Shown in pieces: positions 1-62,410 of a DNA stretch of 62,410 nucleotides; positions within the stretch are counted from its first letter, which is position 1; the number at the start of each line of letters is the position of its first letter. The DNA is taken from the NCBI GenBank assembly GCA_022447555.1, contig JAKVBF010000017.1, positions 24,132 to 86,541 of the forward strand. Direction: 5' to 3'. The DNA is from Mariniblastus sp. Its GTDB lineage: Bacteria > Planctomycetota > Planctomycetia > Pirellulales > Pirellulaceae. The notes under the pieces are model-generated. The model did no database searches, was not told the DNA's origin, and saw only the letters and a program-made list of their open reading frames with translations. Made by a program: the position numbers and the translations under genes.

Positions 1-2565
1 GGGCTTTGGTCTGGCCTTGGCTCCGGCCTTGGCTCTCTCTGTGTCGCCCTTTCTGCCCTTGACTCCGCCTCCCATGCCGCCCATGCCGCCGCCGCCCATG
101 CCACCCATGCCGCCCATGCCACCAAAGTTGGTTCTTGGGGCGACGAGGTCGCCAACATTGTAAACGTTGGTCACAAAGTATTCTGGGTCACTGGCAACGT
201 CGAGAGAGATGATCTGAAGGGTTTCGTCGCGAACGATAAACGTCGCGTTTTTCTCTTTCAACATTAGGCGTAAAGCGTTCTTCAAACGAATACCAGTCAC
301 CTTGAAGGTGATCGGCTCATCTTCGGTCAGCGAGTCATCTTTGGCAGACTGATCAAGAATGACATTGATTTTATAATTATCTCGCAGTTCATCCATTACT
401 TCGATGAAAGGTGTTTGGTCATACTCTGCATCGTAGGGTTCGTCCAATGCTCGGAGAATCTTCTCATCATTCTCAGAGCCCGTTAGACGGACATCTTGGT
501 ATTTTTCTCGCAGAGCTTTCTTACGAGCCCACTCCGCGGCATCTGGGAAGATGAGCGGTTCCGGAGTGAGAAGACCCACACCGGCTCGTTCAGCGAGGTA
601 GAGCGAGTTGATGAAAGCCGTTTGGCGATCTCGTCGCATTTGCCATTCCAATGTTTGGTTCACGACAATCCGTCCCATTTCCGTCGCAGCGACCGCTTCG
701 GGCATGAATGGATCCATCTCAAATGCCTGGAATGCTACCTCTTCGGCGTTCCGGTAGTTGGTGATCCGTTCTTGCAAGTTACCGGTCGGTTCTTTGAGTA
801 ACGATTCAAAGCGGTTGATCAACATTCCTACTTCTTGTTGATTCAATTCGTATTCGTCGATCGTACGAGCGATTTCGAGTGCGGCCGCTTGATTTTGCTG
901 GGCCAACGCTACCGCATCGTCGAATTCCATTTTGCGTCTGCGTGCTTCCATTAAGGCTGACTCGAGGCGAGCCCGCATGTCCACTTCGTTATCGGCACTT
1001 AGATCAACGGTTTGATCCAAGATGTCAATCATCGCTTTCATGCGATCGACCGCTTCACTTGGTGAGGTAGACATTTCAGCCCGTGCTCGCTGCAGCTCGT
1101 ATTGAACGCGTGCGCGGAATCGGTCATTAATCACTCGGATTCGATCTTCTTCAGTAAGAATTAAGGTGTCCGATTGTTTCCGACCAGACTTAATCAAAGA
1201 GTCGAGTTCGTCCTTAGTGGGCTTACTGCCATTCAGGATTAGGTCGCCTTGGTCCGCGGCTGCTTTTTGTTCGTCTTGTTTCTGAGCTTCCTGAGGAGTG
1301 GCTGTTGGCCTTGCAACGTCGCCTTCCGAGATGGGTGAAATTTCATAGATCTCTGAGCCGTTGACTTTCGCCGCAACTTGGGAAAGCGCTTCGGCGACGG
1401 GATCGTTAGGGTCAGAGGCCATGGCTGCTTCGGCAAGAAGCTTCGCCGCTTTTTGATCTCCGTTGACTAAGGCCTGACTGCCCATTTTGGCCAAGTCTCT
1501 CGCGTTGACTGACATGACACGAGCCATTTCGCGAAGACCGGCTGAACCCAGCGTTGGCAGTGTGATGCCGTCATCATGGCGCGCCATATCAATCAACTTT
1601 GGCAGGAATGCGAAGTCGATGCTGGATTGCTCTGTGGTCAACGGCCATGTCATTTGAACGGTTTGGCCATTGATCTGCCCATCGATGACGATATTGAATT
1701 GACCTCGATCACTCAGGCTTCCAATCAATACAGTGTCCCGATCCGTCCGCAGTGGCGGAACTTGAGCGGGGTATATTTCACTGACAACATTGGGAATGTC
1801 AGACTTAGTTGGCCAGAAAACCGATCCGTGAACGGTTTGCGCCAAGCCCTTGGCGCCGTTTCTCATGGCATCTTTTTCATCGCTGTCAATGTAAAGATTC
1901 CCGCCCGTGTTGTTTGCCAATGCTGCCAAGAGTTCGATGTTTCTCTCTGGGCCAATGGCATAGCTTGAAAAGGAAATATGCTTTTGAGCAAGCGAAGAAA
2001 TCGATTTGCCATATTGATCATTGTTGATAAAGCTATCGCGACTGACGCCGTCACCGATGTAAATGACGTTACGGTTCCGTTCCGACCCAGAAGCGAATTG
2101 CTGACCCGCTGAGTCAAGCATCGCTCCCATATCGGTCGAGCCTAAGGCTACGCGTTGTCCCAGCTTGGCAATGGCGTTTGCGATTTCATCGCTGTCGGGA
2201 CGAACAAATCGGTTCGTTAATTCGACAGGATCAATGTCCATGGCAACGAGTTTGACACGATCATCCCGAGTCAAGCTTGACAAAAGGTTCTTAAGGGTCG
2301 CGATCGAGTCTTTCTTGAAGACACCCGTCTGGCTCGCAGACGTGTCTACAAAAATCACGATATCGCTAGCCAACTGCTTTCGACTATCAACCTGAGGGCT
2401 GATGCTTAATGCAAAGGAGGTTTCTCCCTGAGCATTGTCGAAGGTTGCCAAGCGTGCGGTTTCGTTACCAAATTCATTGAGCGAATTGGTAACTGCAAAT
2501 GAAGGCGCGCTCATGGCCACCAAGGCAATTAACAGCGCGACTTTGGTCGAGCTAGATTTGGACAT
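1..2565 (-). CDS. Secreted VWA-domain protein with STN-like C-terminal domain (3' end outside window)
   Basis: The frame is open from the start at 2565 to the window edge, giving 855 residues with no stop, so the C-terminus is missing. The ATG has GGAG eight bases upstream. The protein opens with a signal peptide (hydrophobic core, cleavage near residue 24 after SFA). A von Willebrand factor A domain follows; its metal-site motif DTSAS sits near residue 75. The middle, roughly residues 350-650, is charged and helical. Near the visible end, about residues 705-780, is a segment resembling the short secretin/TonB N-terminal (STN) fold, followed by a glycine-methionine tract of repeated GGM units at plus positions about 70-124. 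An exported, metal-dependent binding protein is likely, possibly cell-envelope or secretion related; the partner is unknown. The VWA call is firm, the STN call moderate. Confidence 0.85.
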   Translation of the reverse strand, partial: MSKSSSTKVALLIALVAMSAPSFAVTNSLNEFGNETARLATFDNAQGETSFALSISPQVDSRKQLASDIVIFVDTSASQTGVFKKDSIATLKNLLSSLTRDDRVKLVAMDIDPVELTNRFVRPDSDEIANAIAKLGQRVALGSTDMGAMLDSAGQQFASGSERNRNVIYIGDGVSRDSFINNDQYGKSISSLAQKHISFSSYAIGPERNIELLAALANNTGGNLYIDSDEKDAMRNGAKGLAQTVHGSVFWPTKSDIPNVVSEIYPAQVPPLRTDRDTVLIGSLSDRGQFNIVIDGQINGQTVQMTWPLTTEQSSIDFAFLPKLIDMARHDDGITLPTLGSAGLREMARVMSVNARDLAKMGSQALVNGDQKAAKLLAEAAMASDPNDPVAEALSQVAAKVNGSEIYEISPISEGDVARPTATPQEAQKQDEQKAAADQGDLILNGSKPTKDELDSLIKSGRKQSDTLILTEEDRIRVINDRFRARVQYELQRARAEMSTSPSEAVDRMKAMIDILDQTVDLSADNEVDMRARLESALMEARRRKMEFDDAVALAQQNQAAALEIARTIDEYELNQQEVGMLINRFESLLKEPTGNLQERITNYRNAEEVAFQAFEMDPFMPEAVAATEMGRIVVNQTLEWQMRRDRQTAFINSLYLAERAGVGLLTPEPLIFPDAAEWARKKALREKYQDVRLTGSENDEKILRALDEPYDAEYDQTPFIEVMDELRDNYKINVILDQSAKDDSLTEDEPITFKVTGIRLKNALRLMLKEKNATFIVRDETLQIISLDVASDPEYFVTNVYNVGDLVAPRTNFGGMGGMGGMGGGGMGGMGGGVKGRKGDTERAKAGAKARPKP

Positions 2566-3279
2566 AACAAAAACTCCAACACCGTAAAATTTCAAGGGCT
2601 TACATTTTCGAGCAAGCCCAGCCTTGCCTAAAATATGAAAGAGGGCTTAATTCGTCTCTCTTACCTAGTTTATTTACTCCCCGAAGGGCTGATACGAAAA
2701 AATATTGATTTTGGCAGTCTTGTCTCATTCCGAGGAACAAAAACCTCAAAACAAGCCGTTTGCCGACAGCGATGCAGCAAATTACCGCACGCTGTTGCGA
2801 AATCGCTCAATCTCTCCGATCCCCGATAATCGTTGTTTTTGTCGGGAAAAGGACCGCATTGGGTTCATTCACAAAGGGTAAATCATTCAGAAACCCTTGT
2901 TTTGAACTGTTAAATCTAAACTTCGGATCTCTAAATCGCGTCTCCAGTCGCTTCAACTGAGCCGTTTCCTACCAAGCCTTGGCTCTTAGAAACGTCTTCT
3001 CAATCTTTAAACGCAAATGGTATGCCAGCTTCTTAATCAAACTGAAGCACCATCCAATCGTGTCTGGCTCCACTTCTTAACTGTTAAATAAAACTCTCAT
3101 TATCAACTTTATCGAATAAAGACCTGTCTTAAGGTTACTGGTAAACCGAAATAGATCAGTTTTGCAGTACCCTCGAGGCCATTAGTCGCTCAATCGTCCA
3201 AATCGGACATATTGTAATTTTCTGACTTAATTGTTTTGAAGGTAGATCCGTTGCGTTCGACGTCAATTTATATCGGATA
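2566..3279. other. Intergenic stretch, no gene recognised
   Basis: About 710 bases of fairly AT-rich sequence between two minus-strand genes. It must hold the promoter of the VWA gene. I see short stop-interrupted frames only, a small hairpin possibility (GGGCTT/AAGCCC near 2595-2620) in the leader of the VWA gene, and no tRNA or terminator with a T-run. Confidence 0.5.
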
Positions 3280-4569
3280 TCAGTAATGTACCGATTGCTC
3301 GCTTTCGGCAACCGATTCAAGTTGCTCCTCCGCACAATCGTCTACGGCAACAGCCGCGCGATGAAGCTGGAACGCCAACCAATTTAATCGGCGGGCAAAT
3401 CCCTGAGTCAGTTTGATTTGTTCCTTCACTTTATTGTTTTGATCGATTTTATGTTTTTGGTTGATTCGACGCACAAATTCCCCAATGCCACATCCGACGA
3501 GCGTTTCTCCGTATGTCCGATGAAGGGAATGGAGGCATTGATTGAGGCATCGCTGAGGCGAAAACAGCATCTCTTCGCTTAGCAGTTGGTGGATCAACAT
3601 TTGGGTGACTGTTGGTAACGGTTTGGTCTTCGCATGCATTTCAATTTTTCGATGTGGAGTGACTTGTTTTCTGTCGGTTTCGACTTCCGAAAAATTCTGG
3701 TTTTCCACAATTGCGAGTGCGTGTGACCAATGGTGGACTTGCATGAATCTAGATTGAATCCATTTGCCAGAGCCGTGAGCGAGCCGTAGTAGATTCTGAG
3801 CGATAAGCGTTCTGGTTGCGGTGACCGTAGCCAGCGATTGGTGCAGAATTGGTCCGGTTTCATTCACTTGCTGTATCTCGGCGAAGCCATTCGACTGTAA
3901 ACCCATCTCTTGATTGAATACGATATTCCATTGATCACAGTCGGCGTAGTATTGCCAATAAGCATCTTGCTCCAGTTGATAATTGGGGAGCAGGACTGGA
4001 TCGATTTCGATCTTGTTGGTGGACGCGATTTCTGAGACCTCGGTGATTCGAAAAATAAATGTGCCGTTTAGTTTTTTCGCGTTCCTTTGTGTGGGGATGC
4101 GCAGCCGATCCTCGAAAGCGTCAGCGACCTCATGAAGTCCGTCCTTTAATTTTTCTTCCGCGGATATCAGCGAATCTCCAGCGGCGTTTTTCTGCTCGAC
4201 TCGGAAGATGAAACCACCCGACATGCGGTCGTTAAGTGAGCGTTTTGATCGCGTTGCGTCAGTGGTGGAAAATACTGCTATATTTGATTCGGACGATGCC
4301 GATGATTTGTTACTCGCACCCCTTAAATCATTTGTTTTTATCAGGTTCTTTGGTCCGGTTGGACTATTGAACCTCAGACCAAGGCAAGGTACGTGGACGA
4401 AAGTAGGTTCATTGAGCTCGTTGAAAAGCGATTGTTCAAGTTGTTTAACTGTTTGGTAAACCAGATCTTCTGAGACCAGATCTTCTGGGACCAGAGTTGC
4501 TTTCGCTGGTATGCAGAGTGAGTTAGCGAGCAAGAGCATTCCCAGAAAGTTAATCAACTTGTAAACCAT
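3280..4569 (-). CDS. Secreted protein of unknown function
   Basis: The frame could begin at 4626, but the ATG at 4569 has an AAGGA site eight bases upstream and opens directly into a clean signal peptide (MVYKLINFLGMLLLAN..., cleavage after PAKA), so I chose it; the product is 429 residues. No domain was recognised. The mature part is soluble, with no further membrane segment. The C-terminal third is helical and basic with several Cys (for example the CLNQCLH and CGIGEF motifs) and ends in an acidic tail. It stands alone, with long gaps on both sides. Exported unknown protein; the coding call is firm and the function open. Confidence 0.7.
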   Translation of the reverse strand: MVYKLINFLGMLLLANSLCIPAKATLVPEDLVSEDLVYQTVKQLEQSLFNELNEPTFVHVPCLGLRFNSPTGPKNLIKTNDLRGASNKSSASSESNIAVFSTTDATRSKRSLNDRMSGGFIFRVEQKNAAGDSLISAEEKLKDGLHEVADAFEDRLRIPTQRNAKKLNGTFIFRITEVSEIASTNKIEIDPVLLPNYQLEQDAYWQYYADCDQWNIVFNQEMGLQSNGFAEIQQVNETGPILHQSLATVTATRTLIAQNLLRLAHGSGKWIQSRFMQVHHWSHALAIVENQNFSEVETDRKQVTPHRKIEMHAKTKPLPTVTQMLIHQLLSEEMLFSPQRCLNQCLHSLHRTYGETLVGCGIGEFVRRINQKHKIDQNNKVKEQIKLTQGFARRLNWLAFQLHRAAVAVDDCAEEQLESVAESEQSVHY

Positions 4570-5086
4570 ATTTGGCATCCTTATCGTTTTAGCGTTTGCG
4601 GGAGGGGTCCAACGCGAGCGGTTCATCCTGAAATTTAATGAAGGGCTTTAAAGTTTTCGGCTTTCCTAAAATCCTCTCATTGCCGAAACCTTGACGCTCA
4701 GGGAAATTTTTCAAATCGGCGTTGTCTATCCGAATTGGTAAGATTTTGACACTTGTCCAAATTGGAACAGTTTCCGGCGTCGATAGCGAGGTCGCTGTGC
4801 CAAATGCGGAATCGATCGACCATTAGAGGGTTTGGAACGGTTTTACCTCTGTTTTTGTTGATTCCTTTTGACATTTCGGCCGGAAGTCGGTCGGCCTTAT
4901 TTTTAAGGCGCTATGTTAAAGCGTGGTCATAGGCTGCTCAGTATGCGGAGAACTCGATAGAAGATTGAGCGAGCAGATCGGACTACGGTCCCCGCCCCGT
5001 TTTCTTGTATAGTAACGTTACGTTCGCGGCGGCTGAAAAAAAGTTGCCCTTACATATTGGTCCTGAACCCAACAGATACTGCAATT
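4570..5086. other. Divergent intergenic region, probable promoters
   Basis: The region separates the minus-strand unknown gene from the plus-strand transporter, so it should carry both promoters. A quasi-palindrome TGTCCAAATTGGAACA lies at about 4753-4768. A GGCCG/CGGCC hairpin at 4878-4896 is followed by TTATTTTT on the plus strand and looks like a weak terminator, although no plus-strand gene lies upstream. TATAGT near 5010 is a possible -10 element. These are visual calls only. Confidence 0.35.
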
Positions 5087-6982
5087 ATGCTGCCGGTTGA
5101 ATTTCATCCATGGATCGCGATGGCCGTCGTTTTGTCGGTTTTTCTGGTTTTGCAACTGCGTCGATCGGTTCCTTTGGACCTCCTATTTCTCGGGGGTGTG
5201 CTGTCCGTTGCGATTGCTGGAATCCTGACGCCTGGTCAGGCACTGTCCGGGTTTGCCAATCCTGCTGTTTTGGCAATTGGCGGTTTGTTAGCGATCACGG
5301 CCGGCCTCAAGAAATGTGGGATGCTCGACTGGATAGGCCAGAAATTACTTGGGGACGTTGAATCCGAAAAGATCGCGCTATGGAGATTGGCATTAACGCT
5401 GGTATCCAGTTCGGCGTTTTTACTCAATACCGCCTTGGTTGCCATGATGGCTCCCGTCGTTACTAAGTGGTGCCGTAATAATCAAGTTTCTCCTTCTCGC
5501 CTCTTGATGCCCGTTAGTTACCTGGCCATTCTGGGCGGAGTTTGCACTTTAATTGGTACGAGTACCACATTGGTCATCAATGCGCAGTTGTATGAAGCTC
5601 ACAATGAACAGCTTTCCAATATTGAATCTTTGGAAACGTCGGGTGCTGACCCACAGCAGCTGGTTCAGCAAGTGGCCTTGGCCGCTGAGTTAGAGCCGAT
5701 GTCACTCTTTGAGATCGGAGCCGCCGGTTTGCCTTGCGCCATCATTGGTGCCATTTTTGTTGTCTTGGTTGGCCCCCGTTTATTGCCCAAGCGTAGCGAT
5801 TTGGTGCATCAATTAGATGATCACCGCCGTGAGTATATCGTTGAAGTTCGCGTTCAATTCTCCTGTAAACTGATTGGCAAATCCATTAAAGATGCCGGTT
5901 TGCGCAATTTGCCAGGGTTGTTTTTAATTGAGATTGATCGTGGCGGAGAGGTGATCACACCGGTGTCACCTACAGAAATGCTACAAGCTGAGGACCGGTT
6001 GGTTTTTGCAGGCGTGGTCGAAACGATTGTCGATCTTGAAAAGATCCCTGGGTTGATTCCGGCGGCGGATGACTTTTACGTAAACGATCCAAAGAGCCGT
6101 CGAGCGAGGCACTTGACTGAGGTCGTTTTGTCGAGAACCTCGCCACTCATTCGGTCGACCTTACGAGAAGCTAATTTTCGGGAGCGGTACAATGCAGCAG
6201 TGGTTGCCGTTCACCGCGATGGTGAACGCCTGACAACCAAAATAGGTGAGATTCGTCTGCGTTCTGGCGACACGTTGTTGCTTCAGACGAATGTTGACTT
6301 CGAGGCGAACTGGCGGAACAGCCCCGATTTTTATCTCGTCAGTAGTGTGGCGGATAGTGAACCGCCGACTCATGAAAAATTACCCATCGCGACCATTATT
6401 TTTGTAGGCATGCTGTTGTGGTTGATTATCGGCAGTTGGTTCGGAACAGGGCAGTCATGGACATCACCAGCCATTGTGGTTTTAGTGGCGGTAACTGGTT
6501 TCTTATTGACTCGCTGTATGTGCATGGATGATGCGAGAAGAGCGATCGATGTTCAGTTGCTAGTGACCATCGCCTGTGCCCTCGGTTTGGGTTTGGCCTT
6601 GCAGCATAGCGGGGCCGCTAAAATGGTTGCAGAGGGGTTAGTGAGTCAGGTAGGCCAGAATCCATTGTTGCTATTAATCGTTGTCTACGTTTTGACCACT
6701 CTGTTGACTGAGATGATCACCAATACAGCGGTGGCCGCATTGATGTTTCCTATTGCGCTCAATGTTGCTCTGTCCGCGGACTGCAGTCCACGACCCTTTA
6801 TCATTGCAATCAGTCTGGCTGCATCGTTGGCCTTCATTACTCCCATTGGCTACCAAACCAATCTGATGGTTATGGGTCCAGGCGGATACCGGCCCTCAGA
6901 CTTTTTGAGATTGGGTTTGCCGCTCTCTTTTTTAGTGGGTACGACAGCGATTATTTTGATCCCATGGATATGGGCGTTTTAG
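5087..6982 (+). CDS. SLC13-family anion permease with two TrkA-C (RCK_C) domains
   Basis: This is a polytopic inner-membrane protein of 631 residues. The N-terminal half has about five to six membrane segments, including the motif IGTSTTLVINAQ. A soluble middle part (about residues 240-430) reads as two TrkA-C repeats, each with the pattern of a GxSLxxAxLR-like segment, a gated loop and a hydrophobic strand ending (DRLVFAG; DTLLLQTN). A second membrane half carries the family motif TEMITNTAVAALMFPIA and ends with TPIGYQTNLMV. The architecture matches SLC13/CitMHS-like transporters for dicarboxylates, sulfate or related anions; the substrate cannot be told. The frame is open from a TTG at 5057, but the ATG at 5087 is the first standard start; neither has a strong ribosome site. 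Confidence 0.85.
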   Translation: MLPVEFHPWIAMAVVLSVFLVLQLRRSVPLDLLFLGGVLSVAIAGILTPGQALSGFANPAVLAIGGLLAITAGLKKCGMLDWIGQKLLGDVESEKIALWRLALTLVSSSAFLLNTALVAMMAPVVTKWCRNNQVSPSRLLMPVSYLAILGGVCTLIGTSTTLVINAQLYEAHNEQLSNIESLETSGADPQQLVQQVALAAELEPMSLFEIGAAGLPCAIIGAIFVVLVGPRLLPKRSDLVHQLDDHRREYIVEVRVQFSCKLIGKSIKDAGLRNLPGLFLIEIDRGGEVITPVSPTEMLQAEDRLVFAGVVETIVDLEKIPGLIPAADDFYVNDPKSRRARHLTEVVLSRTSPLIRSTLREANFRERYNAAVVAVHRDGERLTTKIGEIRLRSGDTLLLQTNVDFEANWRNSPDFYLVSSVADSEPPTHEKLPIATIIFVGMLLWLIIGSWFGTGQSWTSPAIVVLVAVTGFLLTRCMCMDDARRAIDVQLLVTIACALGLGLALQHSGAAKMVAEGLVSQVGQNPLLLLIVVYVLTTLLTEMITNTAVAALMFPIALNVALSADCSPRPFIIAISLAASLAFITPIGYQTNLMVMGPGGYRPSDFLRLGLPLSFLVGTTAIILIPWIWAF

Positions 6983-7186
6983 TCGATGTCTGCCAGCTAT
7001 TGTTGGTGAGTGGAGAGCGGTTGCATTGCGGGTGAATTGAGTGCGAGTGAATGACGAGGGGATGACGCGTTGTGGAATGATTCAAGATTACAACCGGATG
7101 CAATGCTCTGGTGGGAAGATTAAAATGAAAGGGTTGGACTGGGCTTAAGAGCTCGATTCGCTCGTCTTATGTGAAAGGGGTAATAC

Positions 7187-7927
7187 GTGCCAAGCTATGC
7201 TGTTTTGATTGCCGCGGCGGGCCGCAGTCGTCGATTTAATGACCCTTCGTATAAAAAACCGTTTATCAGTCTTCGGCAGAAACCTGTATGGCTGCATTCT
7301 GTTGAGCGATTCCAAAAACGATCCGACGTGAAGCAGATCATTATATTGATCTCACCAGAGGATCAAGAAGATTTCATGACCCGGTTTGGTCCCAACGTAG
7401 CTGTTCTGGGGTTGGACGTTGTGTTGGGCGGTGACCAGCGAAGTGATTCCGTCTGCAATGGCTTGAAATACGTGAAAGACGATATCGAGTTTGTTGCGAT
7501 TCACGACGCTGCCCGACCCTGTGTTTCCGAAGACGACATTGAGGCGGTGTTCGAAGTGGCTAAGAAAACCAGAGCAGCCATTCTGGCGACTCCGGTTACC
7601 AGTACGTTGAAAAAAGTAGGCGAGGCAAACAAGGTTGAGACGACAGTTGCTCGTCAAGGGCTATGGGAAGGGCAAACGCCACAGGTCTTTCAGAAGAAAC
7701 TTTTGCTCGAGGCTTTTCAGCAAATAGGCGATCAAAAACCAACGGATGAAGCACAATTAGTAGAATTAGCTGGGGGAGAGGTTTCGATTGTAAAAGGCAG
7801 CCCATTAAACATAAAAATTACATCTCGAGAGGATTTGCGACTGGCTCAGGCCTGTATGGACGCGGCGCCGAAACCAAAATTTGATGCACCACTGCATCCG
7901 TTTGCAGATGACAATTTGTTTCGCTGA
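7187..7927 (+). CDS. ispD: 2-C-methyl-D-erythritol 4-phosphate cytidylyltransferase
   Basis: IspD joins CTP to methylerythritol phosphate in the non-mevalonate isoprenoid pathway, in the cytoplasm. The 246-residue protein has the family layout: an N-terminal nucleotide loop (IAAAGRSRRF), the lysine of KKPFISL, the metal/substrate segment HDAARPC, TPQVFQ, TDEAQLVE and the C-terminal NIKITSREDL. The length fits the family. The start is GTG, supported by AAAGGGG about seven bases upstream; no in-frame ATG precedes the conserved loop. The usual partner ispF is not adjacent. The end at 7927 is 57 bases from the convergent minus-strand gene. Confidence 0.95.
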   Translation: MPSYAVLIAAAGRSRRFNDPSYKKPFISLRQKPVWLHSVERFQKRSDVKQIIILISPEDQEDFMTRFGPNVAVLGLDVVLGGDQRSDSVCNGLKYVKDDIEFVAIHDAARPCVSEDDIEAVFEVAKKTRAAILATPVTSTLKKVGEANKVETTVARQGLWEGQTPQVFQKKLLLEAFQQIGDQKPTDEAQLVELAGGEVSIVKGSPLNIKITSREDLRLAQACMDAAPKPKFDAPLHPFADDNLFR

Positions 7928-7984
7928 TGAGGCTCTTGGTGGGTAATTGGTTAAGCCGTCTTGGATGGGATGGGTCGTTGCTCC

Positions 7985-9787
7985 TTAATCCCACCACCAC
8001 AAAATGGGCGCATTTGGATTGGCCATTGGTTTCGTAATCGGCGGAGTTTCAGGATTTCGATCCGCTCGAATTCGTCTGGAGTCGACGACTTTCATTGCGT
8101 CAAAAGAAACGCCGCCACTCACTCCCACAAGCGTGTGTTCGATGGTGGAACGCTGTTTGCGATACGAAATCACTCGATGATTCATGATTGAATTGACTTC
8201 GTGAGCCGCCTTACTCAAACGGGGGCGATACTTAAGATTTCCCTGTGTGGGTGAGTTACCGAAATAAGTCAGGTTCCAGTTCGTTCGACGATTTAGTTGT
8301 TGATCTTTGATGAGAGCCGCGACGATCGAAAGGTCGAATAGATTTTTTAGCTCACTGTAAATTGGGTATTGCTTTGCAAGTTTGTCAAAATGTTGGGTGA
8401 AATCTTTGGCAAATCCCGCAGTGGGTCCCTTCGATTTCCCAGTGTGTATTCGGTTGCCAGCTTGGTCCAATAATTCGTTTTCGCTGAGTACCATGACTCC
8501 CTTCCCCGGGAAAACAAATGCTTGGTGGTGCTCGTCGGTGATGATCTCGTCGTAATTCATGGTGAACCACCATCGAACGACATCCATGGGAGTGCTCTGA
8601 TTTCCCGGAGTGGTTTGCAAGCGTGCTAAATAGCTGGGTACTTCAGGGATAGAGTCTTCGAGCCCCATGCCGATCAGCTTCATTCGGTAGTCAGCTTCAA
8701 CAAGAACGTGTCCCGCATGGGTGCGTGGATCGATTCCGAAAACCTCGATGTCTTGACGCCCCAGCGTGTCACGCAAGCCATCTCGCCAAGCTTTTCCTTT
8801 CAGCTTTGAGGTCGCCAAAAAATGCTGCGTGGCTACCAGTGCGGGTTGGCGGGGCGTTATTTTGCATCCATATTGCCCATTGTTGTCCCACACATTTCTC
8901 AGGCAAACGACCAGATCATCCAATTGCAGTGTGGGTAGACCTGTCTTCACGTTGATAGATCGACCGATTGAATCTTTTTTCCATGGTCCCGCGGGGCCGA
9001 CAATCAGAAGATCGTCCGAAACCGGGTCTAAGACCAAGTAGTCGATGTCATACATTCCGGCAAGGTTTTGCATGGTCGAGTCGGGGCCCCTGCCTTGGGC
9101 TGCTTGAATTTGTACCACGGCCTCCAAGCGGTTGAGTGAGACTTTTCGGTGGTGAGTTTGTTTGAGAGGGTTTCGATTGCCGTCGTGTCTACCAATATTT
9201 TCCTGCAAAATCTTTAACTGGCGTTTCCCGCTGACTTGCAAACGCTGTAATGCTCCTTCGCTGTCAGCGTAAACACCGCTGGGATAAACCGAAATGGTTC
9301 CATCGCCGTTGGTGTCGTCCCAGCCTTCAGGGTCAATGGTGCTTTTGATCAAGTCAATGAGTGGCTCGAAGTCCGCTTCCGTAATGCCTCCCCACTGTCC
9401 CCTAGCCAATGGTCTCACGCGAGGGTCGGAGGAATCGGTCGGGTCGAAATTGCGCCGGTAGGCTTCGTACTGTTTGCGCAACCAGTCAGATCTGATTGCA
9501 TCATCTTTGATCATTGCTGCTGAGTGATAGGCACCAGCCGGCGTGCCGGCTGCCCACTGAGCTGCTGCGATATCTTTAAAAGCCTGATCTCGGAGAGGGT
9601 AAGGCAATTGGTTGGCAAGCTTAAGAGCTGCAGGAAATTCTCCATATTCAATTAGCGCTTGGAGGGGTTCCGCGGCCGTTTGGCCATGGGTCGGGCAGAG
9701 GAGGAAGATTGATAGCCAAGAAAGGCAAAGGCTGCGAAACAAAAAATGTTTAGATGATCTCTTCCTCACACACTGCAGCACTCTCAT
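7985..9787 (-). CDS. Secreted planctomycete protein, DUF1598-like
   Basis: The product is 600 residues with an N-terminal signal peptide (hydrophobic core about residues 18-33, cleavage near THGQ). A GAGGGGAAG site lies close upstream of the ATG. After a helical N-terminal section and a linker containing an EF-hand-like loop (DTNGDGTIS, about residue 155), the C-terminal two thirds match my memory of DUF1598, a family of exported proteins known almost only from planctomycetes; the segments YRMKLIGMGLE and RWWFTMNYDEI are characteristic. The function is not known. The call to the family is moderate; that it is an expressed exported protein is firm. Confidence 0.75.
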   Translation of the reverse strand: MRVLQCVRKRSSKHFLFRSLCLSWLSIFLLCPTHGQTAAEPLQALIEYGEFPAALKLANQLPYPLRDQAFKDIAAAQWAAGTPAGAYHSAAMIKDDAIRSDWLRKQYEAYRRNFDPTDSSDPRVRPLARGQWGGITEADFEPLIDLIKSTIDPEGWDDTNGDGTISVYPSGVYADSEGALQRLQVSGKRQLKILQENIGRHDGNRNPLKQTHHRKVSLNRLEAVVQIQAAQGRGPDSTMQNLAGMYDIDYLVLDPVSDDLLIVGPAGPWKKDSIGRSINVKTGLPTLQLDDLVVCLRNVWDNNGQYGCKITPRQPALVATQHFLATSKLKGKAWRDGLRDTLGRQDIEVFGIDPRTHAGHVLVEADYRMKLIGMGLEDSIPEVPSYLARLQTTPGNQSTPMDVVRWWFTMNYDEIITDEHHQAFVFPGKGVMVLSENELLDQAGNRIHTGKSKGPTAGFAKDFTQHFDKLAKQYPIYSELKNLFDLSIVAALIKDQQLNRRTNWNLTYFGNSPTQGNLKYRPRLSKAAHEVNSIMNHRVISYRKQRSTIEHTLVGVSGGVSFDAMKVVDSRRIRADRNPETPPITKPMANPNAPILWWWD

Positions 9788-10018
9788 GGCATCTTCCCCT
9801 CACGTTGGCCCCGAAGCTCGTAGCATCCCACAAAGAGGGAGGTCAAGTCAAGTTTGCGCGGTCATCTTTGGGCGGCTACATAAAAAAAGCATCTAGTTGC
9901 TGATAGAGGGGAGCTCTGTATCTTATTTAACAGTGATTGTTCCACGGCGTTTGTAATAGGGGTCGTCGGTTGCATGATTGTTGACATCGTGCGGAGGCTG
10001 TGTGGGTAGGTTGTCGCA

Positions 10019-10429
10019 TTAGTTGGCGTTGCTGATCACTGGCAGTGGAAAACCATTTTCGAGATTGTCGCACTTCATCATGCGTTCAGCTGATCGTTTA
10101 GCGAAGGGGCGGCGATCCCCACAACGAAACCTGCTGCATCGATGCCTTGTCAGGTTTAAAGGGGCCATTGAATTATCTGCATTGCAGTAGCCTCGCCATA
10201 ACTCAGCGGCCTCGTATTGAGTGATTGAGCGACCGTAATTTTGACGATGATGGATCAGACCGGGGGCAAGGGAATTCCCAGCAGTTGATGTTAGGGTGGG
10301 ATAGCTGGAGTCGGGTGACGAAAATTTTTGTACTGGGGACTCGAGTGGGATTTCTTGCCCAGTAGACACGTGGTGAAACATTAGTAGCCAGAACGTCAGC
10401 AACAAGAGTTTCGAGCTAATTTGGAACAT
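10019..10429 (-). CDS. Small secreted protein of unknown function
   Basis: This 136-residue protein has a clear signal peptide (MFQISSKLLLLTFWLLMF, cleavage after STG) and GGAG six bases before the ATG, both favouring a real gene. The mature part is Ser/Pro-rich at first, then has four cysteines near the C-terminus (WRGYC, HRCSRFRC, MKCDN), which may form disulfides after export. No family recognised. It follows the DUF1598-like gene on the same strand only in the sense of lying upstream of it, about 230 bases away. Confidence 0.6.
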   Translation of the reverse strand: MFQISSKLLLLTFWLLMFHHVSTGQEIPLESPVQKFSSPDSSYPTLTSTAGNSLAPGLIHHRQNYGRSITQYEAAELWRGYCNADNSMAPLNLTRHRCSRFRCGDRRPFAKRSAERMMKCDNLENGFPLPVISNAN

Positions 10430-10764
10430 GTTTTCACTCCATTGTTCGTTACCTTGGGACCACTTTTAAATTGGTCGTCCGGTTCGTTCTAGTTGAAACT
10501 GGCTATGATTGGGCCATCTTATTTGGCCGATTTTGCATCGGTTTCACATGGGTTCTGTTGCGTTGGTTTAATCCGAATCGGTCAGGGAGGTAATGAGAAT
10601 CTAGGGTTACTGCCGGTTCGAACTGATTTAATGCGAGTCGCCGAGCTTGGGATTGGGGTTTTAGCGGATGTTCCGGATTGGCAACTGGGAGAGAACTGCT
10701 GGGGGGCCGGGAAGCACTCCGATTAGCAATGGGGCAAAAAATCAAAAGGGAATGAACGGTATGA
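10430..10764. other. Intergenic stretch, nothing recognised
   Basis: 335 bases between two minus-strand genes. Frames here on either strand lack ribosome sites and family resemblance. It must hold the promoter of the small secreted protein. No hairpin with a T-run was seen after the ATPase gene. Confidence 0.4.
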
Positions 10765-13700
10765 TCAGACGACCTTTTTAGAATCTTGCCAGAGGCCCTC
10801 AACATCGGAAAGGTTGACGGGTGATTCGTTTTCGTTGGGGTAATAAATCAGTTCATGTCGTAATTTCTTCTCAGCTTGCTGGTCATTCGCCAAGGCCGAT
10901 AGTTCATATTCCAGATCCGGATCAACGTCGTCTATGTCTAGTTGGATGAGAGAATCGTCCCGTCCAGATGAGGTGTAGCACTCATCGGAATCGGATGTAG
11001 ACGAATAGAATTTCGGTTTTTCAGGCGCGTAATGAGCGGGCGATGCATTGGACTCGGCGACGTCGGAATGGTGAGGCAGCGTTTTTACAGTGGCCTGCAT
11101 GTCATAAAACATTTGGGCCATATGATCGTGGCAGGTAAACATTAAAAGCTGGTGCCCTTTTTTTGAAAACTCGCAGAGGAGTTTGGCTGCAGCCCGTGCT
11201 CGTTTCGAGTCGAAATTTACCAAGACATCATCCAGCACCATGGGTAACACCGTTCCACGTTTTGCAAACGCACCAATCAATGCTAGGCGTAAGCTTAGGT
11301 AGACAGCTTCGCGAGTTCCACGGCTAAGTCGTTGGACGGTGAGGGTTTCTTTTTGGGCCGTATCGCACAACAACTCTTGCCCGGCGATACGTGTCCAAAT
11401 GCGGTTGTACTTACCGTCCGTTAGTTGATTGAGGTAGGCGGATGCCTCTTTGAGCGTTTCGGGCTGACGTTTTGCTTCGTATTTTTCCCGAATCGAGTCC
11501 AACATGGATGCGCTGGTTGCCAGCACCTGCCAGTTTTTTCTGTGGACGTCAATTTGACTCTCAATCGCATTCAACTCTAGCCTTGCCTCGTCTAATCGGG
11601 TGTCTTCACCAAGCATTTTGAGTTCGAGTGAAAATTCCCCTCTTTGTTCATGTAGCTTAGTTTGGGCCTCGCGGGATTGGTCGATGTCCGTTTGCAGGTC
11701 CTGCCAACGCTGTTCTAGTCCTGTAGGTCCTTGGTCCATGAGATCGGCTATATCTTTTTCATCATATTGGTTGCCAAGGGCAGCTTTGATTTGTTGGGTT
11801 AGATTGTCGCGTTGCTCGATAAATTTGGAACGCTGCAAATGAGTCTGTTGTAGCTCGCGGAATTCATCTTCGGTTCCGGTGCCTGCGGCAGTTAAAACCC
11901 CCTGCTTCTTTCCCCGGTATTTGTCAAGTTCGCGTCGCGTTCTCGCGAGCCGACCTCTTAGCCCCCGATACTTAGTCACTAGATCTTTACGTTGGCGGAC
12001 AAGGGAGCATTGTTTTTGCATTTCCGCGTTAAGGTGGGCGAGTTGGTCCGTGATATCTTGTGCCCGGTAATCCAGCCCAGAATCATCAAGTAAAGCGGTG
12101 ACGCGGGACCGTAGGTTATCTAATTCCTTGGTTCTTTCAGTCAGTTCTGTTTTGAGCCCGTCCAATCGAAAGACGGAGTCAGCAATGCGGTTGGTTCGCT
12201 GGATAATCTCTTTTAATTGAAGAGGTTCTAACGCTTCGGGCAAACCTGCTGTTCTTAGAAGTCCTTCCCATTTTTGTTGGGCGATTTCCAATTCGTATTG
12301 TTGATCGCTCTCGCTGCGTTTGAGCTCTTCCACAGTTTCAAGTGTTGAGAAAACACTGTCTTCCAATGGTGCAAGCGTCTCCAGTCTCGCCATTTGCCCT
12401 TCGGCATCCAACAGGGCGATGTCAAAGTCAGGGAGTCCTTTTGGCAGGCTTTGACTGACTTCCTTGACTTCTGTCTCGCAACGTTGAAGCTGTTGGCGCA
12501 AGGCACTTGTTTGGTGGCGGAAATCGGCTAGTGATCTGCCGGCCATTCGTTGCCACCTGAATTTAAGACCGCTGAAAACAAGGCCGCATAGGGCTCCGGC
12601 GATCATCATGGCTATTCCCAGCGTAATGTTTGAATTGCCTGATAGTGCCCCGCCGTAAAGAAGGTCGAGAAATCCAAACCCAAAGAGTGTGAAGCCGGAA
12701 ACAAAAACAAGGCCCAATCTGGCTAATTTCGAAATAGAAAAGATTTGGTCGGTAATCACGTCACCAATGTCACGTTTTAAATGATCGCGAGAATGGTTGA
12801 GTTGGTTAAATCGTTTTTTAAGTTCGATCCGTCGGCGCAGCCGCGTTACAAGTTTGGATGTTTCCTCGATGGTTCCGGTCGTTGCTCCCTCTTCTAATTT
12901 CTTGTTCAGCCGCTCTTGTTGTTGCATCAATTCGAATTCAGATTTTTCCACATCCGATATGAGTTGTCGTTGTTTTTTTCGTTGTTCTAATAAATGTTTT
13001 GCAGCACGTTTTAGCCGCGGTAAGCCTCGCTTTTCTAAATTGCGAACGTCCTTGGTTCGAATGTTCAGCTGGTTACCTAGGCCTTCGGCCTCTCCAACGA
13101 CGCTGTTTTCAATTAAATCGACTTCGTCACGAAGGCGGTCAACTTGCCGGTGAAGGGATTCGACCCATGGTGCATGTTCGGTGATGGCTGCGATCCTAGA
13201 CCTCTGTGCCCACAACCTTCGGTTGATAGGAAGGCTGATCGCTGCATTTTTGGTTTCCCGTCCCCGTTGTTTGATTTGTTCGATTTTGGATCTAAGGGCA
13301 GCGATTTTTTGGTTGTATCGATCAAGCTGCGCAAGGTCCAGGTCGCGTTGTTCTGGCAAGATTCCAATTGCGGTGATTTGCTCCGTTAATGTGTGTCGCA
13401 TTTGCCAGCGATTGCTTATCTGTGTGGCGATTTCGAATAGCCTCGATTGCTGTTCAAGATTTGTAATCGATTTTGCGATGGCTTCGGATTCTTTTTTAAG
13501 ATGGCCGGTTTCGGTGAGTAAGCGTTCCCATCGCTTTGAGCCTTTTTGCAATTCTTCGATTTCTCGAGACAGTGACGATTTTTGCGTTTCGAGCGTCTGA
13601 AGTTTTGATGACCGCAGGGCGTCGTCGGCGAGAAGACGGTGCCTTCTGCTTTTTAAATCCTGCATTACATCAATTAATGACACCCGATCCAAGCCACTCG

Positions 13701-14169
13701 TAAGTTTGTACAGCATTTCGCTGGCGTCGGTGCAATTCAGTGAGTTTAATTCTTGAATTTCACGTAGACCAATTGCAAAAACATTGTTGAAGATTGACTC
13801 GTCAATTTCACAGAGGAGTTGGTTTAGTTGGCTTTGACCATAGGCATTGCCATCTGAAGAATCGGTTACGGTCAGGGAGTCGGATGCCAAAGAACAAATG
13901 GAATCTTCAAGTTTTCGTTTTATTTGGTAAGTTCCCAACGGCGAGGTGATGCGGACCGCACCGCCCGGTTGACCACCGTAAACGGGAGGAAAGTATTTCT
14001 CTAGGCGTTCTTCCGTGAAACCAAACATCATGGACCGGACGAATTGCATTAATGTGGTTTTTCCAGCCTCGTTTTGGCCGTAAAAAACGGTCACCTCACG
14101 GGACAGTGATTCAATCGTCAGGCCTTTCCAGACACCAAACCCGTCCACTTGGATATCTTGAATTTTCAT
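10765..14169 (-). CDS. Rad50/SbcC-like (YhaN-like) AAA ATPase with central membrane hairpin
   Basis: This 1134-residue ATPase is the likely motor partner of the nuclease encoded just upstream; such pairs process DNA ends. The N-terminus has Walker A GQNEAGKTT at residues 31-39. Long coiled coils follow on both sides of the centre. The C-terminal lobe carries the ABC signature LSRGTREAVYLSLRLAL (about residue 946), Walker B PMVLDDVLVNFD, and the switch histidine in FTCHDHM. At about residues 478-540, where Rad50 would have its zinc hook, there is no CxxC; instead two hydrophobic helices (FVSGFTLFGFGFLDLLYGG and GIAMMIAGALCGLVFSGL) are separated by a short polar turn. A roughly 110-residue acidic tail follows the ATPase lobe. 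AGGA lies about nine bases before the ATG, and the gap to the nuclease gene is 53 bases, so one transcript is likely. Confidence 0.85.
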   Translation of the reverse strand: MKIQDIQVDGFGVWKGLTIESLSREVTVFYGQNEAGKTTLMQFVRSMMFGFTEERLEKYFPPVYGGQPGGAVRITSPLGTYQIKRKLEDSICSLASDSLTVTDSSDGNAYGQSQLNQLLCEIDESIFNNVFAIGLREIQELNSLNCTDASEMLYKLTSGLDRVSLIDVMQDLKSRRHRLLADDALRSSKLQTLETQKSSLSREIEELQKGSKRWERLLTETGHLKKESEAIAKSITNLEQQSRLFEIATQISNRWQMRHTLTEQITAIGILPEQRDLDLAQLDRYNQKIAALRSKIEQIKQRGRETKNAAISLPINRRLWAQRSRIAAITEHAPWVESLHRQVDRLRDEVDLIENSVVGEAEGLGNQLNIRTKDVRNLEKRGLPRLKRAAKHLLEQRKKQRQLISDVEKSEFELMQQQERLNKKLEEGATTGTIEETSKLVTRLRRRIELKKRFNQLNHSRDHLKRDIGDVITDQIFSISKLARLGLVFVSGFTLFGFGFLDLLYGGALSGNSNITLGIAMMIAGALCGLVFSGLKFRWQRMAGRSLADFRHQTSALRQQLQRCETEVKEVSQSLPKGLPDFDIALLDAEGQMARLETLAPLEDSVFSTLETVEELKRSESDQQYELEIAQQKWEGLLRTAGLPEALEPLQLKEIIQRTNRIADSVFRLDGLKTELTERTKELDNLRSRVTALLDDSGLDYRAQDITDQLAHLNAEMQKQCSLVRQRKDLVTKYRGLRGRLARTRRELDKYRGKKQGVLTAAGTGTEDEFRELQQTHLQRSKFIEQRDNLTQQIKAALGNQYDEKDIADLMDQGPTGLEQRWQDLQTDIDQSREAQTKLHEQRGEFSLELKMLGEDTRLDEARLELNAIESQIDVHRKNWQVLATSASMLDSIREKYEAKRQPETLKEASAYLNQLTDGKYNRIWTRIAGQELLCDTAQKETLTVQRLSRGTREAVYLSLRLALIGAFAKRGTVLPMVLDDVLVNFDSKRARAAAKLLCEFSKKGHQLLMFTCHDHMAQMFYDMQATVKTLPHHSDVAESNASPAHYAPEKPKFYSSTSDSDECYTSSGRDDSLIQLDIDDVDPDLEYELSALANDQQAEKKLRHELIYYPNENESPVNLSDVEGLWQDSKKVV

Positions 14170-14222
14170 GATGGCGATTCCTGCATAGTTTGCTTTTTGT
14201 GCTGCTTAATAATTGGCTGGGT

Positions 14223-15491
14223 CTAGGTGGATTCAGGATCGTCCGGAGAAGAGATCGTTGGTGGCTGGTCATTACTTAAATCCGTCGCCATGTAGTCCAC
14301 TCCAATCATGATTGATTCATTCAAAATTTCCGCTCGTGTTTCTTGGGTGAGCTGTGCCATTCCGGCAAAAGAACCATGCTTGAATTGTTTGGGTAAAAAC
14401 TCTTGAAGCGAGATTCCCAGTCGTTCATCGTTTTGGAAACGGCCAATCGCTCGGAGGTACTCGCCTAGAATGGTGTCTTCGTCAAACCATTGGCCCGGGA
14501 GCTGTTTTGGGGGTTCAATGGAGACAGAGGTCGTCCACAAACAACCGTGACTCGCTGCCCCAAATTCAGTTCTCAACCATTCGGTCAATGCATTTCTTCG
14601 AGCCGCTTGGCGAAAGCTTGGATTCAATTCGCCAGTTGTTAAAAGATGCCAATGTATGAGTGCATTCTTTTGGGGTGCATCCCGAGATATTTTTGAGGCT
14701 CGTTCGGCCAGCGTGTTTTTCAACGCGTCGACAGAGGTGTCTTCTGAAACATTGATTATTTGAGGCAGCCAACGAATACAATCGGTTTCGATTTTTGAAA
14801 GTCGCAACTCTTGCTCGCCATCGACCTGGGCGAGGGTGCAACCACAAGAACCGGTTTCAAAAACGGATCTTCCCTGAGGGGTTCCAGGGTAGACGATCCA
14901 ACCATCCGTCGTTTTCTTCTCAAGTGATGTGTGTCGTCCTCCCATCGCCCAGTACCGGATATTTGACTTTTCGGTAAGAGCTGGTTCGATTTCACCGTGG
15001 GTGAAGGCAATCGGGAAGGGCGTGTTTGGGCTGGCGAAAAAGTCAGAGAATTCGTCTCGGTCTACCGCAAATGCGGCGCCCATGATCGTGGCGACGGGGG
15101 TGCCGTTTTTGTGATGTTGAACCACCTCGACATCGGAGGAGCTGAAAGTGATGACGTTGCAAGGCAGTTCCATACCGCTGGGCAAGTGATTGGGAGGATC
15201 GACTTGACCGGCCACCCAGTAAACAGTGATTTTTCGTTCCATTAATCGATTGAATTGTTCAATTAAAAAAGCAAAAGATCGTGGGCCTGACGTTTTGGGG
15301 TCGAAAAGATCGCCGGACAAAAGTACAAAATCGACGCGTTCGGCGATTGCTTCGTCAAAGACTCGAAAGGCTGCTTCGTAGGGTGCATTCGCGAGGGAAG
15401 ACTTCAGATGAGGCGGTAATTCAGCCACGCCTCGGATCGGTTGATCCAGGTGTAGATCCGAAGCGTGAATGTATTTGAAGGTTTCCGCCAT
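14223..15491 (-). CDS. Mre11/SbcD-like (YhaO-like) DNA-repair metallophosphoesterase
   Basis: The product is 422 residues from the ATG at 15491, which has a near-ideal AAGGAGGG site eight bases upstream; a longer frame to 15590 lacks this support. The N-terminus has the calcineurin-like metal motifs: IHASDLHLDQP (D and H ligands, near residue 9), LSGDLFDP (about 60), the GQVDPPNH segment where family members usually show GNHD, and THGE. The missing GNHD asparagine-histidine in its usual form is notable, but the H and D are nearby. The protein should act as the nuclease subunit with the ATPase that follows it by 53 bases. Family: SbcD/Mre11, closest in layout to Bacillus YhaO. Confidence 0.85.
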   Translation of the reverse strand: MAETFKYIHASDLHLDQPIRGVAELPPHLKSSLANAPYEAAFRVFDEAIAERVDFVLLSGDLFDPKTSGPRSFAFLIEQFNRLMERKITVYWVAGQVDPPNHLPSGMELPCNVITFSSSDVEVVQHHKNGTPVATIMGAAFAVDRDEFSDFFASPNTPFPIAFTHGEIEPALTEKSNIRYWAMGGRHTSLEKKTTDGWIVYPGTPQGRSVFETGSCGCTLAQVDGEQELRLSKIETDCIRWLPQIINVSEDTSVDALKNTLAERASKISRDAPQKNALIHWHLLTTGELNPSFRQAARRNALTEWLRTEFGAASHGCLWTTSVSIEPPKQLPGQWFDEDTILGEYLRAIGRFQNDERLGISLQEFLPKQFKHGSFAGMAQLTQETRAEILNESIMIGVDYMATDLSNDQPPTISSPDDPEST

Positions 15492-15786
15492 CGTGAGCCC
15501 TCCTTGCCGTTGGCTTATGTTTGGCTTGCGTCGAGCGTTAACCTCTCCATGGCAACGCTGTAAGCATCTTGCAGATTGCAACCTCGCCACATTCAGTCGA
15601 CAGGCAAAATAGCGGTCTGAAAATAATACTCAGTGTGAATTTTATCCAATCAGCTACCCCCGTCCTAGATCAATCAACCCTGGTTGACGATCTTCCGATT
15701 GGATGGGGCATAGACGGCGCGACGGTGACAGCCGACAATCGCCCACATCAATGGTTCCCTGCTAGCAATCACCGGACAAAAACACC

Positions 15787-16860
15787 ATGGCTGCGTTCAT
15801 ATTTGTTATCTGCCAAAACGGCGCTGAATCCGCCTGTAAGAATGAAATTGCTAATAACTATCCCCAGCTTCGATTAGCCTTTTCCCGTCCAGGATTCATT
15901 ACCTTCAAGGTCGAGTCGGGGGCTTTGTCGGAAAAGTTTTTTCTTAAATCAACACTGGCTCGGTCTTATGGTTGGTCGCTTGGTCATCAAACGTCTGATT
16001 GCTCCAAAGATTTAATCCAATCCCTCTTAAAACAGCCCGATCTTTCTGAGGCGAAACACCTTCACCTCTGGCAGCGAGATTCGGCCATTCCAGGAAAGCG
16101 TGGTTTTGAACCGGGTGAGACGGCCTTGGTTTCAGAGTTGGCTAAGCAAATTCAAACACAGTTGCCAGCGGATTCCTCGCTTCCGATCAACCGATTGGCC
16201 CAGCCTGATGATTTAGTCTTGGACGTTATTTTGGTAGAACCGAATCAGTGGTGGTTTGGATATCACTATGCGACCAGTCCACCTTTAAGATGGCCGGGGG
16301 GGGTGCCGCTGATCGATCGTGACGTGGACTGTATCAGTCGCGCGTATCTCAAATTGGAAGAAGCTTTGTTGTGGTCCGGTATTCGAATCAAGATGGGTGA
16401 TGTTTGCTTGGAAATTGGAAGTGCGCCTGGAGGTTCTTGTCAATTACTGCTCGAAAAAGGAGCCAGCGTCTTAGCCGTAGATCCTGCCGACTTGGAACCT
16501 GAAATTTTGGCCAACGAAAAGCTCACTCATTTGAAATGCCGTGGTCGGGATGTTCGGAAAAGGGATCTTAAAAATATTCGTTGGCTATTTGCCGATTTAA
16601 ATGTAGCTCCAAGCTATACCCTTGATACGGTTGAGGAGATCGTAGCGAATCAGCACGTTGTCCATTTGCAGGGAATGCTCTTGACCCTGAAACTGGCTGA
16701 TTTGAAGATCGTTCATGAGGTTCCAGCCATGATTGAGCGAGTCAAAAAAATGGGTTTTAATCTCGTTAGATCTAGGCAGTTAGCATTCAATCGAAACGAA
16801 TACTGCATGATGGCAGTTCGCGACCAATTCGCATTGAGGGCATCTAGAAAAAAAAGTTGA
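15787..16860 (+). CDS. RlmM/FtsJ-like 2'-O-ribose RNA methyltransferase
   Basis: The 357-residue product has an N-terminal THUMP-like RNA-binding part (about 1-170) and a Rossmann methyltransferase part. The SAM loop EIGSAPGGSCQLLL and the acidic AVDPADL are those of the FtsJ/RlmM group. The catalytic K-D-K-E tetrad can be placed: K in AYLKLEEA, D in FADLNVAP, K in LTLKLAD, E in NRNEYC. In E. coli RlmM methylates C2498 of 23S rRNA; the same target is plausible here but not shown. The ATG at 15787 has only a weak ribosome site. It converges on the kinase gene 20 bases away. Confidence 0.85.
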   Translation: MAAFIFVICQNGAESACKNEIANNYPQLRLAFSRPGFITFKVESGALSEKFFLKSTLARSYGWSLGHQTSDCSKDLIQSLLKQPDLSEAKHLHLWQRDSAIPGKRGFEPGETALVSELAKQIQTQLPADSSLPINRLAQPDDLVLDVILVEPNQWWFGYHYATSPPLRWPGGVPLIDRDVDCISRAYLKLEEALLWSGIRIKMGDVCLEIGSAPGGSCQLLLEKGASVLAVDPADLEPEILANEKLTHLKCRGRDVRKRDLKNIRWLFADLNVAPSYTLDTVEEIVANQHVVHLQGMLLTLKLADLKIVHEVPAMIERVKKMGFNLVRSRQLAFNRNEYCMMAVRDQFALRASRKKS

Positions 16861-16880
16861 CAGGCAACGTTTTGCTGGGA

Positions 16881-17777
16881 TTATTGCTTGCTTAAGTCTT
16901 CTTGTTTGACTTCCCGAATACGATTTAAGAAACGCTTGCAACTATCCATCCGTTTCCCAGGGTCCACGGTGAGGCATTGGTGTACGGCTTCGACTAATTT
17001 AGGATGTAAATTGGGTCGATGCTCGCGAATGTCGGTGAACCTTCTTGTGTCATGGGCTAGAGCTGCCAGTCCGGTCGTGTCGGTGGTTCCCCAGGGATGC
17101 TCGAAAGTAAGAACTCGATAAACCGTAACGCCAAAGGCGAAGAGGTCGACGCGCTGATCAGTATTTCGTCGCCGTACGATTTCGGGTGCCATGTATTGGG
17201 GTGTTCCGGTTCGATTCCCGGGTAACCGATAAGGCGCTCTATTGGGAACGGTCAAGCCGAAGTCAATCAATTTGAGAGATTCGAGGTTCTCTGCGCAGAT
17301 AAAATTTCGAGGACAAATATCACGATGAATGAACCCAGCATCATGAACTGCCTGTAAAGAAATAGCCATTTCTCGAATTAGGTTGAGTCGGAATGGAATG
17401 AAATTTTGATTTCGTTGTTTGACCAAGACGTTCACGCCGGGTCCATCGATGTATTCCATCAAGATGTACTCGATACCGGTAGTGGTGGTCCCAGATTCAA
17501 AGGTCTTTGCAACCAGAGGGTTATCAATTTCCATTCCAATTTCGGCCTCCGAAGGTTTGTTGAGGCCTTTGAATCGCGCTTGGAAGAGCTTTAGTTTCTC
17601 TTTGTCCAGCAATTTGATTCCATAGACATTGCCGGTGCCCATTTCTTTTGCGACATGGAACTTGGACATGGTTCCAGTGTAGGCGTGACGGTCGAGTGTG
17701 AAGCGGGCAGCAACATCTAAACGCCCGAGGTTTCCCCCAGCAGAGAAAGCGTTTTTGATTTTTTTGATGATGCCCAT
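16881..17777 (-). CDS. Serine/threonine protein kinase
   Basis: A soluble Hanks-type kinase of 298 residues with no membrane segment. The catalytic parts are present: the ATP lysine in YGIKLL, the HRDICPRNF loop (D and N), IDFGL for DFG, GTPQYMAPE for the activation segment, and DLFAFGVTVY. The glycine-rich loop is poorly kept (KEMGTGNVYG aligns near it), which is the one irregular part. The ATG at 17777 was preferred to a TTG three codons upstream. It stands alone; an upstream gap of about 200 bases separates it from accD. The substrate is unknown. Confidence 0.9.
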   Translation of the reverse strand: MGIIKKIKNAFSAGGNLGRLDVAARFTLDRHAYTGTMSKFHVAKEMGTGNVYGIKLLDKEKLKLFQARFKGLNKPSEAEIGMEIDNPLVAKTFESGTTTTGIEYILMEYIDGPGVNVLVKQRNQNFIPFRLNLIREMAISLQAVHDAGFIHRDICPRNFICAENLESLKLIDFGLTVPNRAPYRLPGNRTGTPQYMAPEIVRRRNTDQRVDLFAFGVTVYRVLTFEHPWGTTDTTGLAALAHDTRRFTDIREHRPNLHPKLVEAVHQCLTVDPGKRMDSCKRFLNRIREVKQEDLSKQ

Positions 17778-17981
17778 GAGCGCCAATTGTATAGGAAAGC
17801 TTAAACGAAGACCGTGAGGTGTGACCGAGCCATTTTACCTTTTAGCCTGGCGGAGTCGCACAGTCATTATTGGTGGCCGTTCTGCTCCTATTATATTTAC
17901 ATCGACGCAAATCCTATCCATGTTGATTCAGAATCTCTGGCTCTTTTTGATTTCATGAGTCCGGCGACATGAGGCTTCGGG

Positions 17982-18815
17982 TCACTTCCCGCAATAGTCG
18001 ATGGTTCTCGCAATTTCCTGTTTCAGCTTGTCCCGCGGAACGATTCGATCAATAAAACCGTGCTTTAACAGGAATTCACTGGTTTGAAACTCATCAGGTA
18101 ATTCGATCCGGATAGTGGCTTTAATCGTTCGAGGCCCTGCAAAGCCAATCAAAGCCTTGGGTTCGGCGAAGACGACATCTCCCAAAGAGGCAAAGCTGGC
18201 CGCGACTCCCCCCATGGTTGGATTGGTCAATACTGAGATAAAAAGCCCGCCCATTTTGTCATACCGCGCCAACGCAGACGAGACTTTTGCCATCTGCATT
18301 AAGGACAGAATTCCCTCATGCATTCGGGCTCCACCACCGGAACCGCTGATAATGATCAGTGGCAGATTCTGTTCCGTTGCCCGTTCAACCAGACGTGTCA
18401 GTCGCTCGCCTACGACGGAGCCCATACTGCCCATAATGAACTGGGAGTCAGTGATGCCGACCGCGACGCGACGAGCTCGAATCATTCCGGTGCCGGTAAT
18501 TGCGGCATCCGAAAGGCCGGTCTTTTTTTGTTCAGAAACTAAACGTTGGGCGTAGGGACGACTGTCGGCGAATTCTAGCGGGTCCGCTGGTAAAACATCG
18601 GTATCCCATTCCTCGAAAGTGCCGGTATCAAGAACTTGCTCAATGCGTTGCTTCCCGGATACGTACATATGAAAGTCGCATTCGGGACAAACGTTCAGAA
18701 GCTTCTCTGCTTCTTTGCGAATAATAGGCATCTTGCAACCGGGACATTTAATCCAAGTCCCTTCGGGGATGCCGCGCTTTTTTCGTTGATTCACAACGGG
18801 TGGAGTTTGAGTCAT
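17982..18815 (-). CDS. accD: Acetyl-CoA carboxylase carboxyltransferase subunit beta
   Basis: AccD transfers the carboxyl group from biotin to acetyl-CoA together with AccA, in the first committed step of fatty acid synthesis. The 277-residue protein begins with a four-cysteine zinc finger (CPGC and CPEC, about residues 24-46) that is typical of AccD, followed by the crotonase-like fold with [12 protein letters not shown] and [17 protein letters not shown]. Length and order match the family. accA and the biotin carboxylase genes are not next to it. The short palindrome GGAAC/GTTCC lies just upstream of the ATG. Confidence 0.95.
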
Positions 18816-19324
18816 CTAAATTTGGAACGGAAGTTCCTTCATGTTGTCTACCAGTCCCCATGAACTGGACTGACGAGCTAGTAAATTGAAGGCGTGTTTG
18901 GGCCGACTACGTGAACAAGTTTTCAAGAGGATAAGGAATACCTTGGAGCCTCTGGGTAGGGCTGATCGGGAACGCGGTACGCTCGAAGTAGCCTCGACTT
19001 AATTGTCGCATAAAAAGCAAACTCAATTCAACATCCAATCTGTGCAGGTTGTGGAAATCCGCATTAAAACCTCGGGAAAAGCGACAGACATGACAGACAT
19101 TAGAGTTGGCTGGGCCGATTTTTCTTTCTTCATCGCCCATACGGCCCGTGTTTTAAAGCACATTTGAAGTGGGAGCCGAATGATGAGATGCTTTGAATTA
19201 AAAACAACTCGGTCGATTTCTCACACTTTGCCTTGTACGATTCGTGCGGTTTTAGATTTGTCAAAGCTTGTTATTCTGTACGGTGAAACAACTTGTTTGG
19301 GTTCATCTGCATTCGGGATTTTAT
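18816..19324. other. Divergent intergenic region
   Basis: About 500 bases between the minus-strand accD and the plus-strand membrane protein, so it should contain both promoters. A 77-codon minus-strand frame at 18907-19140 has a CxxC but no ribosome site and no family resemblance, and I do not call it. No hairpin, repeat or RNA gene seen. Confidence 0.4.
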
Positions 19325-20845
19325 ATGTTTGCGCGTTGGAAACAGTCACCCGCAGGAATGTCCAAGGGCGATCACAACGGTGGCAGTCAGGCAAATTTTT
19401 TAGCTTGGGGCCAGCCACGGTTCTTCTTGTTGTTGTTAGGGGTAGTTGCCCAAGCGGTGACGATTTGGATCACATGGCCCTTGTGGGAGGTGCGAAGTTC
19501 TCCACCCAACCTGCCTCTCTTTAACGTCGGTGATTTCCCCATGTCATTCACTTTGACGTTGATGGCGTCGCTGGTGTTGATTGTCTGGTTTCCTCGCGTC
19601 GGTATCTGGTTCCATTTGATGGTGTTGCTATTTGCCGCCGTGCTGGATCAGTTTCGGATGGTTCCACAAGTATTGATTACTTGGTTGTTGATGGCGGCCG
19701 TGATCTACGACTGGGCAACCATGATCGGACGTTGGTACTTGGTTTCCGTTTGGTTTTGGGCGGGGCTTCACAAGCTGCTTTCACCGGACTGGTTGGGATT
19801 CCAATCGTTTGAATTGCTTAGTGAATGTGCCACTGTTTTGGATGCAGGCGATTATTATCTGTTGTTTGCTTGGGGGGTTGGGCTTTGTGAAATGCTGCTA
19901 GGTCTGGCGGCATGGCTCCGTCCTCGCTGGGCGGCTTATGGGTGCCTAGGTGTGCACTTGGGGATCACCCTGTTTTTGGGGCTTTTCTTCTTGGGCGGTA
20001 ATGATAGCGTGATCCCTTGGAATATCGCGATGGCTGTTATTGGATTTTGGATATTGCGACAGTCTGCCAATCAAAGCAAGGTGACGCGCGGTGAGCGGAT
20101 TTGTCTTTTGATTTTTTTAATCCTTCCATGCGGTTTCTATGTTGGTTGGGTTGGTCGGACTTTTTCCCATGTTCTTTATTCTGGAAATATCCCTCAGGGT
20201 TACATCACGCGTTTGCAGCCTCCCAATGAAAGAATACGGGGGTGGGGTGACCTTGAGGTCCCGTTTCCAAATGAGAGGGGGGCAATTAAGCAGTATTTCG
20301 CCAAGACTGCGTCTCCCGGAGAGAAGCTGCACATTCGCGATCCGCGACCATGGTTGGCGGATCAATATTGGCTTATGACCGGGAATGGTCCCGTCGGTTT
20401 AAACGAAACAGAATTCTCGCTTGGTTCAGAGGGTGTCTCGGAGGGAATGCCCTTGGACGACAACAGGGCTTTGTTTGCTTTGTCAGAGGCGGGTGCCGAA
20501 ATGCGAAAAAAGGATGCAGAGTCGATGGTGTTTGCCATTGTCTTTCCACCGGAGAAATTTAAATCGGAACATTTAGACTGGCTGTCGGGTTTGCAGAACT
20601 TAGAGCAAGTGCAATTGGCTGGGACCGCGGTGACGAATGAGGATATAAAAAAGCTTGGTGTTTTGCCTAAATTGCTGGGGGTGGGTTTAGACAATACGAA
20701 TGTCACAAACGCGGGAATCGAACATCTGAAGGGGATCAAAACCTTGAGGCTAATTAATTTCCGCGACACGTCAATCACCCAGGACGCGGTTGATCGCGTG
20801 ATTCGAGCAGCGACCGATTTATCCCTACCAAATGCCCCTCACTGA
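19325..20845 (+). CDS. Polytopic membrane protein with C-terminal leucine-rich repeats
   Basis: The first 300 residues hold about eight membrane helices and the segment FWAGLHKLLSPDW, which recalls the HTTM/DoxX class of membrane proteins. A soluble region follows, and the last 90 residues form three leucine-rich repeats of the 24-residue planctomycete type (LEQVQLAGTAVTNEDIKKL; LLGVGLDNTNVTNAGIEHL; LRLINFRDTSITQDAVDRV). The repeat domain probably faces the cytoplasm or periplasm and binds a protein partner; no enzyme activity can be assigned. The frame is open from a TTG at 19268; the ATG at 19325 has a weak CGGGA upstream, and an ATG at 19358 is also possible. The end is 28 bases from the convergent M16 gene. 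Confidence 0.7.
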   Translation: MFARWKQSPAGMSKGDHNGGSQANFLAWGQPRFFLLLLGVVAQAVTIWITWPLWEVRSSPPNLPLFNVGDFPMSFTLTLMASLVLIVWFPRVGIWFHLMVLLFAAVLDQFRMVPQVLITWLLMAAVIYDWATMIGRWYLVSVWFWAGLHKLLSPDWLGFQSFELLSECATVLDAGDYYLLFAWGVGLCEMLLGLAAWLRPRWAAYGCLGVHLGITLFLGLFFLGGNDSVIPWNIAMAVIGFWILRQSANQSKVTRGERICLLIFLILPCGFYVGWVGRTFSHVLYSGNIPQGYITRLQPPNERIRGWGDLEVPFPNERGAIKQYFAKTASPGEKLHIRDPRPWLADQYWLMTGNGPVGLNETEFSLGSEGVSEGMPLDDNRALFALSEAGAEMRKKDAESMVFAIVFPPEKFKSEHLDWLSGLQNLEQVQLAGTAVTNEDIKKLGVLPKLLGVGLDNTNVTNAGIEHLKGIKTLRLINFRDTSITQDAVDRVIRAATDLSLPNAPH

Positions 20846-20873
20846 GCGGGCACTTAGGACAACCTGTGAGCGA

Positions 20874-22112
20874 TTAGGATGCTGGTCGTAAATCAGTGCG
20901 TGGCCCAATCACCAGCGTCATATTGTTTTGATGTGGGTATTTTTGAATCACGTCGTTCACTTGTTCTAGGGTGATCGACTCGTAAATTTGGGCAATTTCT
21001 GTAACGCTTTTAAAAGGCTGATCGACCAGCCACTGCGCGCCCACTGAAAACATCCGGCTTTCGGTACGTTCGCTGGATAGCACAATGTGGGAGGCGATTT
21101 TCCGTTTAGCCAGATCAAGTTCTTTTTGAGTGATTCCTTTTTCTGAGAAATTGTTTTGCACCCGTTTCAGACGATTGATGTTTTCCTGAGCGTCATCCGG
21201 ACCGCAGCAAATATAAGTGAGTACCAAACCACTGCTTAGGTATTCATAGGCTCCGGCTCCGGCCGATTCCGCAACGCCCCTGTCGAGAAACTCCCAATAC
21301 AAGCGGCTGCCACTGTCGTCGCCGAGGATCGCTGTTGCAACTCGCGAAGCGTATCGTTCCTCTGATTCGGAGTCAGGTCCCGGAGCGAGTTGTAAGATGT
21401 ATTGCTGATTAGAAACCGGTTTGTGCAAGCACTCAAATCCAGTCTGATAATCAGCTTGCTCAGGAGAGCGGTTGGCCGGGAATGATTGCCAATCGCCGCA
21501 GCTCTTTTCGAGGTCGGCAACCAGTCGTTCAAAATCGATGTCTCCAGCGGCTGCAAAAGCAATGTTACCCGGGCTGTATCGCAAGTCGAAATAGTCTCGC
21601 ATTTGATGGGCCGTCAATCCCGAGACCGTATCCACCGTTCCCAGAACGCTCTGGCCTAGCGGGTGAGTCCCAAAAAAGCTGGACATCAATTGTTCGTGCC
21701 CCCCGTAGGGTGGCTGGTCTTGGTACATCAGGATTTCTTCAATGATGACTTTCTTTTCGGTTTCAAAATCTTCTTCCCGCAAACTTGGCCGCATCAAGTC
21801 GCTCATTAAATGAACCATTTGAGATTGGAACTCTGGCAGCACCGCGGCATGGTAGACGGTGCTTTCTTCTCCCGTTCTGGCATTACTGGAAGAACCCATT
21901 TCGTCCAGTTCTAAGTTGACTTGCTCGGCCGAGCGATTGGGTGTTCCTTTGAAGACCATGTGTTCCAAGAAGTGGCTGACCCCACCGATCTCAGGGGTTT
22001 CGTCCCGAGAGCCAGCTCGGACGAAGAAGCCAAAAGCGGACATGTAAGCCCTGGGGTTACATTCTGCTAGGATCGTCAGGCCATTATCCAATTGGTGTTG
22101 GCGATATTCCAT
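20874..22112 (-). CDS. M16 (insulinase-family) zinc peptidase, catalytic subunit
   Basis: The product is 412 residues, the size of a half-length M16 protein. The inverted zinc motif HFLEH is at residues 47-51, with the downstream glutamate in VIIEEILMYQD, so the zinc site looks complete. The C-terminal half is a second M16 fold; the R/Y pair that usually helps bind substrate is not seen in its normal form (GSRLYWEFLDRGVAES instead of SRLF..VRE..GL.Y). The gene starts inside the preceding M16 gene with a 29-base overlap, so the two are translated together and likely form a heterodimer. No signal peptide: cytoplasmic. Confidence 0.9.
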   Translation of the reverse strand: MEYRQHQLDNGLTILAECNPRAYMSAFGFFVRAGSRDETPEIGGVSHFLEHMVFKGTPNRSAEQVNLELDEMGSSSNARTGEESTVYHAAVLPEFQSQMVHLMSDLMRPSLREEDFETEKKVIIEEILMYQDQPPYGGHEQLMSSFFGTHPLGQSVLGTVDTVSGLTAHQMRDYFDLRYSPGNIAFAAAGDIDFERLVADLEKSCGDWQSFPANRSPEQADYQTGFECLHKPVSNQQYILQLAPGPDSESEERYASRVATAILGDDSGSRLYWEFLDRGVAESAGAGAYEYLSSGLVLTYICCGPDDAQENINRLKRVQNNFSEKGITQKELDLAKRKIASHIVLSSERTESRMFSVGAQWLVDQPFKSVTEIAQIYESITLEQVNDVIQKYPHQNNMTLVIGPRTDLRPAS

Positions 22113-23355
22113 TGTTGTCCATTTCCAGTGGCTGCGATCCGAGAGTGACTAGGTCGAAGGTTTGCGGTGGATTCTGTTCCAAGAACTGATTGATCTCAGA
22201 CACGGTCAAGGTCGAGATATTAGAGTTGATTTCATCGAGGGTGCGAACACGATTGAAGTGGAACCAGTCGCCGGTGATGCTGCCAGCTCTTGCGCGACAA
22301 GATTCCTGTTGCATGATTAAGTCCGAGCGAACTTGGACTTTGAGTCGGCGAAGTTCATCTTCGGTAATTCCCTCTCTGAGGTTGGTTAATTGCTGCAGGA
22401 TGACATCTAAAGATTCTTGGGCTCGGTCACTAGAGGTTCCGCAGTAGCAAATCACGGACCCTCGATCTCGCACGCTGTGGTTGCTGGCGAAAACCGTATA
22501 ACACAAGCCTCGCTTTTCACGAACCTCTGAAAACAACCGCGAGCTCATCCCGCCGCTTAGCACCGAAACACTCCCGAGTTGTTTGTAATAATCCGGGTGA
22601 GAGTAACAAACACCGGGGTAGGCAAGTGCGATGTGAGTTTGCTGGCTCTCGAAGGGGAGGTGGCAGGTTCCGTGCTGGGGAGGGCTTTTAAGGGGGGGGA
22701 TTTCGGGTTTGTGCTGCCAATCCGCGAAAAGTTGACCCACGTGGTCTTTTAAAGCCGACCAGTTAATTTTCCCAGCAACCCCTAGGATCATTCCATTGGG
22801 TCGATACTGTTTTTCGTAAAATGTTTTCAAATCATTCAGGGTGATTGAGCCCACTGACTGCGCTGTGCCATGGCAGTCTCGCCCATCCGGTTGACCGTAA
22901 TAACGCTCTCTTAATCTCAATAATGCGCGTTGAGGTAAGTCGTCTTCAATGGCCGCAATTTCTTGATTGCAAACTTGTCGGCCATCCTCGAGTTGATTTT
23001 CTGGGAAGTGCGGACGCCGCATTACATCGGCGAAGATACCAAGGGCTTCCTCAAGTTGGCCGGCGCAGGAAGCGCCGGAATAATGAGTGCCGTAGACGGA
23101 TGCGTTGGAGGAGTAGTCCACGCCCAACGCCTCCAGTGCTTCGATGTATTGACGGCTGTCTCGTTCCCCAGCTCCCCGTTGTACCATCTCGCAAACGAAA
23201 TTTGCGACACCAATCTGATGGGCGGGATCGTATCGACAGCCTGCCGGCACTTGGAATGAAAAGGCAGCCGATTCCAGCCAAGGCATAGATTGACCAATCA
23301 GTACGAGCCCGTTTTCGAAGTGGTGACTGTGGATAAGTTGTTCTTGTTCGGTCAT
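22084..23355 (-). CDS. M16-family peptidase-like protein lacking the zinc motif
   Basis: This is a 423-residue M16 fold. Where the partner has HFLEH, this one has N-F-V-C-E (residues 52-56), so it cannot bind zinc in the usual way. It does keep the substrate-binding R/Y motif SSRLFSEVREKRGLCYTV in the C-terminal half. Heterodimeric M16 peptidases such as mitochondrial processing peptidase and Sphingomonas-type pairs divide labour in the same way. The ATG at 23355 was chosen over a TTG at 23400; AGGTAA lies about ten bases upstream. It overlaps the catalytic gene by 29 bases. Confidence 0.88.
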   Translation of the reverse strand: MTEQEQLIHSHHFENGLVLIGQSMPWLESAAFSFQVPAGCRYDPAHQIGVANFVCEMVQRGAGERDSRQYIEALEALGVDYSSNASVYGTHYSGASCAGQLEEALGIFADVMRRPHFPENQLEDGRQVCNQEIAAIEDDLPQRALLRLRERYYGQPDGRDCHGTAQSVGSITLNDLKTFYEKQYRPNGMILGVAGKINWSALKDHVGQLFADWQHKPEIPPLKSPPQHGTCHLPFESQQTHIALAYPGVCYSHPDYYKQLGSVSVLSGGMSSRLFSEVREKRGLCYTVFASNHSVRDRGSVICYCGTSSDRAQESLDVILQQLTNLREGITEDELRRLKVQVRSDLIMQQESCRARAGSITGDWFHFNRVRTLDEINSNISTLTVSEINQFLEQNPPQTFDLVTLGSQPLEMDNNGISPTPIG

Positions 23356-23492
23356 GCCGTAGATTACCTGTGGCCAGGCTTTTGATATCACAATGTCCAA
23401 TCGAGAGATTCTAGCGTGCCGCGTGGGTTTCGCGTAGCGGTCAGGCGGTCACCACTGCTTAGCTTTCATGATCATATGGTTTAATCTTAGGG

Positions 23493-25106
23493 CTATTTGC
23501 TTTCCCGATCTTGACGGAACTGCTTGGCCCGCTGATTCCATTGTTCGACCATTTGTAAGACCCTTTCTGGCTGGGCCTCTGCAAGGTCCCTTGTTTCGGA
23601 TCGGTCTTGTGATAAATCGAATAGTTGCCATGGTTCTGCTTTGGCTCGCACTAATTTGAAATCACCAACTCGAAGTCCCGAGTTACCGGTGTGGTACCAG
23701 AATAGATCTTCCCTAGGGAGTGTTTTATCGGTTGTGAAGGTCGAGGCAAAACTCGTCCCCGGGAATTTAGGGAAATTAGGAGCGGGCTCGCTTTGGTCGG
23801 GTTTCGAAGCTACCTCCAACAACGTGGGAACGATGTCAATCACGTGGGCTGGGCTCGTTCTAAGAGCATTTGCCCCGCGGATGGAGCGCGGCCAATGGGC
23901 AATCATCGGGGTAGCGATGCCACCCTCGTGAACCCATGTTTTGTGCTTTCTGAAGGGCGTGTTGCAAGTGGTGGACCAGCCAGGTCCCAAACATAGATGG
24001 CTCGCGGCCGAGCCGGGCTCGGCTTGCGGATCATGTCCATCATCTCGCACCATGATTTCGGCGCTCGCACCGTTGTCAGAGAGAAAAAGAATAAGTGTGT
24101 TATCCCAAGCGCCCATCGCTTTGAGTTGCGCAAAGATTCGACCTATCTCTTGATCCATCCGATCGACCATCGCCGCGTGGATTTCCATCTTGTCCGCTTG
24201 AAACCTCTTTTGTTCCGGAGTCAACTCGGCCCAAGGGTGGGGGCGGTTGACCTCGTCCGGCCCCAGTTGTTTGAGGTGCTCAGGGAAATCATAGGGCGGA
24301 CCGAGATCTCGCTCAGGGAGCGAAAGTTGTCCAAATGGAAGTCCTAATGATTGTTGACGTTTCCATCGTTCCTTACGAATGACATCCCAGCCTTGGTCGT
24401 ATTGGCCAGAATATTTGGCAATGTCCTGTGGCAACGCGTGCAATGGGAAATGAGGTGCGGTAAACGTGACGAATGAAAGAAAGGGTTCGTCCGGGGAATT
24501 TTTTTCATGGTCCGATAAACATTGGATCGCGTGATCAGCGATGGCTGTGGTGACGTAATAATCCGTTCCAGGTTCAACCGGTGGTTGAACGACGTCATTT
24601 ATTTTGGTTGTTTTTGGATGGAAAAATCGACCATGATCACGCATCCAAAACGACCGATCGAATCCATTTTCAGTTGGATTCCCATCGATGTGCCATTTTC
24701 CTGAATGGTAAGACTGGTAATGAGGCAGTCGAACCGGGAGCAGTTTCGCGTACGCCGGGCGTTTGCCGTTATTGCCACCTTGATTCACCCCAGGAAGTCG
24801 ATCTCGATTGACCTGATGAGGGTAGTAGCCCGTCATGATGGAAGCCCGCGTCGGCCAGCAACGACCGGTGTTATAAAACTGAGAGTAGCGAAGCCCGTCT
24901 TTCGCAAGCTCATCCAAATGGGGCGTTTGGATTTCTCCTCCATAGCAACCTAAATCTGAAAATCCAAGATCGTCAGCCAAGATGATCATGATGTTTGGTG
25001 ACGGATCGTTGTTGTTTGGTTCCGATGCATGCAGCGTCAATGGCAGCATCAAGACGCAAAAGAGAAATGCGGAACCGAGTGATTTCAAGCGTTGGTAAAT
25101 TGCCAT
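23493..25106 (-). CDS. Secreted sulfatase
   Basis: The protein has 537 residues with a signal peptide (cleavage near LHAS). The sulfatase signature CWPTR, with the cysteine at residue 83 that would be changed to formylglycine, is intact within GRCWPTRASIMTG. Metal ligands are visible in ILADDLGF and FLSDNGASAE, with the lysine and histidine of GKWH and HEGGIATPMI. It is an exported hydrolase of organic sulfate esters; planctomycetes have many and use them on algal polysaccharides. The substrate cannot be told. It is followed 138 bases later by the M16 pair on the same strand, and is divergent from the barrel protein. Confidence 0.92.
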   Translation of the reverse strand: MAIYQRLKSLGSAFLFCVLMLPLTLHASEPNNNDPSPNIMIILADDLGFSDLGCYGGEIQTPHLDELAKDGLRYSQFYNTGRCWPTRASIMTGYYPHQVNRDRLPGVNQGGNNGKRPAYAKLLPVRLPHYQSYHSGKWHIDGNPTENGFDRSFWMRDHGRFFHPKTTKINDVVQPPVEPGTDYYVTTAIADHAIQCLSDHEKNSPDEPFLSFVTFTAPHFPLHALPQDIAKYSGQYDQGWDVIRKERWKRQQSLGLPFGQLSLPERDLGPPYDFPEHLKQLGPDEVNRPHPWAELTPEQKRFQADKMEIHAAMVDRMDQEIGRIFAQLKAMGAWDNTLILFLSDNGASAEIMVRDDGHDPQAEPGSAASHLCLGPGWSTTCNTPFRKHKTWVHEGGIATPMIAHWPRSIRGANALRTSPAHVIDIVPTLLEVASKPDQSEPAPNFPKFPGTSFASTFTTDKTLPREDLFWYHTGNSGLRVGDFKLVRAKAEPWQLFDLSQDRSETRDLAEAQPERVLQMVEQWNQRAKQFRQDRESK

Positions 25107-25379
25107 CTGTCGTATTCCTGATGATCCGAATGTTAAAAATTGACTTAGTGCTAGCGAAAATCAGGAATCGCGTCATTTTCATTTACCGAAACCGGAACAC
25201 AAAAGCTGGTTAAACTTTGCGGGTTATGCCGATAAAGAAAGCGGGGTCGTCTTTTGCGATTGCGTAGATTTCGTGAGCGCGGCTCGTGATGGTTGGAAAT
25301 CCAATGGGGGTTGGATGACGGAAAGCGATGATTATAGCCTTCCGAATGAATAAATACGAATCGAATTGGAGTGTTCCCG

Positions 25380-27299
25380 ATGGAACGTTGTCATTGGAGC
25401 CTGTTGGTCCTTGTAGTATTGGCGGCCATTCCTGCGATTGCTCAGGAAAAGTCTGTCAAAAATCATGTGCAGGGTTCGAAGGAATTGGTTTCAGAGGAGA
25501 CATGGTCAAACCAGAGCAGCCCTTCGCAGACGGACTTTATCAACGAGACTTATGAAGACATGTTGGCAGCACAGTTGAATCAGGGCATCTTCGACCCAAT
25601 ACGCTTGGCCGCTGCCGTTCAACATCCCTCACGAGAAGTCCCATTAGAGGGTAAGGAAAACAGACAGCTCAATCATCCCCCTTCCCGTCTGACTGTCAAC
25701 CGTCAACCTCCAACGCGCACCAAGCGGCTGAGTACCTCACAGAGATTGGCGGCAGAGCCGCATGTTTTGAATTCGTTAGCCGGGGCTTCGGTATCTTCAT
25801 CGCATCGTCAGCAAGTCAAAGAAGCTGAATCCGCATCGATGGATCCAGTTCAATGGGCTGATTTGGAGATTCGGAAGGAGCTGGAAGCCGCCTATGATGC
25901 GCTGCTCGTTTCTCCTGAATCAAAGTCATGGAAAGCCATGAATCTTTCGCTTATCGAACAGCAAACCGTTGAGTTAGGAGCTTCGGGCGATGCACACCCA
26001 CAGGATTTGGAGGCTCGTCAGACTGCGGTCATCATGTCAGTTGCAGGGAAAGTAGAGCAGTTGGCTTGTGAACACGAATCGGGTGATGTGGGCGCAGAAA
26101 GCATTTCGGCTGATATGGAAATCACCAAGGAGCCCAGTGGTGTCAGCATTGCTGCATTTGTTGTCGACGAGGAGCGAGACGTTCCACCGGTTCCGGCTTT
26201 ACCGGTTTTCGCCGCTCGTGAGCTTAAGCCAAAAAACATCTCGATTACGCCTCAAGTCGATCAGCCGGGCGAGCAGTCAGGTCGGATCGAAGGTGTGGTG
26301 CCCCCTCCTGAATTGGGGGTAGAAAAACGGTCGTTGTTTACTGCACCGTCTCCAGATGACAAGATACTAGGGGAGCAGGAGGGGGAGGTGGAACCCAAGG
26401 AATCGCCGGTAACTTTGGCTGCAGAGGAGACGATTCCATTTGTTCCACCCATTGTCGATTCGCTAGGCGATGTCTTGGAATGTGACCAACCGGTTTGTGA
26501 CCAATCGGTCGCTGACTCCATGGGCGTCGGAACGGATTCCCTGTTTTCATTTGCAAGAGATCGAAGAAAAGGTCGCGGTTTTGAGCTGCGTTTTGATATC
26601 GGTTTGGGCAACCGCGGTGGTCACTCCAAACAGCGTGCCTCGGATTGTGGCTGGTATGGCCTACGCTGCCCGGAGGTGTATTACAGCGTTTTCGGGGGTG
26701 CGACATCCGTTTCGAATATGGTTGACACCATTCTGCTTGGTGACAGTGGCGGTGATGGGAATGTGGTGATACAGCCCGTGATCGAAACCGAAGTGGAGTA
26801 TGCCTTCGAAGATGCCTTTGCGGTTGGCTTCGCTGTTGGCCAAATTCATGGTCGTCATTTGCGCACCGAATTGGAAATGTCATTTCGTAATAATAATGCC
26901 GAGTCTCTTAGTGTCTCACAGTCGGGTGAACGGGATTTGTATGATTTAGATGGAGAACTACGAAGCTTCTCCGGTATGGGGAACGCTTACTGGGAATTTG
27001 TTGACTTTCCAATGCTGCGTATCAAGCCTTACGTGGGTGCGGGTGTTGGGTTCGCACTTATCGATTCTGAATTGGCGTGGGATGGATTTCGCTTACTAGA
27101 TGATTCTTACGAGAAGGATTCCGCGTTTGCGTATCAGGCGATGGCGGGTGTCAACGTCTGTACGGGGCCCAAGATGAGTCTGTTTGTTGAGTACCGGTAT
27201 TTCGGAACCGATTCAATTAGGTACAAAGTTGGTAGTTTGTCTAACGAATTTAAGGTCGCAACAGATAACGTGTTCGTTGGCTTGCGGTTTAAATTTTAG
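25380..27299 (+). CDS. Outer-membrane beta-barrel protein with long N-terminal domain
   Basis: A 639-residue protein beginning with a signal peptide (cleavage at AIAQ). Residues about 25-400 are of low complexity, rich in Glu, Pro and Ser, and probably disordered. The last 200 residues show alternating hydrophobic strands separated by acidic turns, with VYYSVFGGATSV at the start, KPYVGAGVGFALID, YQAMAGVNVCTG and a final strand ending VFVGLRFKF; the C-terminal Phe is typical of outer-membrane barrels. The ATG at 25380 has GGAG eight bases upstream and was preferred to a GTG at 25371. Porin-like or OmpA-like barrel; the ligand is unknown. Confidence 0.8.
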   Translation: MERCHWSLLVLVVLAAIPAIAQEKSVKNHVQGSKELVSEETWSNQSSPSQTDFINETYEDMLAAQLNQGIFDPIRLAAAVQHPSREVPLEGKENRQLNHPPSRLTVNRQPPTRTKRLSTSQRLAAEPHVLNSLAGASVSSSHRQQVKEAESASMDPVQWADLEIRKELEAAYDALLVSPESKSWKAMNLSLIEQQTVELGASGDAHPQDLEARQTAVIMSVAGKVEQLACEHESGDVGAESISADMEITKEPSGVSIAAFVVDEERDVPPVPALPVFAARELKPKNISITPQVDQPGEQSGRIEGVVPPPELGVEKRSLFTAPSPDDKILGEQEGEVEPKESPVTLAAEETIPFVPPIVDSLGDVLECDQPVCDQSVADSMGVGTDSLFSFARDRRKGRGFELRFDIGLGNRGGHSKQRASDCGWYGLRCPEVYYSVFGGATSVSNMVDTILLGDSGGDGNVVIQPVIETEVEYAFEDAFAVGFAVGQIHGRHLRTELEMSFRNNNAESLSVSQSGERDLYDLDGELRSFSGMGNAYWEFVDFPMLRIKPYVGAGVGFALIDSELAWDGFRLLDDSYEKDSAFAYQAMAGVNVCTGPKMSLFVEYRYFGTDSIRYKVGSLSNEFKVATDNVFVGLRFKF

Positions 27300-27711
27300 A
27301 AGGTAACGCTGCCCAAAAATATGCAGATCCAGGTTGGTGGATTCTTGTTTCGAAATCCCCGCTCCTAATCGAGATCTTTTCGCCCGAGGCGCAGGTGATT
27401 GGGTATTCGGTTTCTAACTAAACTTGCCGCTCAATGGCAAGTCAGACCCCGCCTGGCGATTTTGTGATTTGAATTTCTAAGTGGTCACCGAACGTTTGAA
27501 AAATTAAGGCAAGACGATGGCCTTGCCATGCGAATACGGCTTTTTGTTTGTCGACTTAGGTTGCCTACTATAATCCGCTCAGAAGTCGTGTTATGAACCG
27601 GCGAGAGCCTTCGCTTCGTTGACCGATTAAGCGTCGCAAGTTAAAATTCCGAGACGACATCGCTTCGTGATTGAGGTAGTGCGGTTTTTGGGATTTGGTT
27701 TTTCGGTAGAT
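27300..27711. other. Intergenic stretch with two related short hairpins
   Basis: About 410 bases. Two hairpins share the same arms in opposite order: ACTTGCC/GGCAAGT at 27422-27442 and GGCAAG/CTTGCC at 27508-27527. Neither is followed by a T-run, so they are not clear terminators. No gene or RNA recognised. Confidence 0.35.
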
Positions 27712-28362
27712 ATGGATCCATTGCATTTTTGCGTCGCGGTAGCCCCGCTGAGTGTGTATTTTCTGATGGTTGGCTTGATCAATCTCTCAGGATGGCCTTT
27801 CGTCACAACGGGAGCCCGGGATACCGCTGCTTTGGGGATTGGTATTATTGGGTTAGTGGTTGCGGGGCCTCTTGAGCTTTTCTTCCCTGAAGAGGCCGCG
27901 ATACAATTTGGAGGAAACGTTTGGTTTCTGCTCGTCGCATTTTACGGTCTGTGCGTCTCGCTTGTCGTGTTACTGCTCCGCTCGCGGATCGTAGTCTACA
28001 ATCTTACGGGTGAGCAGTTGCGACCTATTCTAAATCAAGTTGCGATTCAATTGGATAAGAAGTCTCGTTGGGTTGGTGACAGCCTTTTAATTCCGGATAT
28101 GAAAGTTCATCTGCACCTGGAATCGGTAGATTGGTTGCGAAATGTCCAATTAATTGCCGGAGGAAACCAACAGAGTTTCGAGGGTTGGCGTTTGCTTGAA
28201 AAAGAGCTGCGGGTTGCGTTGCGATCGGCGCGGGTTCGTCCCAATGTATTGGGATTCGTGATGTTACTTGTCTCTGGCTTTCTGGCAGTTTCTGCTGCCG
28301 GTTGGATGTTATACGATCAACAATCGGTCGCTCAGGCTTTGAATGAGATGCTGCGTCAGTAG
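27712..28362 (+). CDS. Small integral membrane protein of unknown function
   Basis: Three membrane helices lie in the N-terminal 90 residues (for example AALGIGIIGLVVAGPLELF and FLLVAFYGLCVSLVVLLL), then comes a soluble domain of about 100 residues and a last helix near the C-terminus (GFVMLLVSGFLAVSAAGWML). No family recognised. The frame is open from a GTG at 27667, but the ATG at 27712 begins just before the first helix; neither has a good ribosome site, so the start is uncertain. The product from 27712 has 216 residues. Confidence 0.65.
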   Translation: MDPLHFCVAVAPLSVYFLMVGLINLSGWPFVTTGARDTAALGIGIIGLVVAGPLELFFPEEAAIQFGGNVWFLLVAFYGLCVSLVVLLLRSRIVVYNLTGEQLRPILNQVAIQLDKKSRWVGDSLLIPDMKVHLHLESVDWLRNVQLIAGGNQQSFEGWRLLEKELRVALRSARVRPNVLGFVMLLVSGFLAVSAAGWMLYDQQSVAQALNEMLRQ

Positions 28363-28544
28363 CGTTCGGAAGACTTTTCTGAGAGTATCCTTTGCGCCTG
28401 TGAGCCAGCCCTTCAGTGACGAAAAGGGAATGGCTCCCCGCTTGTCTAGGCGTGATAATCTTGACACAACGGGATTTGTATTAAGGACGTTTGCGCTAGA
28501 TTTTGCTACGATGAAAGAGTCACTTGCTCGACTGAAAGGGTCAC

Positions 28545-28946
28545 ATGAAAGTCGTCCACGGAAACCTGCTGAAGTTCATTCCAGCTTCCCATGAAGACCC
28601 AGAAAAACCTGGTGTGCTTAAGAAAATATTAGCCCGCAAAGAGGATTTGATTCGAGGTCAAGTTCAGATGGTGAATTGGTCTCATTTGCCAGCCGGATCG
28701 GCGTTTCAGTCGCACTACCATGAGGACATGCAAGAGGTTTTTGTGATGCTGAATGGTAAGGTTGAAATGAACGTCGATGGCAAAGTGGTTGAACTTGTCG
28801 GAGGCGATGCAGTTCTCGTGGACCCAGGAGAGGTTCATCAAATGAAGAACCTGTGTGAGCAAGATGTACAATATGTCGTGTTTGGCGTTTCGACCGAGAA
28901 GGGTGGCAAAACGGTGGTGGTCTCAGATGGGGGACATTCATCATGA
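28545..28946 (+). CDS. Cupin-domain protein
   Basis: A 133-residue single-cupin protein. Cupin motif 1 reads SHYHEDMQEVFVMLNGKVEM (His, His, Glu metal ligands) and motif 2 reads DPGEVHQMKNL (His ligand), so a metal site is likely. Small cupins of this kind are often isomerases, dioxygenases or sensors, and the exact job is not evident. Its TGA overlaps the ATG of the next gene by four bases (ATGA), so the two are translationally coupled. Confidence 0.85.
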   Translation: MKVVHGNLLKFIPASHEDPEKPGVLKKILARKEDLIRGQVQMVNWSHLPAGSAFQSHYHEDMQEVFVMLNGKVEMNVDGKVVELVGGDAVLVDPGEVHQMKNLCEQDVQYVVFGVSTEKGGKTVVVSDGGHSS

Positions 28947-30898
28947 ATCAATGGCGAGCGGGGTGGCCCTGCTTTGTCTTCATGCTTAGTTGCTTCGGGT
29001 GGCAGGTGACATGCAACTCGGCAAAATCTCAGGATTTTGGAGCGATGGCGAAGCTAGAGGTCTTCGGTGGTTCTGAGACCGTGGTTGAGCTTACTCGTCA
29101 AAACAAGCAGTTGGGGGTTGAATACAGTCAGGACGTTCGCGATTATCAACCATTGATAAATGTGTTGCGACGAGAGTTAAGTGGTGGCAGTTCCAGCAGC
29201 TCACGAGGGGGTGGCGGGTGGCTGACAAAAATCAGTGGCCCCTCCGGTCTCTTTGCAATCGTTTACGGTAACCGGACCTTTTCTGGAACCGAGGCAATGC
29301 CCGAATCTGATGGTGGTTTGGCGTTGGTGTTTCAACAAAACAGAGAGCCCTTTAATGAGTTGAGCATGTCGGCGGGGCCGGATAATAAAACACTTAAATT
29401 ACAGTTAATTCGGCCGGCAGATGACCTGTTATTTTGTTTCGAGCAAACCGAAACAGGGTCGGTAAACTGTAAATTACTCAATGGTTCTCAGATCCTTTCG
29501 ATTCAGGCCCCTAATTATGAAAGTTTGGTTCGTGAGCATTGGGGAGTGATTAATTCGACGGTTTCCCCCATCTTACGAGAGTGCGGCGTTGCACCTCCGT
29601 TGAATCGTTATACAAAACCGGTTTGGACTCAGTTTTTGGTCGCTTTGCGACCGATCGACGGGGTGCTTCAACGGGAATTCAATGAGATCCTCATCCAACT
29701 GGATTCCATTAAATTTGCCGACCGCGAAAAGGCGACTTTTCAGCTGACCGAACAATTCGACAAGTGGCAAGCGATGATTGCTAAAGCTGTTTCTGATTCG
29801 AACCACTCGGTCGAATGCCGCTCTCGTTTGGGTAAGATTCTAGATAAATTGGCAACACCGCTTCAGCAACAAGCGAAAAATGTGTTGGACACCTTGGAAC
29901 TCTCGGAGGATGCATCCTATCTGATTTGGCTGGCTGGGCGTTTGCAAGGTGATCCCGATTGGAAGGCGGACCAAGCTCTTGTATTTGAGCAACTTGATAA
30001 AGTGACGGGGAAAGCGTTTGGTGACGATTTAGGTGAGTGGAAGAAGTATGGAAAAACACTCGACGTCAAAGTTGCCAAGAAGGTGGACACGTCGACGTTT
30101 AAATCGGTGATTGATTTGACTCGGTTAGAGGGGGCGATGGCTTCGGCACGGGAGGGGATTGGAGGCCTCTTGCCGCTGCGAGTTGTTGCAGGAAGACTCG
30201 AATTGGATCGAGGCATGTGGTTAAAAGAGTTTGACCAAAAGACACCCGAGCAATTGATCGACGAAGTGAGCAGCGTCCTTAAGAAAAATAAATTACCTCA
30301 AGATTGGTTGCGACCGTCGGGGATCTACCTGCAGGAGACCGTAGGGTATCCACAAATTTTGTTTCAATCACTGAGGCTCGGGGTAGATGAGGTCAGCTCT
30401 CCGAGAAAGCCTGTATCCCGGGGGTACCGACGTGTTTCCCGGCGTTCCCTAAATCGCGAATTTGAAACGGCGGATGCAAAAGCTACCTTGCGGCTACATC
30501 AGCCCATTGCAGAAAATTTGCGAGGCCTGATCGTGGTCAATGGACGAATCACCAATACGGTTGCGATCAAAGATTTTCCGGCAATGAAAGAGGAGTTTGT
30601 CTTCTTTGAATTCAGGGAAAAGAAAGGTGCGGGAAGAAAGTTGGTCTTCAAGGAAACGAAGGATGGTTCGGTGTCGATATCGTTAAACGTGGACGGACGC
30701 GCCAGTCTCTTGCGATACGTGCAGCGTATCAAGCAAGATGGTTCTCTGTATTGTTCGTTTCAAGATTTGCGAGGTGGAGATATCTTTGTTGCGTCGGCTA
30801 ATGGTTTTGAAGAACTGGTCGCCAAGAATAAGTCGTATTATGAACAGCACTGGCGGCCTGTTTTTGAGTCCATTGGGCTTAGATTTCCGATTCCATGA
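28943..30898 (+). CDS. Large secreted protein of unknown function
   Basis: A 651-residue protein with a signal peptide (hydrophobic core about residues 8-22, cleavage around NSAKSQ). A serine-glycine stretch (about residues 75-91) is followed by mostly beta-rich sequence; the centre is helical. No domain recognised. The start overlaps the cupin stop by four bases, which suggests linked production with the cupin. No membrane segment after the signal. Confidence 0.7.
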   Translation: MNQWRAGWPCFVFMLSCFGWQVTCNSAKSQDFGAMAKLEVFGGSETVVELTRQNKQLGVEYSQDVRDYQPLINVLRRELSGGSSSSSRGGGGWLTKISGPSGLFAIVYGNRTFSGTEAMPESDGGLALVFQQNREPFNELSMSAGPDNKTLKLQLIRPADDLLFCFEQTETGSVNCKLLNGSQILSIQAPNYESLVREHWGVINSTVSPILRECGVAPPLNRYTKPVWTQFLVALRPIDGVLQREFNEILIQLDSIKFADREKATFQLTEQFDKWQAMIAKAVSDSNHSVECRSRLGKILDKLATPLQQQAKNVLDTLELSEDASYLIWLAGRLQGDPDWKADQALVFEQLDKVTGKAFGDDLGEWKKYGKTLDVKVAKKVDTSTFKSVIDLTRLEGAMASAREGIGGLLPLRVVAGRLELDRGMWLKEFDQKTPEQLIDEVSSVLKKNKLPQDWLRPSGIYLQETVGYPQILFQSLRLGVDEVSSPRKPVSRGYRRVSRRSLNREFETADAKATLRLHQPIAENLRGLIVVNGRITNTVAIKDFPAMKEEFVFFEFREKKGAGRKLVFKETKDGSVSISLNVDGRASLLRYVQRIKQDGSLYCSFQDLRGGDIFVASANGFEELVAKNKSYYEQHWRPVFESIGLRFPIP

Positions 30899-31157
30899 TG
30901 CTGGCTGGCTGATGGTCAGTTAAATGGGGCAGATTCGTTTTTCCAAGCGCTGTGACTGGGCCGGGCTTCGTCTCGAGAGCGGGAGCCATAGATGTTGGTT
31001 TGTGATATGTAAAAACTGTTAAGGGTTGTGAAAAAACTGTTCATACGAACTAAAAGCAAACGTTCCCTACTTTCGACCGAAGGGGGCTATGGTCTATAAT
31101 TCTGGCCAACGTCTAAATTCCAAACGTTTCTCTTTTAATTTTATATAGGAACGAGAC

Positions 31158-32201
31158 ATGACTCTCACAACTCGGAACAGGTCCGGATTTACGTTAGTAG
31201 AATTATTGGTGGTCATCGCCATCATCGGGATATTAATTGGTATGCTTTTGCCTGCGGTACAGCAAGTGCGGGAAGCGGCCCGCCGGACTAGCTGCGCCAA
31301 CAACATCCGGCAACTGGCATTGGCCTGTCATAATTATGAATCGGCATTTCAGAAATTCCCTCCCGGTTTGTATCTGAATGATGACGATAGTGACATCCGT
31401 TATTACGGTCACACTTGGTACACTGCAATATTACCGCAGATGGAGCAGGGGAACTTGCAAGATCTTTGGAACCTCGGTGATTCAGGAGTGGACGCGATGA
31501 GTAATGGTCTCGATGCAAACGGAGCGGCTACAATGGATGCGCCTTCGGCCCAAGTTGTGCCATCATTTCTTTGCCCCTCAGACGTGCTCAGAAGTCAGGT
31601 TGTTCAATTAACCTATGATGTCACGGGCTATGCTACCGGGTATTTCGGGATGTCAAGTTACCTTGGGAGCTGCGGGACTTATTCGACTTATTTTCGCAGC
31701 TCTGCGATGCAAGACAACGGATCTCTATTCATGACGGGTCCTGGCTCTAAACCCGGAGCTTGGCAAAGTAATCTAACCGAAGATGCAGGGCCTACCGGAA
31801 TGCTCATTATTGATGGGACATCCAACACATTTTTGTTTGGAGAGCGTTACCACGTTGACAAGAATTTTGAAACAATCATCACGCCGGGTGGGAGTACATC
31901 CTACAGCCGGTATGCGATTGATGAGTGGGGCACCTGGGGTTGGTTCGGTGGTGGAAATGGAAGCACACATGTTCTGGGGTCGACGCAGGAGGTGCTGAAT
32001 TACCGAACTCCAGCGGATGCGTCTGCTGGTTATAGTGAAGTCAATCGACGTATGTCGTCCTTTGGGAGTGGTCACCCCGCCGGTGCGAATTTCGCAATGT
32101 GCGATGGATCGGTTCAGTTCTTGCCAAATAGCATTGATTTCGTGACTTATCAGGCGCTCAGCACGCGAGATGGCGGCGAGGTTGTTTCATTGGACGACTA
32201 G
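31158..32201 (+). CDS. DUF1559 prepilin-like secreted protein
   Basis: The product is 347 residues. The N-terminus is a type IV prepilin leader (RSGFTLVELLVVIAIIGILIG: cleavage after G, then F with Glu at +5), so it is processed by a prepilin peptidase and sits in a pseudopilus-like assembly or the membrane. The body is DUF1559, a family greatly expanded in planctomycetes, with the late motif HPAGANFAMCDGSVQFL (H...DG) characteristic of it. AGGAA lies seven bases before the ATG. A hairpin terminator follows 38 bases after the stop. Confidence 0.95.
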   Translation: MTLTTRNRSGFTLVELLVVIAIIGILIGMLLPAVQQVREAARRTSCANNIRQLALACHNYESAFQKFPPGLYLNDDDSDIRYYGHTWYTAILPQMEQGNLQDLWNLGDSGVDAMSNGLDANGAATMDAPSAQVVPSFLCPSDVLRSQVVQLTYDVTGYATGYFGMSSYLGSCGTYSTYFRSSAMQDNGSLFMTGPGSKPGAWQSNLTEDAGPTGMLIIDGTSNTFLFGERYHVDKNFETIITPGGSTSYSRYAIDEWGTWGWFGGGNGSTHVLGSTQEVLNYRTPADASAGYSEVNRRMSSFGSGHPAGANFAMCDGSVQFLPNSIDFVTYQALSTRDGGEVVSLDD

Positions 32202-32238
32202 TTGCCGAGTCACTTATGCTGTTGAAATTATTTTAATT

Positions 32239-32270
32239 AAAAAGGGTTTCCCATTGGGGTGCCCTTTTTT
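32239..32270 (+). terminator. Intrinsic terminator between DUF1559 gene and lipoprotein gene
   Basis: An AAAAAGGG arm at 32239-32246 pairs with CCCTTTTT at 32262-32269, with a smaller CCC/GGG inside, and ends in a T-run. It lies between two genes that usually go together and may act as an attenuator that lowers the lipoprotein relative to the pilin-like protein. Confidence 0.65.
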
Positions 32271-32293
32271 CCTTTGGAAATGGAAAACGTTGG

Positions 32294-32749
32294 ATGCTTA
32301 AAAAAGTAACAGCAATAGCTTTGCTTATACTCGTGCTGCCTTCACTTATCGCGGGCTGTGGTGAAGGAAAGAAAATCCCTGCCTTGGCGGAAATTTCAGG
32401 AACGGTTGTGGCTGATGGCAAGCCCTTGAAAATGGTTCAGGTTGTGTTTATGCCGGAGCCCAGAGAGGGAGAGATCCTTGACGCTCCACAGCCGTCTCGA
32501 GCCGTAACGGATGAAGATGGGAAATTCGTTCTCAAGTACGGCGGAGACCCTTACCTCTTTGGAGCTGCGATCGGTCCGCATCGAATCACAATGGACGACA
32601 CACTGCATCATGAGTCACGGGAAAACCCCGTCGATTTTAGGTTCAGCCAGCGGTTGGTCGGAGCGACGACGACACCCCTGAGATTCGAGGTCAAAGAGGG
32701 GGGAGATAATTCCGTCACTCTTGATATTACCGAGCATATGGTCAATTGA
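32294..32749 (+). CDS. Small lipoprotein with transthyretin-like fold
   Basis: A 151-residue protein with a lipobox (LIAGC, lipidated Cys about residue 22). The mature part has the pattern of a carboxypeptidase-regulatory/transthyretin-like beta sandwich: ISGTVVADGKPLKMVQVVFMP, then TDEDGKFVLKY, then GPHRITM. In planctomycetes such lipoproteins commonly follow DUF1559 genes, as here, and may hold or organise them. It is membrane anchored and exported. The ribosome site is weak. Confidence 0.82.
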   Translation: MLKKVTAIALLILVLPSLIAGCGEGKKIPALAEISGTVVADGKPLKMVQVVFMPEPREGEILDAPQPSRAVTDEDGKFVLKYGGDPYLFGAAIGPHRITMDDTLHHESRENPVDFRFSQRLVGATTTPLRFEVKEGGDNSVTLDITEHMVN

Positions 32750-32802
32750 TCAGTAACGCGATCAGTGATCTTGATCCGATGATTTTGCGTTGCCGCTTCA
32801 GG

Positions 32803-32828
32803 AAAAAGCCCATCGATTTGATGGGCTT
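32803..32828 (-). terminator. Intrinsic terminator after PQQ-repeat gene
   Basis: A perfect nine-base stem (AAGCCCATC with GATGGGCTT) and a five-base loop, followed on the minus strand by TTTTT. It lies about 50 bases beyond the stop of the minus-strand gene at 32876. Confidence 0.8.
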
Positions 32829-32875
32829 GGTGATCTACCGATTTTATATTCCACGTTTGCCAAAGAACTGGTTGG

Positions 32876-34123
32876 CTACTTTGCTTGGAGGTCATAGCAG
32901 TGAATGAACTCTTGATCCCGCAAATACAGTTTTCCATTGGAGATGACCGGGTGGACCCAGATTTTACCTCGAGCGCTCCGCTGCTCGGATAGCGGTGCCA
33001 AGGTAAATTGACTGATTGCTTCAAAACCATCTGGGCTGGCCTTAATCAGAAAAACCTCGCCATCATTTTCCTGCAGGTGATAAAAGAGGCCGTCGGCATA
33101 ACTGATGGCTCCCTTTCTGATCTCTCGCTTATTTTGATTCCAGGCAAGCTCTCCTGTTTCTAGACTTTGACAAGCCCAGCCAGCTTTGTCGGAATAGCCA
33201 TAGATATGGTCATCGACCAAGATCACACCGCCATGATGATTCTGCATATCGATGTTGAACCATTTTTCAGTTACTTCGTTTTTGTCGTCGAGCTGGACCG
33301 CTTTAGAGCCTACTTTGTAACCACTTGTAACGTAGACCACGCCGTTTTTAAAGATGGGAGTGGGGATCACAGCGGTCCGTCCTTCCCATGGAGAGGTCCA
33401 AAGTACCGTGCCGTCAGAACTGTCAACACCCACCACCTGATCCATCAGCAATTGGATGTACTGGTGCTTGCCGGCCCAATCAGCGGCGATGATCGAACTG
33501 TAATGGGCGCCCGTCGTCAAATCTTCTGTTTGCCAAAGGAGTTTTCCATCTTTCTTGTTCAGCGCAATCATGGCTCCGTCGTCGCCCCCCGGAGTACACA
33601 AAACCTGATCCCCATCGACCAATGGAGATTCAGAGTAACCCCAAAAGGGTACCTTGCCACCAAAGTCAGTCATTTGCTGTTTCCAGACAAGTTTTCCGTT
33701 GCTTGCTTTCAGGCAAGCAAGGGTTCCATCAGCCGTCATGACAAAGATATTTTTGCCATCAATGGAGGGGGTACTGCGGGGCCCGTCACCCCAACCGTTT
33801 TTAAATTTCTCCCCGACTTTTGTCTTCCAGACCTGTTGTCCAGTGTTGGCATTCAGGCAGAGGGCAAATTCGTGCTCCCCATCTAAACCGAGGGTGTAGA
33901 GTTTCTCGCCCTGGATCGAGAATCCAGCGTATCCCAGCCCTCCTTCGTCATTAACCCAAATTTGTTTGGGACCCCCTTCGGGCCAGCTTTTTAACAAGCC
34001 TGTTTCATTGGACCGGTCTGCTCTTGCGGGGCCTCTCCATTGCAGCCAGTCTTCGGCATGCAATAAAGGATTGGCTGCCAGACAAAACGTAAAAATCGCT
34101 AGGAGGATGGTTTGAGTCTTCAT
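32876..34123 (-). CDS. Secreted PQQ-like beta-propeller repeat protein
   Basis: The 415-residue product has a signal peptide (cleavage after LLHA) followed at once by EDWLQWRGPARADRS, the usual opening of planctomycete PQQ-repeat proteins. Repeats with the core pattern of G..ALD...G...W form a propeller (NTGQQVWKTKVG, SNGKLVWKQQM, KDGKLLWQTED, SDGTVLWTSPW). Residues for PQQ binding and catalysis as in real dehydrogenases are not evident, so it is likely a binding or structural propeller rather than an alcohol dehydrogenase. A strong terminator follows. Confidence 0.9.
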   Translation of the reverse strand: MKTQTILLAIFTFCLAANPLLHAEDWLQWRGPARADRSNETGLLKSWPEGGPKQIWVNDEGGLGYAGFSIQGEKLYTLGLDGEHEFALCLNANTGQQVWKTKVGEKFKNGWGDGPRSTPSIDGKNIFVMTADGTLACLKASNGKLVWKQQMTDFGGKVPFWGYSESPLVDGDQVLCTPGGDDGAMIALNKKDGKLLWQTEDLTTGAHYSSIIAADWAGKHQYIQLLMDQVVGVDSSDGTVLWTSPWEGRTAVIPTPIFKNGVVYVTSGYKVGSKAVQLDDKNEVTEKWFNIDMQNHHGGVILVDDHIYGYSDKAGWACQSLETGELAWNQNKREIRKGAISYADGLFYHLQENDGEVFLIKASPDGFEAISQFTLAPLSEQRSARGKIWVHPVISNGKLYLRDQEFIHCYDLQAK

Positions 34124-34924
34124 TTATTTCCCAATCTCTAAACTTAGGCTAGTGGCCGCGCCGTTTGGGTGGCAGGCACTCGAGTCATCATGTTATAGCG
34201 TGGGAAAGGCCAGAGCTAAATAGTCGGAGATAACAGAGTTTTTTTTCTGACCTGTTTTCAGGCATTTTTTTTTAGGGGCCCATTAAGAATGTCGCTAAAA
34301 AATAAGATTCTCTTTTTTATTATCAATTTCGGACAGTTCTCGAAGGCGGATCGTCTGTTTAGCAATTTAGCATGTCAGCTCTTCGTCGCTCCACCGATTA
34401 TATTTGACGGCGATGTGCACAAACACACTCTCATTAGCTTGGAAGGGCTGAACCATTTGGGCTCAAACTGATTGCCGCCCCCGGTAATGATGATCATTCG
34501 GTTTTCGAGGTGAGATACCGGATATTTTTGAAAGGATGGTAACAATTCTCGCGGCGAAGGGGATTTATTACTCGGTAAGACCAGTTGGATACCTGGTGCC
34601 GTCCCACCGTTCATGATGCCAGTAGGTAATCTAACATGTCATTTCAAGAAAATCGGATTTCCGGCCCAACGTGATGCGGAAAGCTTTTTGAATTGCAGGT
34701 CGCCCATCGACCGATGTTTTCTAGGGTGGCCCTCGCCCTCTAAAAAAGACGTCCCAGCGGAACCTCCCGTTCCGCAAGCATAAAAACACTTTTTGGTTGT
34801 AAGAGTTAAAGAATCTCCCAGAGTACATGGCTGGAGGCCAGCTCCAGAAACCCATAAGATACGACACAGACAGGGTCGTCTTGCCGTATGAGTGATGGAC
34901 CGGCTCGATGCCTTTAAGGAAAAC
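34124..34924. other. Long intergenic region, possible decayed coding sequence
   Basis: About 800 bases. Several minus-strand frames run between 34375 and 34957 but are cut by stops in every frame and show no firm family match; one stretch, AFRITLGR near 34660, faintly recalls the end of DUF1553 proteins. A perfect seven-base hairpin (GCGGAAC/GTTCCGC) lies at 34757-34775. It should also hold the promoters of the two genes that diverge here. Confidence 0.35.
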
Positions 34925-36133
34925 ATGGGTTACTTTCAAATGTGGTTGGATTTTCAACTAAATAGAATTTGCTGGTTGGTGGCTTCGTTGCTGCTGACCG
35001 CTCTATCCAATCAAGGCGTGGGGCAAGAAAACAATCGCTCCCTACCCACGATTGATCAGTTCTATCCCAGCTCAATGTTGAAGGCCTCTGAAACATTGCT
35101 CTCCCGCGCCCGGTTTCCTGCGATTGACGTCCATACCCACATGGGTTTACGGCTCAAAGGCGATCGCGAGGCCCTGCAGAAATACGTTGAAGTGATGAAT
35201 CGTAATGAAATTGCATTGAGTGTCAGTCTTGATGCTCGTTTGGGCGACGAAGAACAGCACCTGGATTTTGTCGGACAAGAATTGGATCGGCTGTTGGTCT
35301 TCGCCCACATTGATTTTCAGGGCCGCGGGCTGAAAGGCCAACCCGCTACCTGGGCCTGTAATCAGCCTGGATTTGTTCGAACCACGTGTGAACAATTGAA
35401 ACGGGCTCGGGAAAAAGGAATCTCGGGGCTCAAATTCTTCAAGCAATTCGGTTTAGGGTACCGGGACGCGCGAGGGCAGTTATTGAGGATTGACGATGTG
35501 CGTTGGGAACCGATTTGGAAGACGTGTGGTGAGCTGGGACTCCCGGTTATTATTCATACGGGGGATCCGGCCGCTTTTTTTGAACCCATCACGCCTGAAA
35601 ATGAACGTTACGAAGAACTGCATCGCCACCCTGAATGGAGTTTTCACGGTCAGGATTTCCCTAGTCGAGCCCAGTTGTTACAAGCTCGTAATCGCGTCAT
35701 TCAAAGAAATCCAAAAACCGTTTTTATCGGTGCTCATATGGCGGGTAATCCAGAAGATCTGGTGGCGGTTCAGGGCTGGCTTAACGAGCTTCCTAATCTG
35801 TATGTCGAATTTGCGTCAAGGATTGCCGAGCTGGGGCGCCAGCCATTCACTGCACGATCTTTCTTAATCGAGAACCAAGATCGGGTTTTGTTCGGTACGG
35901 ATGGCCCGTGGCCTGAAGAACGCCTTGGTTATTATTGGCGATTTCTCGAGACTCATGATGAATACTTTCCCTATTCCGAAAAACGACCGCAGCCTCAGGG
36001 GCTCTGGTTTATTTACGGTTTGAAGCTGCCTGATTCGGTATTGCGAAAGATCTATTATCAAAATGCATTGCGAATTTTGCCGGATTCCGAAGATCGCTAT
36101 CGAAGGGCGGCGGCAGAATTCACGCGAGATTAA
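34925..36133 (+). CDS. Secreted amidohydrolase-2 family metal hydrolase
   Basis: The product is 402 residues from the ATG at 34925, which has AAGGA five bases upstream and opens into a signal peptide (cleavage near GVGQ). The TIM-barrel metal motifs are there: IDVHTHMG (HxH), a possible Lys in GLKFFKQFG, IIHTGDP, GAHMAGNPE and the final FGTDGP aspartate. This family covers decarboxylases and hydrolases, and the reaction cannot be told. It is 43 bases upstream of the DUF819 gene on the same strand, which may be co-transcribed. Confidence 0.85.
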   Translation: MGYFQMWLDFQLNRICWLVASLLLTALSNQGVGQENNRSLPTIDQFYPSSMLKASETLLSRARFPAIDVHTHMGLRLKGDREALQKYVEVMNRNEIALSVSLDARLGDEEQHLDFVGQELDRLLVFAHIDFQGRGLKGQPATWACNQPGFVRTTCEQLKRAREKGISGLKFFKQFGLGYRDARGQLLRIDDVRWEPIWKTCGELGLPVIIHTGDPAAFFEPITPENERYEELHRHPEWSFHGQDFPSRAQLLQARNRVIQRNPKTVFIGAHMAGNPEDLVAVQGWLNELPNLYVEFASRIAELGRQPFTARSFLIENQDRVLFGTDGPWPEERLGYYWRFLETHDEYFPYSEKRPQPQGLWFIYGLKLPDSVLRKIYYQNALRILPDSEDRYRRAAAEFTRD

Positions 36134-36176
36134 AATGAGAACTAAATCACCACTATCCATTTAAAGCGTATCCAAC

Positions 36177-37469
36177 ATGCTGCAGCAGTTTAAAGAATAT
36201 GTCGATCAATTCCGGTTTTCAGAACCCATCATTTCTAATGATGCAGTGATCTTTGGAATCCTGATGATTATGTTGGGGCTTATTTTTTGGACCCACAGCT
36301 TTAAGGCAAAAGGCTGGGTGACGTTTTACCGTTTTGTTCCAATGCTATTGCTGTGTTACTTTCTACCTTCTCTGCTCACTGCATCTGGGATGGTCGAGCC
36401 AAAAGACTCCAACCTCTATACCGTGGCAACACGATACTTTTTGCCAGCTAGTTTGGTGTTACTCACCCTGAGCATTGACCTGCGGGAGATATTTAGATTA
36501 GGCCCGAAAGCCCTCATCATGTTTCTTACTGGAACAGTCGGTGTGATATTGGGTGGTCCCATTGCCGTGTTGATCGTTGCTTACTTCAATCCGGATTTAG
36601 TGGGTGGTGTAGGTCCCGAAGCAGTCTGGCGCGGGTTGACAACCGTCGCTGGAAGCTGGATTGGTGGTGGTGCAAATCAGGCCGCCATGAAAGAGATTTT
36701 CAATCCGTCCGACGAACTCTTTAGTGTCATGGTCGCTGTGGACGTCTTGGTTGCAGAATTCTGGATGGTCTTTTTGCTGTTAGGCGTTGGGAAAGCCAAG
36801 CAGATCGATAAGTTCATGAAAGCTGATTCATCGAGTGTCCAGCGATTAAAGGAGAAGATGGAGAGCTTCAGCCTCGGAATTCAGCGAAATCCGAGCACTG
36901 CCGACCTGATGGTGATTCTTGCATTGGCATTTGGGACGACGGCCCTTTGCCATGCCGCGGCCGATTTTGTTGCACCGCAGATCGAAGCAAACTACCCGGG
37001 ACTGTCCAAGTTTTCATTGGACTCCAAATTCTTTTGGCTGATCGTTTTGGCGACCACGGTTGGCGTTCTAATGTCGTTCACGAAACTGAGGAATTATGAG
37101 GGGGCTGGCGCCTCCAAAATCGGCACGGTTTGTATTTTCATCCTGGTGGCAACGATCGGGCTTGGTATGGATATCTTTGCTGTTTTCGAACATCCCGGCC
37201 TGTTCATGGTTGGCGGCATCTGGATGTTCTTCCACGTTGGCTTACTGTTCCTTGTGGGTTACCTGATCCGTGCCCCGTACTTCTTTTTGGCTGTCGGGAG
37301 CAAGGCCAACATCGGAGGTGCTGCGAGCGCCCCCGTCGTGGCTGCTGCATTTCATCCAGCGTTGGCTCCGGTGGGAGTGCTTTTGGCCGTGCTGGGGTAC
37401 GCCCTTGGAACCTATGGTGCCTGGCTTTGTGGCGTCCTGATGGAATTATCATCGCCGGTCTCTCCCTAA
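36177..37469 (+). CDS. DUF819-family membrane protein
   Basis: A 430-residue polytopic inner-membrane protein with about ten helices. DUF819 (YjcL-like) features include LYTVATRYFLPASLVLLTLSIDL, the glycine-rich GSWIGGGANQAAM and the late KANIGGAASAPVVAAAF. The family is thought to be transporters, with no proven substrate. It follows the secreted amidohydrolase by 43 bases, which suggests, but does not show, that it takes up the product. It converges on the selenoprotein gene. Confidence 0.9.
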   Translation: MLQQFKEYVDQFRFSEPIISNDAVIFGILMIMLGLIFWTHSFKAKGWVTFYRFVPMLLLCYFLPSLLTASGMVEPKDSNLYTVATRYFLPASLVLLTLSIDLREIFRLGPKALIMFLTGTVGVILGGPIAVLIVAYFNPDLVGGVGPEAVWRGLTTVAGSWIGGGANQAAMKEIFNPSDELFSVMVAVDVLVAEFWMVFLLLGVGKAKQIDKFMKADSSSVQRLKEKMESFSLGIQRNPSTADLMVILALAFGTTALCHAAADFVAPQIEANYPGLSKFSLDSKFFWLIVLATTVGVLMSFTKLRNYEGAGASKIGTVCIFILVATIGLGMDIFAVFEHPGLFMVGGIWMFFHVGLLFLVGYLIRAPYFFLAVGSKANIGGAASAPVVAAAFHPALAPVGVLLAVLGYALGTYGAWLCGVLMELSSPVSP

Positions 37470-37508
37470 CGGAAGCTTGGGCCGGTAGGGTAGAGATCAG
37501 TTGCGACA

Positions 37509-37856
37509 TTACCCGAAGATGCTCGTGTACATTTCTTCATTGAACCCAACGACTAACTTTTTGCCTACTTGCAAAGTCGGCGCCCGTAGGTTCCCTGTAG
37601 GGCCGAGCATGAGTTTTGCAATTTCTTCATCGCCGAGGGTTTCTTTTTTAAAATTAACGTGGACGACTTTTTTCCCTTTCGCTGCGTAAAGTTCAGAGAC
37701 TTTGTGAGCTAAGTTCAACGCTTCAGGCTTCTTCAGCGTCTCTTTTTTTGCATTGACTTCCGTTTTTATCGCTATCTGATGGTTGGCAAGAAACTCTTGC
37801 GTTTTAACGCATGTCTTTCACCCGGGGCGGTGGTAACTCCAATCTACTTTCGGCAT
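37509..37856 (-). CDS. ArsC/thioredoxin-fold selenoprotein, TGA at residue 13 read as selenocysteine
   Basis: Reading from the ATG at 37856 through one in-frame TGA at 37820-37818 gives a 115-residue protein ending in TAA. The N-terminus is MPKVDWSYHRPG, then TGA, then KTCVKTQEF: a U-x-x-C redox motif at residues 13-16. The rest, LGPTGNLRAPTLQVGKKLVVGF, matches the ArsC-family small reductases, in which relatives have Cys at the TGA position and some are known selenoproteins. An AGGTG ribosome site lies five bases before the ATG, and the frame is coherent on both sides of the TGA. A gene finder would report only a piece from a TTG at 37718. It is probably a cytoplasmic thiol/selenol oxidoreductase, not a proven arsenate reductase. 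The gene is divergent from the FabH-like gene, with about 250 bases between them. Confidence 0.85.
37790..37820 (-). promoter_or_regulatory. Candidate bacterial SECIS hairpin just after the TGA
   Basis: On the minus strand the TGA is followed within seven bases by a stem TGCGT/ACGCA with a TAAA loop, and GAAA at the TGA can pair with TTTC at the far side to extend it. Bacterial SECIS elements lie in this position, inside the coding sequence immediately 3' of the UGA. Confidence 0.5.
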
Positions 37857-38105
37857 GGTTTCACCTATTTAGGAGGAACGGCGGAATGGGGGCGGCTCTA
37901 TCGTCGGAAGGAGAACCGTTATCGGCTGTGCATTGTAACCGGTCTTACAACCGAGCCAACACCGTTTCCTTCGCTGTGCCATGCTGGTTTTGGGAATTTC
38001 TCTTTCGGGGCCGAGTCCTAAGAATTCACAGTGAAGCCTAATTTATTACTTCACCAGTGGTGTTTCCTAAATGACGAAGTTTTATCAATAGTTTAAGATC
38101 ATGTT

Positions 38106-39113
38106 ATGTCACACACTCCATGTATGAATGAACGCAGAGCCCGAATCGTGGCGACCGGCAGCTACCTCCCGGAAAAGGTGGTCGAAAACGCTCAGTTAGA
38201 GAGGGAGTTGGGTCTCGAGTCCGGTTGGATAAAGTTACGAACTGGGATCGTGAGTCGGCGCTTCGCGAAGGATGATCAAGCCGTATCCGATTTAGCATTG
38301 GCGGCCGGTCGATCTGCATTGCAGCGAGTTTCGAAGAGTGTACAAGAGGGAATCGGAACGCTCATTCTCGCAACTAGCACCCCCGATCACCTGTTGCCGC
38401 CGACGGCGCCAAGAATCGCCCATGAATTGGGGCTAAAAAACCTCGCGGCTTTCGATATGGCAGTTGCCTGTTCCGGGTTTGTCTATGCTCTGAGCGTGGC
38501 GGACTCGCTTTGCCGAACGGATGGAAAGGGGGTAATGGTGATCGCGGCAAACGTCCTGTCTCGACGGTTAAACTCCAAAGACGTTGCGACATCAGTTGTT
38601 TTTGCCGATGCCGCTGGAGCAGTGCTTGTTGGTTTAGCCGATGACGCGTCCTGCATAATGGATACTGAGTTGGATAGCGACGGAAGTGGTTGGGAGCACT
38701 TACTGATTCCCGATGGTGGCTCTAGAAATCCGTTTAATCAGCTGACGCTGGCTGAAGAACGGCACTTAATGCAAATAAATAACGGGATGTCGGTTTTTCG
38801 TTATGCTGTTGAGTCGATGGCTGAGACGGGCCAGCGTATTTTAAAACGGAACGGCCTTGCGCCTTCTGACATTGATCTCTGGATACCTCATCAGGCAAAC
38901 TTAAGGATTATCGAATCGGCCAGGAAACGCCTTGGTTTTTCAGAGGCTCAGACCTACATGACATTGGAAAATTATGGTAACAGTTCGGCCGCTACGATTC
39001 CTGTTACATTGGATCAGTACCTTCAAGCGGGCAACGAACTTACTGGAAAAATCTGTTTGTTCACCACGGCCGCCGCTGGGCTCACAAGCGGTGCGTTGCT
39101 GGTAAGGATGTAG
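38106..39113 (+). CDS. FabH-like beta-ketoacyl-ACP synthase III
   Basis: A 335-residue thiolase-fold condensing enzyme. The catalytic triad of the KAS III class is intact: Cys in VACSGF (about residue 121), His in IPHQANLRI and Asn in ENYGNSSAA. Residues WIKLRTGI and TSTPDHLLPP fit FabH. In E. coli it starts fatty acid chains from acetyl-CoA and malonyl-ACP. No acpP, fabD or plsX is next to it, so this could be the main FabH or a paralogue, and I leave out a symbol. The ATG at 38106 lacks a good ribosome site; an ATG six codons later (38124) is possible. Confidence 0.88.
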   Translation: MSHTPCMNERRARIVATGSYLPEKVVENAQLERELGLESGWIKLRTGIVSRRFAKDDQAVSDLALAAGRSALQRVSKSVQEGIGTLILATSTPDHLLPPTAPRIAHELGLKNLAAFDMAVACSGFVYALSVADSLCRTDGKGVMVIAANVLSRRLNSKDVATSVVFADAAGAVLVGLADDASCIMDTELDSDGSGWEHLLIPDGGSRNPFNQLTLAEERHLMQINNGMSVFRYAVESMAETGQRILKRNGLAPSDIDLWIPHQANLRIIESARKRLGFSEAQTYMTLENYGNSSAATIPVTLDQYLQAGNELTGKICLFTTAAAGLTSGALLVRM

Positions 39114-39201
39114 CAACTCGGGAAGTGCTCCCCCGTAAAACAAAGGTTCTTTTTTGGGATCGATGTGGGGCTGCAGCGGTGTTCGTCATGGAGTCGCACG
39201 A

Positions 39202-39849
39202 CTAGAAATTGATTTCAAGTTTATGGTGCGATGGTGGATTGAATTCGAAACCCCTTGGCAGCTGTTTACGAGGAAGTGCTCCCTGAGTCGGTGTAAGTTG
39301 TGAAACGGCTGATGTGATTCCTTGCAGCGGTAAGTTAACGCAACCCACTAATCGCCATCCTAGGTCGGGTTCCTTTTCAAAGTGAAATCTAACCCGACGC
39401 GTACCCTTGGCTCGGCACATATATTTTTCACGAGCGTCGATGTTGACGAACAATTGGAATTCAATAGCTGCTTGTTCTTGCGAGCTAGGATTTATTTTAA
39501 TTGCGTCAATACTGATGATCGAGCATTCGTCAAACCGCAGGTGAGCCATCTCATCAGAAATCCGCTGAATCATATCCGGTCGCGTTTCGCTAACGTGCCG
39601 TATGACTTTTTGCGAATCGTTTGCTTCAACACCATTAGCCAAAGAGTAAATCGTACTTTTCAAACGTTCTCGATCTGTGACATAAAGCTGTTCGAATACG
39701 GCTCCCGACAAAGTGAAGGCTAGGGCCACGACCGTTAGGCGGCGGAACAGAGCCTTTCTCGAGTGGAAGCGTGTCAGGCCATAAAAGATTGCAGTGACGA
39801 CAAGTCCGCAGGTCATCAGCCACAGTGGGTCTTCGGTCAGCCAGCTCAT
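39202..39849 (-). CDS. Membrane-anchored protein of unknown function
   Basis: A 215-residue protein with two membrane helices in the first 55 residues (PLWLMTCGLVVTAIFYGL and LTVVALAFTLSGAVFEQLY) and a soluble C-terminal domain of about 150 residues with an alpha/beta pattern resembling a small nuclear transport factor 2-like fold (IYSLANGVEANDSQKVIRHVS; VRFHFEKEPDLGWRLVG). The resemblance is only suggestive. AGGAG lies a few bases before the ATG, so the coding call is good. Confidence 0.7.
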   Translation of the reverse strand: MSWLTEDPLWLMTCGLVVTAIFYGLTRFHSRKALFRRLTVVALAFTLSGAVFEQLYVTDRERLKSTIYSLANGVEANDSQKVIRHVSETRPDMIQRISDEMAHLRFDECSIISIDAIKINPSSQEQAAIEFQLFVNIDAREKYMCRAKGTRRVRFHFEKEPDLGWRLVGCVNLPLQGITSAVSQLTPTQGALPRKQLPRGFEFNPPSHHKLEINF

Positions 39850-40010
39850 TGCGTTCTCCTAGTCTTTCCGCAGCTCATATTATAGCGTTCCGCGACTGGC
39901 TTAGAAGGTTAACCGCTACTCTTTTAAATTAAAGTAGCATTTCAGTGGGGAGCCTCCGTGGTGCGTCGCTTGGAACCGGCGGGAATGGCTTTGGCGTGTC
40001 CGTGTCGAGT

Positions 40011-41273
40011 TTACGCGTTTTGGCCCGCTAGCCATCCAGTGCTAAAAGCCGCTTGGAAATTGTAACCTCCGATCGGCCCGTCGATATCAATGATTTCGCC
40101 CGCTAGAAAAAGCCCGGGGCATAATTTACTTTCCATTGTCTTCGAGTTGATTTCTGGAAGCGCGACTCCGCCGGCAGTGACTTCGGCCTTCTTGAATCCG
40201 AGCGTACCGCTGATGGGAAATGTCGCCGATTTTAACTCCTCCGCGAAGCGGTTGATTTGGCGGCGGCTTAGCTCGGCAGTTCGGTCGGTTGTCGCGATGT
40301 TGGACCGGCTCAGTAGTCCGTGCAGGAGTCGACGGGGAACATCTTTTAGTATCAAATTGCCAGCCGCTAATTTCCCATTGACGTCAATGGTCTTTTGGAG
40401 TTCCTGCTGAAGTGATGCCCAAGGTTGATCTGGAAGAAAATCGATACTCAGGCTCAAACAATTTGGCGATCGGTGAAGGTTGACCGCGCGGCTGACGTTT
40501 AAAACGGCGGGACCCGAGAAGCCAGTGTGAGTAAAGAGCATCGCGTCATCGCAGCAGGCGAGTGTTTTAGCTGACTCGCGAATGGTGGGATCCGTCGGCT
40601 CGAGCACGGAGACCCTTGCTTTTGGGATGGTCATGCCACTCAGCTCGCTTGGCCAAGGGTCGGTGGTTCGAATAGGAGTTAATGCGGCCACTGGGGAGAC
40701 GATCGTGTGGCCGAAATGACGAGCCCACTGGTACCCGTCGCCGGTTGTGCCGCACCCCGGATAGGATTTGCCTCCGGTGGTCAGAATGACGCTTCGGGCG
40801 GTTACGAGATTCCCTTGGGTGGTAACATGAAAGTGCGCTCTAGGACGACTGATCTGCTCAACCGGATGCAGCGGTTCAATCATAGCGCCAGCTTCTATGG
40901 CAAGCGAAACCAATGCGTCACGAACGTCAATCGCCCGGTCACTCTGAGGAAAAATCTTACCAGTGTTCTCAACTTTGGTTAAGACACCTTGCTTTTCGAT
41001 TTTCTGAATCACCTTTTGGGGGGGGAGTGCCCCGAGTGCTGGGTACAGAAAGCGACCTTGATCGCCGATCGCGACAGCAATTTCTTTTGGGCCGCAATTG
41101 TGAGTAATGTTGCATCGCGTTCCGCCGGACATCAGAACCTTGACGCCCAGCTTGCGATTTTTCTCCAAAACCAGAACCGCCAGTCCGCGCTCAGCAGCGC
41201 TGGCAGCCGCCATTAGACCGGCAGCACCTCCGCCGACAATAACGACATCCCAGATTCGATCGTAAATTGACAA
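40011..41273 (-). CDS. FAD-dependent oxidoreductase, HI0933/YhiN family
   Basis: A 420-residue flavoprotein. The FAD-binding loop VVIVGGGAAGLMAA is at the N-terminus, and the family motifs MSGGTRCNITH, FPQSDRAIDV, TTGGKSYPGCGTTGDGY and the closing GEIIDIDGPIGGYNFQAAFSTG are all present. Members reduce or oxidise small aromatic or bile-acid-like compounds, and the substrate here is unknown. The start appears to be TTG at 41273; no ATG or GTG lies in frame before the GGGAAG loop, and no ribosome site was seen, so the start is the least certain point. Confidence 0.9.
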   Translation of the reverse strand: MSIYDRIWDVVIVGGGAAGLMAAASAAERGLAVLVLEKNRKLGVKVLMSGGTRCNITHNCGPKEIAVAIGDQGRFLYPALGALPPQKVIQKIEKQGVLTKVENTGKIFPQSDRAIDVRDALVSLAIEAGAMIEPLHPVEQISRPRAHFHVTTQGNLVTARSVILTTGGKSYPGCGTTGDGYQWARHFGHTIVSPVAALTPIRTTDPWPSELSGMTIPKARVSVLEPTDPTIRESAKTLACCDDAMLFTHTGFSGPAVLNVSRAVNLHRSPNCLSLSIDFLPDQPWASLQQELQKTIDVNGKLAAGNLILKDVPRRLLHGLLSRSNIATTDRTAELSRRQINRFAEELKSATFPISGTLGFKKAEVTAGGVALPEINSKTMESKLCPGLFLAGEIIDIDGPIGGYNFQAAFSTGWLAGQNA

Positions 41274-41418
41274 TACTGGCTCAAAATGAACGGTTTGAAT
41301 TCAAAGTGCCAACCATCCTTGATCAGCACTTCGGGTTCAACAAGATCCATTCATGATTTTCCAGTCGTTTTTTTGTCCGTTTCCGTGAAACTCCTTTTCC
41401 AGCGGAAGTCGTTCCATC

Positions 41419-41985
41419 TTATTGGCCGAATTTATTGGCGTTCGGCGGACTCATTGTGGGGGTGCTAAAAGTTGACCGGAAACTAGGAGTCGCTGGCATG
41501 GTTGTTTGAGGCATGGCAGGTGATGCTGGTTTGGCCGTCATCGGAGAACCCATGCTTGCCGGGGCGGCAGATCGAGGGGGTGCAGATTGCTTGGGGTTGT
41601 CGATAAGCACCTGTAATAGCTTTGAGATACAAAGCTTGTTCATGCTAGTATTGTGATCGCTGGCTTCTGCTTTGAGGGCCTCGTGTAAGCTCTCGGGCAG
41701 TCGCACGGTGATGACTCGGGTTGGCTCATTGGCACCGCCGCCAGGCATTTTGCGGTTTCGGAGCGCCAGCACCATATTCTGGATCTCAACATATTCGTTC
41801 GACTTTTCGAACAGAACGTATTCTGACTGTGTTGGAAACACGCTTCGAGCAGCACCGCTAACTCCTAGTGTTTCTCGGAAAAACGTTACCCAGTCCGGTT
41901 TGCTCTGGAATAGTTCCTTGGCTACTTGGAGGACTTTTTGACAGCGAGCAGCAAAACCTTCGACTTGAACCATAGTGTCGTTCAT
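41419..41985 (-). CDS. Ribbon-helix-helix (HicB-like) DNA-binding protein
   Basis: A 188-residue protein. The N-terminal 75 residues are helical with no recognised domain. Residues about 88-130 form a ribbon-helix-helix: TRVITVRLPESLHEALKAEA then NTSMNKLCISKLLQVL, as in HicB/Arc-type regulators. The last 50 residues are a Pro/Ser/Met-rich tail. No HicA-like toxin partner is next to it. AAGGAGT lies six bases before the ATG. A perfect 11-base inverted repeat about 190 bases upstream is a candidate operator. Confidence 0.75.
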   Translation of the reverse strand: MNDTMVQVEGFAARCQKVLQVAKELFQSKPDWVTFFRETLGVSGAARSVFPTQSEYVLFEKSNEYVEIQNMVLALRNRKMPGGGANEPTRVITVRLPESLHEALKAEASDHNTSMNKLCISKLLQVLIDNPKQSAPPRSAAPASMGSPMTAKPASPAMPQTTMPATPSFRSTFSTPTMSPPNANKFGQ

Positions 41986-42172
41986 GAATGACTCCTTTCA
42001 GGGGGAAGCAAAATAAAGCTTGGATCTGGCTCGGTCGACACTCATCCGTGTTCGCCCGATGCCCTTTGCCCCCATGATGGAAGTGCCGGCAAGTCGCCTA
42101 TGTAATGTCATTATTTTGCAAGCACTTACGTCAAATTCGCTGATTTGCAAATAATGCGTGCTCTGCTGCTCG

Positions 42173-42203
42173 TTTCTTGTGCACAAAAAACATGCACAAG
42201 AAA
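42173..42203. repeat. Perfect 11-base inverted repeat with 9-base spacer
   Basis: TTTCTTGTGCA at 42173-42183 pairs with TGCACAAGAAA at 42193-42203. No T-run follows. It could be a protein-binding site controlling the ribbon-helix-helix gene, or an RNA hairpin in its leader. Confidence 0.7.
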
Positions 42204-42276
42204 TAGGCAGTGGTATGTGTTGCAAAACCTAAGTGTCTTTCTTTAGCCTTTCTGTGAATTGGAAGGACAAAATATT

Positions 42277-42306
42277 AAAAAAGACTCGATCCTGATCAGA
42301 TCGAGC
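42277..42306 (-). terminator. Intrinsic terminator after the isomerase-like gene
   Basis: CTCGATC/GATCGAG seven-base perfect stem at 42285-42305, with a seven-base loop, followed on the minus strand by TTTTTT. It lies about 45 bases beyond the stop at 42351. Confidence 0.8.
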
Positions 42307-42350
42307 CTCGTTGTGACACAATTGGTAAATGAGGTAAACCTCAGCCTTAA

Positions 42351-43301
42351 CTAAGTGGCAAATTTTGTTTGACAACGTTCCAGTAATTTCTTGGTTGCTT
42401 TGACTCCGGCATATTCGTCTAATTCGCTACCCTCGTACTCGATCCCAACGAATCCATGGTAGCCGGCATCCAAAACGATTTTCATCATCTTGAAATAGTC
42501 TGTCTGAGTCTCATTGCCCTGTTTATCGAAAATATGACTTTTGGCACTGACCGCTTTGGCATAAGGCATTAATTCTGTCACCCCCTTATATCGATCATAC
42601 CAGTCATTGTTGGAGACCCGAAAATTACCAAAGTCGGGTAAAGTACCGCAGTTTTCCATCCCAACCGATTTGATAACTTGGGCAAGCCACTCTCCGTTGG
42701 ATGATAATCCGCCATGGTTTTCAACAATTACGTTCAGTTTGTGTTCGGCGGCCAATTCACTCAGTTTGGCCAGTCCGTCTGCCGCCAGTTTAGCCTGCTC
42801 CTCGTAAGAGCCGCTCGAGCCCGCGTTGACTCGAATGGAATGACAGCCGAGCTCCTTAGCCGCCCTTAACCAGCGACGATGGTTTTCAACTGCCTGAGCC
42901 CGTTTTTTATCGTTGGGCGCTCCCAATTTCCCCTCACCATCGACCATGATTAAAAGCGACTGGACACCATGATCAACACAGCGTTGCTTAAGCTCCTTCA
43001 TGTATTTAGGGTCGTCCACTTCTTTCTTAAAGAATTGGTTAACGTATTCAATAGCGTCGATTCCAAATTCTTCTTTGGCGACTTGCGGGAAATCGAGATT
43101 GGAGATTTTTTGACTACGAAGAGTCCGATGCAGTGACCATTCTGCTAGCGAGATCCTGAACGGAACGTTTTTCGGCTCACAGGCGCAGAGCAGCGGACTG
43201 CTGAGATGTGGCAAAATCGCGGATCCCGCTAGTGCAGCCGCTGAGGCACTTAAAAAACGACGGCGATCAAGCTGAGAGGTGGGTTGATTCGGATGGTCCA
43301 T
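42351..43301 (-). CDS. Tat-exported sugar-phosphate isomerase/epimerase-like protein
   Basis: The product is 316 residues. It begins with a twin-arginine signal ([15 protein letters not shown]) and continues as a xylose-isomerase-like TIM barrel (AP endonuclease 2 superfamily): [38 protein letters not shown] with the Glu metal ligand, TLPDFGNF with Asp, AKSHIFD and GIEYEGSEL with the last Glu. Exported members of this group are common in planctomycetes and may act on unusual sugars. A strong terminator lies just downstream. Confidence 0.88.
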
Positions 43302-43646
43302 ACATGACTCCTGAATAAGTTTTGGGAACGGAAAGGTTTGGGTCCGACCCTGTTAGATTTTATTCGCTGAAACACTCGACGATGTGTATCTCAAAAGATG
43401 TTTTGATCTGTTGAGTATAGGTTTGATTGGCCAGGGTCGCAATTGTCTCGGTGGCTTTCGTAAGAAACATGCGGGGGGGTCATGTTCGAGGCGGGCTCGG
43501 GTAGGGTAACATTAGGGGCAGGTGAGTTGGTGGCGGCGGTGACCGTCGAGGTCATTAACTGCTGAGTGAATCTTGAAACTGGATGTCTCCTGACATTCTT
43601 ACCATCAATCGAACATAATGAGTGTAAATGTTGAGGGGGGCAGGCC
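43302..43646. other. Divergent intergenic region
   Basis: 345 bases between the minus-strand isomerase-like gene and plus-strand aroA. It must hold both promoters. G-rich stretches are visible (for example near 43470-43480 and 43510-43520), but no hairpin terminator, repeat or gene. Confidence 0.4.
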
Positions 43647-44921
43647 ATTAAAATTCAAACCGTCAGTGGCCCCGTCAATGGTAAGGTTCGTCCCCCGGGC
43701 TCCAAAAGTCTGACCAATCGCGCCTTGTTGTGTGCGGCGATGGCTAACGGCCAATCCGTATTGGCAGGGGCTCTCGTGAGTGATGACACGCATGTCATGA
43801 TTGAATCTCTGGGGAGGCTTGGCATTTCGGTCGAATCCTTATTGGGGGGGACTCGCTTACTCGTCGACGGTTGCGGTGGTGTCATTCCGAAAGCTGAAGC
43901 GAATCTCTTTGTCGACAATAGTGGCACGACAGTAAGATTCCTTACGGCAGCATTGGCATTGTCTGGTGGCATGTATCGATTGGATGGTGTCGAACGAATG
44001 AGGCAGCGGCCGATCGGACCGTTGGTTGAGGCGTTGAAAAAATTGGGCGTTAGTATTGTGGCCGAATCGCCTGGCGGTTGCCCCCCAGTGGCAATCAAGT
44101 CGGTACGTGCTCTCAGCCGGGAAACGGAAATTGCGGGAGATGTGTCAAGCCAGTACTTGAGTGGGTTGCTGTTGGGATCGCCACTGGCTGCTAACGGTCT
44201 GGAGGTGAGCATATCCGGAGCCTGTGTTTCCTGGCCGTATGTTGAAATGACGCGTTGTGTTATGGCGTCATTTGGCGTTGAGGTTGGATTGGATTCAAGT
44301 AAAGGTGGGGCTCAGGTTGCTGCCGGGCAGACATACCGAGCCGCGGAATACCAGATTGAACCTGATGCCTCTGCGGCGAGTTACTTTTGGGCGGTCGCCG
44401 CCATCTGTGGTGGTTGTGTCCGGGTCGACGGTTTAAATATCGACTCTCTGCAGGGTGATATTAGATTTGTCGAAGCGCTCAAGGGGATGGGGTGTTTTGT
44501 TGAATATCACGACGATGCGATTTCGGTCATCGGGCAGGCTCGGCAAGGAATCGACATCGACATGGCAGATTTTAGTGACACCGCTCAAACTCTGGCGGTG
44601 GTCGCATTGTTTGTTGAGGGATCCACTCGAATCACAGGTGTCGCGCATAATCGGGTGAAGGAAACAGACCGGATCGGCAATCTTGCGATCGAGCTTCGGA
44701 AGTTGGGTGCTGAAGTGGACGAGCATTCAGATGGTTTGACGATTCATCCCCCTAAACAGTTACAGCCGGCGCGTCTTGAGACCTACAGTGATCACCGAAT
44801 GGCGATGAGTTTTGCGCTGGCAGGGTTGAAGCAAAGCGGGGTAGAGATTGCTGATCCGGGGTGTGTTGCAAAAACGTTTCCGAATTATTTTCAAGTGCTT
44901 GCTGAGTTGGTCGGTCAGTAA
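43647..44921 (+). CDS. aroA: 5-enolpyruvylshikimate-3-phosphate synthase, ATT start
   Basis: AroA joins shikimate 3-phosphate and phosphoenolpyruvate in aromatic amino acid synthesis. The motifs are complete: PGSKSLTNRALL, DNSGTTVRFLTA, MRQRPIGPL, DASAASYFW, VKETDRIGNLAIEL and YSDHRMAMSFALAG. The reading frame contains no ATG, GTG or TTG between the in-frame TGA at 43632-43634 and a TTG at 43725; starting at 43725 would cut off the essential PGSKS loop. The ATT at 43647, preceded by a G-rich GAGGGGGG ribosome site, gives a normal 424-residue enzyme. The start is therefore an inference but a strong one. Its end is 67 bases from the convergent agmatinase gene. Confidence 0.93.
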   Translation: MKIQTVSGPVNGKVRPPGSKSLTNRALLCAAMANGQSVLAGALVSDDTHVMIESLGRLGISVESLLGGTRLLVDGCGGVIPKAEANLFVDNSGTTVRFLTAALALSGGMYRLDGVERMRQRPIGPLVEALKKLGVSIVAESPGGCPPVAIKSVRALSRETEIAGDVSSQYLSGLLLGSPLAANGLEVSISGACVSWPYVEMTRCVMASFGVEVGLDSSKGGAQVAAGQTYRAAEYQIEPDASAASYFWAVAAICGGCVRVDGLNIDSLQGDIRFVEALKGMGCFVEYHDDAISVIGQARQGIDIDMADFSDTAQTLAVVALFVEGSTRITGVAHNRVKETDRIGNLAIELRKLGAEVDEHSDGLTIHPPKQLQPARLETYSDHRMAMSFALAGLKQSGVEIADPGCVAKTFPNYFQVLAELVGQ

Positions 44922-44988
44922 TTGGTGTCGGATACTGTTTTGCGTTAGCAATGTTTGTTTGTTGATGTGTTAGCGTTTGTCCAGCAAT

Positions 44989-45807
44989 TTAGCCAATCAG
45001 CATTTTAGCCAATATCTCTTTCATGAATTTTGCCGCAACATGAGCCGTCATTTGCTGGAAATCACGTTCGGGGTTCAGTTCTACAATATCGGCTCCTAAC
45101 AGCGGAGCATCAATTTTTTTTAGAATTTGGATGACCTCTCGTACCGACATTCCACCAGGCTCGTAGTGATTGATCCCCGGCGCAAAGGCCGGGTCTAAGA
45201 CGTCAAGGTCGAGGGTCACATAGACGGCTCCTGTAAAATCAAACACCCCGGCCGTAGCGGTCTCAAAGCTTGATGGAATTTCGACCCCAAACTTTTCGGC
45301 TTGCATTTTTTGATGGGCGTTGAGAGTCCGAATGCCAAGTTGCACATGTCGTTTGATAAGTCCCGCTTCATGAGCCCGCGCAAAAGGGCAGGCGTGCGAA
45401 AAACGATTTCCGTCTAGTACGTCGTATAAGTCAGGGTGAGCATCTAATTGCAGCACATTGATAGGGCCGAACTTTTTGTGATACGATTTTAGGATCGGAT
45501 ACGTGATGGAGTGGTCGCCGCCAAGAGATAGCGTGCGGTCGACCCGCTCCAAAGCGTCGTGCATACCTTGCTCAATCAAATGGCGAGGATCGGGCGCAGA
45601 AGTGAAATCAAGATCACCCAAGTCTTGAATCCGAGGATGCGTTTGCAGGTCCATTCCAGATTCGCTCACTTGATTGGTGGCGCTGCAAGCCATTGCCTCC
45701 CGAATCGAATCGGGACCCATGCGACATCCCGGCAGGTACGAAGAGTCACCGTCGTAAGGGATCCCAATAATTCCAACGATCGGTAGGTTAGCGTTGGTAC
45801 GGTTCAT
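44989..45807 (-). CDS. Agmatinase/arginase-family ureohydrolase
   Basis: The product is 272 residues. The binuclear manganese site is intact: GGDHSITYP (His), QLDAHPDLYD (Asp, His, Asp), and TLDLDVLDPAFAPG (Asp, Asp). The length and the N-terminal IGIPYDGDSSYLPG fit agmatinase (speB type), which makes putrescine and urea, more than arginase, but guanidinobutyrase or another ureohydrolase cannot be excluded. The ATG is only three bases after the stop of the DUF1501 gene and lacks its own ribosome site, so it is probably translated by coupling. Confidence 0.85.
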   Translation of the reverse strand: MNRTNANLPIVGIIGIPYDGDSSYLPGCRMGPDSIREAMACSATNQVSESGMDLQTHPRIQDLGDLDFTSAPDPRHLIEQGMHDALERVDRTLSLGGDHSITYPILKSYHKKFGPINVLQLDAHPDLYDVLDGNRFSHACPFARAHEAGLIKRHVQLGIRTLNAHQKMQAEKFGVEIPSSFETATAGVFDFTGAVYVTLDLDVLDPAFAPGINHYEPGGMSVREVIQILKKIDAPLLGADIVELNPERDFQQMTAHVAAKFMKEILAKMLIG

Positions 45808-45810
45808 GAA

Positions 45811-47265
45811 TCAGGAAAGGATTTGGGGGATCAGTTTGCCATGTACATCGGTGAGACGCATGTCTCGTCCTGACCAGCGATAGGTCAGCCTTTTGTGCTC
45901 CAATCCCAGTAGGTGAAGCATGGTCGCGTGAAGGTCGTGTATCTCAACTTTATTTTCGATCGCCTTATACCCATATTCATCGGTCGATCCCAGTATCGTC
46001 CCACCTTTTATACCACCTCCTGCAAGCCATAGACTGAAACCGAACGGATTATGATCACGCCCGTTGGATCCTTGAGCGAAAGGCGTGCGACCAAATTCTC
46101 CAGACCAGATCACGAGCGTGTCGTCAAACATGCCTCGTTGTTTGAGATCCGTCAATAATGCGCCGATCCCCTGGTCCACCGCACGCGCGTTTTCAGCGTG
46201 ACCGTTTTTAAGGTTGGTGTGTTGATCCCATCGGTCATGACCGACACCCGGGCATGTGAGTTCGATAAATCGCACCCCCCGTTCAAGAAGGCGGCGGGCA
46301 ACAAGGCATTGACGACCAAAAGTAGCGGTTCCTTTGGATTGCTGATTGAGACCGTACATTTCTCGCGTTTGTTCGGTTTCCCCTTCAAGACTGGCCAAAT
46401 TGGGAACGGAGCCCTGCATTCGATAGGCCAGTTCATAGTTGGCAATGGCGGATTCAATTTGATCGACTGAGCCACGCTGCTCCGAAACGTTGCGATCGAG
46501 TTGATTGAGAAGGTCTAGTTTGTTGCGTTGAAGTCGATCCGTCTTTTCTCCTCGACGGATATTGGCAATCGGAGTGTTACCTGCGTTGAATATCGATCCT
46601 TGGTACGTGGCGGGCAGGAAACCACTATTAAAACAGTCAAGTCCGCCCGGTGGGATGAGTCCGCCATTCAAGACAATGAATCCAGGAAGATCATTGCACT
46701 CCGAACCTAGCCCGTAGCCGACCCACGCACCCATGCTAGGCCGTCCTTGAAATCCATTTCCAGTGTGGAGGAAATAGTTCGCGTTCGTGTGCTCTGAGAA
46801 ATTACTGACCATTGATCGAATCACGGCCATATCGTCGACATGTTTTGCAACATGGGGGAATAGCTCACTCACGGGAGTTCCGCACTCGCCGTGCTGATTG
46901 AATTTCCAGGGGCTGGCCAAAGTGTTGCCGATGTTGTTGAACTGGGTAGGTTCAATTTGCATTTTGAACGGTTTGCCGTTTTCTTTGGCAAGTTGCGGTT
47001 TTGGGTCGAACGTATCGACCTGTGATGGGCCTCCATCCATGTATAGGTATACCACTCGCTTTACCTTGGGCGCGAAATGGCTTTTACGAGAGCGTAGCGA
47101 GTTGGGCTTGGAGGGTTCGTCATCGGAAACGAGACCGGCGTAATTTGAGTCGGCCATTAATGAGGACAGTGCAACGGCACCAAAACCACAAGCGGCATTT
47201 TGCAACATTTCGCGCCGGCTAAGCCCGTGATTTCTAAATTTTCGACAATGCGATGAACGTTTCAT
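45811..47265 (-). CDS. DUF1501 Tat-exported protein
   Basis: The product is 484 residues and begins with a twin-arginine-like signal (LSRREMLQNAACGFGAVAL). The DUF1501 body shows YLYMDGGPSQVDTFDPKP, RFIELTCPGVGHDRWDQH, WSGEFGRTPFAQGSNGRDHNPFGFS and GTDEYGYKAIENKVEIHDLHATMLHLLG, an alkaline-phosphatase-like fold. In planctomycetes these genes stand beside DUF1549/DUF1553 genes, as here with 18 bases between. Their enzymatic role is not established. Confidence 0.93.
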   Translation of the reverse strand: MKRSSHCRKFRNHGLSRREMLQNAACGFGAVALSSLMADSNYAGLVSDDEPSKPNSLRSRKSHFAPKVKRVVYLYMDGGPSQVDTFDPKPQLAKENGKPFKMQIEPTQFNNIGNTLASPWKFNQHGECGTPVSELFPHVAKHVDDMAVIRSMVSNFSEHTNANYFLHTGNGFQGRPSMGAWVGYGLGSECNDLPGFIVLNGGLIPPGGLDCFNSGFLPATYQGSIFNAGNTPIANIRRGEKTDRLQRNKLDLLNQLDRNVSEQRGSVDQIESAIANYELAYRMQGSVPNLASLEGETEQTREMYGLNQQSKGTATFGRQCLVARRLLERGVRFIELTCPGVGHDRWDQHTNLKNGHAENARAVDQGIGALLTDLKQRGMFDDTLVIWSGEFGRTPFAQGSNGRDHNPFGFSLWLAGGGIKGGTILGSTDEYGYKAIENKVEIHDLHATMLHLLGLEHKRLTYRWSGRDMRLTDVHGKLIPQILS

Positions 47266-47283
47266 TCTGAAACCATACCCGTA

Positions 47284-50200
47284 TTAGTAGATGTAGATAA
47301 ATTCTTTGACATTAAACATGACATGGCAAAGATCCGCCCAAATCTGAGGGTTGTTGAGAAGGGATTCGGGTGATTTTAGCCCCCGTTCCGAACCTTGCAT
47401 TGCTAGGAATTGTTGAGTGTTCTCCAATTCTTCGGGTGTGGGTTCACGCCCGACAGTTGTCATGTAGATCAGTGATATTCGCTCCTCCCTGCTGGTATTC
47501 GATTGAGCGATTTTTGCTCCCCATTTGTTTGCTTGGTCGATCACAAATGGATCATTCATCAAAATGAGTGCTTGAGCGGGCACGTTTGACTGGTTTCGAC
47601 GGCCAATCGAATTGAAGGGGATGGGTGTGTCGAAAGCGAGCATCATCGGCGATAGAAAGTTCCTGCGAACTTCGATGTAAACACTTCTTCTATTTGCTCC
47701 ATCGAGCGGACCGTTCCGGCCCGGTCGTCCCCGACCACTCATAAACGAGGTCAAGAAAATAGGTACCGAGGGTCCCTCCATTATTAAATCTATTTCATTC
47801 GAGCAGGAGAGCATCGAGTCTCGGATCACCTCTCCTTGCAGGCGTTTGATCCTTGCGCGGTGCAGGAGTCGGTTTGTGGGGTCCAAATCATTGGCTTTGG
47901 GGTTTAAGTCGCTCGCCATCTGGTACGTTTGTGACATGGCGATTCGTCGAATCATCCGTTTAACGGACCAATCGTCTTGGGTGAACTCTTGGGCCAGATA
48001 ATCAAGTAATTGAGGGTGGCTGGGAGTCTGTCCCAGTACGCCAAAATTATCGACCGAACCAACGATTCCTCGCCCCATCATGTGATGCCATATTCGATTG
48101 ACCGCGACTCTCGAGGTTAGCGGATTAGAAGGATTGGCGATCTTGTTTGCGAGTTGTAGTCGACCACTACCTTGTTCTTTGGAATGTTGTCGTTTCTCTG
48201 GCTCCAAGGCTTCAAGAATTCGTCGATGAGCCACTTTTCCAAGTGTCTTATGATTGCCGCGTACAAAAATACTCTGATCTTCAGGAGTGCCATCGATCAT
48301 GGCGATTGCCATTTTCGGAGCGGGCGCCAATTGAGCGGCCGTGGTGGCTTGGTTACGAAAATGATTGAATTGCTGGCACCATTCATTTTTTTTCAATGAG
48401 GGTTTAGTTGCATTGATATTTGTTTGAGGTTCAAGCAATTCGTTTTCGATCAAAAAGCTCAACGCGTCACTGTCACTAGCATGTTTGCGTCCGGGCGCCT
48501 TTTGAATGATGTAGTCAGCGAAGCTGCGAGCAAGAGATGAAAGATCTTGGGGGGAATCCGACGCGAGATGACTGACGACGGGGTTGGGCCGGGCAAGCGG
48601 ATTTCGGTTGGCAAAACGAATTTCATCAATATCGGCAAAACCGCTGCCATGATCGATGATTTCCAAGTGGGCCCGATGCCCTTGGTAATTTCGTAAATCA
48701 CCTCCTAGCGTATACCACCGAAATTCGTTTGCGGAGTCTAGTCGCGTTCGGCAGCCATTAAATAACAGGCCATTGTAGACGTCCATGAAGAAACCATCGA
48801 TAATTACCCTGATGGAAACGCTGTCGCCCCGAGCGCGAATGTGAATTTGATCGGTTCCGATTTCAAAAGTGGGCGAGTAAAGTACCCCATAAAAGGGCCT
48901 TCCGTACCGGCTGCTGGTCACTACGCCCATTGGCATCACGGCAGCGTCTCCAGCCGAAACGCTATCGATTCCTATACCAGTATTGAAGGCTTGTCCCGAA
49001 GTGAACCAATCTCGAGGAATACCCTGATCGAAAGCCTCGAATTCGGTGGACTGTTCCAGATATTGTTGGAATTGTTTTTGTTGATTCTGGTGATTGACTT
49101 GATGTGACTGGGCATAGTTTTGGTCGATAATCTGCCGCTTGCGCGTCGCGTTCTGTAGGTGGTGAAACGGATGCGTTGGGTGTTTCAACGATTCGGATTT
49201 AAGGGCGGTCACCCATCGTTCAAGCGATTGGTTCGAGATTCCGTTTTTCTTGCTCAGCCATTGAATTGTGGGGTGACCTGGATTTTTCACTTCCAAGATG
49301 GGTTTGAATTCCAAATAGTCTATGCCCACACCGTATCGAGTTTCGGCAGATTTGTTTTTGCCCGATATGCGCAAACTGAATTTATGTTTGCCAGGAGACA
49401 GTGTGACCAGGCCGATTTCTTTTAATTCGGAGGTAATCTCCGGAGCATATAGGTCGTGAACGGGACCGATGGGTTGGTCATCCAGCAATACCTGCAGGTC
49501 CGCATAATCCACGGCCTGCGTAAAATGAATGTTGAATGTGGCCTGAAATGTTGGGTGGCCTGAGTCCGGTATCACCAAGTCGAAATCGATTTGGTCCCCA
49601 TCTTTTCCGTCAATCCAGAGAAACTGTTTGTTTCCTTCCCATTTGAATTTCTCCGTCGGCGCGAGTTCTTGGACTCGGTTTGTGCCGGATGGTCGATTGA
49701 TGGGCTTGAGCGATTCTCCTTGTATTTTCAAACCGGTAGGTTGATTCCACGTGGGATCGTTTCTGAGAAAGATCATGGCCGATTCAATGGTTTTTGCCGT
49801 GATTGTTGGGTCTAAACTACTTATTTGAGCCTGCAGATGAGGAAATAAATTCTGCGCGTGTTCGATCGCTGTATGACTTTCCTGACGTGCCTGCCTAATT
49901 TTTTGATCGGGATCAAGCATCGCTAATTGGCGTCGCGACGATTGAAGATAACCCGAAAGGGCATAGTAGTCGGCGGTTGAAATCGCATCAAACTTGTGAT
50001 CGTGACAACGCGCGCAGGCCACGGTTAACCCAAGAAATGTTTTGGTCATGACATCAATTTGGTTGTCGATCCGCCCGGCCTCATCAGCAAGGACATCCAC
50101 TGGTGCGTGGGTGGACTCGCCGAGAAACCAAAATCCGGTTCCCAAAATTGACTCGTTGAAATGTTTTTCCGGATGCCGGCGCGGCGTCGTCAACAAATCT

Positions 50201-51132
50201 CCGGAAAGATGTTCCCGTATAAAATCGTTATAGGGAACGTCAGCATTGAAGGCTCGTATTAAATAGTCTCGATACTGATGAGCATGGGTTAGCGGGTAAT
50301 CAAATTCATGCCCGCAGGTTTCGGCGTAGCGAATCAGATCCATCCAGTGGCGGGCCCATCGTTCACCGAATCTGGGCGAGGCGAGTAACTCGTCAATAAC
50401 GGCTGCCGTCGCGTCGGGCGACGCGTTTTCCAGGTAGGCTTTAATTTGCGTTGGTGTGGGGGGGAGACCGATGATGTCGAAGTAAAGCCTTCGTATCAAT
50501 GCGCGGCGGTCGGCAGGGCGAGCAGGATTCAGGTTCACCTGTTCTAGACGGTGCAAGATAAAACGATCCAGCGGATCTTTTATCCACCCTTCGTTACTCA
50601 CCTGGGGTGGTGACACCGTTTTGATAGTATCCCAACACCAGTGCGTATCCCTACGGCCAAGTAGGTCAAACGATTTTTCCGGCGCCGTGTCAACGGAAGC
50701 TTCCTGAGGCCATGGAGCGCCCATTTCAACCCACTTTTCGAAGACGGCAATATCTTCTTCCGACATTTTTGTGTCGGGGGGCATTTCGTATACCTCATCG
50801 TAATTGATTGCTCCAATTAAGAGACTGTCTTCGGGGTGACCCGGCACGATTGCAGGACCGGTCTCCCCGCCGTTTAAAAGTGCCTCTCGAGACATCACGC
50901 TTAACCCACCTTCAAGGGGCTCGGCGTCGGTGCCATGGCACTCGTGGCATTTTTCAACGAGGAGGGGCCGCACTTTATTTTCAAAGAATTCTAACTGGGG
51001 ATCCGTGAATTCTTGCGGGTAGGGTGAGGCCGCGCCCATGGAGGCAAAGACAAATGTTAAAAAGATAGCATTAACAAATAGGATAAAGCGCTTTGGGACA
51101 TTTAAACCAAAGGCTTGTTTGATTAACATCAT
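47284..51132 (-). CDS. PSCyt1/DUF1549/DUF1553 giant exported cytochrome-like protein
   Basis: About 1282 residues from the chosen ATG at 51132 (an ATG at 51129 is equally possible); the frame extends upstream to a TTG at 51297 without a better start, and the chosen start opens into a signal peptide (hydrophobic core FILFVNAIFLTFVFA). The order is a cytochrome-like PSCyt1 domain with a CHECH haem motif (VEKCHECHG), DUF1549 with a second CxxCH (ACARCHDHKFD), a middle part with a carbohydrate-binding-like beta sandwich, and C-terminal DUF1553 (MGRGIVGSVDNFGVLGQTPSHPQLLDYLA; PAQALILMNDPFV). Extracellular or periplasmic; redox or polysaccharide-related roles have been proposed. It leads the DUF1501 and agmatinase genes. 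Confidence 0.92.
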   Translation of the reverse strand: MMLIKQAFGLNVPKRFILFVNAIFLTFVFASMGAASPYPQEFTDPQLEFFENKVRPLLVEKCHECHGTDAEPLEGGLSVMSREALLNGGETGPAIVPGHPEDSLLIGAINYDEVYEMPPDTKMSEEDIAVFEKWVEMGAPWPQEASVDTAPEKSFDLLGRRDTHWCWDTIKTVSPPQVSNEGWIKDPLDRFILHRLEQVNLNPARPADRRALIRRLYFDIIGLPPTPTQIKAYLENASPDATAAVIDELLASPRFGERWARHWMDLIRYAETCGHEFDYPLTHAHQYRDYLIRAFNADVPYNDFIREHLSGDLLTTPRRHPEKHFNESILGTGFWFLGESTHAPVDVLADEAGRIDNQIDVMTKTFLGLTVACARCHDHKFDAISTADYYALSGYLQSSRRQLAMLDPDQKIRQARQESHTAIEHAQNLFPHLQAQISSLDPTITAKTIESAMIFLRNDPTWNQPTGLKIQGESLKPINRPSGTNRVQELAPTEKFKWEGNKQFLWIDGKDGDQIDFDLVIPDSGHPTFQATFNIHFTQAVDYADLQVLLDDQPIGPVHDLYAPEITSELKEIGLVTLSPGKHKFSLRISGKNKSAETRYGVGIDYLEFKPILEVKNPGHPTIQWLSKKNGISNQSLERWVTALKSESLKHPTHPFHHLQNATRKRQIIDQNYAQSHQVNHQNQQKQFQQYLEQSTEFEAFDQGIPRDWFTSGQAFNTGIGIDSVSAGDAAVMPMGVVTSSRYGRPFYGVLYSPTFEIGTDQIHIRARGDSVSIRVIIDGFFMDVYNGLLFNGCRTRLDSANEFRWYTLGGDLRNYQGHRAHLEIIDHGSGFADIDEIRFANRNPLARPNPVVSHLASDSPQDLSSLARSFADYIIQKAPGRKHASDSDALSFLIENELLEPQTNINATKPSLKKNEWCQQFNHFRNQATTAAQLAPAPKMAIAMIDGTPEDQSIFVRGNHKTLGKVAHRRILEALEPEKRQHSKEQGSGRLQLANKIANPSNPLTSRVAVNRIWHHMMGRGIVGSVDNFGVLGQTPSHPQLLDYLAQEFTQDDWSVKRMIRRIAMSQTYQMASDLNPKANDLDPTNRLLHRARIKRLQGEVIRDSMLSCSNEIDLIMEGPSVPIFLTSFMSGRGRPGRNGPLDGANRRSVYIEVRRNFLSPMMLAFDTPIPFNSIGRRNQSNVPAQALILMNDPFVIDQANKWGAKIAQSNTSREERISLIYMTTVGREPTPEELENTQQFLAMQGSERGLKSPESLLNNPQIWADLCHVMFNVKEFIYIY

Positions 51133-51317
51133 GGGTATACGGCCGCTTGGTGAGGGAACCCGCCAGTGGTTTGTACCAGTGGACAGATGATCCATTGTAA
51201 AATTTGGCTGATTCGAGTCCATTACCAATAGCGGTTGAAGTGGTTCTTTTAGTAATTTTTGCCTTCGTTGGCGGCACAAATCCTCTCCTTTTTTCAATTA
51301 TAAGCAGGTCAATTAAG

Positions 51318-52076
51318 TTGGACAGAAAAGGTCTTGTTGTCTCCGGTCTCGTTGTTTTGGGATTGTGTCTGTGCGTGACAGCTGTCGGTGCAGCACAGGA
51401 AAAACAATCCCCGGCAGACAAAAAACAAAAACCGGTATCCAAAGAAAAATTGTTTTGGGTGTTTTTGACGGCCGGAAAATCGTTAGAGGGTGTTGATCGC
51501 AAAGAAGTCGAAGCGATGCAAACCGAGCATCTAGGCAATTTCAGACGTCTTGCCGAAGAGGGCAAGTTGGTGACTGCAGGGCCGCTATCCGATCCCGAAA
51601 ATGTCCTTCGCGGAATTGTTGTTCTAAAGTCAAGTCAAGCAGAATCATTGATTGATATGTTTGATTTAGATCCTTTCGTGAAACAGGGCTATATGAAAGT
51701 TGAATCTTGCCCCATGAAATTTGAATTGGGCAAGATTCACACTCGGGTTGCCCCGAAAGGAATGGAACAGTTGACCCTCGCTATCTTGGAGGTGAATTTG
51801 GATGCTAAAGAAAAACCCGATGCCGGGCTTATGCAACAGACAACCAGTTATCTGAAATCGCAGTATGAAACAAAAAAAATTGATCTGTCGGTTCGTCTGT
51901 TTAATGTCTCTGACGTCACGGGATATGGCCAAATTTTAATTTTCCCGAACCAGGAATCACCCGAATCCATCACTCAAATCTTAAACCAGATTCCGGCGGT
52001 GAAAGAAGGTTTTTGGAAGCCAAAAACGATGCCGATTTTTATGGGTAAGGGTTCCATTGACCGGGAAGATAACTGA
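51318..52076 (+). CDS. Secreted YCII-domain protein
   Basis: A YCII-like ferredoxin fold is visible at about residues 45-125: FWVFLTAGKSLEG, QTEHLGNFRRLAEEGKLVTAGPLSDPENVLRGIVVLKSSQ, with the conserved His and Asp. A second, weaker repeat of the same kind may follow (LTLAILEVNLDAK...). The chosen TTG at 51318 opens directly into a signal peptide (DRKGLVVSGLVVLGLCLCVTAVGA), giving 252 residues; the frame is open upstream to a TTG at 51204. Function unknown; exported. It is divergent from the giant cytochrome-like gene. Confidence 0.7.
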   Translation: MDRKGLVVSGLVVLGLCLCVTAVGAAQEKQSPADKKQKPVSKEKLFWVFLTAGKSLEGVDRKEVEAMQTEHLGNFRRLAEEGKLVTAGPLSDPENVLRGIVVLKSSQAESLIDMFDLDPFVKQGYMKVESCPMKFELGKIHTRVAPKGMEQLTLAILEVNLDAKEKPDAGLMQQTTSYLKSQYETKKIDLSVRLFNVSDVTGYGQILIFPNQESPESITQILNQIPAVKEGFWKPKTMPIFMGKGSIDREDN

Positions 52077-52180
52077 CGGCGTCGATCTCAGTGAACGCAG
52101 CGAATCTGTGTGACATGGGTGAGGCCGCTCTGGGAGAGTTTTAGACCTTCGTCTTGTTTTGAATTTAAATCGTTCAAAAT

Positions 52181-52213
52181 AAAAAACGCAGCTGAATTAG
52201 ATTCAGCTGCGTT
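52181..52213 (-). terminator. Strong intrinsic terminator after csrA
   Basis: A perfect 13-base stem (52185-52197 with 52201-52213) and a three-base TAG loop, followed on the minus strand by TTTTTT. It lies about 140 bases after the csrA stop. It may also stop the plus-strand YCII transcript. Confidence 0.85.
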
Positions 52214-52353
52214 GAATTAATAACCTTGTGTTGCCGTGTCGGTTTTATACTACAAAAGTGATTGGCCTAAGTTGGTAACTCTTTCGGAGGAAATCGTTGC
52301 CGCTGTAGACTGAGTGGGTAGTGCCTTATCCTTGCGTCTCACTTAACAGCATT

Positions 52354-52542
52354 TTAAGCCACTGCTGTTTGGTTTTCTGGCAAAGTGACTGACTCGGCGT
52401 CTAATTCCTCTCGCAAGATCAACATGTTTGCAGGTGCCTGTATTCCAAGTCGAACTCGGTCACCCGAAACACGAACAATCGTGATCACGATTTCATCGCC
52501 CAGCTTAATTTTTTCACTTTCCTTCCTGGAAAGAACGAGCAT
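52354..52542 (-). CDS. csrA: Carbon storage regulator CsrA
   Basis: A 62-residue RNA-binding translational regulator. The N-terminus MLVLSRKESEKI and the RNA-contacting RVRLGIQAP are the CsrA hallmarks, and the length is normal. An AGGAGG site lies about nine bases before the ATG. CsrA binds GGA motifs in leaders and often controls its own AGGAGG; this leader has that motif. The upstream small gene ends about 60 bases away on the same strand, so one transcript is likely, ended by the strong hairpin. Confidence 0.97.
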   Translation of the reverse strand: MLVLSRKESEKIKLGDEIVITIVRVSGDRVRLGIQAPANMLILREELDAESVTLPENQTAVA

Positions 52543-52602
52543 ATTCTTTTTCCTCCTGATCGAGATGTTTTTATAAATAATGGTATGTATGATGACTGCG
52601 TC

Positions 52603-52884
52603 TTAGCTGGCCAACTGAGGTTCGTTGGGTAGCATTGTTTTTTGAAATTTCTCTCCGCTCGATCCGTAAAATATGATCGAGTTGCTTTCCGTTTCCCAAA
52701 CTGCCGTTAATTTGACGCTGCGTGGGCCGTGCAGGCAGAAAAACATTCCGCATAGCTTTCCGCATTTCGTAAGTATTTTTTCGGTGACTTGGAAAACACC
52801 TTCTTCAAAATCATTCCTTTGGCATAACGTTCGAGATACATAAGTTCGAATGTCTGGTAAGTTGACGATTTCAGTGTTTGTCAT
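52603..52884 (-). CDS. Small conserved protein beside csrA
   Basis: A 93-residue protein; AAGGAG lies about 12 bases before the ATG at 52884, and alternative ATGs at 52896 and 52911 are in frame. The segment FFCLHGPRSVKLTAVWETESNSIIFYGSSGEKFQKT resembles, from memory, small proteins seen beside csrA in other planctomycetes, but no domain name applies. It is not a FliW by motif. A regulatory or partner role is only suggested by position. Confidence 0.7.
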   Translation of the reverse strand: MTNTEIVNLPDIRTYVSRTLCQRNDFEEGVFQVTEKILTKCGKLCGMFFCLHGPRSVKLTAVWETESNSIIFYGSSGEKFQKTMLPNEPQLAS

Positions 52885-53260
52885 ATTTGTTGACATCTCC
52901 TTGATAATCATCTGCTTTGGCAGGCAGAATCTGTTAACCGTGGCGAATCAGACGTTTCCGTACTATGCCGCGCTCGTTGGTAGATTGTGTTTGGTACGGA
53001 ACGAATGAGACGCACAAAAAGGGACCAACGGGTCAATATGGGGAACATCGGCAAAGCTTGCGGGCTTAGCCATGAGAATTCCTGATAAAATTACGGGGTT
53101 GTTTTGATCAGCCAATTTTGGAAAAACAATTAATATAACCGGGTTACCCAAGCTTTCCGGGCAACTCGCCGAGCAGGATTAATTCTTCCGATCGACGTTT
53201 CAGCAATTGTATTAAAGTTTTGTATCGTTAGATTTTTGAGCGTCAAATCAACCTATCAAA
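52885..53260. other. Divergent intergenic region
   Basis: About 375 bases holding the promoters of the csrA unit and scpA. A 62-codon minus-strand frame at 52963-53151 has no ribosome site or family match and is not called. Nothing else recognised. Confidence 0.4.
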
Positions 53261-54073
53261 ATGGGGTTCCCTGTGGACTTTAACGTCTCAACTGAATATT
53301 TCCGTGGCCCCATCGATCTGCTTTTGTTTCTTGTGCGCCGCCATGAAGTTGAACTGGAGCAAGTTCCCCTTTCTTCAATCACCGATCAGTACATCGAATA
53401 TCTTGAGGTGCTCAAAGAGATCCAAATCGATACCGTCGGGGATTTTATTGATGTCGCCAGCTTATTGATCGAAATGAAGGCACGCGCTGCACTGCCTCGA
53501 AATGAGTTTGAAACGGAGGAGACGGTTGAAGATCCTCGGCAAGATCTTGTCCAGCGACTGTTGATGTACAAGGAGTTTAAGGATGCTGCCATTTTATTAG
53601 AGGATAAAACCAGTCACTGGCAAACGCGTTACGGTCGAGTGGTCGATGACTTACCGCCAAGAAAAGTGGACCTGGCGGAGCAGCCCATAAAAGAAGTTGA
53701 GCTGTGGGATTTAGTCAGCGCGTTTGGGAGAGTCCTTCGAGACAATATTCCAAAACCTGAGGCAAATATTGTTTATGATGAAACACCTATTCAGGTTTAC
53801 ATGAAACAGATTCATAGCCAATTGGCGAGTCAAGGCAGTATTTCGTTTTTGACATTGTTTGCGGAAGGAATGCACAAATCAGCTATGATTGGTGTTTTCC
53901 TTGCAGTCTTAGAATTGGCTCGGCATCACAATGTCGCGACAGAACAACTTGATCTGCATGGAGATATCAATATCGTCCCTTGCGATGGGTTTAATCCCAA
54001 TCTGGAGCTGGCAGATGTTGACGACTACGACCCCCATAAGCCTAAGGGCGACCCCGCTTCGTTGGTCAGGTGA
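53261..54073 (+). CDS. scpA: Segregation and condensation protein A
   Basis: ScpA is the kleisin of the bacterial SMC condensin. The 270-residue protein has the N-terminal DFNVSTEYFRGPIDLLLFLVRRHEVELEQVPL and IDVASLLIEMKARAALPR, and the C-terminal winged-helix stretch FLTLFAEGMHKSAMIGVFLAVLELARHHNV that contacts the SMC head. The normal partner scpB is not next to it. The length is typical. The end lies 15 bases from the convergent cyclase gene. Confidence 0.95.
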   Translation: MGFPVDFNVSTEYFRGPIDLLLFLVRRHEVELEQVPLSSITDQYIEYLEVLKEIQIDTVGDFIDVASLLIEMKARAALPRNEFETEETVEDPRQDLVQRLLMYKEFKDAAILLEDKTSHWQTRYGRVVDDLPPRKVDLAEQPIKEVELWDLVSAFGRVLRDNIPKPEANIVYDETPIQVYMKQIHSQLASQGSISFLTLFAEGMHKSAMIGVFLAVLELARHHNVATEQLDLHGDINIVPCDGFNPNLELADVDDYDPHKPKGDPASLVR

Positions 54074-54088
54074 TCGATAGGTTTTCGG

Positions 54089-54970
54089 TTAGTCGGAGCT
54101 CACTACGGTCAGCTGGTTTCGACCCTGCCTTTTTGATTGATACAGTGCTTGGTCAGCGTGTGTCAGTAGCATTCTCACATTTGGTTTGGTGCTGTCGTTG
54201 AATGCGAGTCCAATGCTGACGGTCACTTTGGATGTCATTTCTAATGTTTCGGAGATGGCGAACTCTTGTCGGTATTGCTCGAAACGTTCGGTCACAACAT
54301 CCAGTTGATCCACTGGAAGAACAACACCGAACTCCTCTCCGCCGAGCCGTGCTACGCAGAAAGCATCCGGGAAATGATCCACGAGTGATTTCGAAACATG
54401 ACAAATTGCTTGGTCCCCTTCGAGATGTCCATATTGGTCATTGATCGCTTTGAAATGATCAACGTCGAGAATCGCCAGACAAATGTCTTGATGGATCTTG
54501 GACTCAAGAATTCGCTGAAATTCTCGCCGATTGCTGATTCCCGACAGGAAGTCAGTCGTCGCTGCACGTTTCAATTCTTGGTGTCGACGCCGTATTTTAT
54601 CAACATCTCGGCTGATGGTAACGATTTGGGGTTCGGGTTGGCCATCAAAAAGACGGGCCCTAACTTCGACCCAGATATTATTGCCCTCAGCTCGCTGCGC
54701 TTCGAACTCGAGCCGGTGCCACTCAGCATTTGACCTTTGCTGAGTGACAAACTGGTCCAATGCGTTCTTTGCGCGATTCTGGTGTTCCGTTGGCACAATT
54801 TTTTCAATAACGGATTGGCCCAATATCGTAGAGGTTGGAAAACCGTAAATCCTTTCCGAGGCTTCGTTCCAGTAGACGACCTCTCCTTGCAAACTTAGCA
54901 CGACGATTGCGTCGAAATTGAGGGACACGATCCTTTCCATGAAAGCAGACGAGGGGAGAGAAGAGCTCAT
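54089..54970 (-). CDS. PAS-GGDEF diguanylate cyclase
   Basis: A 293-residue soluble protein: a PAS domain (about residues 10-125: NFDAIVVLSLQGEVVYWNEASERIYGF) followed by GGDEF (about 135-290) with intact RLGGEEF and the upstream LAILDVDHFKAINDQYGH. It should make cyclic di-GMP from GTP in response to a PAS signal. The inhibitory RxxD site is absent, since the nine residues before GGEEF read PDAFCVARL, so product inhibition is unlikely. No membrane segment. It is followed by scpA convergently and lies downstream of the cyclophilin gene on the same strand. Confidence 0.92.
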   Translation of the reverse strand: MSSSLPSSAFMERIVSLNFDAIVVLSLQGEVVYWNEASERIYGFPTSTILGQSVIEKIVPTEHQNRAKNALDQFVTQQRSNAEWHRLEFEAQRAEGNNIWVEVRARLFDGQPEPQIVTISRDVDKIRRRHQELKRAATTDFLSGISNRREFQRILESKIHQDICLAILDVDHFKAINDQYGHLEGDQAICHVSKSLVDHFPDAFCVARLGGEEFGVVLPVDQLDVVTERFEQYRQEFAISETLEMTSKVTVSIGLAFNDSTKPNVRMLLTHADQALYQSKRQGRNQLTVVSSD

Positions 54971-55031
54971 AGATCATTAGTTCAAAAGAGCCAGCCCGAG
55001 AGTTTGCTCGCACTGGCTTGGTCGAAATGGA

Positions 55032-55751
55032 TTATTTTTTAGCGGGGACGATCTCTGCAGATTTGATCATGTCCAGGTTCGGGTACTGCCCCAAGATATA
55101 AGCGTTGCCCTTGGATTGAAAACTTCCTTGATCCTGTGGTCTGTTTTCCCCATATTCCGTGTTCAGTTTTTTAAAATTTTCCAATCCCGCGACGACTTTG
55201 CCGATGGGCGTGAACCCCATACTGTCTAGGCGGCGGTTGTTTCCAAGGTTAATAAAAAATTGTGTGCTGCGACTATTAGGCCGCCCGGTTTTTGCAAAGG
55301 TCAGATAGCCGACGTCATTGGAGACACCCGGCTTTGCTGGATCGTCTTTTATATTTGATTCCGACCATTTCGCGCTGACTGCCGGATCACCATGAATGCC
55401 AAATTGAATCATGAAACCTTCGATCCCTCGGAAAAAGACGATGTCCTTAAAGTAGCCAATTTTCACAAGGTTATAAAAGCGATCAGCCCCGTTGGGGGAC
55501 CAGTCGCGATTAACCTGAATCACGAAATCACCTTTGGTCGTATTGAATTTTACATTGAAAGTGGGTGGCGCCTGTTCGGCCGCTTTGGTTGGATCCAACA
55601 TACCTGGGTGATCGTAGTTCTGTGCTGACTGATCCTCCTGCAGGGTTTGTCCGGCATCCGCGTCGATCGCGCCTCCTCGGCTGACGCATCCAGCCAGAAC
55701 CATCAGACATACCGATAACGAAGTCCAGACTTCAAAACGAAACATTTTCAT
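55032..55751 (-). CDS. Cyclophilin-type peptidyl-prolyl isomerase lipoprotein
   Basis: The 239-residue protein begins with a lipobox (LMVLAGC), so it is anchored to a membrane outside the cytoplasm. The cyclophilin fold starts near residue 68 (FNTTKGDFVIQVNRDWSPNGADRFYNLVKIGYF), with FFRGIEGFMIQFGIHGDP and TQFFINLGNN. The catalytic Arg is in FFRGIEGFM. It probably helps fold exported proteins. An AAGG site lies about seven bases before the ATG. Confidence 0.9.
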   Translation of the reverse strand: MKMFRFEVWTSLSVCLMVLAGCVSRGGAIDADAGQTLQEDQSAQNYDHPGMLDPTKAAEQAPPTFNVKFNTTKGDFVIQVNRDWSPNGADRFYNLVKIGYFKDIVFFRGIEGFMIQFGIHGDPAVSAKWSESNIKDDPAKPGVSNDVGYLTFAKTGRPNSRSTQFFINLGNNRRLDSMGFTPIGKVVAGLENFKKLNTEYGENRPQDQGSFQSKGNAYILGQYPNLDMIKSAEIVPAKK

Positions 55752-55865
55752 CGAAAGGCCTTATTTTTAGGGAAAGTTTGTTTGGTCAAGTTGTTGGATC
55801 GTTTCATTGGTTTTCACCGAAGCCTAAGCCTAGCGGATCTTTGTGATTTCATCTACGTGAACCGG

Positions 55866-55892
55866 AAAGAGGGGGATCGAGTCACCCTCTTT
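55866..55892. terminator. Hairpin downstream of the truncated M16 gene
   Basis: AAAGAGGG at 55866-55873 pairs perfectly with CCCTCTTT at 55885-55892, loop of 11 bases. No T-run follows on the minus strand, so intrinsic termination is only possible. Confidence 0.4.
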
Positions 55893-55900
55893 TGAGGTCT

Positions 55901-56170
55901 TTATTTTCCGTTTTCACCGGTTTCGCCATATCCCTCGTGCCGCGAACCCACCAGCACCGTCATGTTGACCGTGAACTGAGGTTTTGAATCGTCGGGAAAT
56001 AGCAAGACTTGCACTCCATTGGCAAGCTTGTATTCGGAAATACCCTCGACTTCCGTAACTTTGGTGAATTCTTGCGCTTCCATGGTTGTTCCTGGAATCA
56101 GGACGGAGGATGCCAGTAGACCGATCGTGGTCAGCCCAAACAGTTGTGCCCTGGTTGGTAGCTGGTACAT
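55901..56170 (-). pseudogene. Truncated M16 peptidase (N-terminal remnant)
   Basis: Only 89 codons remain: a signal peptide (about residues 1-32) and the first part of an exported pitrilysin-type peptidase ([28 protein letters not shown], then [19 protein letters not shown]). In full-length relatives the next residues are the zinc motif region MAHLLEHM; here the frame reads ENGK and stops at once. No HLLEH coding appears in any frame in the 150 bases that follow, so the rest is deleted rather than shifted. The AAGGATA ribosome site and the signal peptide are still there. Start ATG at 56170. Confidence 0.8.
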
Positions 56171-56347
56171 TCGGTCTATCCTTCTTAAATTAAAGAAGTT
56201 TTATTTGTGAATCCTTGAGTTCTTTGGGTCTGGAAACCTTGTTTACCAGTTAAACCAAGATCGAGGTTTCCGATTCTATCAGCCAAAATTTAGAATCGAT
56301 AGGGCCGGTAGAAAAGCGATTCTGTTCCTTAGTTGCAAGGTTTTGAA

Positions 56348-57043
56348 ATGCCAATTTCTGAAGGAGATCCGATTCATTCAAACGATTATTCCACCGTGGC
56401 TGATGTCATAGAGCGCCGTCGTACGTGGAAAGTTTTGGCGGACCCAATCAGTCCCCGGGTTTTGCCTGACGAATTGTGCGATCGGCTTGATCCCCTCGTG
56501 CTTGATGCGATCGTTCAGTCTGGTTGGGCACCTTTCCACTATTCGCGCAATCACGAAGGGGTCGCTGTGCCTTGGCGATTCCACATTGTTAACTCGGTGA
56601 CGTGCCGAAAATTGGCTGGGAAATTACCTGACTGGTTTCAGGATATCAACCCCAACAACAAACTACCGGCAATGTTGTCTGCCTGCGGAGCGCTTGTGCT
56701 TGTTTATTGGTTGCCGCAGTTTGATGAAGAAACGGCTAAGCAAAAACAAGTGCAAATTAATGAGGAGCACTTGGCAGCCGCGTCGTGCGCCGTTCAGAAT
56801 TTATTACTTTTGCTGACGGCCGCAGGTCTGGGAACCTATTGGTCGAGCGGGGGTTTTTTCCGCACAGCTGAAATGTCAGAAAAACTGGGGATAGATCCCG
56901 GTGAAAAACTCCTTGCTGCTGTTTTTGTCGATTACCTACCTGAAGAGGCAGCCGAAGGCGTTGAAAGGATTGGCGGGAAACATCGTGAAAGTCGATCGCC
57001 GCATTCAAAATGGATTTCCAAAGTCGACGCGCTGAATGACTGA
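56348..57043 (+). CDS. Nitroreductase-family FMN oxidoreductase
   Basis: The product is 231 residues from the ATG at 56348, with AAGG seven bases upstream (a TTG at 56333 is in frame). The N-terminal DVIERRRTWKV loop holds the phosphate-binding arginines typical of the nitroreductase family, and LAAASCAVQNLLLLLTAAGLGTYWSSG gives the FMN-contacting middle. The length is on the short side. The substrate is unknown; related proteins reduce nitro groups or act as flavin reductases. Confidence 0.87.
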   Translation: MPISEGDPIHSNDYSTVADVIERRRTWKVLADPISPRVLPDELCDRLDPLVLDAIVQSGWAPFHYSRNHEGVAVPWRFHIVNSVTCRKLAGKLPDWFQDINPNNKLPAMLSACGALVLVYWLPQFDEETAKQKQVQINEEHLAAASCAVQNLLLLLTAAGLGTYWSSGGFFRTAEMSEKLGIDPGEKLLAAVFVDYLPEEAAEGVERIGGKHRESRSPHSKWISKVDALND

Positions 57044-57777
57044 ATGAAATGATTATCATCAGGGTTTCTGATGTTAAGGGTTGCATTTCTAATGTGTCAT
57101 CGGTTAAGAGAGCGGTGGCGAATCAGCGAATTCTCAGGAGGTTTTAAAAGATGCTTGGCTCGACTGAACATTTGATTGTGCGGCCTATCCCGCGATCGGG
57201 ACAGCGAATCGGTTTCATTGAGTCAGCCCCGTTCGGCGGTGGTTACATGGAGAGCGGCTTTCTGGGTTCTTTCAGTATGGATCTCTTTACTTTTCATTGA
57301 TTTGAGATTCGTAATCATTATTTATCGAACTGAATTTGCTGTTGGCCTAGCAGATAGCTTTGAGTGTTTGGATGGTTGAACAGGATCATATGCGGTGAGG
57401 GGTGGACCCGTGGCTCTGATGTTTGCCGCCAGCCTTTTGGGGCGTTAAGGGATGGAGTGTACGGATCGAAAGCCTCGTTATGGTTGCGATGAGTTTGACC
57501 AGCGGCGCACGGGGTGAAGATGGATCCGTTGAGGATCAATTGGATGAAACACAAAGACGTTATTGTTCGTGCCGAGAACTAGCCGATCCGACTTAAGGCT
57601 TTGATAAACCTTGGATTTGAATGATGTTTCGGTTTGTGTGAGTTTTTACGGATGATTCGGATGGGGGAAAATTGGCAAACTTTTAGGTTTATCGATCCGA
57701 TACCCTAGGGGATAGACAAAATGTTCAAACGCTGGTCGATACGCATTCAACATCCCTTGCCTCATTGAAAGTCACGC
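57044..57777. other. Long intergenic region with one possible small gene
   Basis: About 730 bases. Apart from a 49-codon frame with an ideal ribosome site (57151-57300), only short frames without support are seen. The last 200 bases should hold the promoter of the receiver-like gene. No repeat or RNA gene recognised. Confidence 0.4.
57151..57300 (+). CDS. Possible 49-residue small protein
   Basis: ATG at 57151 follows AGGAGG by nine bases, an ideal ribosome site. The frame ends at TGA 57298-57300. The peptide (MLGSTEHLIVRPIPRSGQRI...) has no membrane segment and no known family. It is called mainly on the ribosome site and could be chance. Confidence 0.35.
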   Translation: MLGSTEHLIVRPIPRSGQRIGFIESAPFGGGYMESGFLGSFSMDLFTFH

Positions 57778-58245
57778 ATGGATTCGTTGATCAATGGGCA
57801 CATACTCGTTATCAATTCAGATCGGCTTGCTGGTGCAGCCATGAGTGATTTGCTGGGTGAGCAAGGGTATCAGGTTTGTTGGGTGTCGAACGAAAGTTCC
57901 GCGATTAAGTCAACGCGGCAGGGGAATCTAGATTTGGTGATTTGCGGTGAGTGGATCGAAGGTGAATTGGGCTCAAATGTTGTCGGGCGCGTGATTGAAA
58001 AAAACCATATGAGAGAAACATCCGTTATTTTGGGTTCAAAAAGTCAGTCTGCTGGAGTCATCCATCGGAATCATGAATTCGGATCGGCGATGCACCTTAA
58101 AGAACCCATTGAATTCAACCTCATGATTCAATTGGTGGAACGGCTGATAGAGCCGCCCCGGCGTGAGGCATCATCCGTTTTTTGTGTGCCTGGACACGCG
58201 GGTGCCGCGGTCATGGGGCGAGAGCCAAGTCAAGTACTGGCTTGA
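57778..58245 (+). CDS. Degenerate response-regulator receiver protein
   Basis: A 155-residue protein with the receiver pattern: HILVINSDRLAGAAMSDLLGEQGYQVCWVS at the start, DLVICGEWIEGELGSNVVG in the middle and HLKEPIEFNLMIQLVERLI at the end. The phosphorylated aspartate, which should follow DLVI-x, is replaced by glycine (DLVICG), while one acidic residue near the N-terminus and the lysine (LKEP) remain. It is therefore probably a pseudo-receiver that works by binding rather than phosphorylation. No output domain; the last 30 residues are a tail. Confidence 0.72.
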   Translation: MDSLINGHILVINSDRLAGAAMSDLLGEQGYQVCWVSNESSAIKSTRQGNLDLVICGEWIEGELGSNVVGRVIEKNHMRETSVILGSKSQSAGVIHRNHEFGSAMHLKEPIEFNLMIQLVERLIEPPRREASSVFCVPGHAGAAVMGREPSQVLA

Positions 58246-58412
58246 CCAAATTAACTTGGAGAGAGTGTTTATTTAGTATCTTTTTTAGGCTGCTTAGAGG
58301 TTTTGAAATCCGTCCGGTTGTATCCCGAGTGGCCACGAATTACGATCAATCGCGTCGGAAGTAGATCAGCGAATCTAATGATTCACCACTTATTTTAAAG
58401 AATAGTTCGTTC

Positions 58413-59972
58413 ATGATTATTGGTGTTCCCAAGGAATTTACTGAAGGTGAATGTCGCGTAGCGGCATCCCCCGCATCGGTTAAACAACTGGTCGGACTGG
58501 GTTATGAGGTGCGCGTGCAAATGGGGGCTGGAGTTGCTGCCAATTTCCCAGACGCGTTTTATGCGGATGCCGGTGCTGACTTAGTGGAAGAAGGGGCTTC
58601 GGTTTGGTCCCAAAGTGATTTGATCATCAAGGTTGTGGCTCCCGTCGAGCATGAGATCGACGCAATGAAGGAGGGAGCAGCACTCGTTAGTTTCATATGG
58701 CCTGCTCGCAACGAGGCGATTTTGAACCGTTTGCGGGAACGGAAGATCACTACGCTGGCCATGGACTGCGTTCCCCGAATCAGTCGAGCCCAGAAATTAG
58801 ATGCCCTGAGCTCGATGGCTAACATCGCTGGCTATCGTGCCGTTGTCGAGGCAGCCAATTCTTTTGGAAGTTTTTTCACCGGTCAGATCACGGCCGCCGG
58901 CAAGGTCCCCCCCGCCAAGGTGATGGTGATCGGTGCGGGGGTTGCTGGGTTGGCGGCAATTGGTACGGCCAAGGGTTTGGGGGCCATTGTTCGCGCATTT
59001 GACACCCGTTTAGCCGTCAAGGATCAGGTCAAAAGCATGGGTGCAGATTTCCTTGAGCTGGAATTTGAAGAATCAGGTGAAGGCGAAGGTGGTTACGCCA
59101 AGACCATGAGCGATGAGTTCATTGCAGCGGAGATGGCCCTGTTTGCGGAACAGGCCAAAGAAGTTGACATGATCGTCACAACAGCACTGATTCCTGGTAA
59201 ACCCGCGCCGAAATTGATTACGGCCGAAATGGTCGAGAGCATGAAACCTGGGAGCGTCATTGTTGACTTGGCCGCCGAGCAGGGGGGCAACTGTGAATTG
59301 ACCGTTCCCGATGAAAAAGTGGTTCGGCATGATGTGACGATTATTGGTTACACGGATCTTCCAAGTCGTCTACCCACTCAATCCAGCTCTCTGTACGCCA
59401 ACAACATTGTCAACTTATTGACAGACATGACACCTCAGAAAGATGGCCAACTGGTTGTTGATACGGACGACGTGGTGGTTCGAGGCGCTCTGGTGACGTA
59501 CCAAGGAGAGACGACATGGCCCCCTCCTAAAATTGAGAGCCCGTCTCCACCCCCGCCGGTCAAGCCTGTGGTGACCGTCGAGGCCGTCGTTCCCTCTGCA
59601 AAAAAGGGAACCGGTTTCGGAACTTGGGCAACCATGTTGGTTGTGTTAACGCTGTTGTACCTAATTGGCCAGTACGCCCCATCAGATTTTATACAACACT
59701 TTACGGTGTTTGTTTTAGCCTGTTTCATTGGTTGGCAAGTCGTTTGGAATGTGACGCCTGCATTGCACACGCCGTTGATGAGCGTTACCAACGCGATCAG
59801 TGGGATTATTATTATCGGGGGCATGCTTCAAATGGCCGGCGGTAGCGCAACGGTCAGTTCGGTTACGGCTGCGTTGTTAGCAACGCTCGCTGTTTTAATC
59901 GCCATGATTAATGTTGCCGGAGGTTTTCTGGTAACGCATCGCATGTTGGGAATGTTTAGGAAACAGGATTAG
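58413..59972 (+). CDS. pntA: Proton-translocating NAD(P) transhydrogenase subunit alpha
   Basis: PntA with PntB moves hydride between NAD(H) and NADP(H), driven by the proton gradient. The 519-residue chain is full-length: the N-terminal [20 protein letters not shown], the NAD loop [22 protein letters not shown], then a proline-rich linker (about residues 365-390) and a membrane part of four helices in the last 110 residues, as in the fused E. coli form. It is five bases from pntB, so one transcript is certain enough. Confidence 0.96.
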
Positions 59973-59977
59973 TAACA

Positions 59978-61408
59978 ATGGCAAACATTCCTTTGATGGC
60001 TTGGTTGGTTGCAGGCATCTGTTTTATTTTGAGTCTGGGTGGTTTAAGCCAGCATGAAACGGCTCGTCGCGGAAACGTGCTGGGGATTATTGGGATTTCT
60101 CTCGCAATCATTGCTGCCCTATTTCAAATAGAGTCTATCGATGCGGCAGTTGCGGTATTGTTGATCATGGCGATTGGTATCGGTGCGTTGATCGGAAGCG
60201 TTCTTGCCAAGCGGGTCGAAATGACCGCCATGCCGCAATTAGTTGCCATTTTGCACAGTTTTGTGGGGTTGGCGGCTGTGCTGGTCGGTTTGAGTGTTTA
60301 TTTATGGCCCATCGGGCATATCGTTATTGACGGAGACGGTGGAACGATCGTCCATCACGAGATGATCCAGAAAATAGAAATTGTTTTGGGTGTCTTCATT
60401 GGCGGTTTGACCTTTACGGGATCGATCATTGCGTGGGGTAAGTTGGATGGTAAAGTTGACAGCAAACCGTTGCTGTTGCCAGGGCGACACTTCTTGAATT
60501 TAGTCATGCTGTTATCCTGCGCGGGGATTTCAATTTGGTTCATACAAATTGAGAGTGTCTGGCTTGGCTTGGTGCCGTTGCTTTTGGTGATGGTGATTTC
60601 GTTTATATTCGGAATTCATATGGTGATGGCGATCGGGGGCGCCGACATGCCAGTGGTGGTGTCGATGTTAAATAGTTACTCCGGCTGGGCCGCTGCCGCA
60701 ACGGGATTCATGTTGCCCAACGATCTGTTGATCGTCACAGGAGCCTTGGTGGGAAGTAGTGGTGCAATCCTAAGCTATATCATGTGCCACGCGATGAATC
60801 GCTCTTTCATCAGTGTGATCGCTGGTGGTTTTGGTACCGGTACAGGCTCGGCGGCATCCAAAGGGGATGCTCAGGAGCTCAGCTATACATCCATTGATGC
60901 GGCCGGAGCGGCGGATGTGTTAGCCGAAGCAAGTGAAGTGATTGTGATCCCGGGATACGGGATGGCGGTGGCGCAAGCACAGCATCCGATTCTTGAAATT
61001 ACAGAGTTGCTCAAAAAGCGGGGTTGTCGTACTCGCTTTGCAATTCATCCGGTTGCGGGCCGTTTACCAGGTCACATGAATGTGCTGTTGGCGGAGGCTC
61101 GCGTTCCCTACGACATTGTTTTGGAAATGGATGAAATCAACGAGGATTTTCCGGAGACAGATGTCGTTCTGGTTATCGGAGCCAATGACATTGTGAACCC
61201 CGGTGCCTTAGACGATCCCGCGAGTCCGATTTATGGTATGCCCGTTCTGGAGGCGTGGAAAGCACGTCAGGTAATCGTTCTGAAGCGTTCCATGGGCACG
61301 GGTTACTCGGGAGTAGACAACCCCCTTTTTTACGAGGAAAACACCGACATGCTGTTTGGTGATGCCAAGAAAAGTGTCGATGACATTTTGCATTCACTGC
61401 GGGGTTAA
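59978..61408 (+). CDS. pntB: Proton-translocating NAD(P) transhydrogenase subunit beta
   Basis: A 476-residue protein, with about nine membrane helices followed by the NADP-binding domain [80 protein letters not shown] and [16 protein letters not shown]. All are standard for PntB. It makes NADPH with PntA, encoded five bases upstream. A hairpin follows the stop. Confidence 0.97.
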
Positions 61409-61419
61409 GCGTCCCGAGC

Positions 61420-61456
61420 GGTCCCGTATTTATCGGAGGTGCACCTATTCGGGACC
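61420..61456. terminator. Hairpin between pntB and the convergent transporter gene
   Basis: GGTCCCG at 61420-61426 pairs perfectly with CGGGACC at 61450-61456 and encloses the palindrome AGGTGCACCT (61437-61446). There is no T-run on either side, so it may be a Rho-assisted or bidirectional stop. Confidence 0.4.
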
Positions 61457-61602
61457 CGCGTTCAAATGGCTGCCAACACCTCTGTGTTATCACCGAATCT
61501 CTAATACTGCACAATGGCCAATAGTGCTTTCGGATGAAGCGATTGGTTTTGGACGTTGCTGCCATTTGGCGAATTTTAACGAGTCAGGATTGCCTAGGAG
61601 CC

Positions 61603-62410
61603 TTAGTCGTCATAGATCGCGTCAGTTGAATCCCCGGTCACGTTACGACGATCCCAAAAGGTCAATGCAAACAAAACGGTGACCCCGGCGGCGAGTCCAG
61701 CCGGCAACAGCCAGAATTCCATCGCGCTCTCGGTCCAGCCTTCTTTGGTGGTTGGGTCGAGGCCGATACCATCGCCCCAAAAACCGAGCACATAATTTCC
61801 GACTAACATGCCGGCACCATATGTGAGTAACCCGATCAGTGCCTGAGCGCTGGTTCGGATCTCACGTGGTGCAACCTTGTCGGTGTACAGTTGGCCCGTA
61901 ACGAAAAAGAAATCGTAGCAAATCCCGTGTAGAACGATCCCTGTCAAAATTGCGGCAGGCACCGTGGGAAAGAAGCCAAACAGAGCATATCTTGCGGCCC
62001 AAGCGATCATACCGACCAGTAACATTTTCTTGACACCCAGCCGGAGCAGGAAGAATGGAACCAACGCCATAAAAAAGATTTCGCTAACCTGTCCCAACGC
62101 CATTACGCCTGCGGTCCTCGACCCGAATGCCATCAAGCTGGCGAATTCGTAGGTTCGAGCGTAATAAAACGCCAGTGGAATGCATATCAAAAAGGAACAG
62201 AGTGCAAAGACGCAATAAGCAGGGTTCTTGAACAACTGAAGTGAATCGAGGCCAAGCATGTTGATGATGTCAACCGGCTTGCCTTTGCCCTGAGGGGGGG
62301 AGGCTGGTAGCGTGAATGAGTAAACGCCGTAGATGAAACTCGCGACTGCAGCTAATTTTAGTGGGAATGCAGTGGTTCCGGCATCCGCTATCCCGGGAAG
62401 AACCGGTAAC
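61603..62410 (-). CDS. MFS transporter, nucleoside-permease (NupG)-like (5' end outside window)
   Basis: The frame is open to the right edge, so the N-terminus is missing; 268 residues are visible. The segment FTLPASPPQGKGKPVD is the central cytoplasmic loop, followed by about six membrane helices (FALCSFLICIPLAFYYA, IFFMALVPFFLLRLG, LTGIVLHGICYDFFFVTGQLY, ALIGLLTYGAGMLVGNYVLG). The layout is that of nucleoside:proton symporters of the NupG/LacY type, which are common in planctomycetes, but other sugars are possible. The C-terminus is short and acidic. Confidence 0.85.
   Translation of the reverse strand, partial: LPVLPGIADAGTTAFPLKLAAVASFIYGVYSFTLPASPPQGKGKPVDIINMLGLDSLQLFKNPAYCVFALCSFLICIPLAFYYARTYEFASLMAFGSRTAGVMALGQVSEIFFMALVPFFLLRLGVKKMLLVGMIAWAARYALFGFFPTVPAAILTGIVLHGICYDFFFVTGQLYTDKVAPREIRTSAQALIGLLTYGAGMLVGNYVLGFWGDGIGLDPTTKEGWTESAMEFWLLPAGLAAGVTVLFALTFWDRRNVTGDSTDAIYDD

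Follow-up and report, generated by a model that had tools for sequence, protein, structure and literature searches.

Is the TGA at the thirteenth codon of a small reading frame in Mariniblastus sp. a true stop, or is it read as selenocysteine (Sec)? The window analysed here is a contig stretch of 62,410 nucleotides, and it carries this frame on its minus strand at positions 37856-37509. When the TGA (37820-37818) is translated as Sec, the frame encodes a 115-residue protein that resembles ArsC and Spx proteins. The probability that this codon is read as Sec, and that the gene therefore encodes a selenoprotein, is estimated at about 95%. This estimate derives mainly from the conserved TGA, the family match of the protein and the presence of the decoding machinery.

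An ArsC-family frame interrupted by TGA

The TGA is the sole interruption of the frame, which ends with a TAA at 37511-37509. An in-frame TAA lies five codons upstream of the ATG at 37856, and a ribosome-binding-like AGGTG (37866-37862, minus strand), read directly, precedes this ATG by five bases. Both the start codon and the well-placed AGGTG agree with the initial annotation of this DNA, which had also recognized that the TGA opens a U-x-x-C motif. This motif reads U13-K-T-C16 in the read-through protein, with Cys16, the probable resolving cysteine, encoded by TGC at 37811-37809. Ordinary gene calling had been predicted to return only a shortened fragment from 37718, and a frame of 69 aa does begin with TTG at this position. 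An Rfam scan of the whole window at gathering thresholds gave no match. A codon-usage scan of the window lists 15 other candidate frames for TGA read-through, although the scan is weak, giving -0.01 for the part of the true gene before its TGA.

The initial annotation had pointed to ArsC-family (seleno)proteins as relatives. The full read-through protein matches the NCBIfam model NF041106, 'ArsC family (seleno)protein', at 144.9 bits (E 1.2e-42), well over the curated whole-protein cut-off of 85. This match extends from residue 4 to 110 and uses positions 1-107 of a 107-position profile. Pfam ArsC is matched by residues 8-111 (35.4 bits, cut-off 24, 1.3e-08). Both matches span residue 13 and the homology therefore crosses the TGA, in keeping with the coherence that had been noted on either side of this codon. 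NF041106 is also matched by every one of the 25 members of A3, an alignment of relatives described below, at E values up to 0.001.

An AlphaFold2 model of the protein has a mean pLDDT of 92.9 and a pTM of 0.85. The attacking residue of a thioredoxin-type fold usually sits just before the first helix, and Sec13 is placed immediately before the first helix of the model (residues 14-25), as a U-x-x-C motif should be. Because of this placement, the protein is best read as a U-x-x-C oxidoreductase of the thioredoxin/ArsC/Spx fold, and a plain oxidoreductase role is quite probable.

Two other roles that retain Sec decoding deserve consideration. The protein might be an Spx-like regulator that binds RNA polymerase, with Sec13 and Cys16 forming a selenium-based redox switch. 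The solved structures most similar to the model are indeed Spx chains, followed by YffB and ArsC-related proteins, and PDB entries matched by sequence include Spx as well. However, the TM-scores of these fold matches are just about 0.5-0.56. The Spx/MgsR model TIGR01617 is the second-best NCBIfam match, but its 44.1 bits fall below a cut-off of 75.05 and three specific Spx models score far under their own cut-offs. A regulatory role of this kind is unlikely.

It is quite unlikely that the protein is an arsenate reductase with a catalytic Sec. Such a role would fit the names 'arsenate reductase' and 'arsenate reductase-like' given to the family in the inventories of PMC2398784 and PMC13188914, as well as the score over the Pfam ArsC cut-off. 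Against it, the read-through protein does not match TIGR00014, the model for glutaredoxin-type arsenate reductases, at E values up to 1, and only one of the 25 A3 members does so, weakly. The surroundings of the gene also argue against this role, since a Pfam scan of five neighbouring genes in the window reveals no arsenic gene and there is no widely conserved neighbourhood.

In the window, the gene sits between genes for a DUF819 membrane protein and a 3-oxoacyl-ACP synthase III. Open reading frames of at least 90 aa were clustered around 26 copies of the gene (L047-L071 and the window), and several of these loci end early at contig ends. Conserved neighbours were rejected as a clue to function, as no gene family recurs in more than three of the 26 copies. 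Within this set, the gene order of the window recurs only at L060, another locus from Mariniblastus, where the encoded protein is 75% identical. Flanking genes are also held in common within the pairs L063/L071 and L066/L067.

Conservation of the TGA and the selenocysteine genes of the host

Relatives of the gene occur in planctomycetes and in other phyla. When 294 Planctomycetota genomes were searched with the protein, 68 of them gave matches at 71 places. A copy with one TGA is present in 57 of these genomes, and the other 11 have stop-free matches only. The nearest kin in this sample lack a match (none of three other genomes from the same family, nor the one from the same order), and five of 16 other genomes from the same class have one, all five with Cys codons. 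A search of the genome_contigs collection recovered 26 loci: 17 from Planctomycetota, eight from former Deltaproteobacteria (Thermodesulfobacteriota and Myxococcota) and a single distant match from Heyndrickxia. A tblastn search of a plasmid collection with the protein gave no match.

Ninety-seven copies, including that of the window, were read base by base. The first batch comprised 56 copies, and the second consisted of the 41 places that had not yet been read, which are more distant. The codon aligned with position 13 is TGA in 80 copies, TGC in 13, TGT in three and GAC in one. The window's TGA is thus aligned with TGA or with one of 16 Cys codons in all copies except the one with Asp. Relatives had been expected to carry Cys at this position. 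This is true of those 16 copies, but the great majority have TGA instead. Frame decay in homologues had been named in advance as evidence that would count against Sec, and neither decay nor any other stop is found in the matched stretches of the 97 copies. Conservation of the TGA exceeds chance, and its presence as the single stop in 80 of 97 copies is the strongest evidence for Sec. It is highly improbable that the TGA is a true stop, produced by gene decay or a sequencing error and leaving at most a 69-residue piece from the TTG at 37718, because, although TGA is a stop in translation table 11 and the TTG frame is open, the TGA copies have intact flanking frames and span Planctomycetota, Thermodesulfobacteriota and Myxococcota, the short piece would lack both U13 and C16, and the genome has Sec machinery.

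Some individual copies are unusual. The copy with Asp (GAC) at position 13 is L090 on contig C12 of genome G045, which also carries a TGA copy. In L062 (1385-1702), the motif reads U-T-S-S, such that Ser replaces the resolving Cys (U-x-x-S). This protein could be a one-thiol version, or the change could be a sequencing error. The distant copy L117 has Ala at the position of Cys16. L117 belongs to a set of distant Cys copies (L072 and L115-L118) that may be other ArsC/Spx proteins. Two loci, L018 and L058, are identical over the 48 bases after the TGA and probably represent one organism.

Cys16 is invariant in two alignments, A2 (26 rows) and A3 (25 rows), both of which are subsets picked by hand from the first 56 copies, with L062 and L072 left out. 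A further alignment, A1, which was built from 47 of the 48 TGA stretches in the first batch, enters into none of the counts given here. A tree of 55 first-batch copies (all but L072, and built before addition of any second-batch sequence) contains seven Cys rows that need five changes of state, at least three of which are forced by well-supported branches. The tree is midpoint-rooted, so the direction of change between Sec and Cys cannot be read from it.

A genome without selB or selC had likewise been named in advance as evidence against Sec, but all four genes that the initial annotation had singled out (selA, selB, selC and selD) are present above their cut-offs in the source genome, an assembly of 4.19 Mb in 62 contigs that is 97.5% complete. 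The tRNA-Sec scores 68.6 bits against an Rfam cut-off of 47, and ARAGORN agrees on this RNA and its TCA anticodon. Scores for the protein genes are 357.9 bits for selB (cut-off 242.25), 569 bits for selA (cut-off 267.9) and 273.2 bits for selD (cut-off 125). These four genes reside on separate contigs (C7, C62, C11 and C3).

The selD gene of this genome (L075:1393-3594, minus strand, contig C3) encodes a fusion protein. Its 733-residue frame begins with a Pyr_redox_2 domain (residues 33-312), which is followed by SelD-type AIRS domains (432-723). Fusions of SelD to a pyridine-nucleotide-disulphide oxidoreductase domain are known.

Across the Planctomycetota sample, the split between Sec and Cys forms largely tracks the presence of selA. 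This gene is found at E values below 1e-50 in 55 of the 57 genomes with a TGA copy, compared to four of the 11 with stop-free copies only (Fisher p 1.1e-5, a test that ignores kinship). For scale, selA scores over its cut-off in 191 of the 294 genomes. The two TGA genomes without a selA match, G264 and G173, are assemblies of 480 and 610 contigs. Among the stop-free genomes with selA, G207 and G036 have only weak matches to the protein, while G135 (L092) and G268 (L111) have a true Cys copy alongside selA. Cys forms are thus not confined to genomes that lack Sec machinery. Genome G024 was counted as lacking selA and has a weak match to it at 7.8e-4.

A SECIS-like hairpin after the TGA

Bacterial SECIS elements (bSECIS) are described in the legend to Fig. 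2 of PMC13188914 as having a loop of 3-9 bases, a stem of 4-16 and a distance of 16-37 bases from the UGA. The model in PMC13188914 also places a G within the first two loop positions and sets a folding energy of -7.5 kcal/mol or lower. The window contains a SECIS-like hairpin with this geometry at 37800-37786 on the minus strand. Its stem has six base pairs (GCAAGA/TCTTGC) and its GTT loop, which includes the G, is separated from the TGA by 23 bases. A competing hairpin, TGCGTTAAAACGCA, occurs at 37811-37798 on the same strand. The two overlap and cannot form together. The predicted energy is -8.5 for a 42-nt stretch, but this value includes the competing hairpin, and a 36-nt stretch yields -6.1. 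Because the competitor forms the minimum-energy fold, the energy of the SECIS-like hairpin is ambiguous with respect to the bSECIS criterion. A stem-loop directly following the TGA had been proposed in the initial annotation. The hairpin shared with closer relatives does lie inside the range that was specified, but the predicted minimum-energy fold belongs to its competitor.

Overall folding stability is a poor guide to SECIS elements in this family. Of 70 non-redundant TGA genes, all but three have RNA after the TGA that folds better than codon-shuffled versions (67 genes; mean z over the 70, -1.44), and in the distant TGA genes the mean z is -1.60, with 30 of 32 values below zero. However, minimum-energy z-scores had to be rejected as SECIS evidence. 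The first comparison gave -1.51 for 48 TGA genes versus -0.71 for eight Cys genes (p 0.12). There was still no clear separation with 70 TGA genes at -1.44 and 11 Cys genes at -1.05 (standard error 0.41), a Cys group defined without the distant stop-free copies L072 and L115-L118 and without the Asp copy. Since z-scores fail to separate TGA from Cys genes, a test for a stem at a fixed position was adopted instead.

The hairpin registers for this test were chosen after a positional scan of the first batch, in which TGA genes share a stem whose centre is about 27 bases away from the first base of the TGA. At this fixed position, 33 of 39 non-redundant first-batch TGA genes form five or more pairs, versus a mean of 31% in shuffled sequences, and 29 of the 39 form six or more, versus 11%. 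None of 1000 protein-preserving sets of synonymous-codon shuffles reached the observed value at either threshold. The same stem is present in none of the eight first-batch Cys genes. The outermost pair of the stem is partly compensated, with G-C in 14 genes, T-A in five, C-G in one and non-pairs in four (n=24).

The position had been selected using first-batch genes, and the test was therefore repeated on the second batch. There, nine of 31 non-redundant TGA genes have the fixed-position stem at either threshold, compared to shuffle means of 9% and 6%, and none of 500 shuffled sets scored as high. No stem is found at this position in the nine second-batch copies that lack TGA. The hairpin is real among the closer relatives and some of the distant ones. 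It is not family-wide, as only nine of the 31 distant TGA genes have it, and the shape of the SECIS element varies. The stem is missing from the shared position in the other 22 of these genes and also in L031, L040, L042, L044, L045 and L064, six loci in whose folds the stem is either longer or displaced. Some members of the family may therefore rely on a different type of SECIS element. These second-batch results narrow the SECIS claim and leave the odds of Sec decoding unchanged.

The competing hairpin was considered as a conserved switch and rejected. A competing stem of at least five pairs is present in 16 of the 39 first-batch TGA genes, where shuffled sequences average 22% and one of 500 sets is as high. 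When the codons of the main stem are held fixed, the shuffle mean rises to 32% and 37 of 500 sets reach the observed value. None of the 31 second-batch genes has this stem. These results suggest that the competing hairpin is a by-product of conserved codons and not a feature of the family.

Proposed working and comparison with known systems

From the computed frame, family, machinery, TGA conservation, hairpin conservation among closer relatives and predicted fold, we infer Sec insertion and the following redox chemistry. The UGA at codon 13 would be decoded as Sec by the SelA, SelB, SelD and tRNA-Sec of the host, and the short hairpin, with its loop 23 bases past the UGA, would guide this decoding. 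Catalysis probably begins with attack by the Sec13 selenol on a disulfide or another oxidised substrate, after which Cys16 would resolve the intermediate, in the manner of U-x-x-C and C-x-x-C thiol oxidoreductases.

A broader proposal would make the family a sensor that is widespread in planctomycetes. A selenylsulfide between Sec13 and Cys16 could signal the redox or selenium status of the cell to RNA polymerase, as an Spx-like protein might, with repeated exchange of Sec and Cys and with Cys forms found mostly where selA is absent. This proposal is quite doubtful, and the plain U-x-x-C oxidoreductase is the preferred reading.

The initial annotation had implied that a selenol oxidoreductase was new here, and this novelty does not hold. 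A survey of Global Ocean Sampling sequences from 2008 lists 42 selenoproteins under 'Arsenate reductase 2' (cd03032, UxxC; PMC2398784). A 2026 review includes an 'Arsenate reductase-like protein' (NF041106, UxxC), for which the ocean survey is cited (PMC13188914). ArsC-like selenoproteins that may belong to this family are named in a comparison from 2006 (PMC1794560), and selenoproteins of planctomycetes have already been reported (PMC4807772). With NF041106 curated and the family present in published inventories, the gene in the window is a new example of a family that is already recognized.

Other known proteins are less similar. Spx/MgsR proteins (TIGR01617) have the same fold and a C-x-x-C at the same position, but the window protein does not reach their curated cut-off. 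The glutaredoxin-type arsenate reductases (TIGR00014) belong with it to the broad Pfam ArsC family, but their model is not matched. 'Arsenate reductase 2' is likened to the window protein by its domain and motif descriptions, cd03032 and UxxC, and the string 'planctomycet' has no occurrence in the main text of that survey (PMC2398784). The closest counterpart is NF041106 itself (ArsC_rel_Se_1), with which the protein has in common a full-length match over the cut-off, the U-x-x-C motif and the existence of both Sec and Cys forms. Host lineage is the sole difference found. The gene thereby adds a well-supported planctomycete example to a known selenoprotein family, and the hairpin tests on two batches of relatives indicate a SECIS form that is kept among the closer members and differs in the distant ones.
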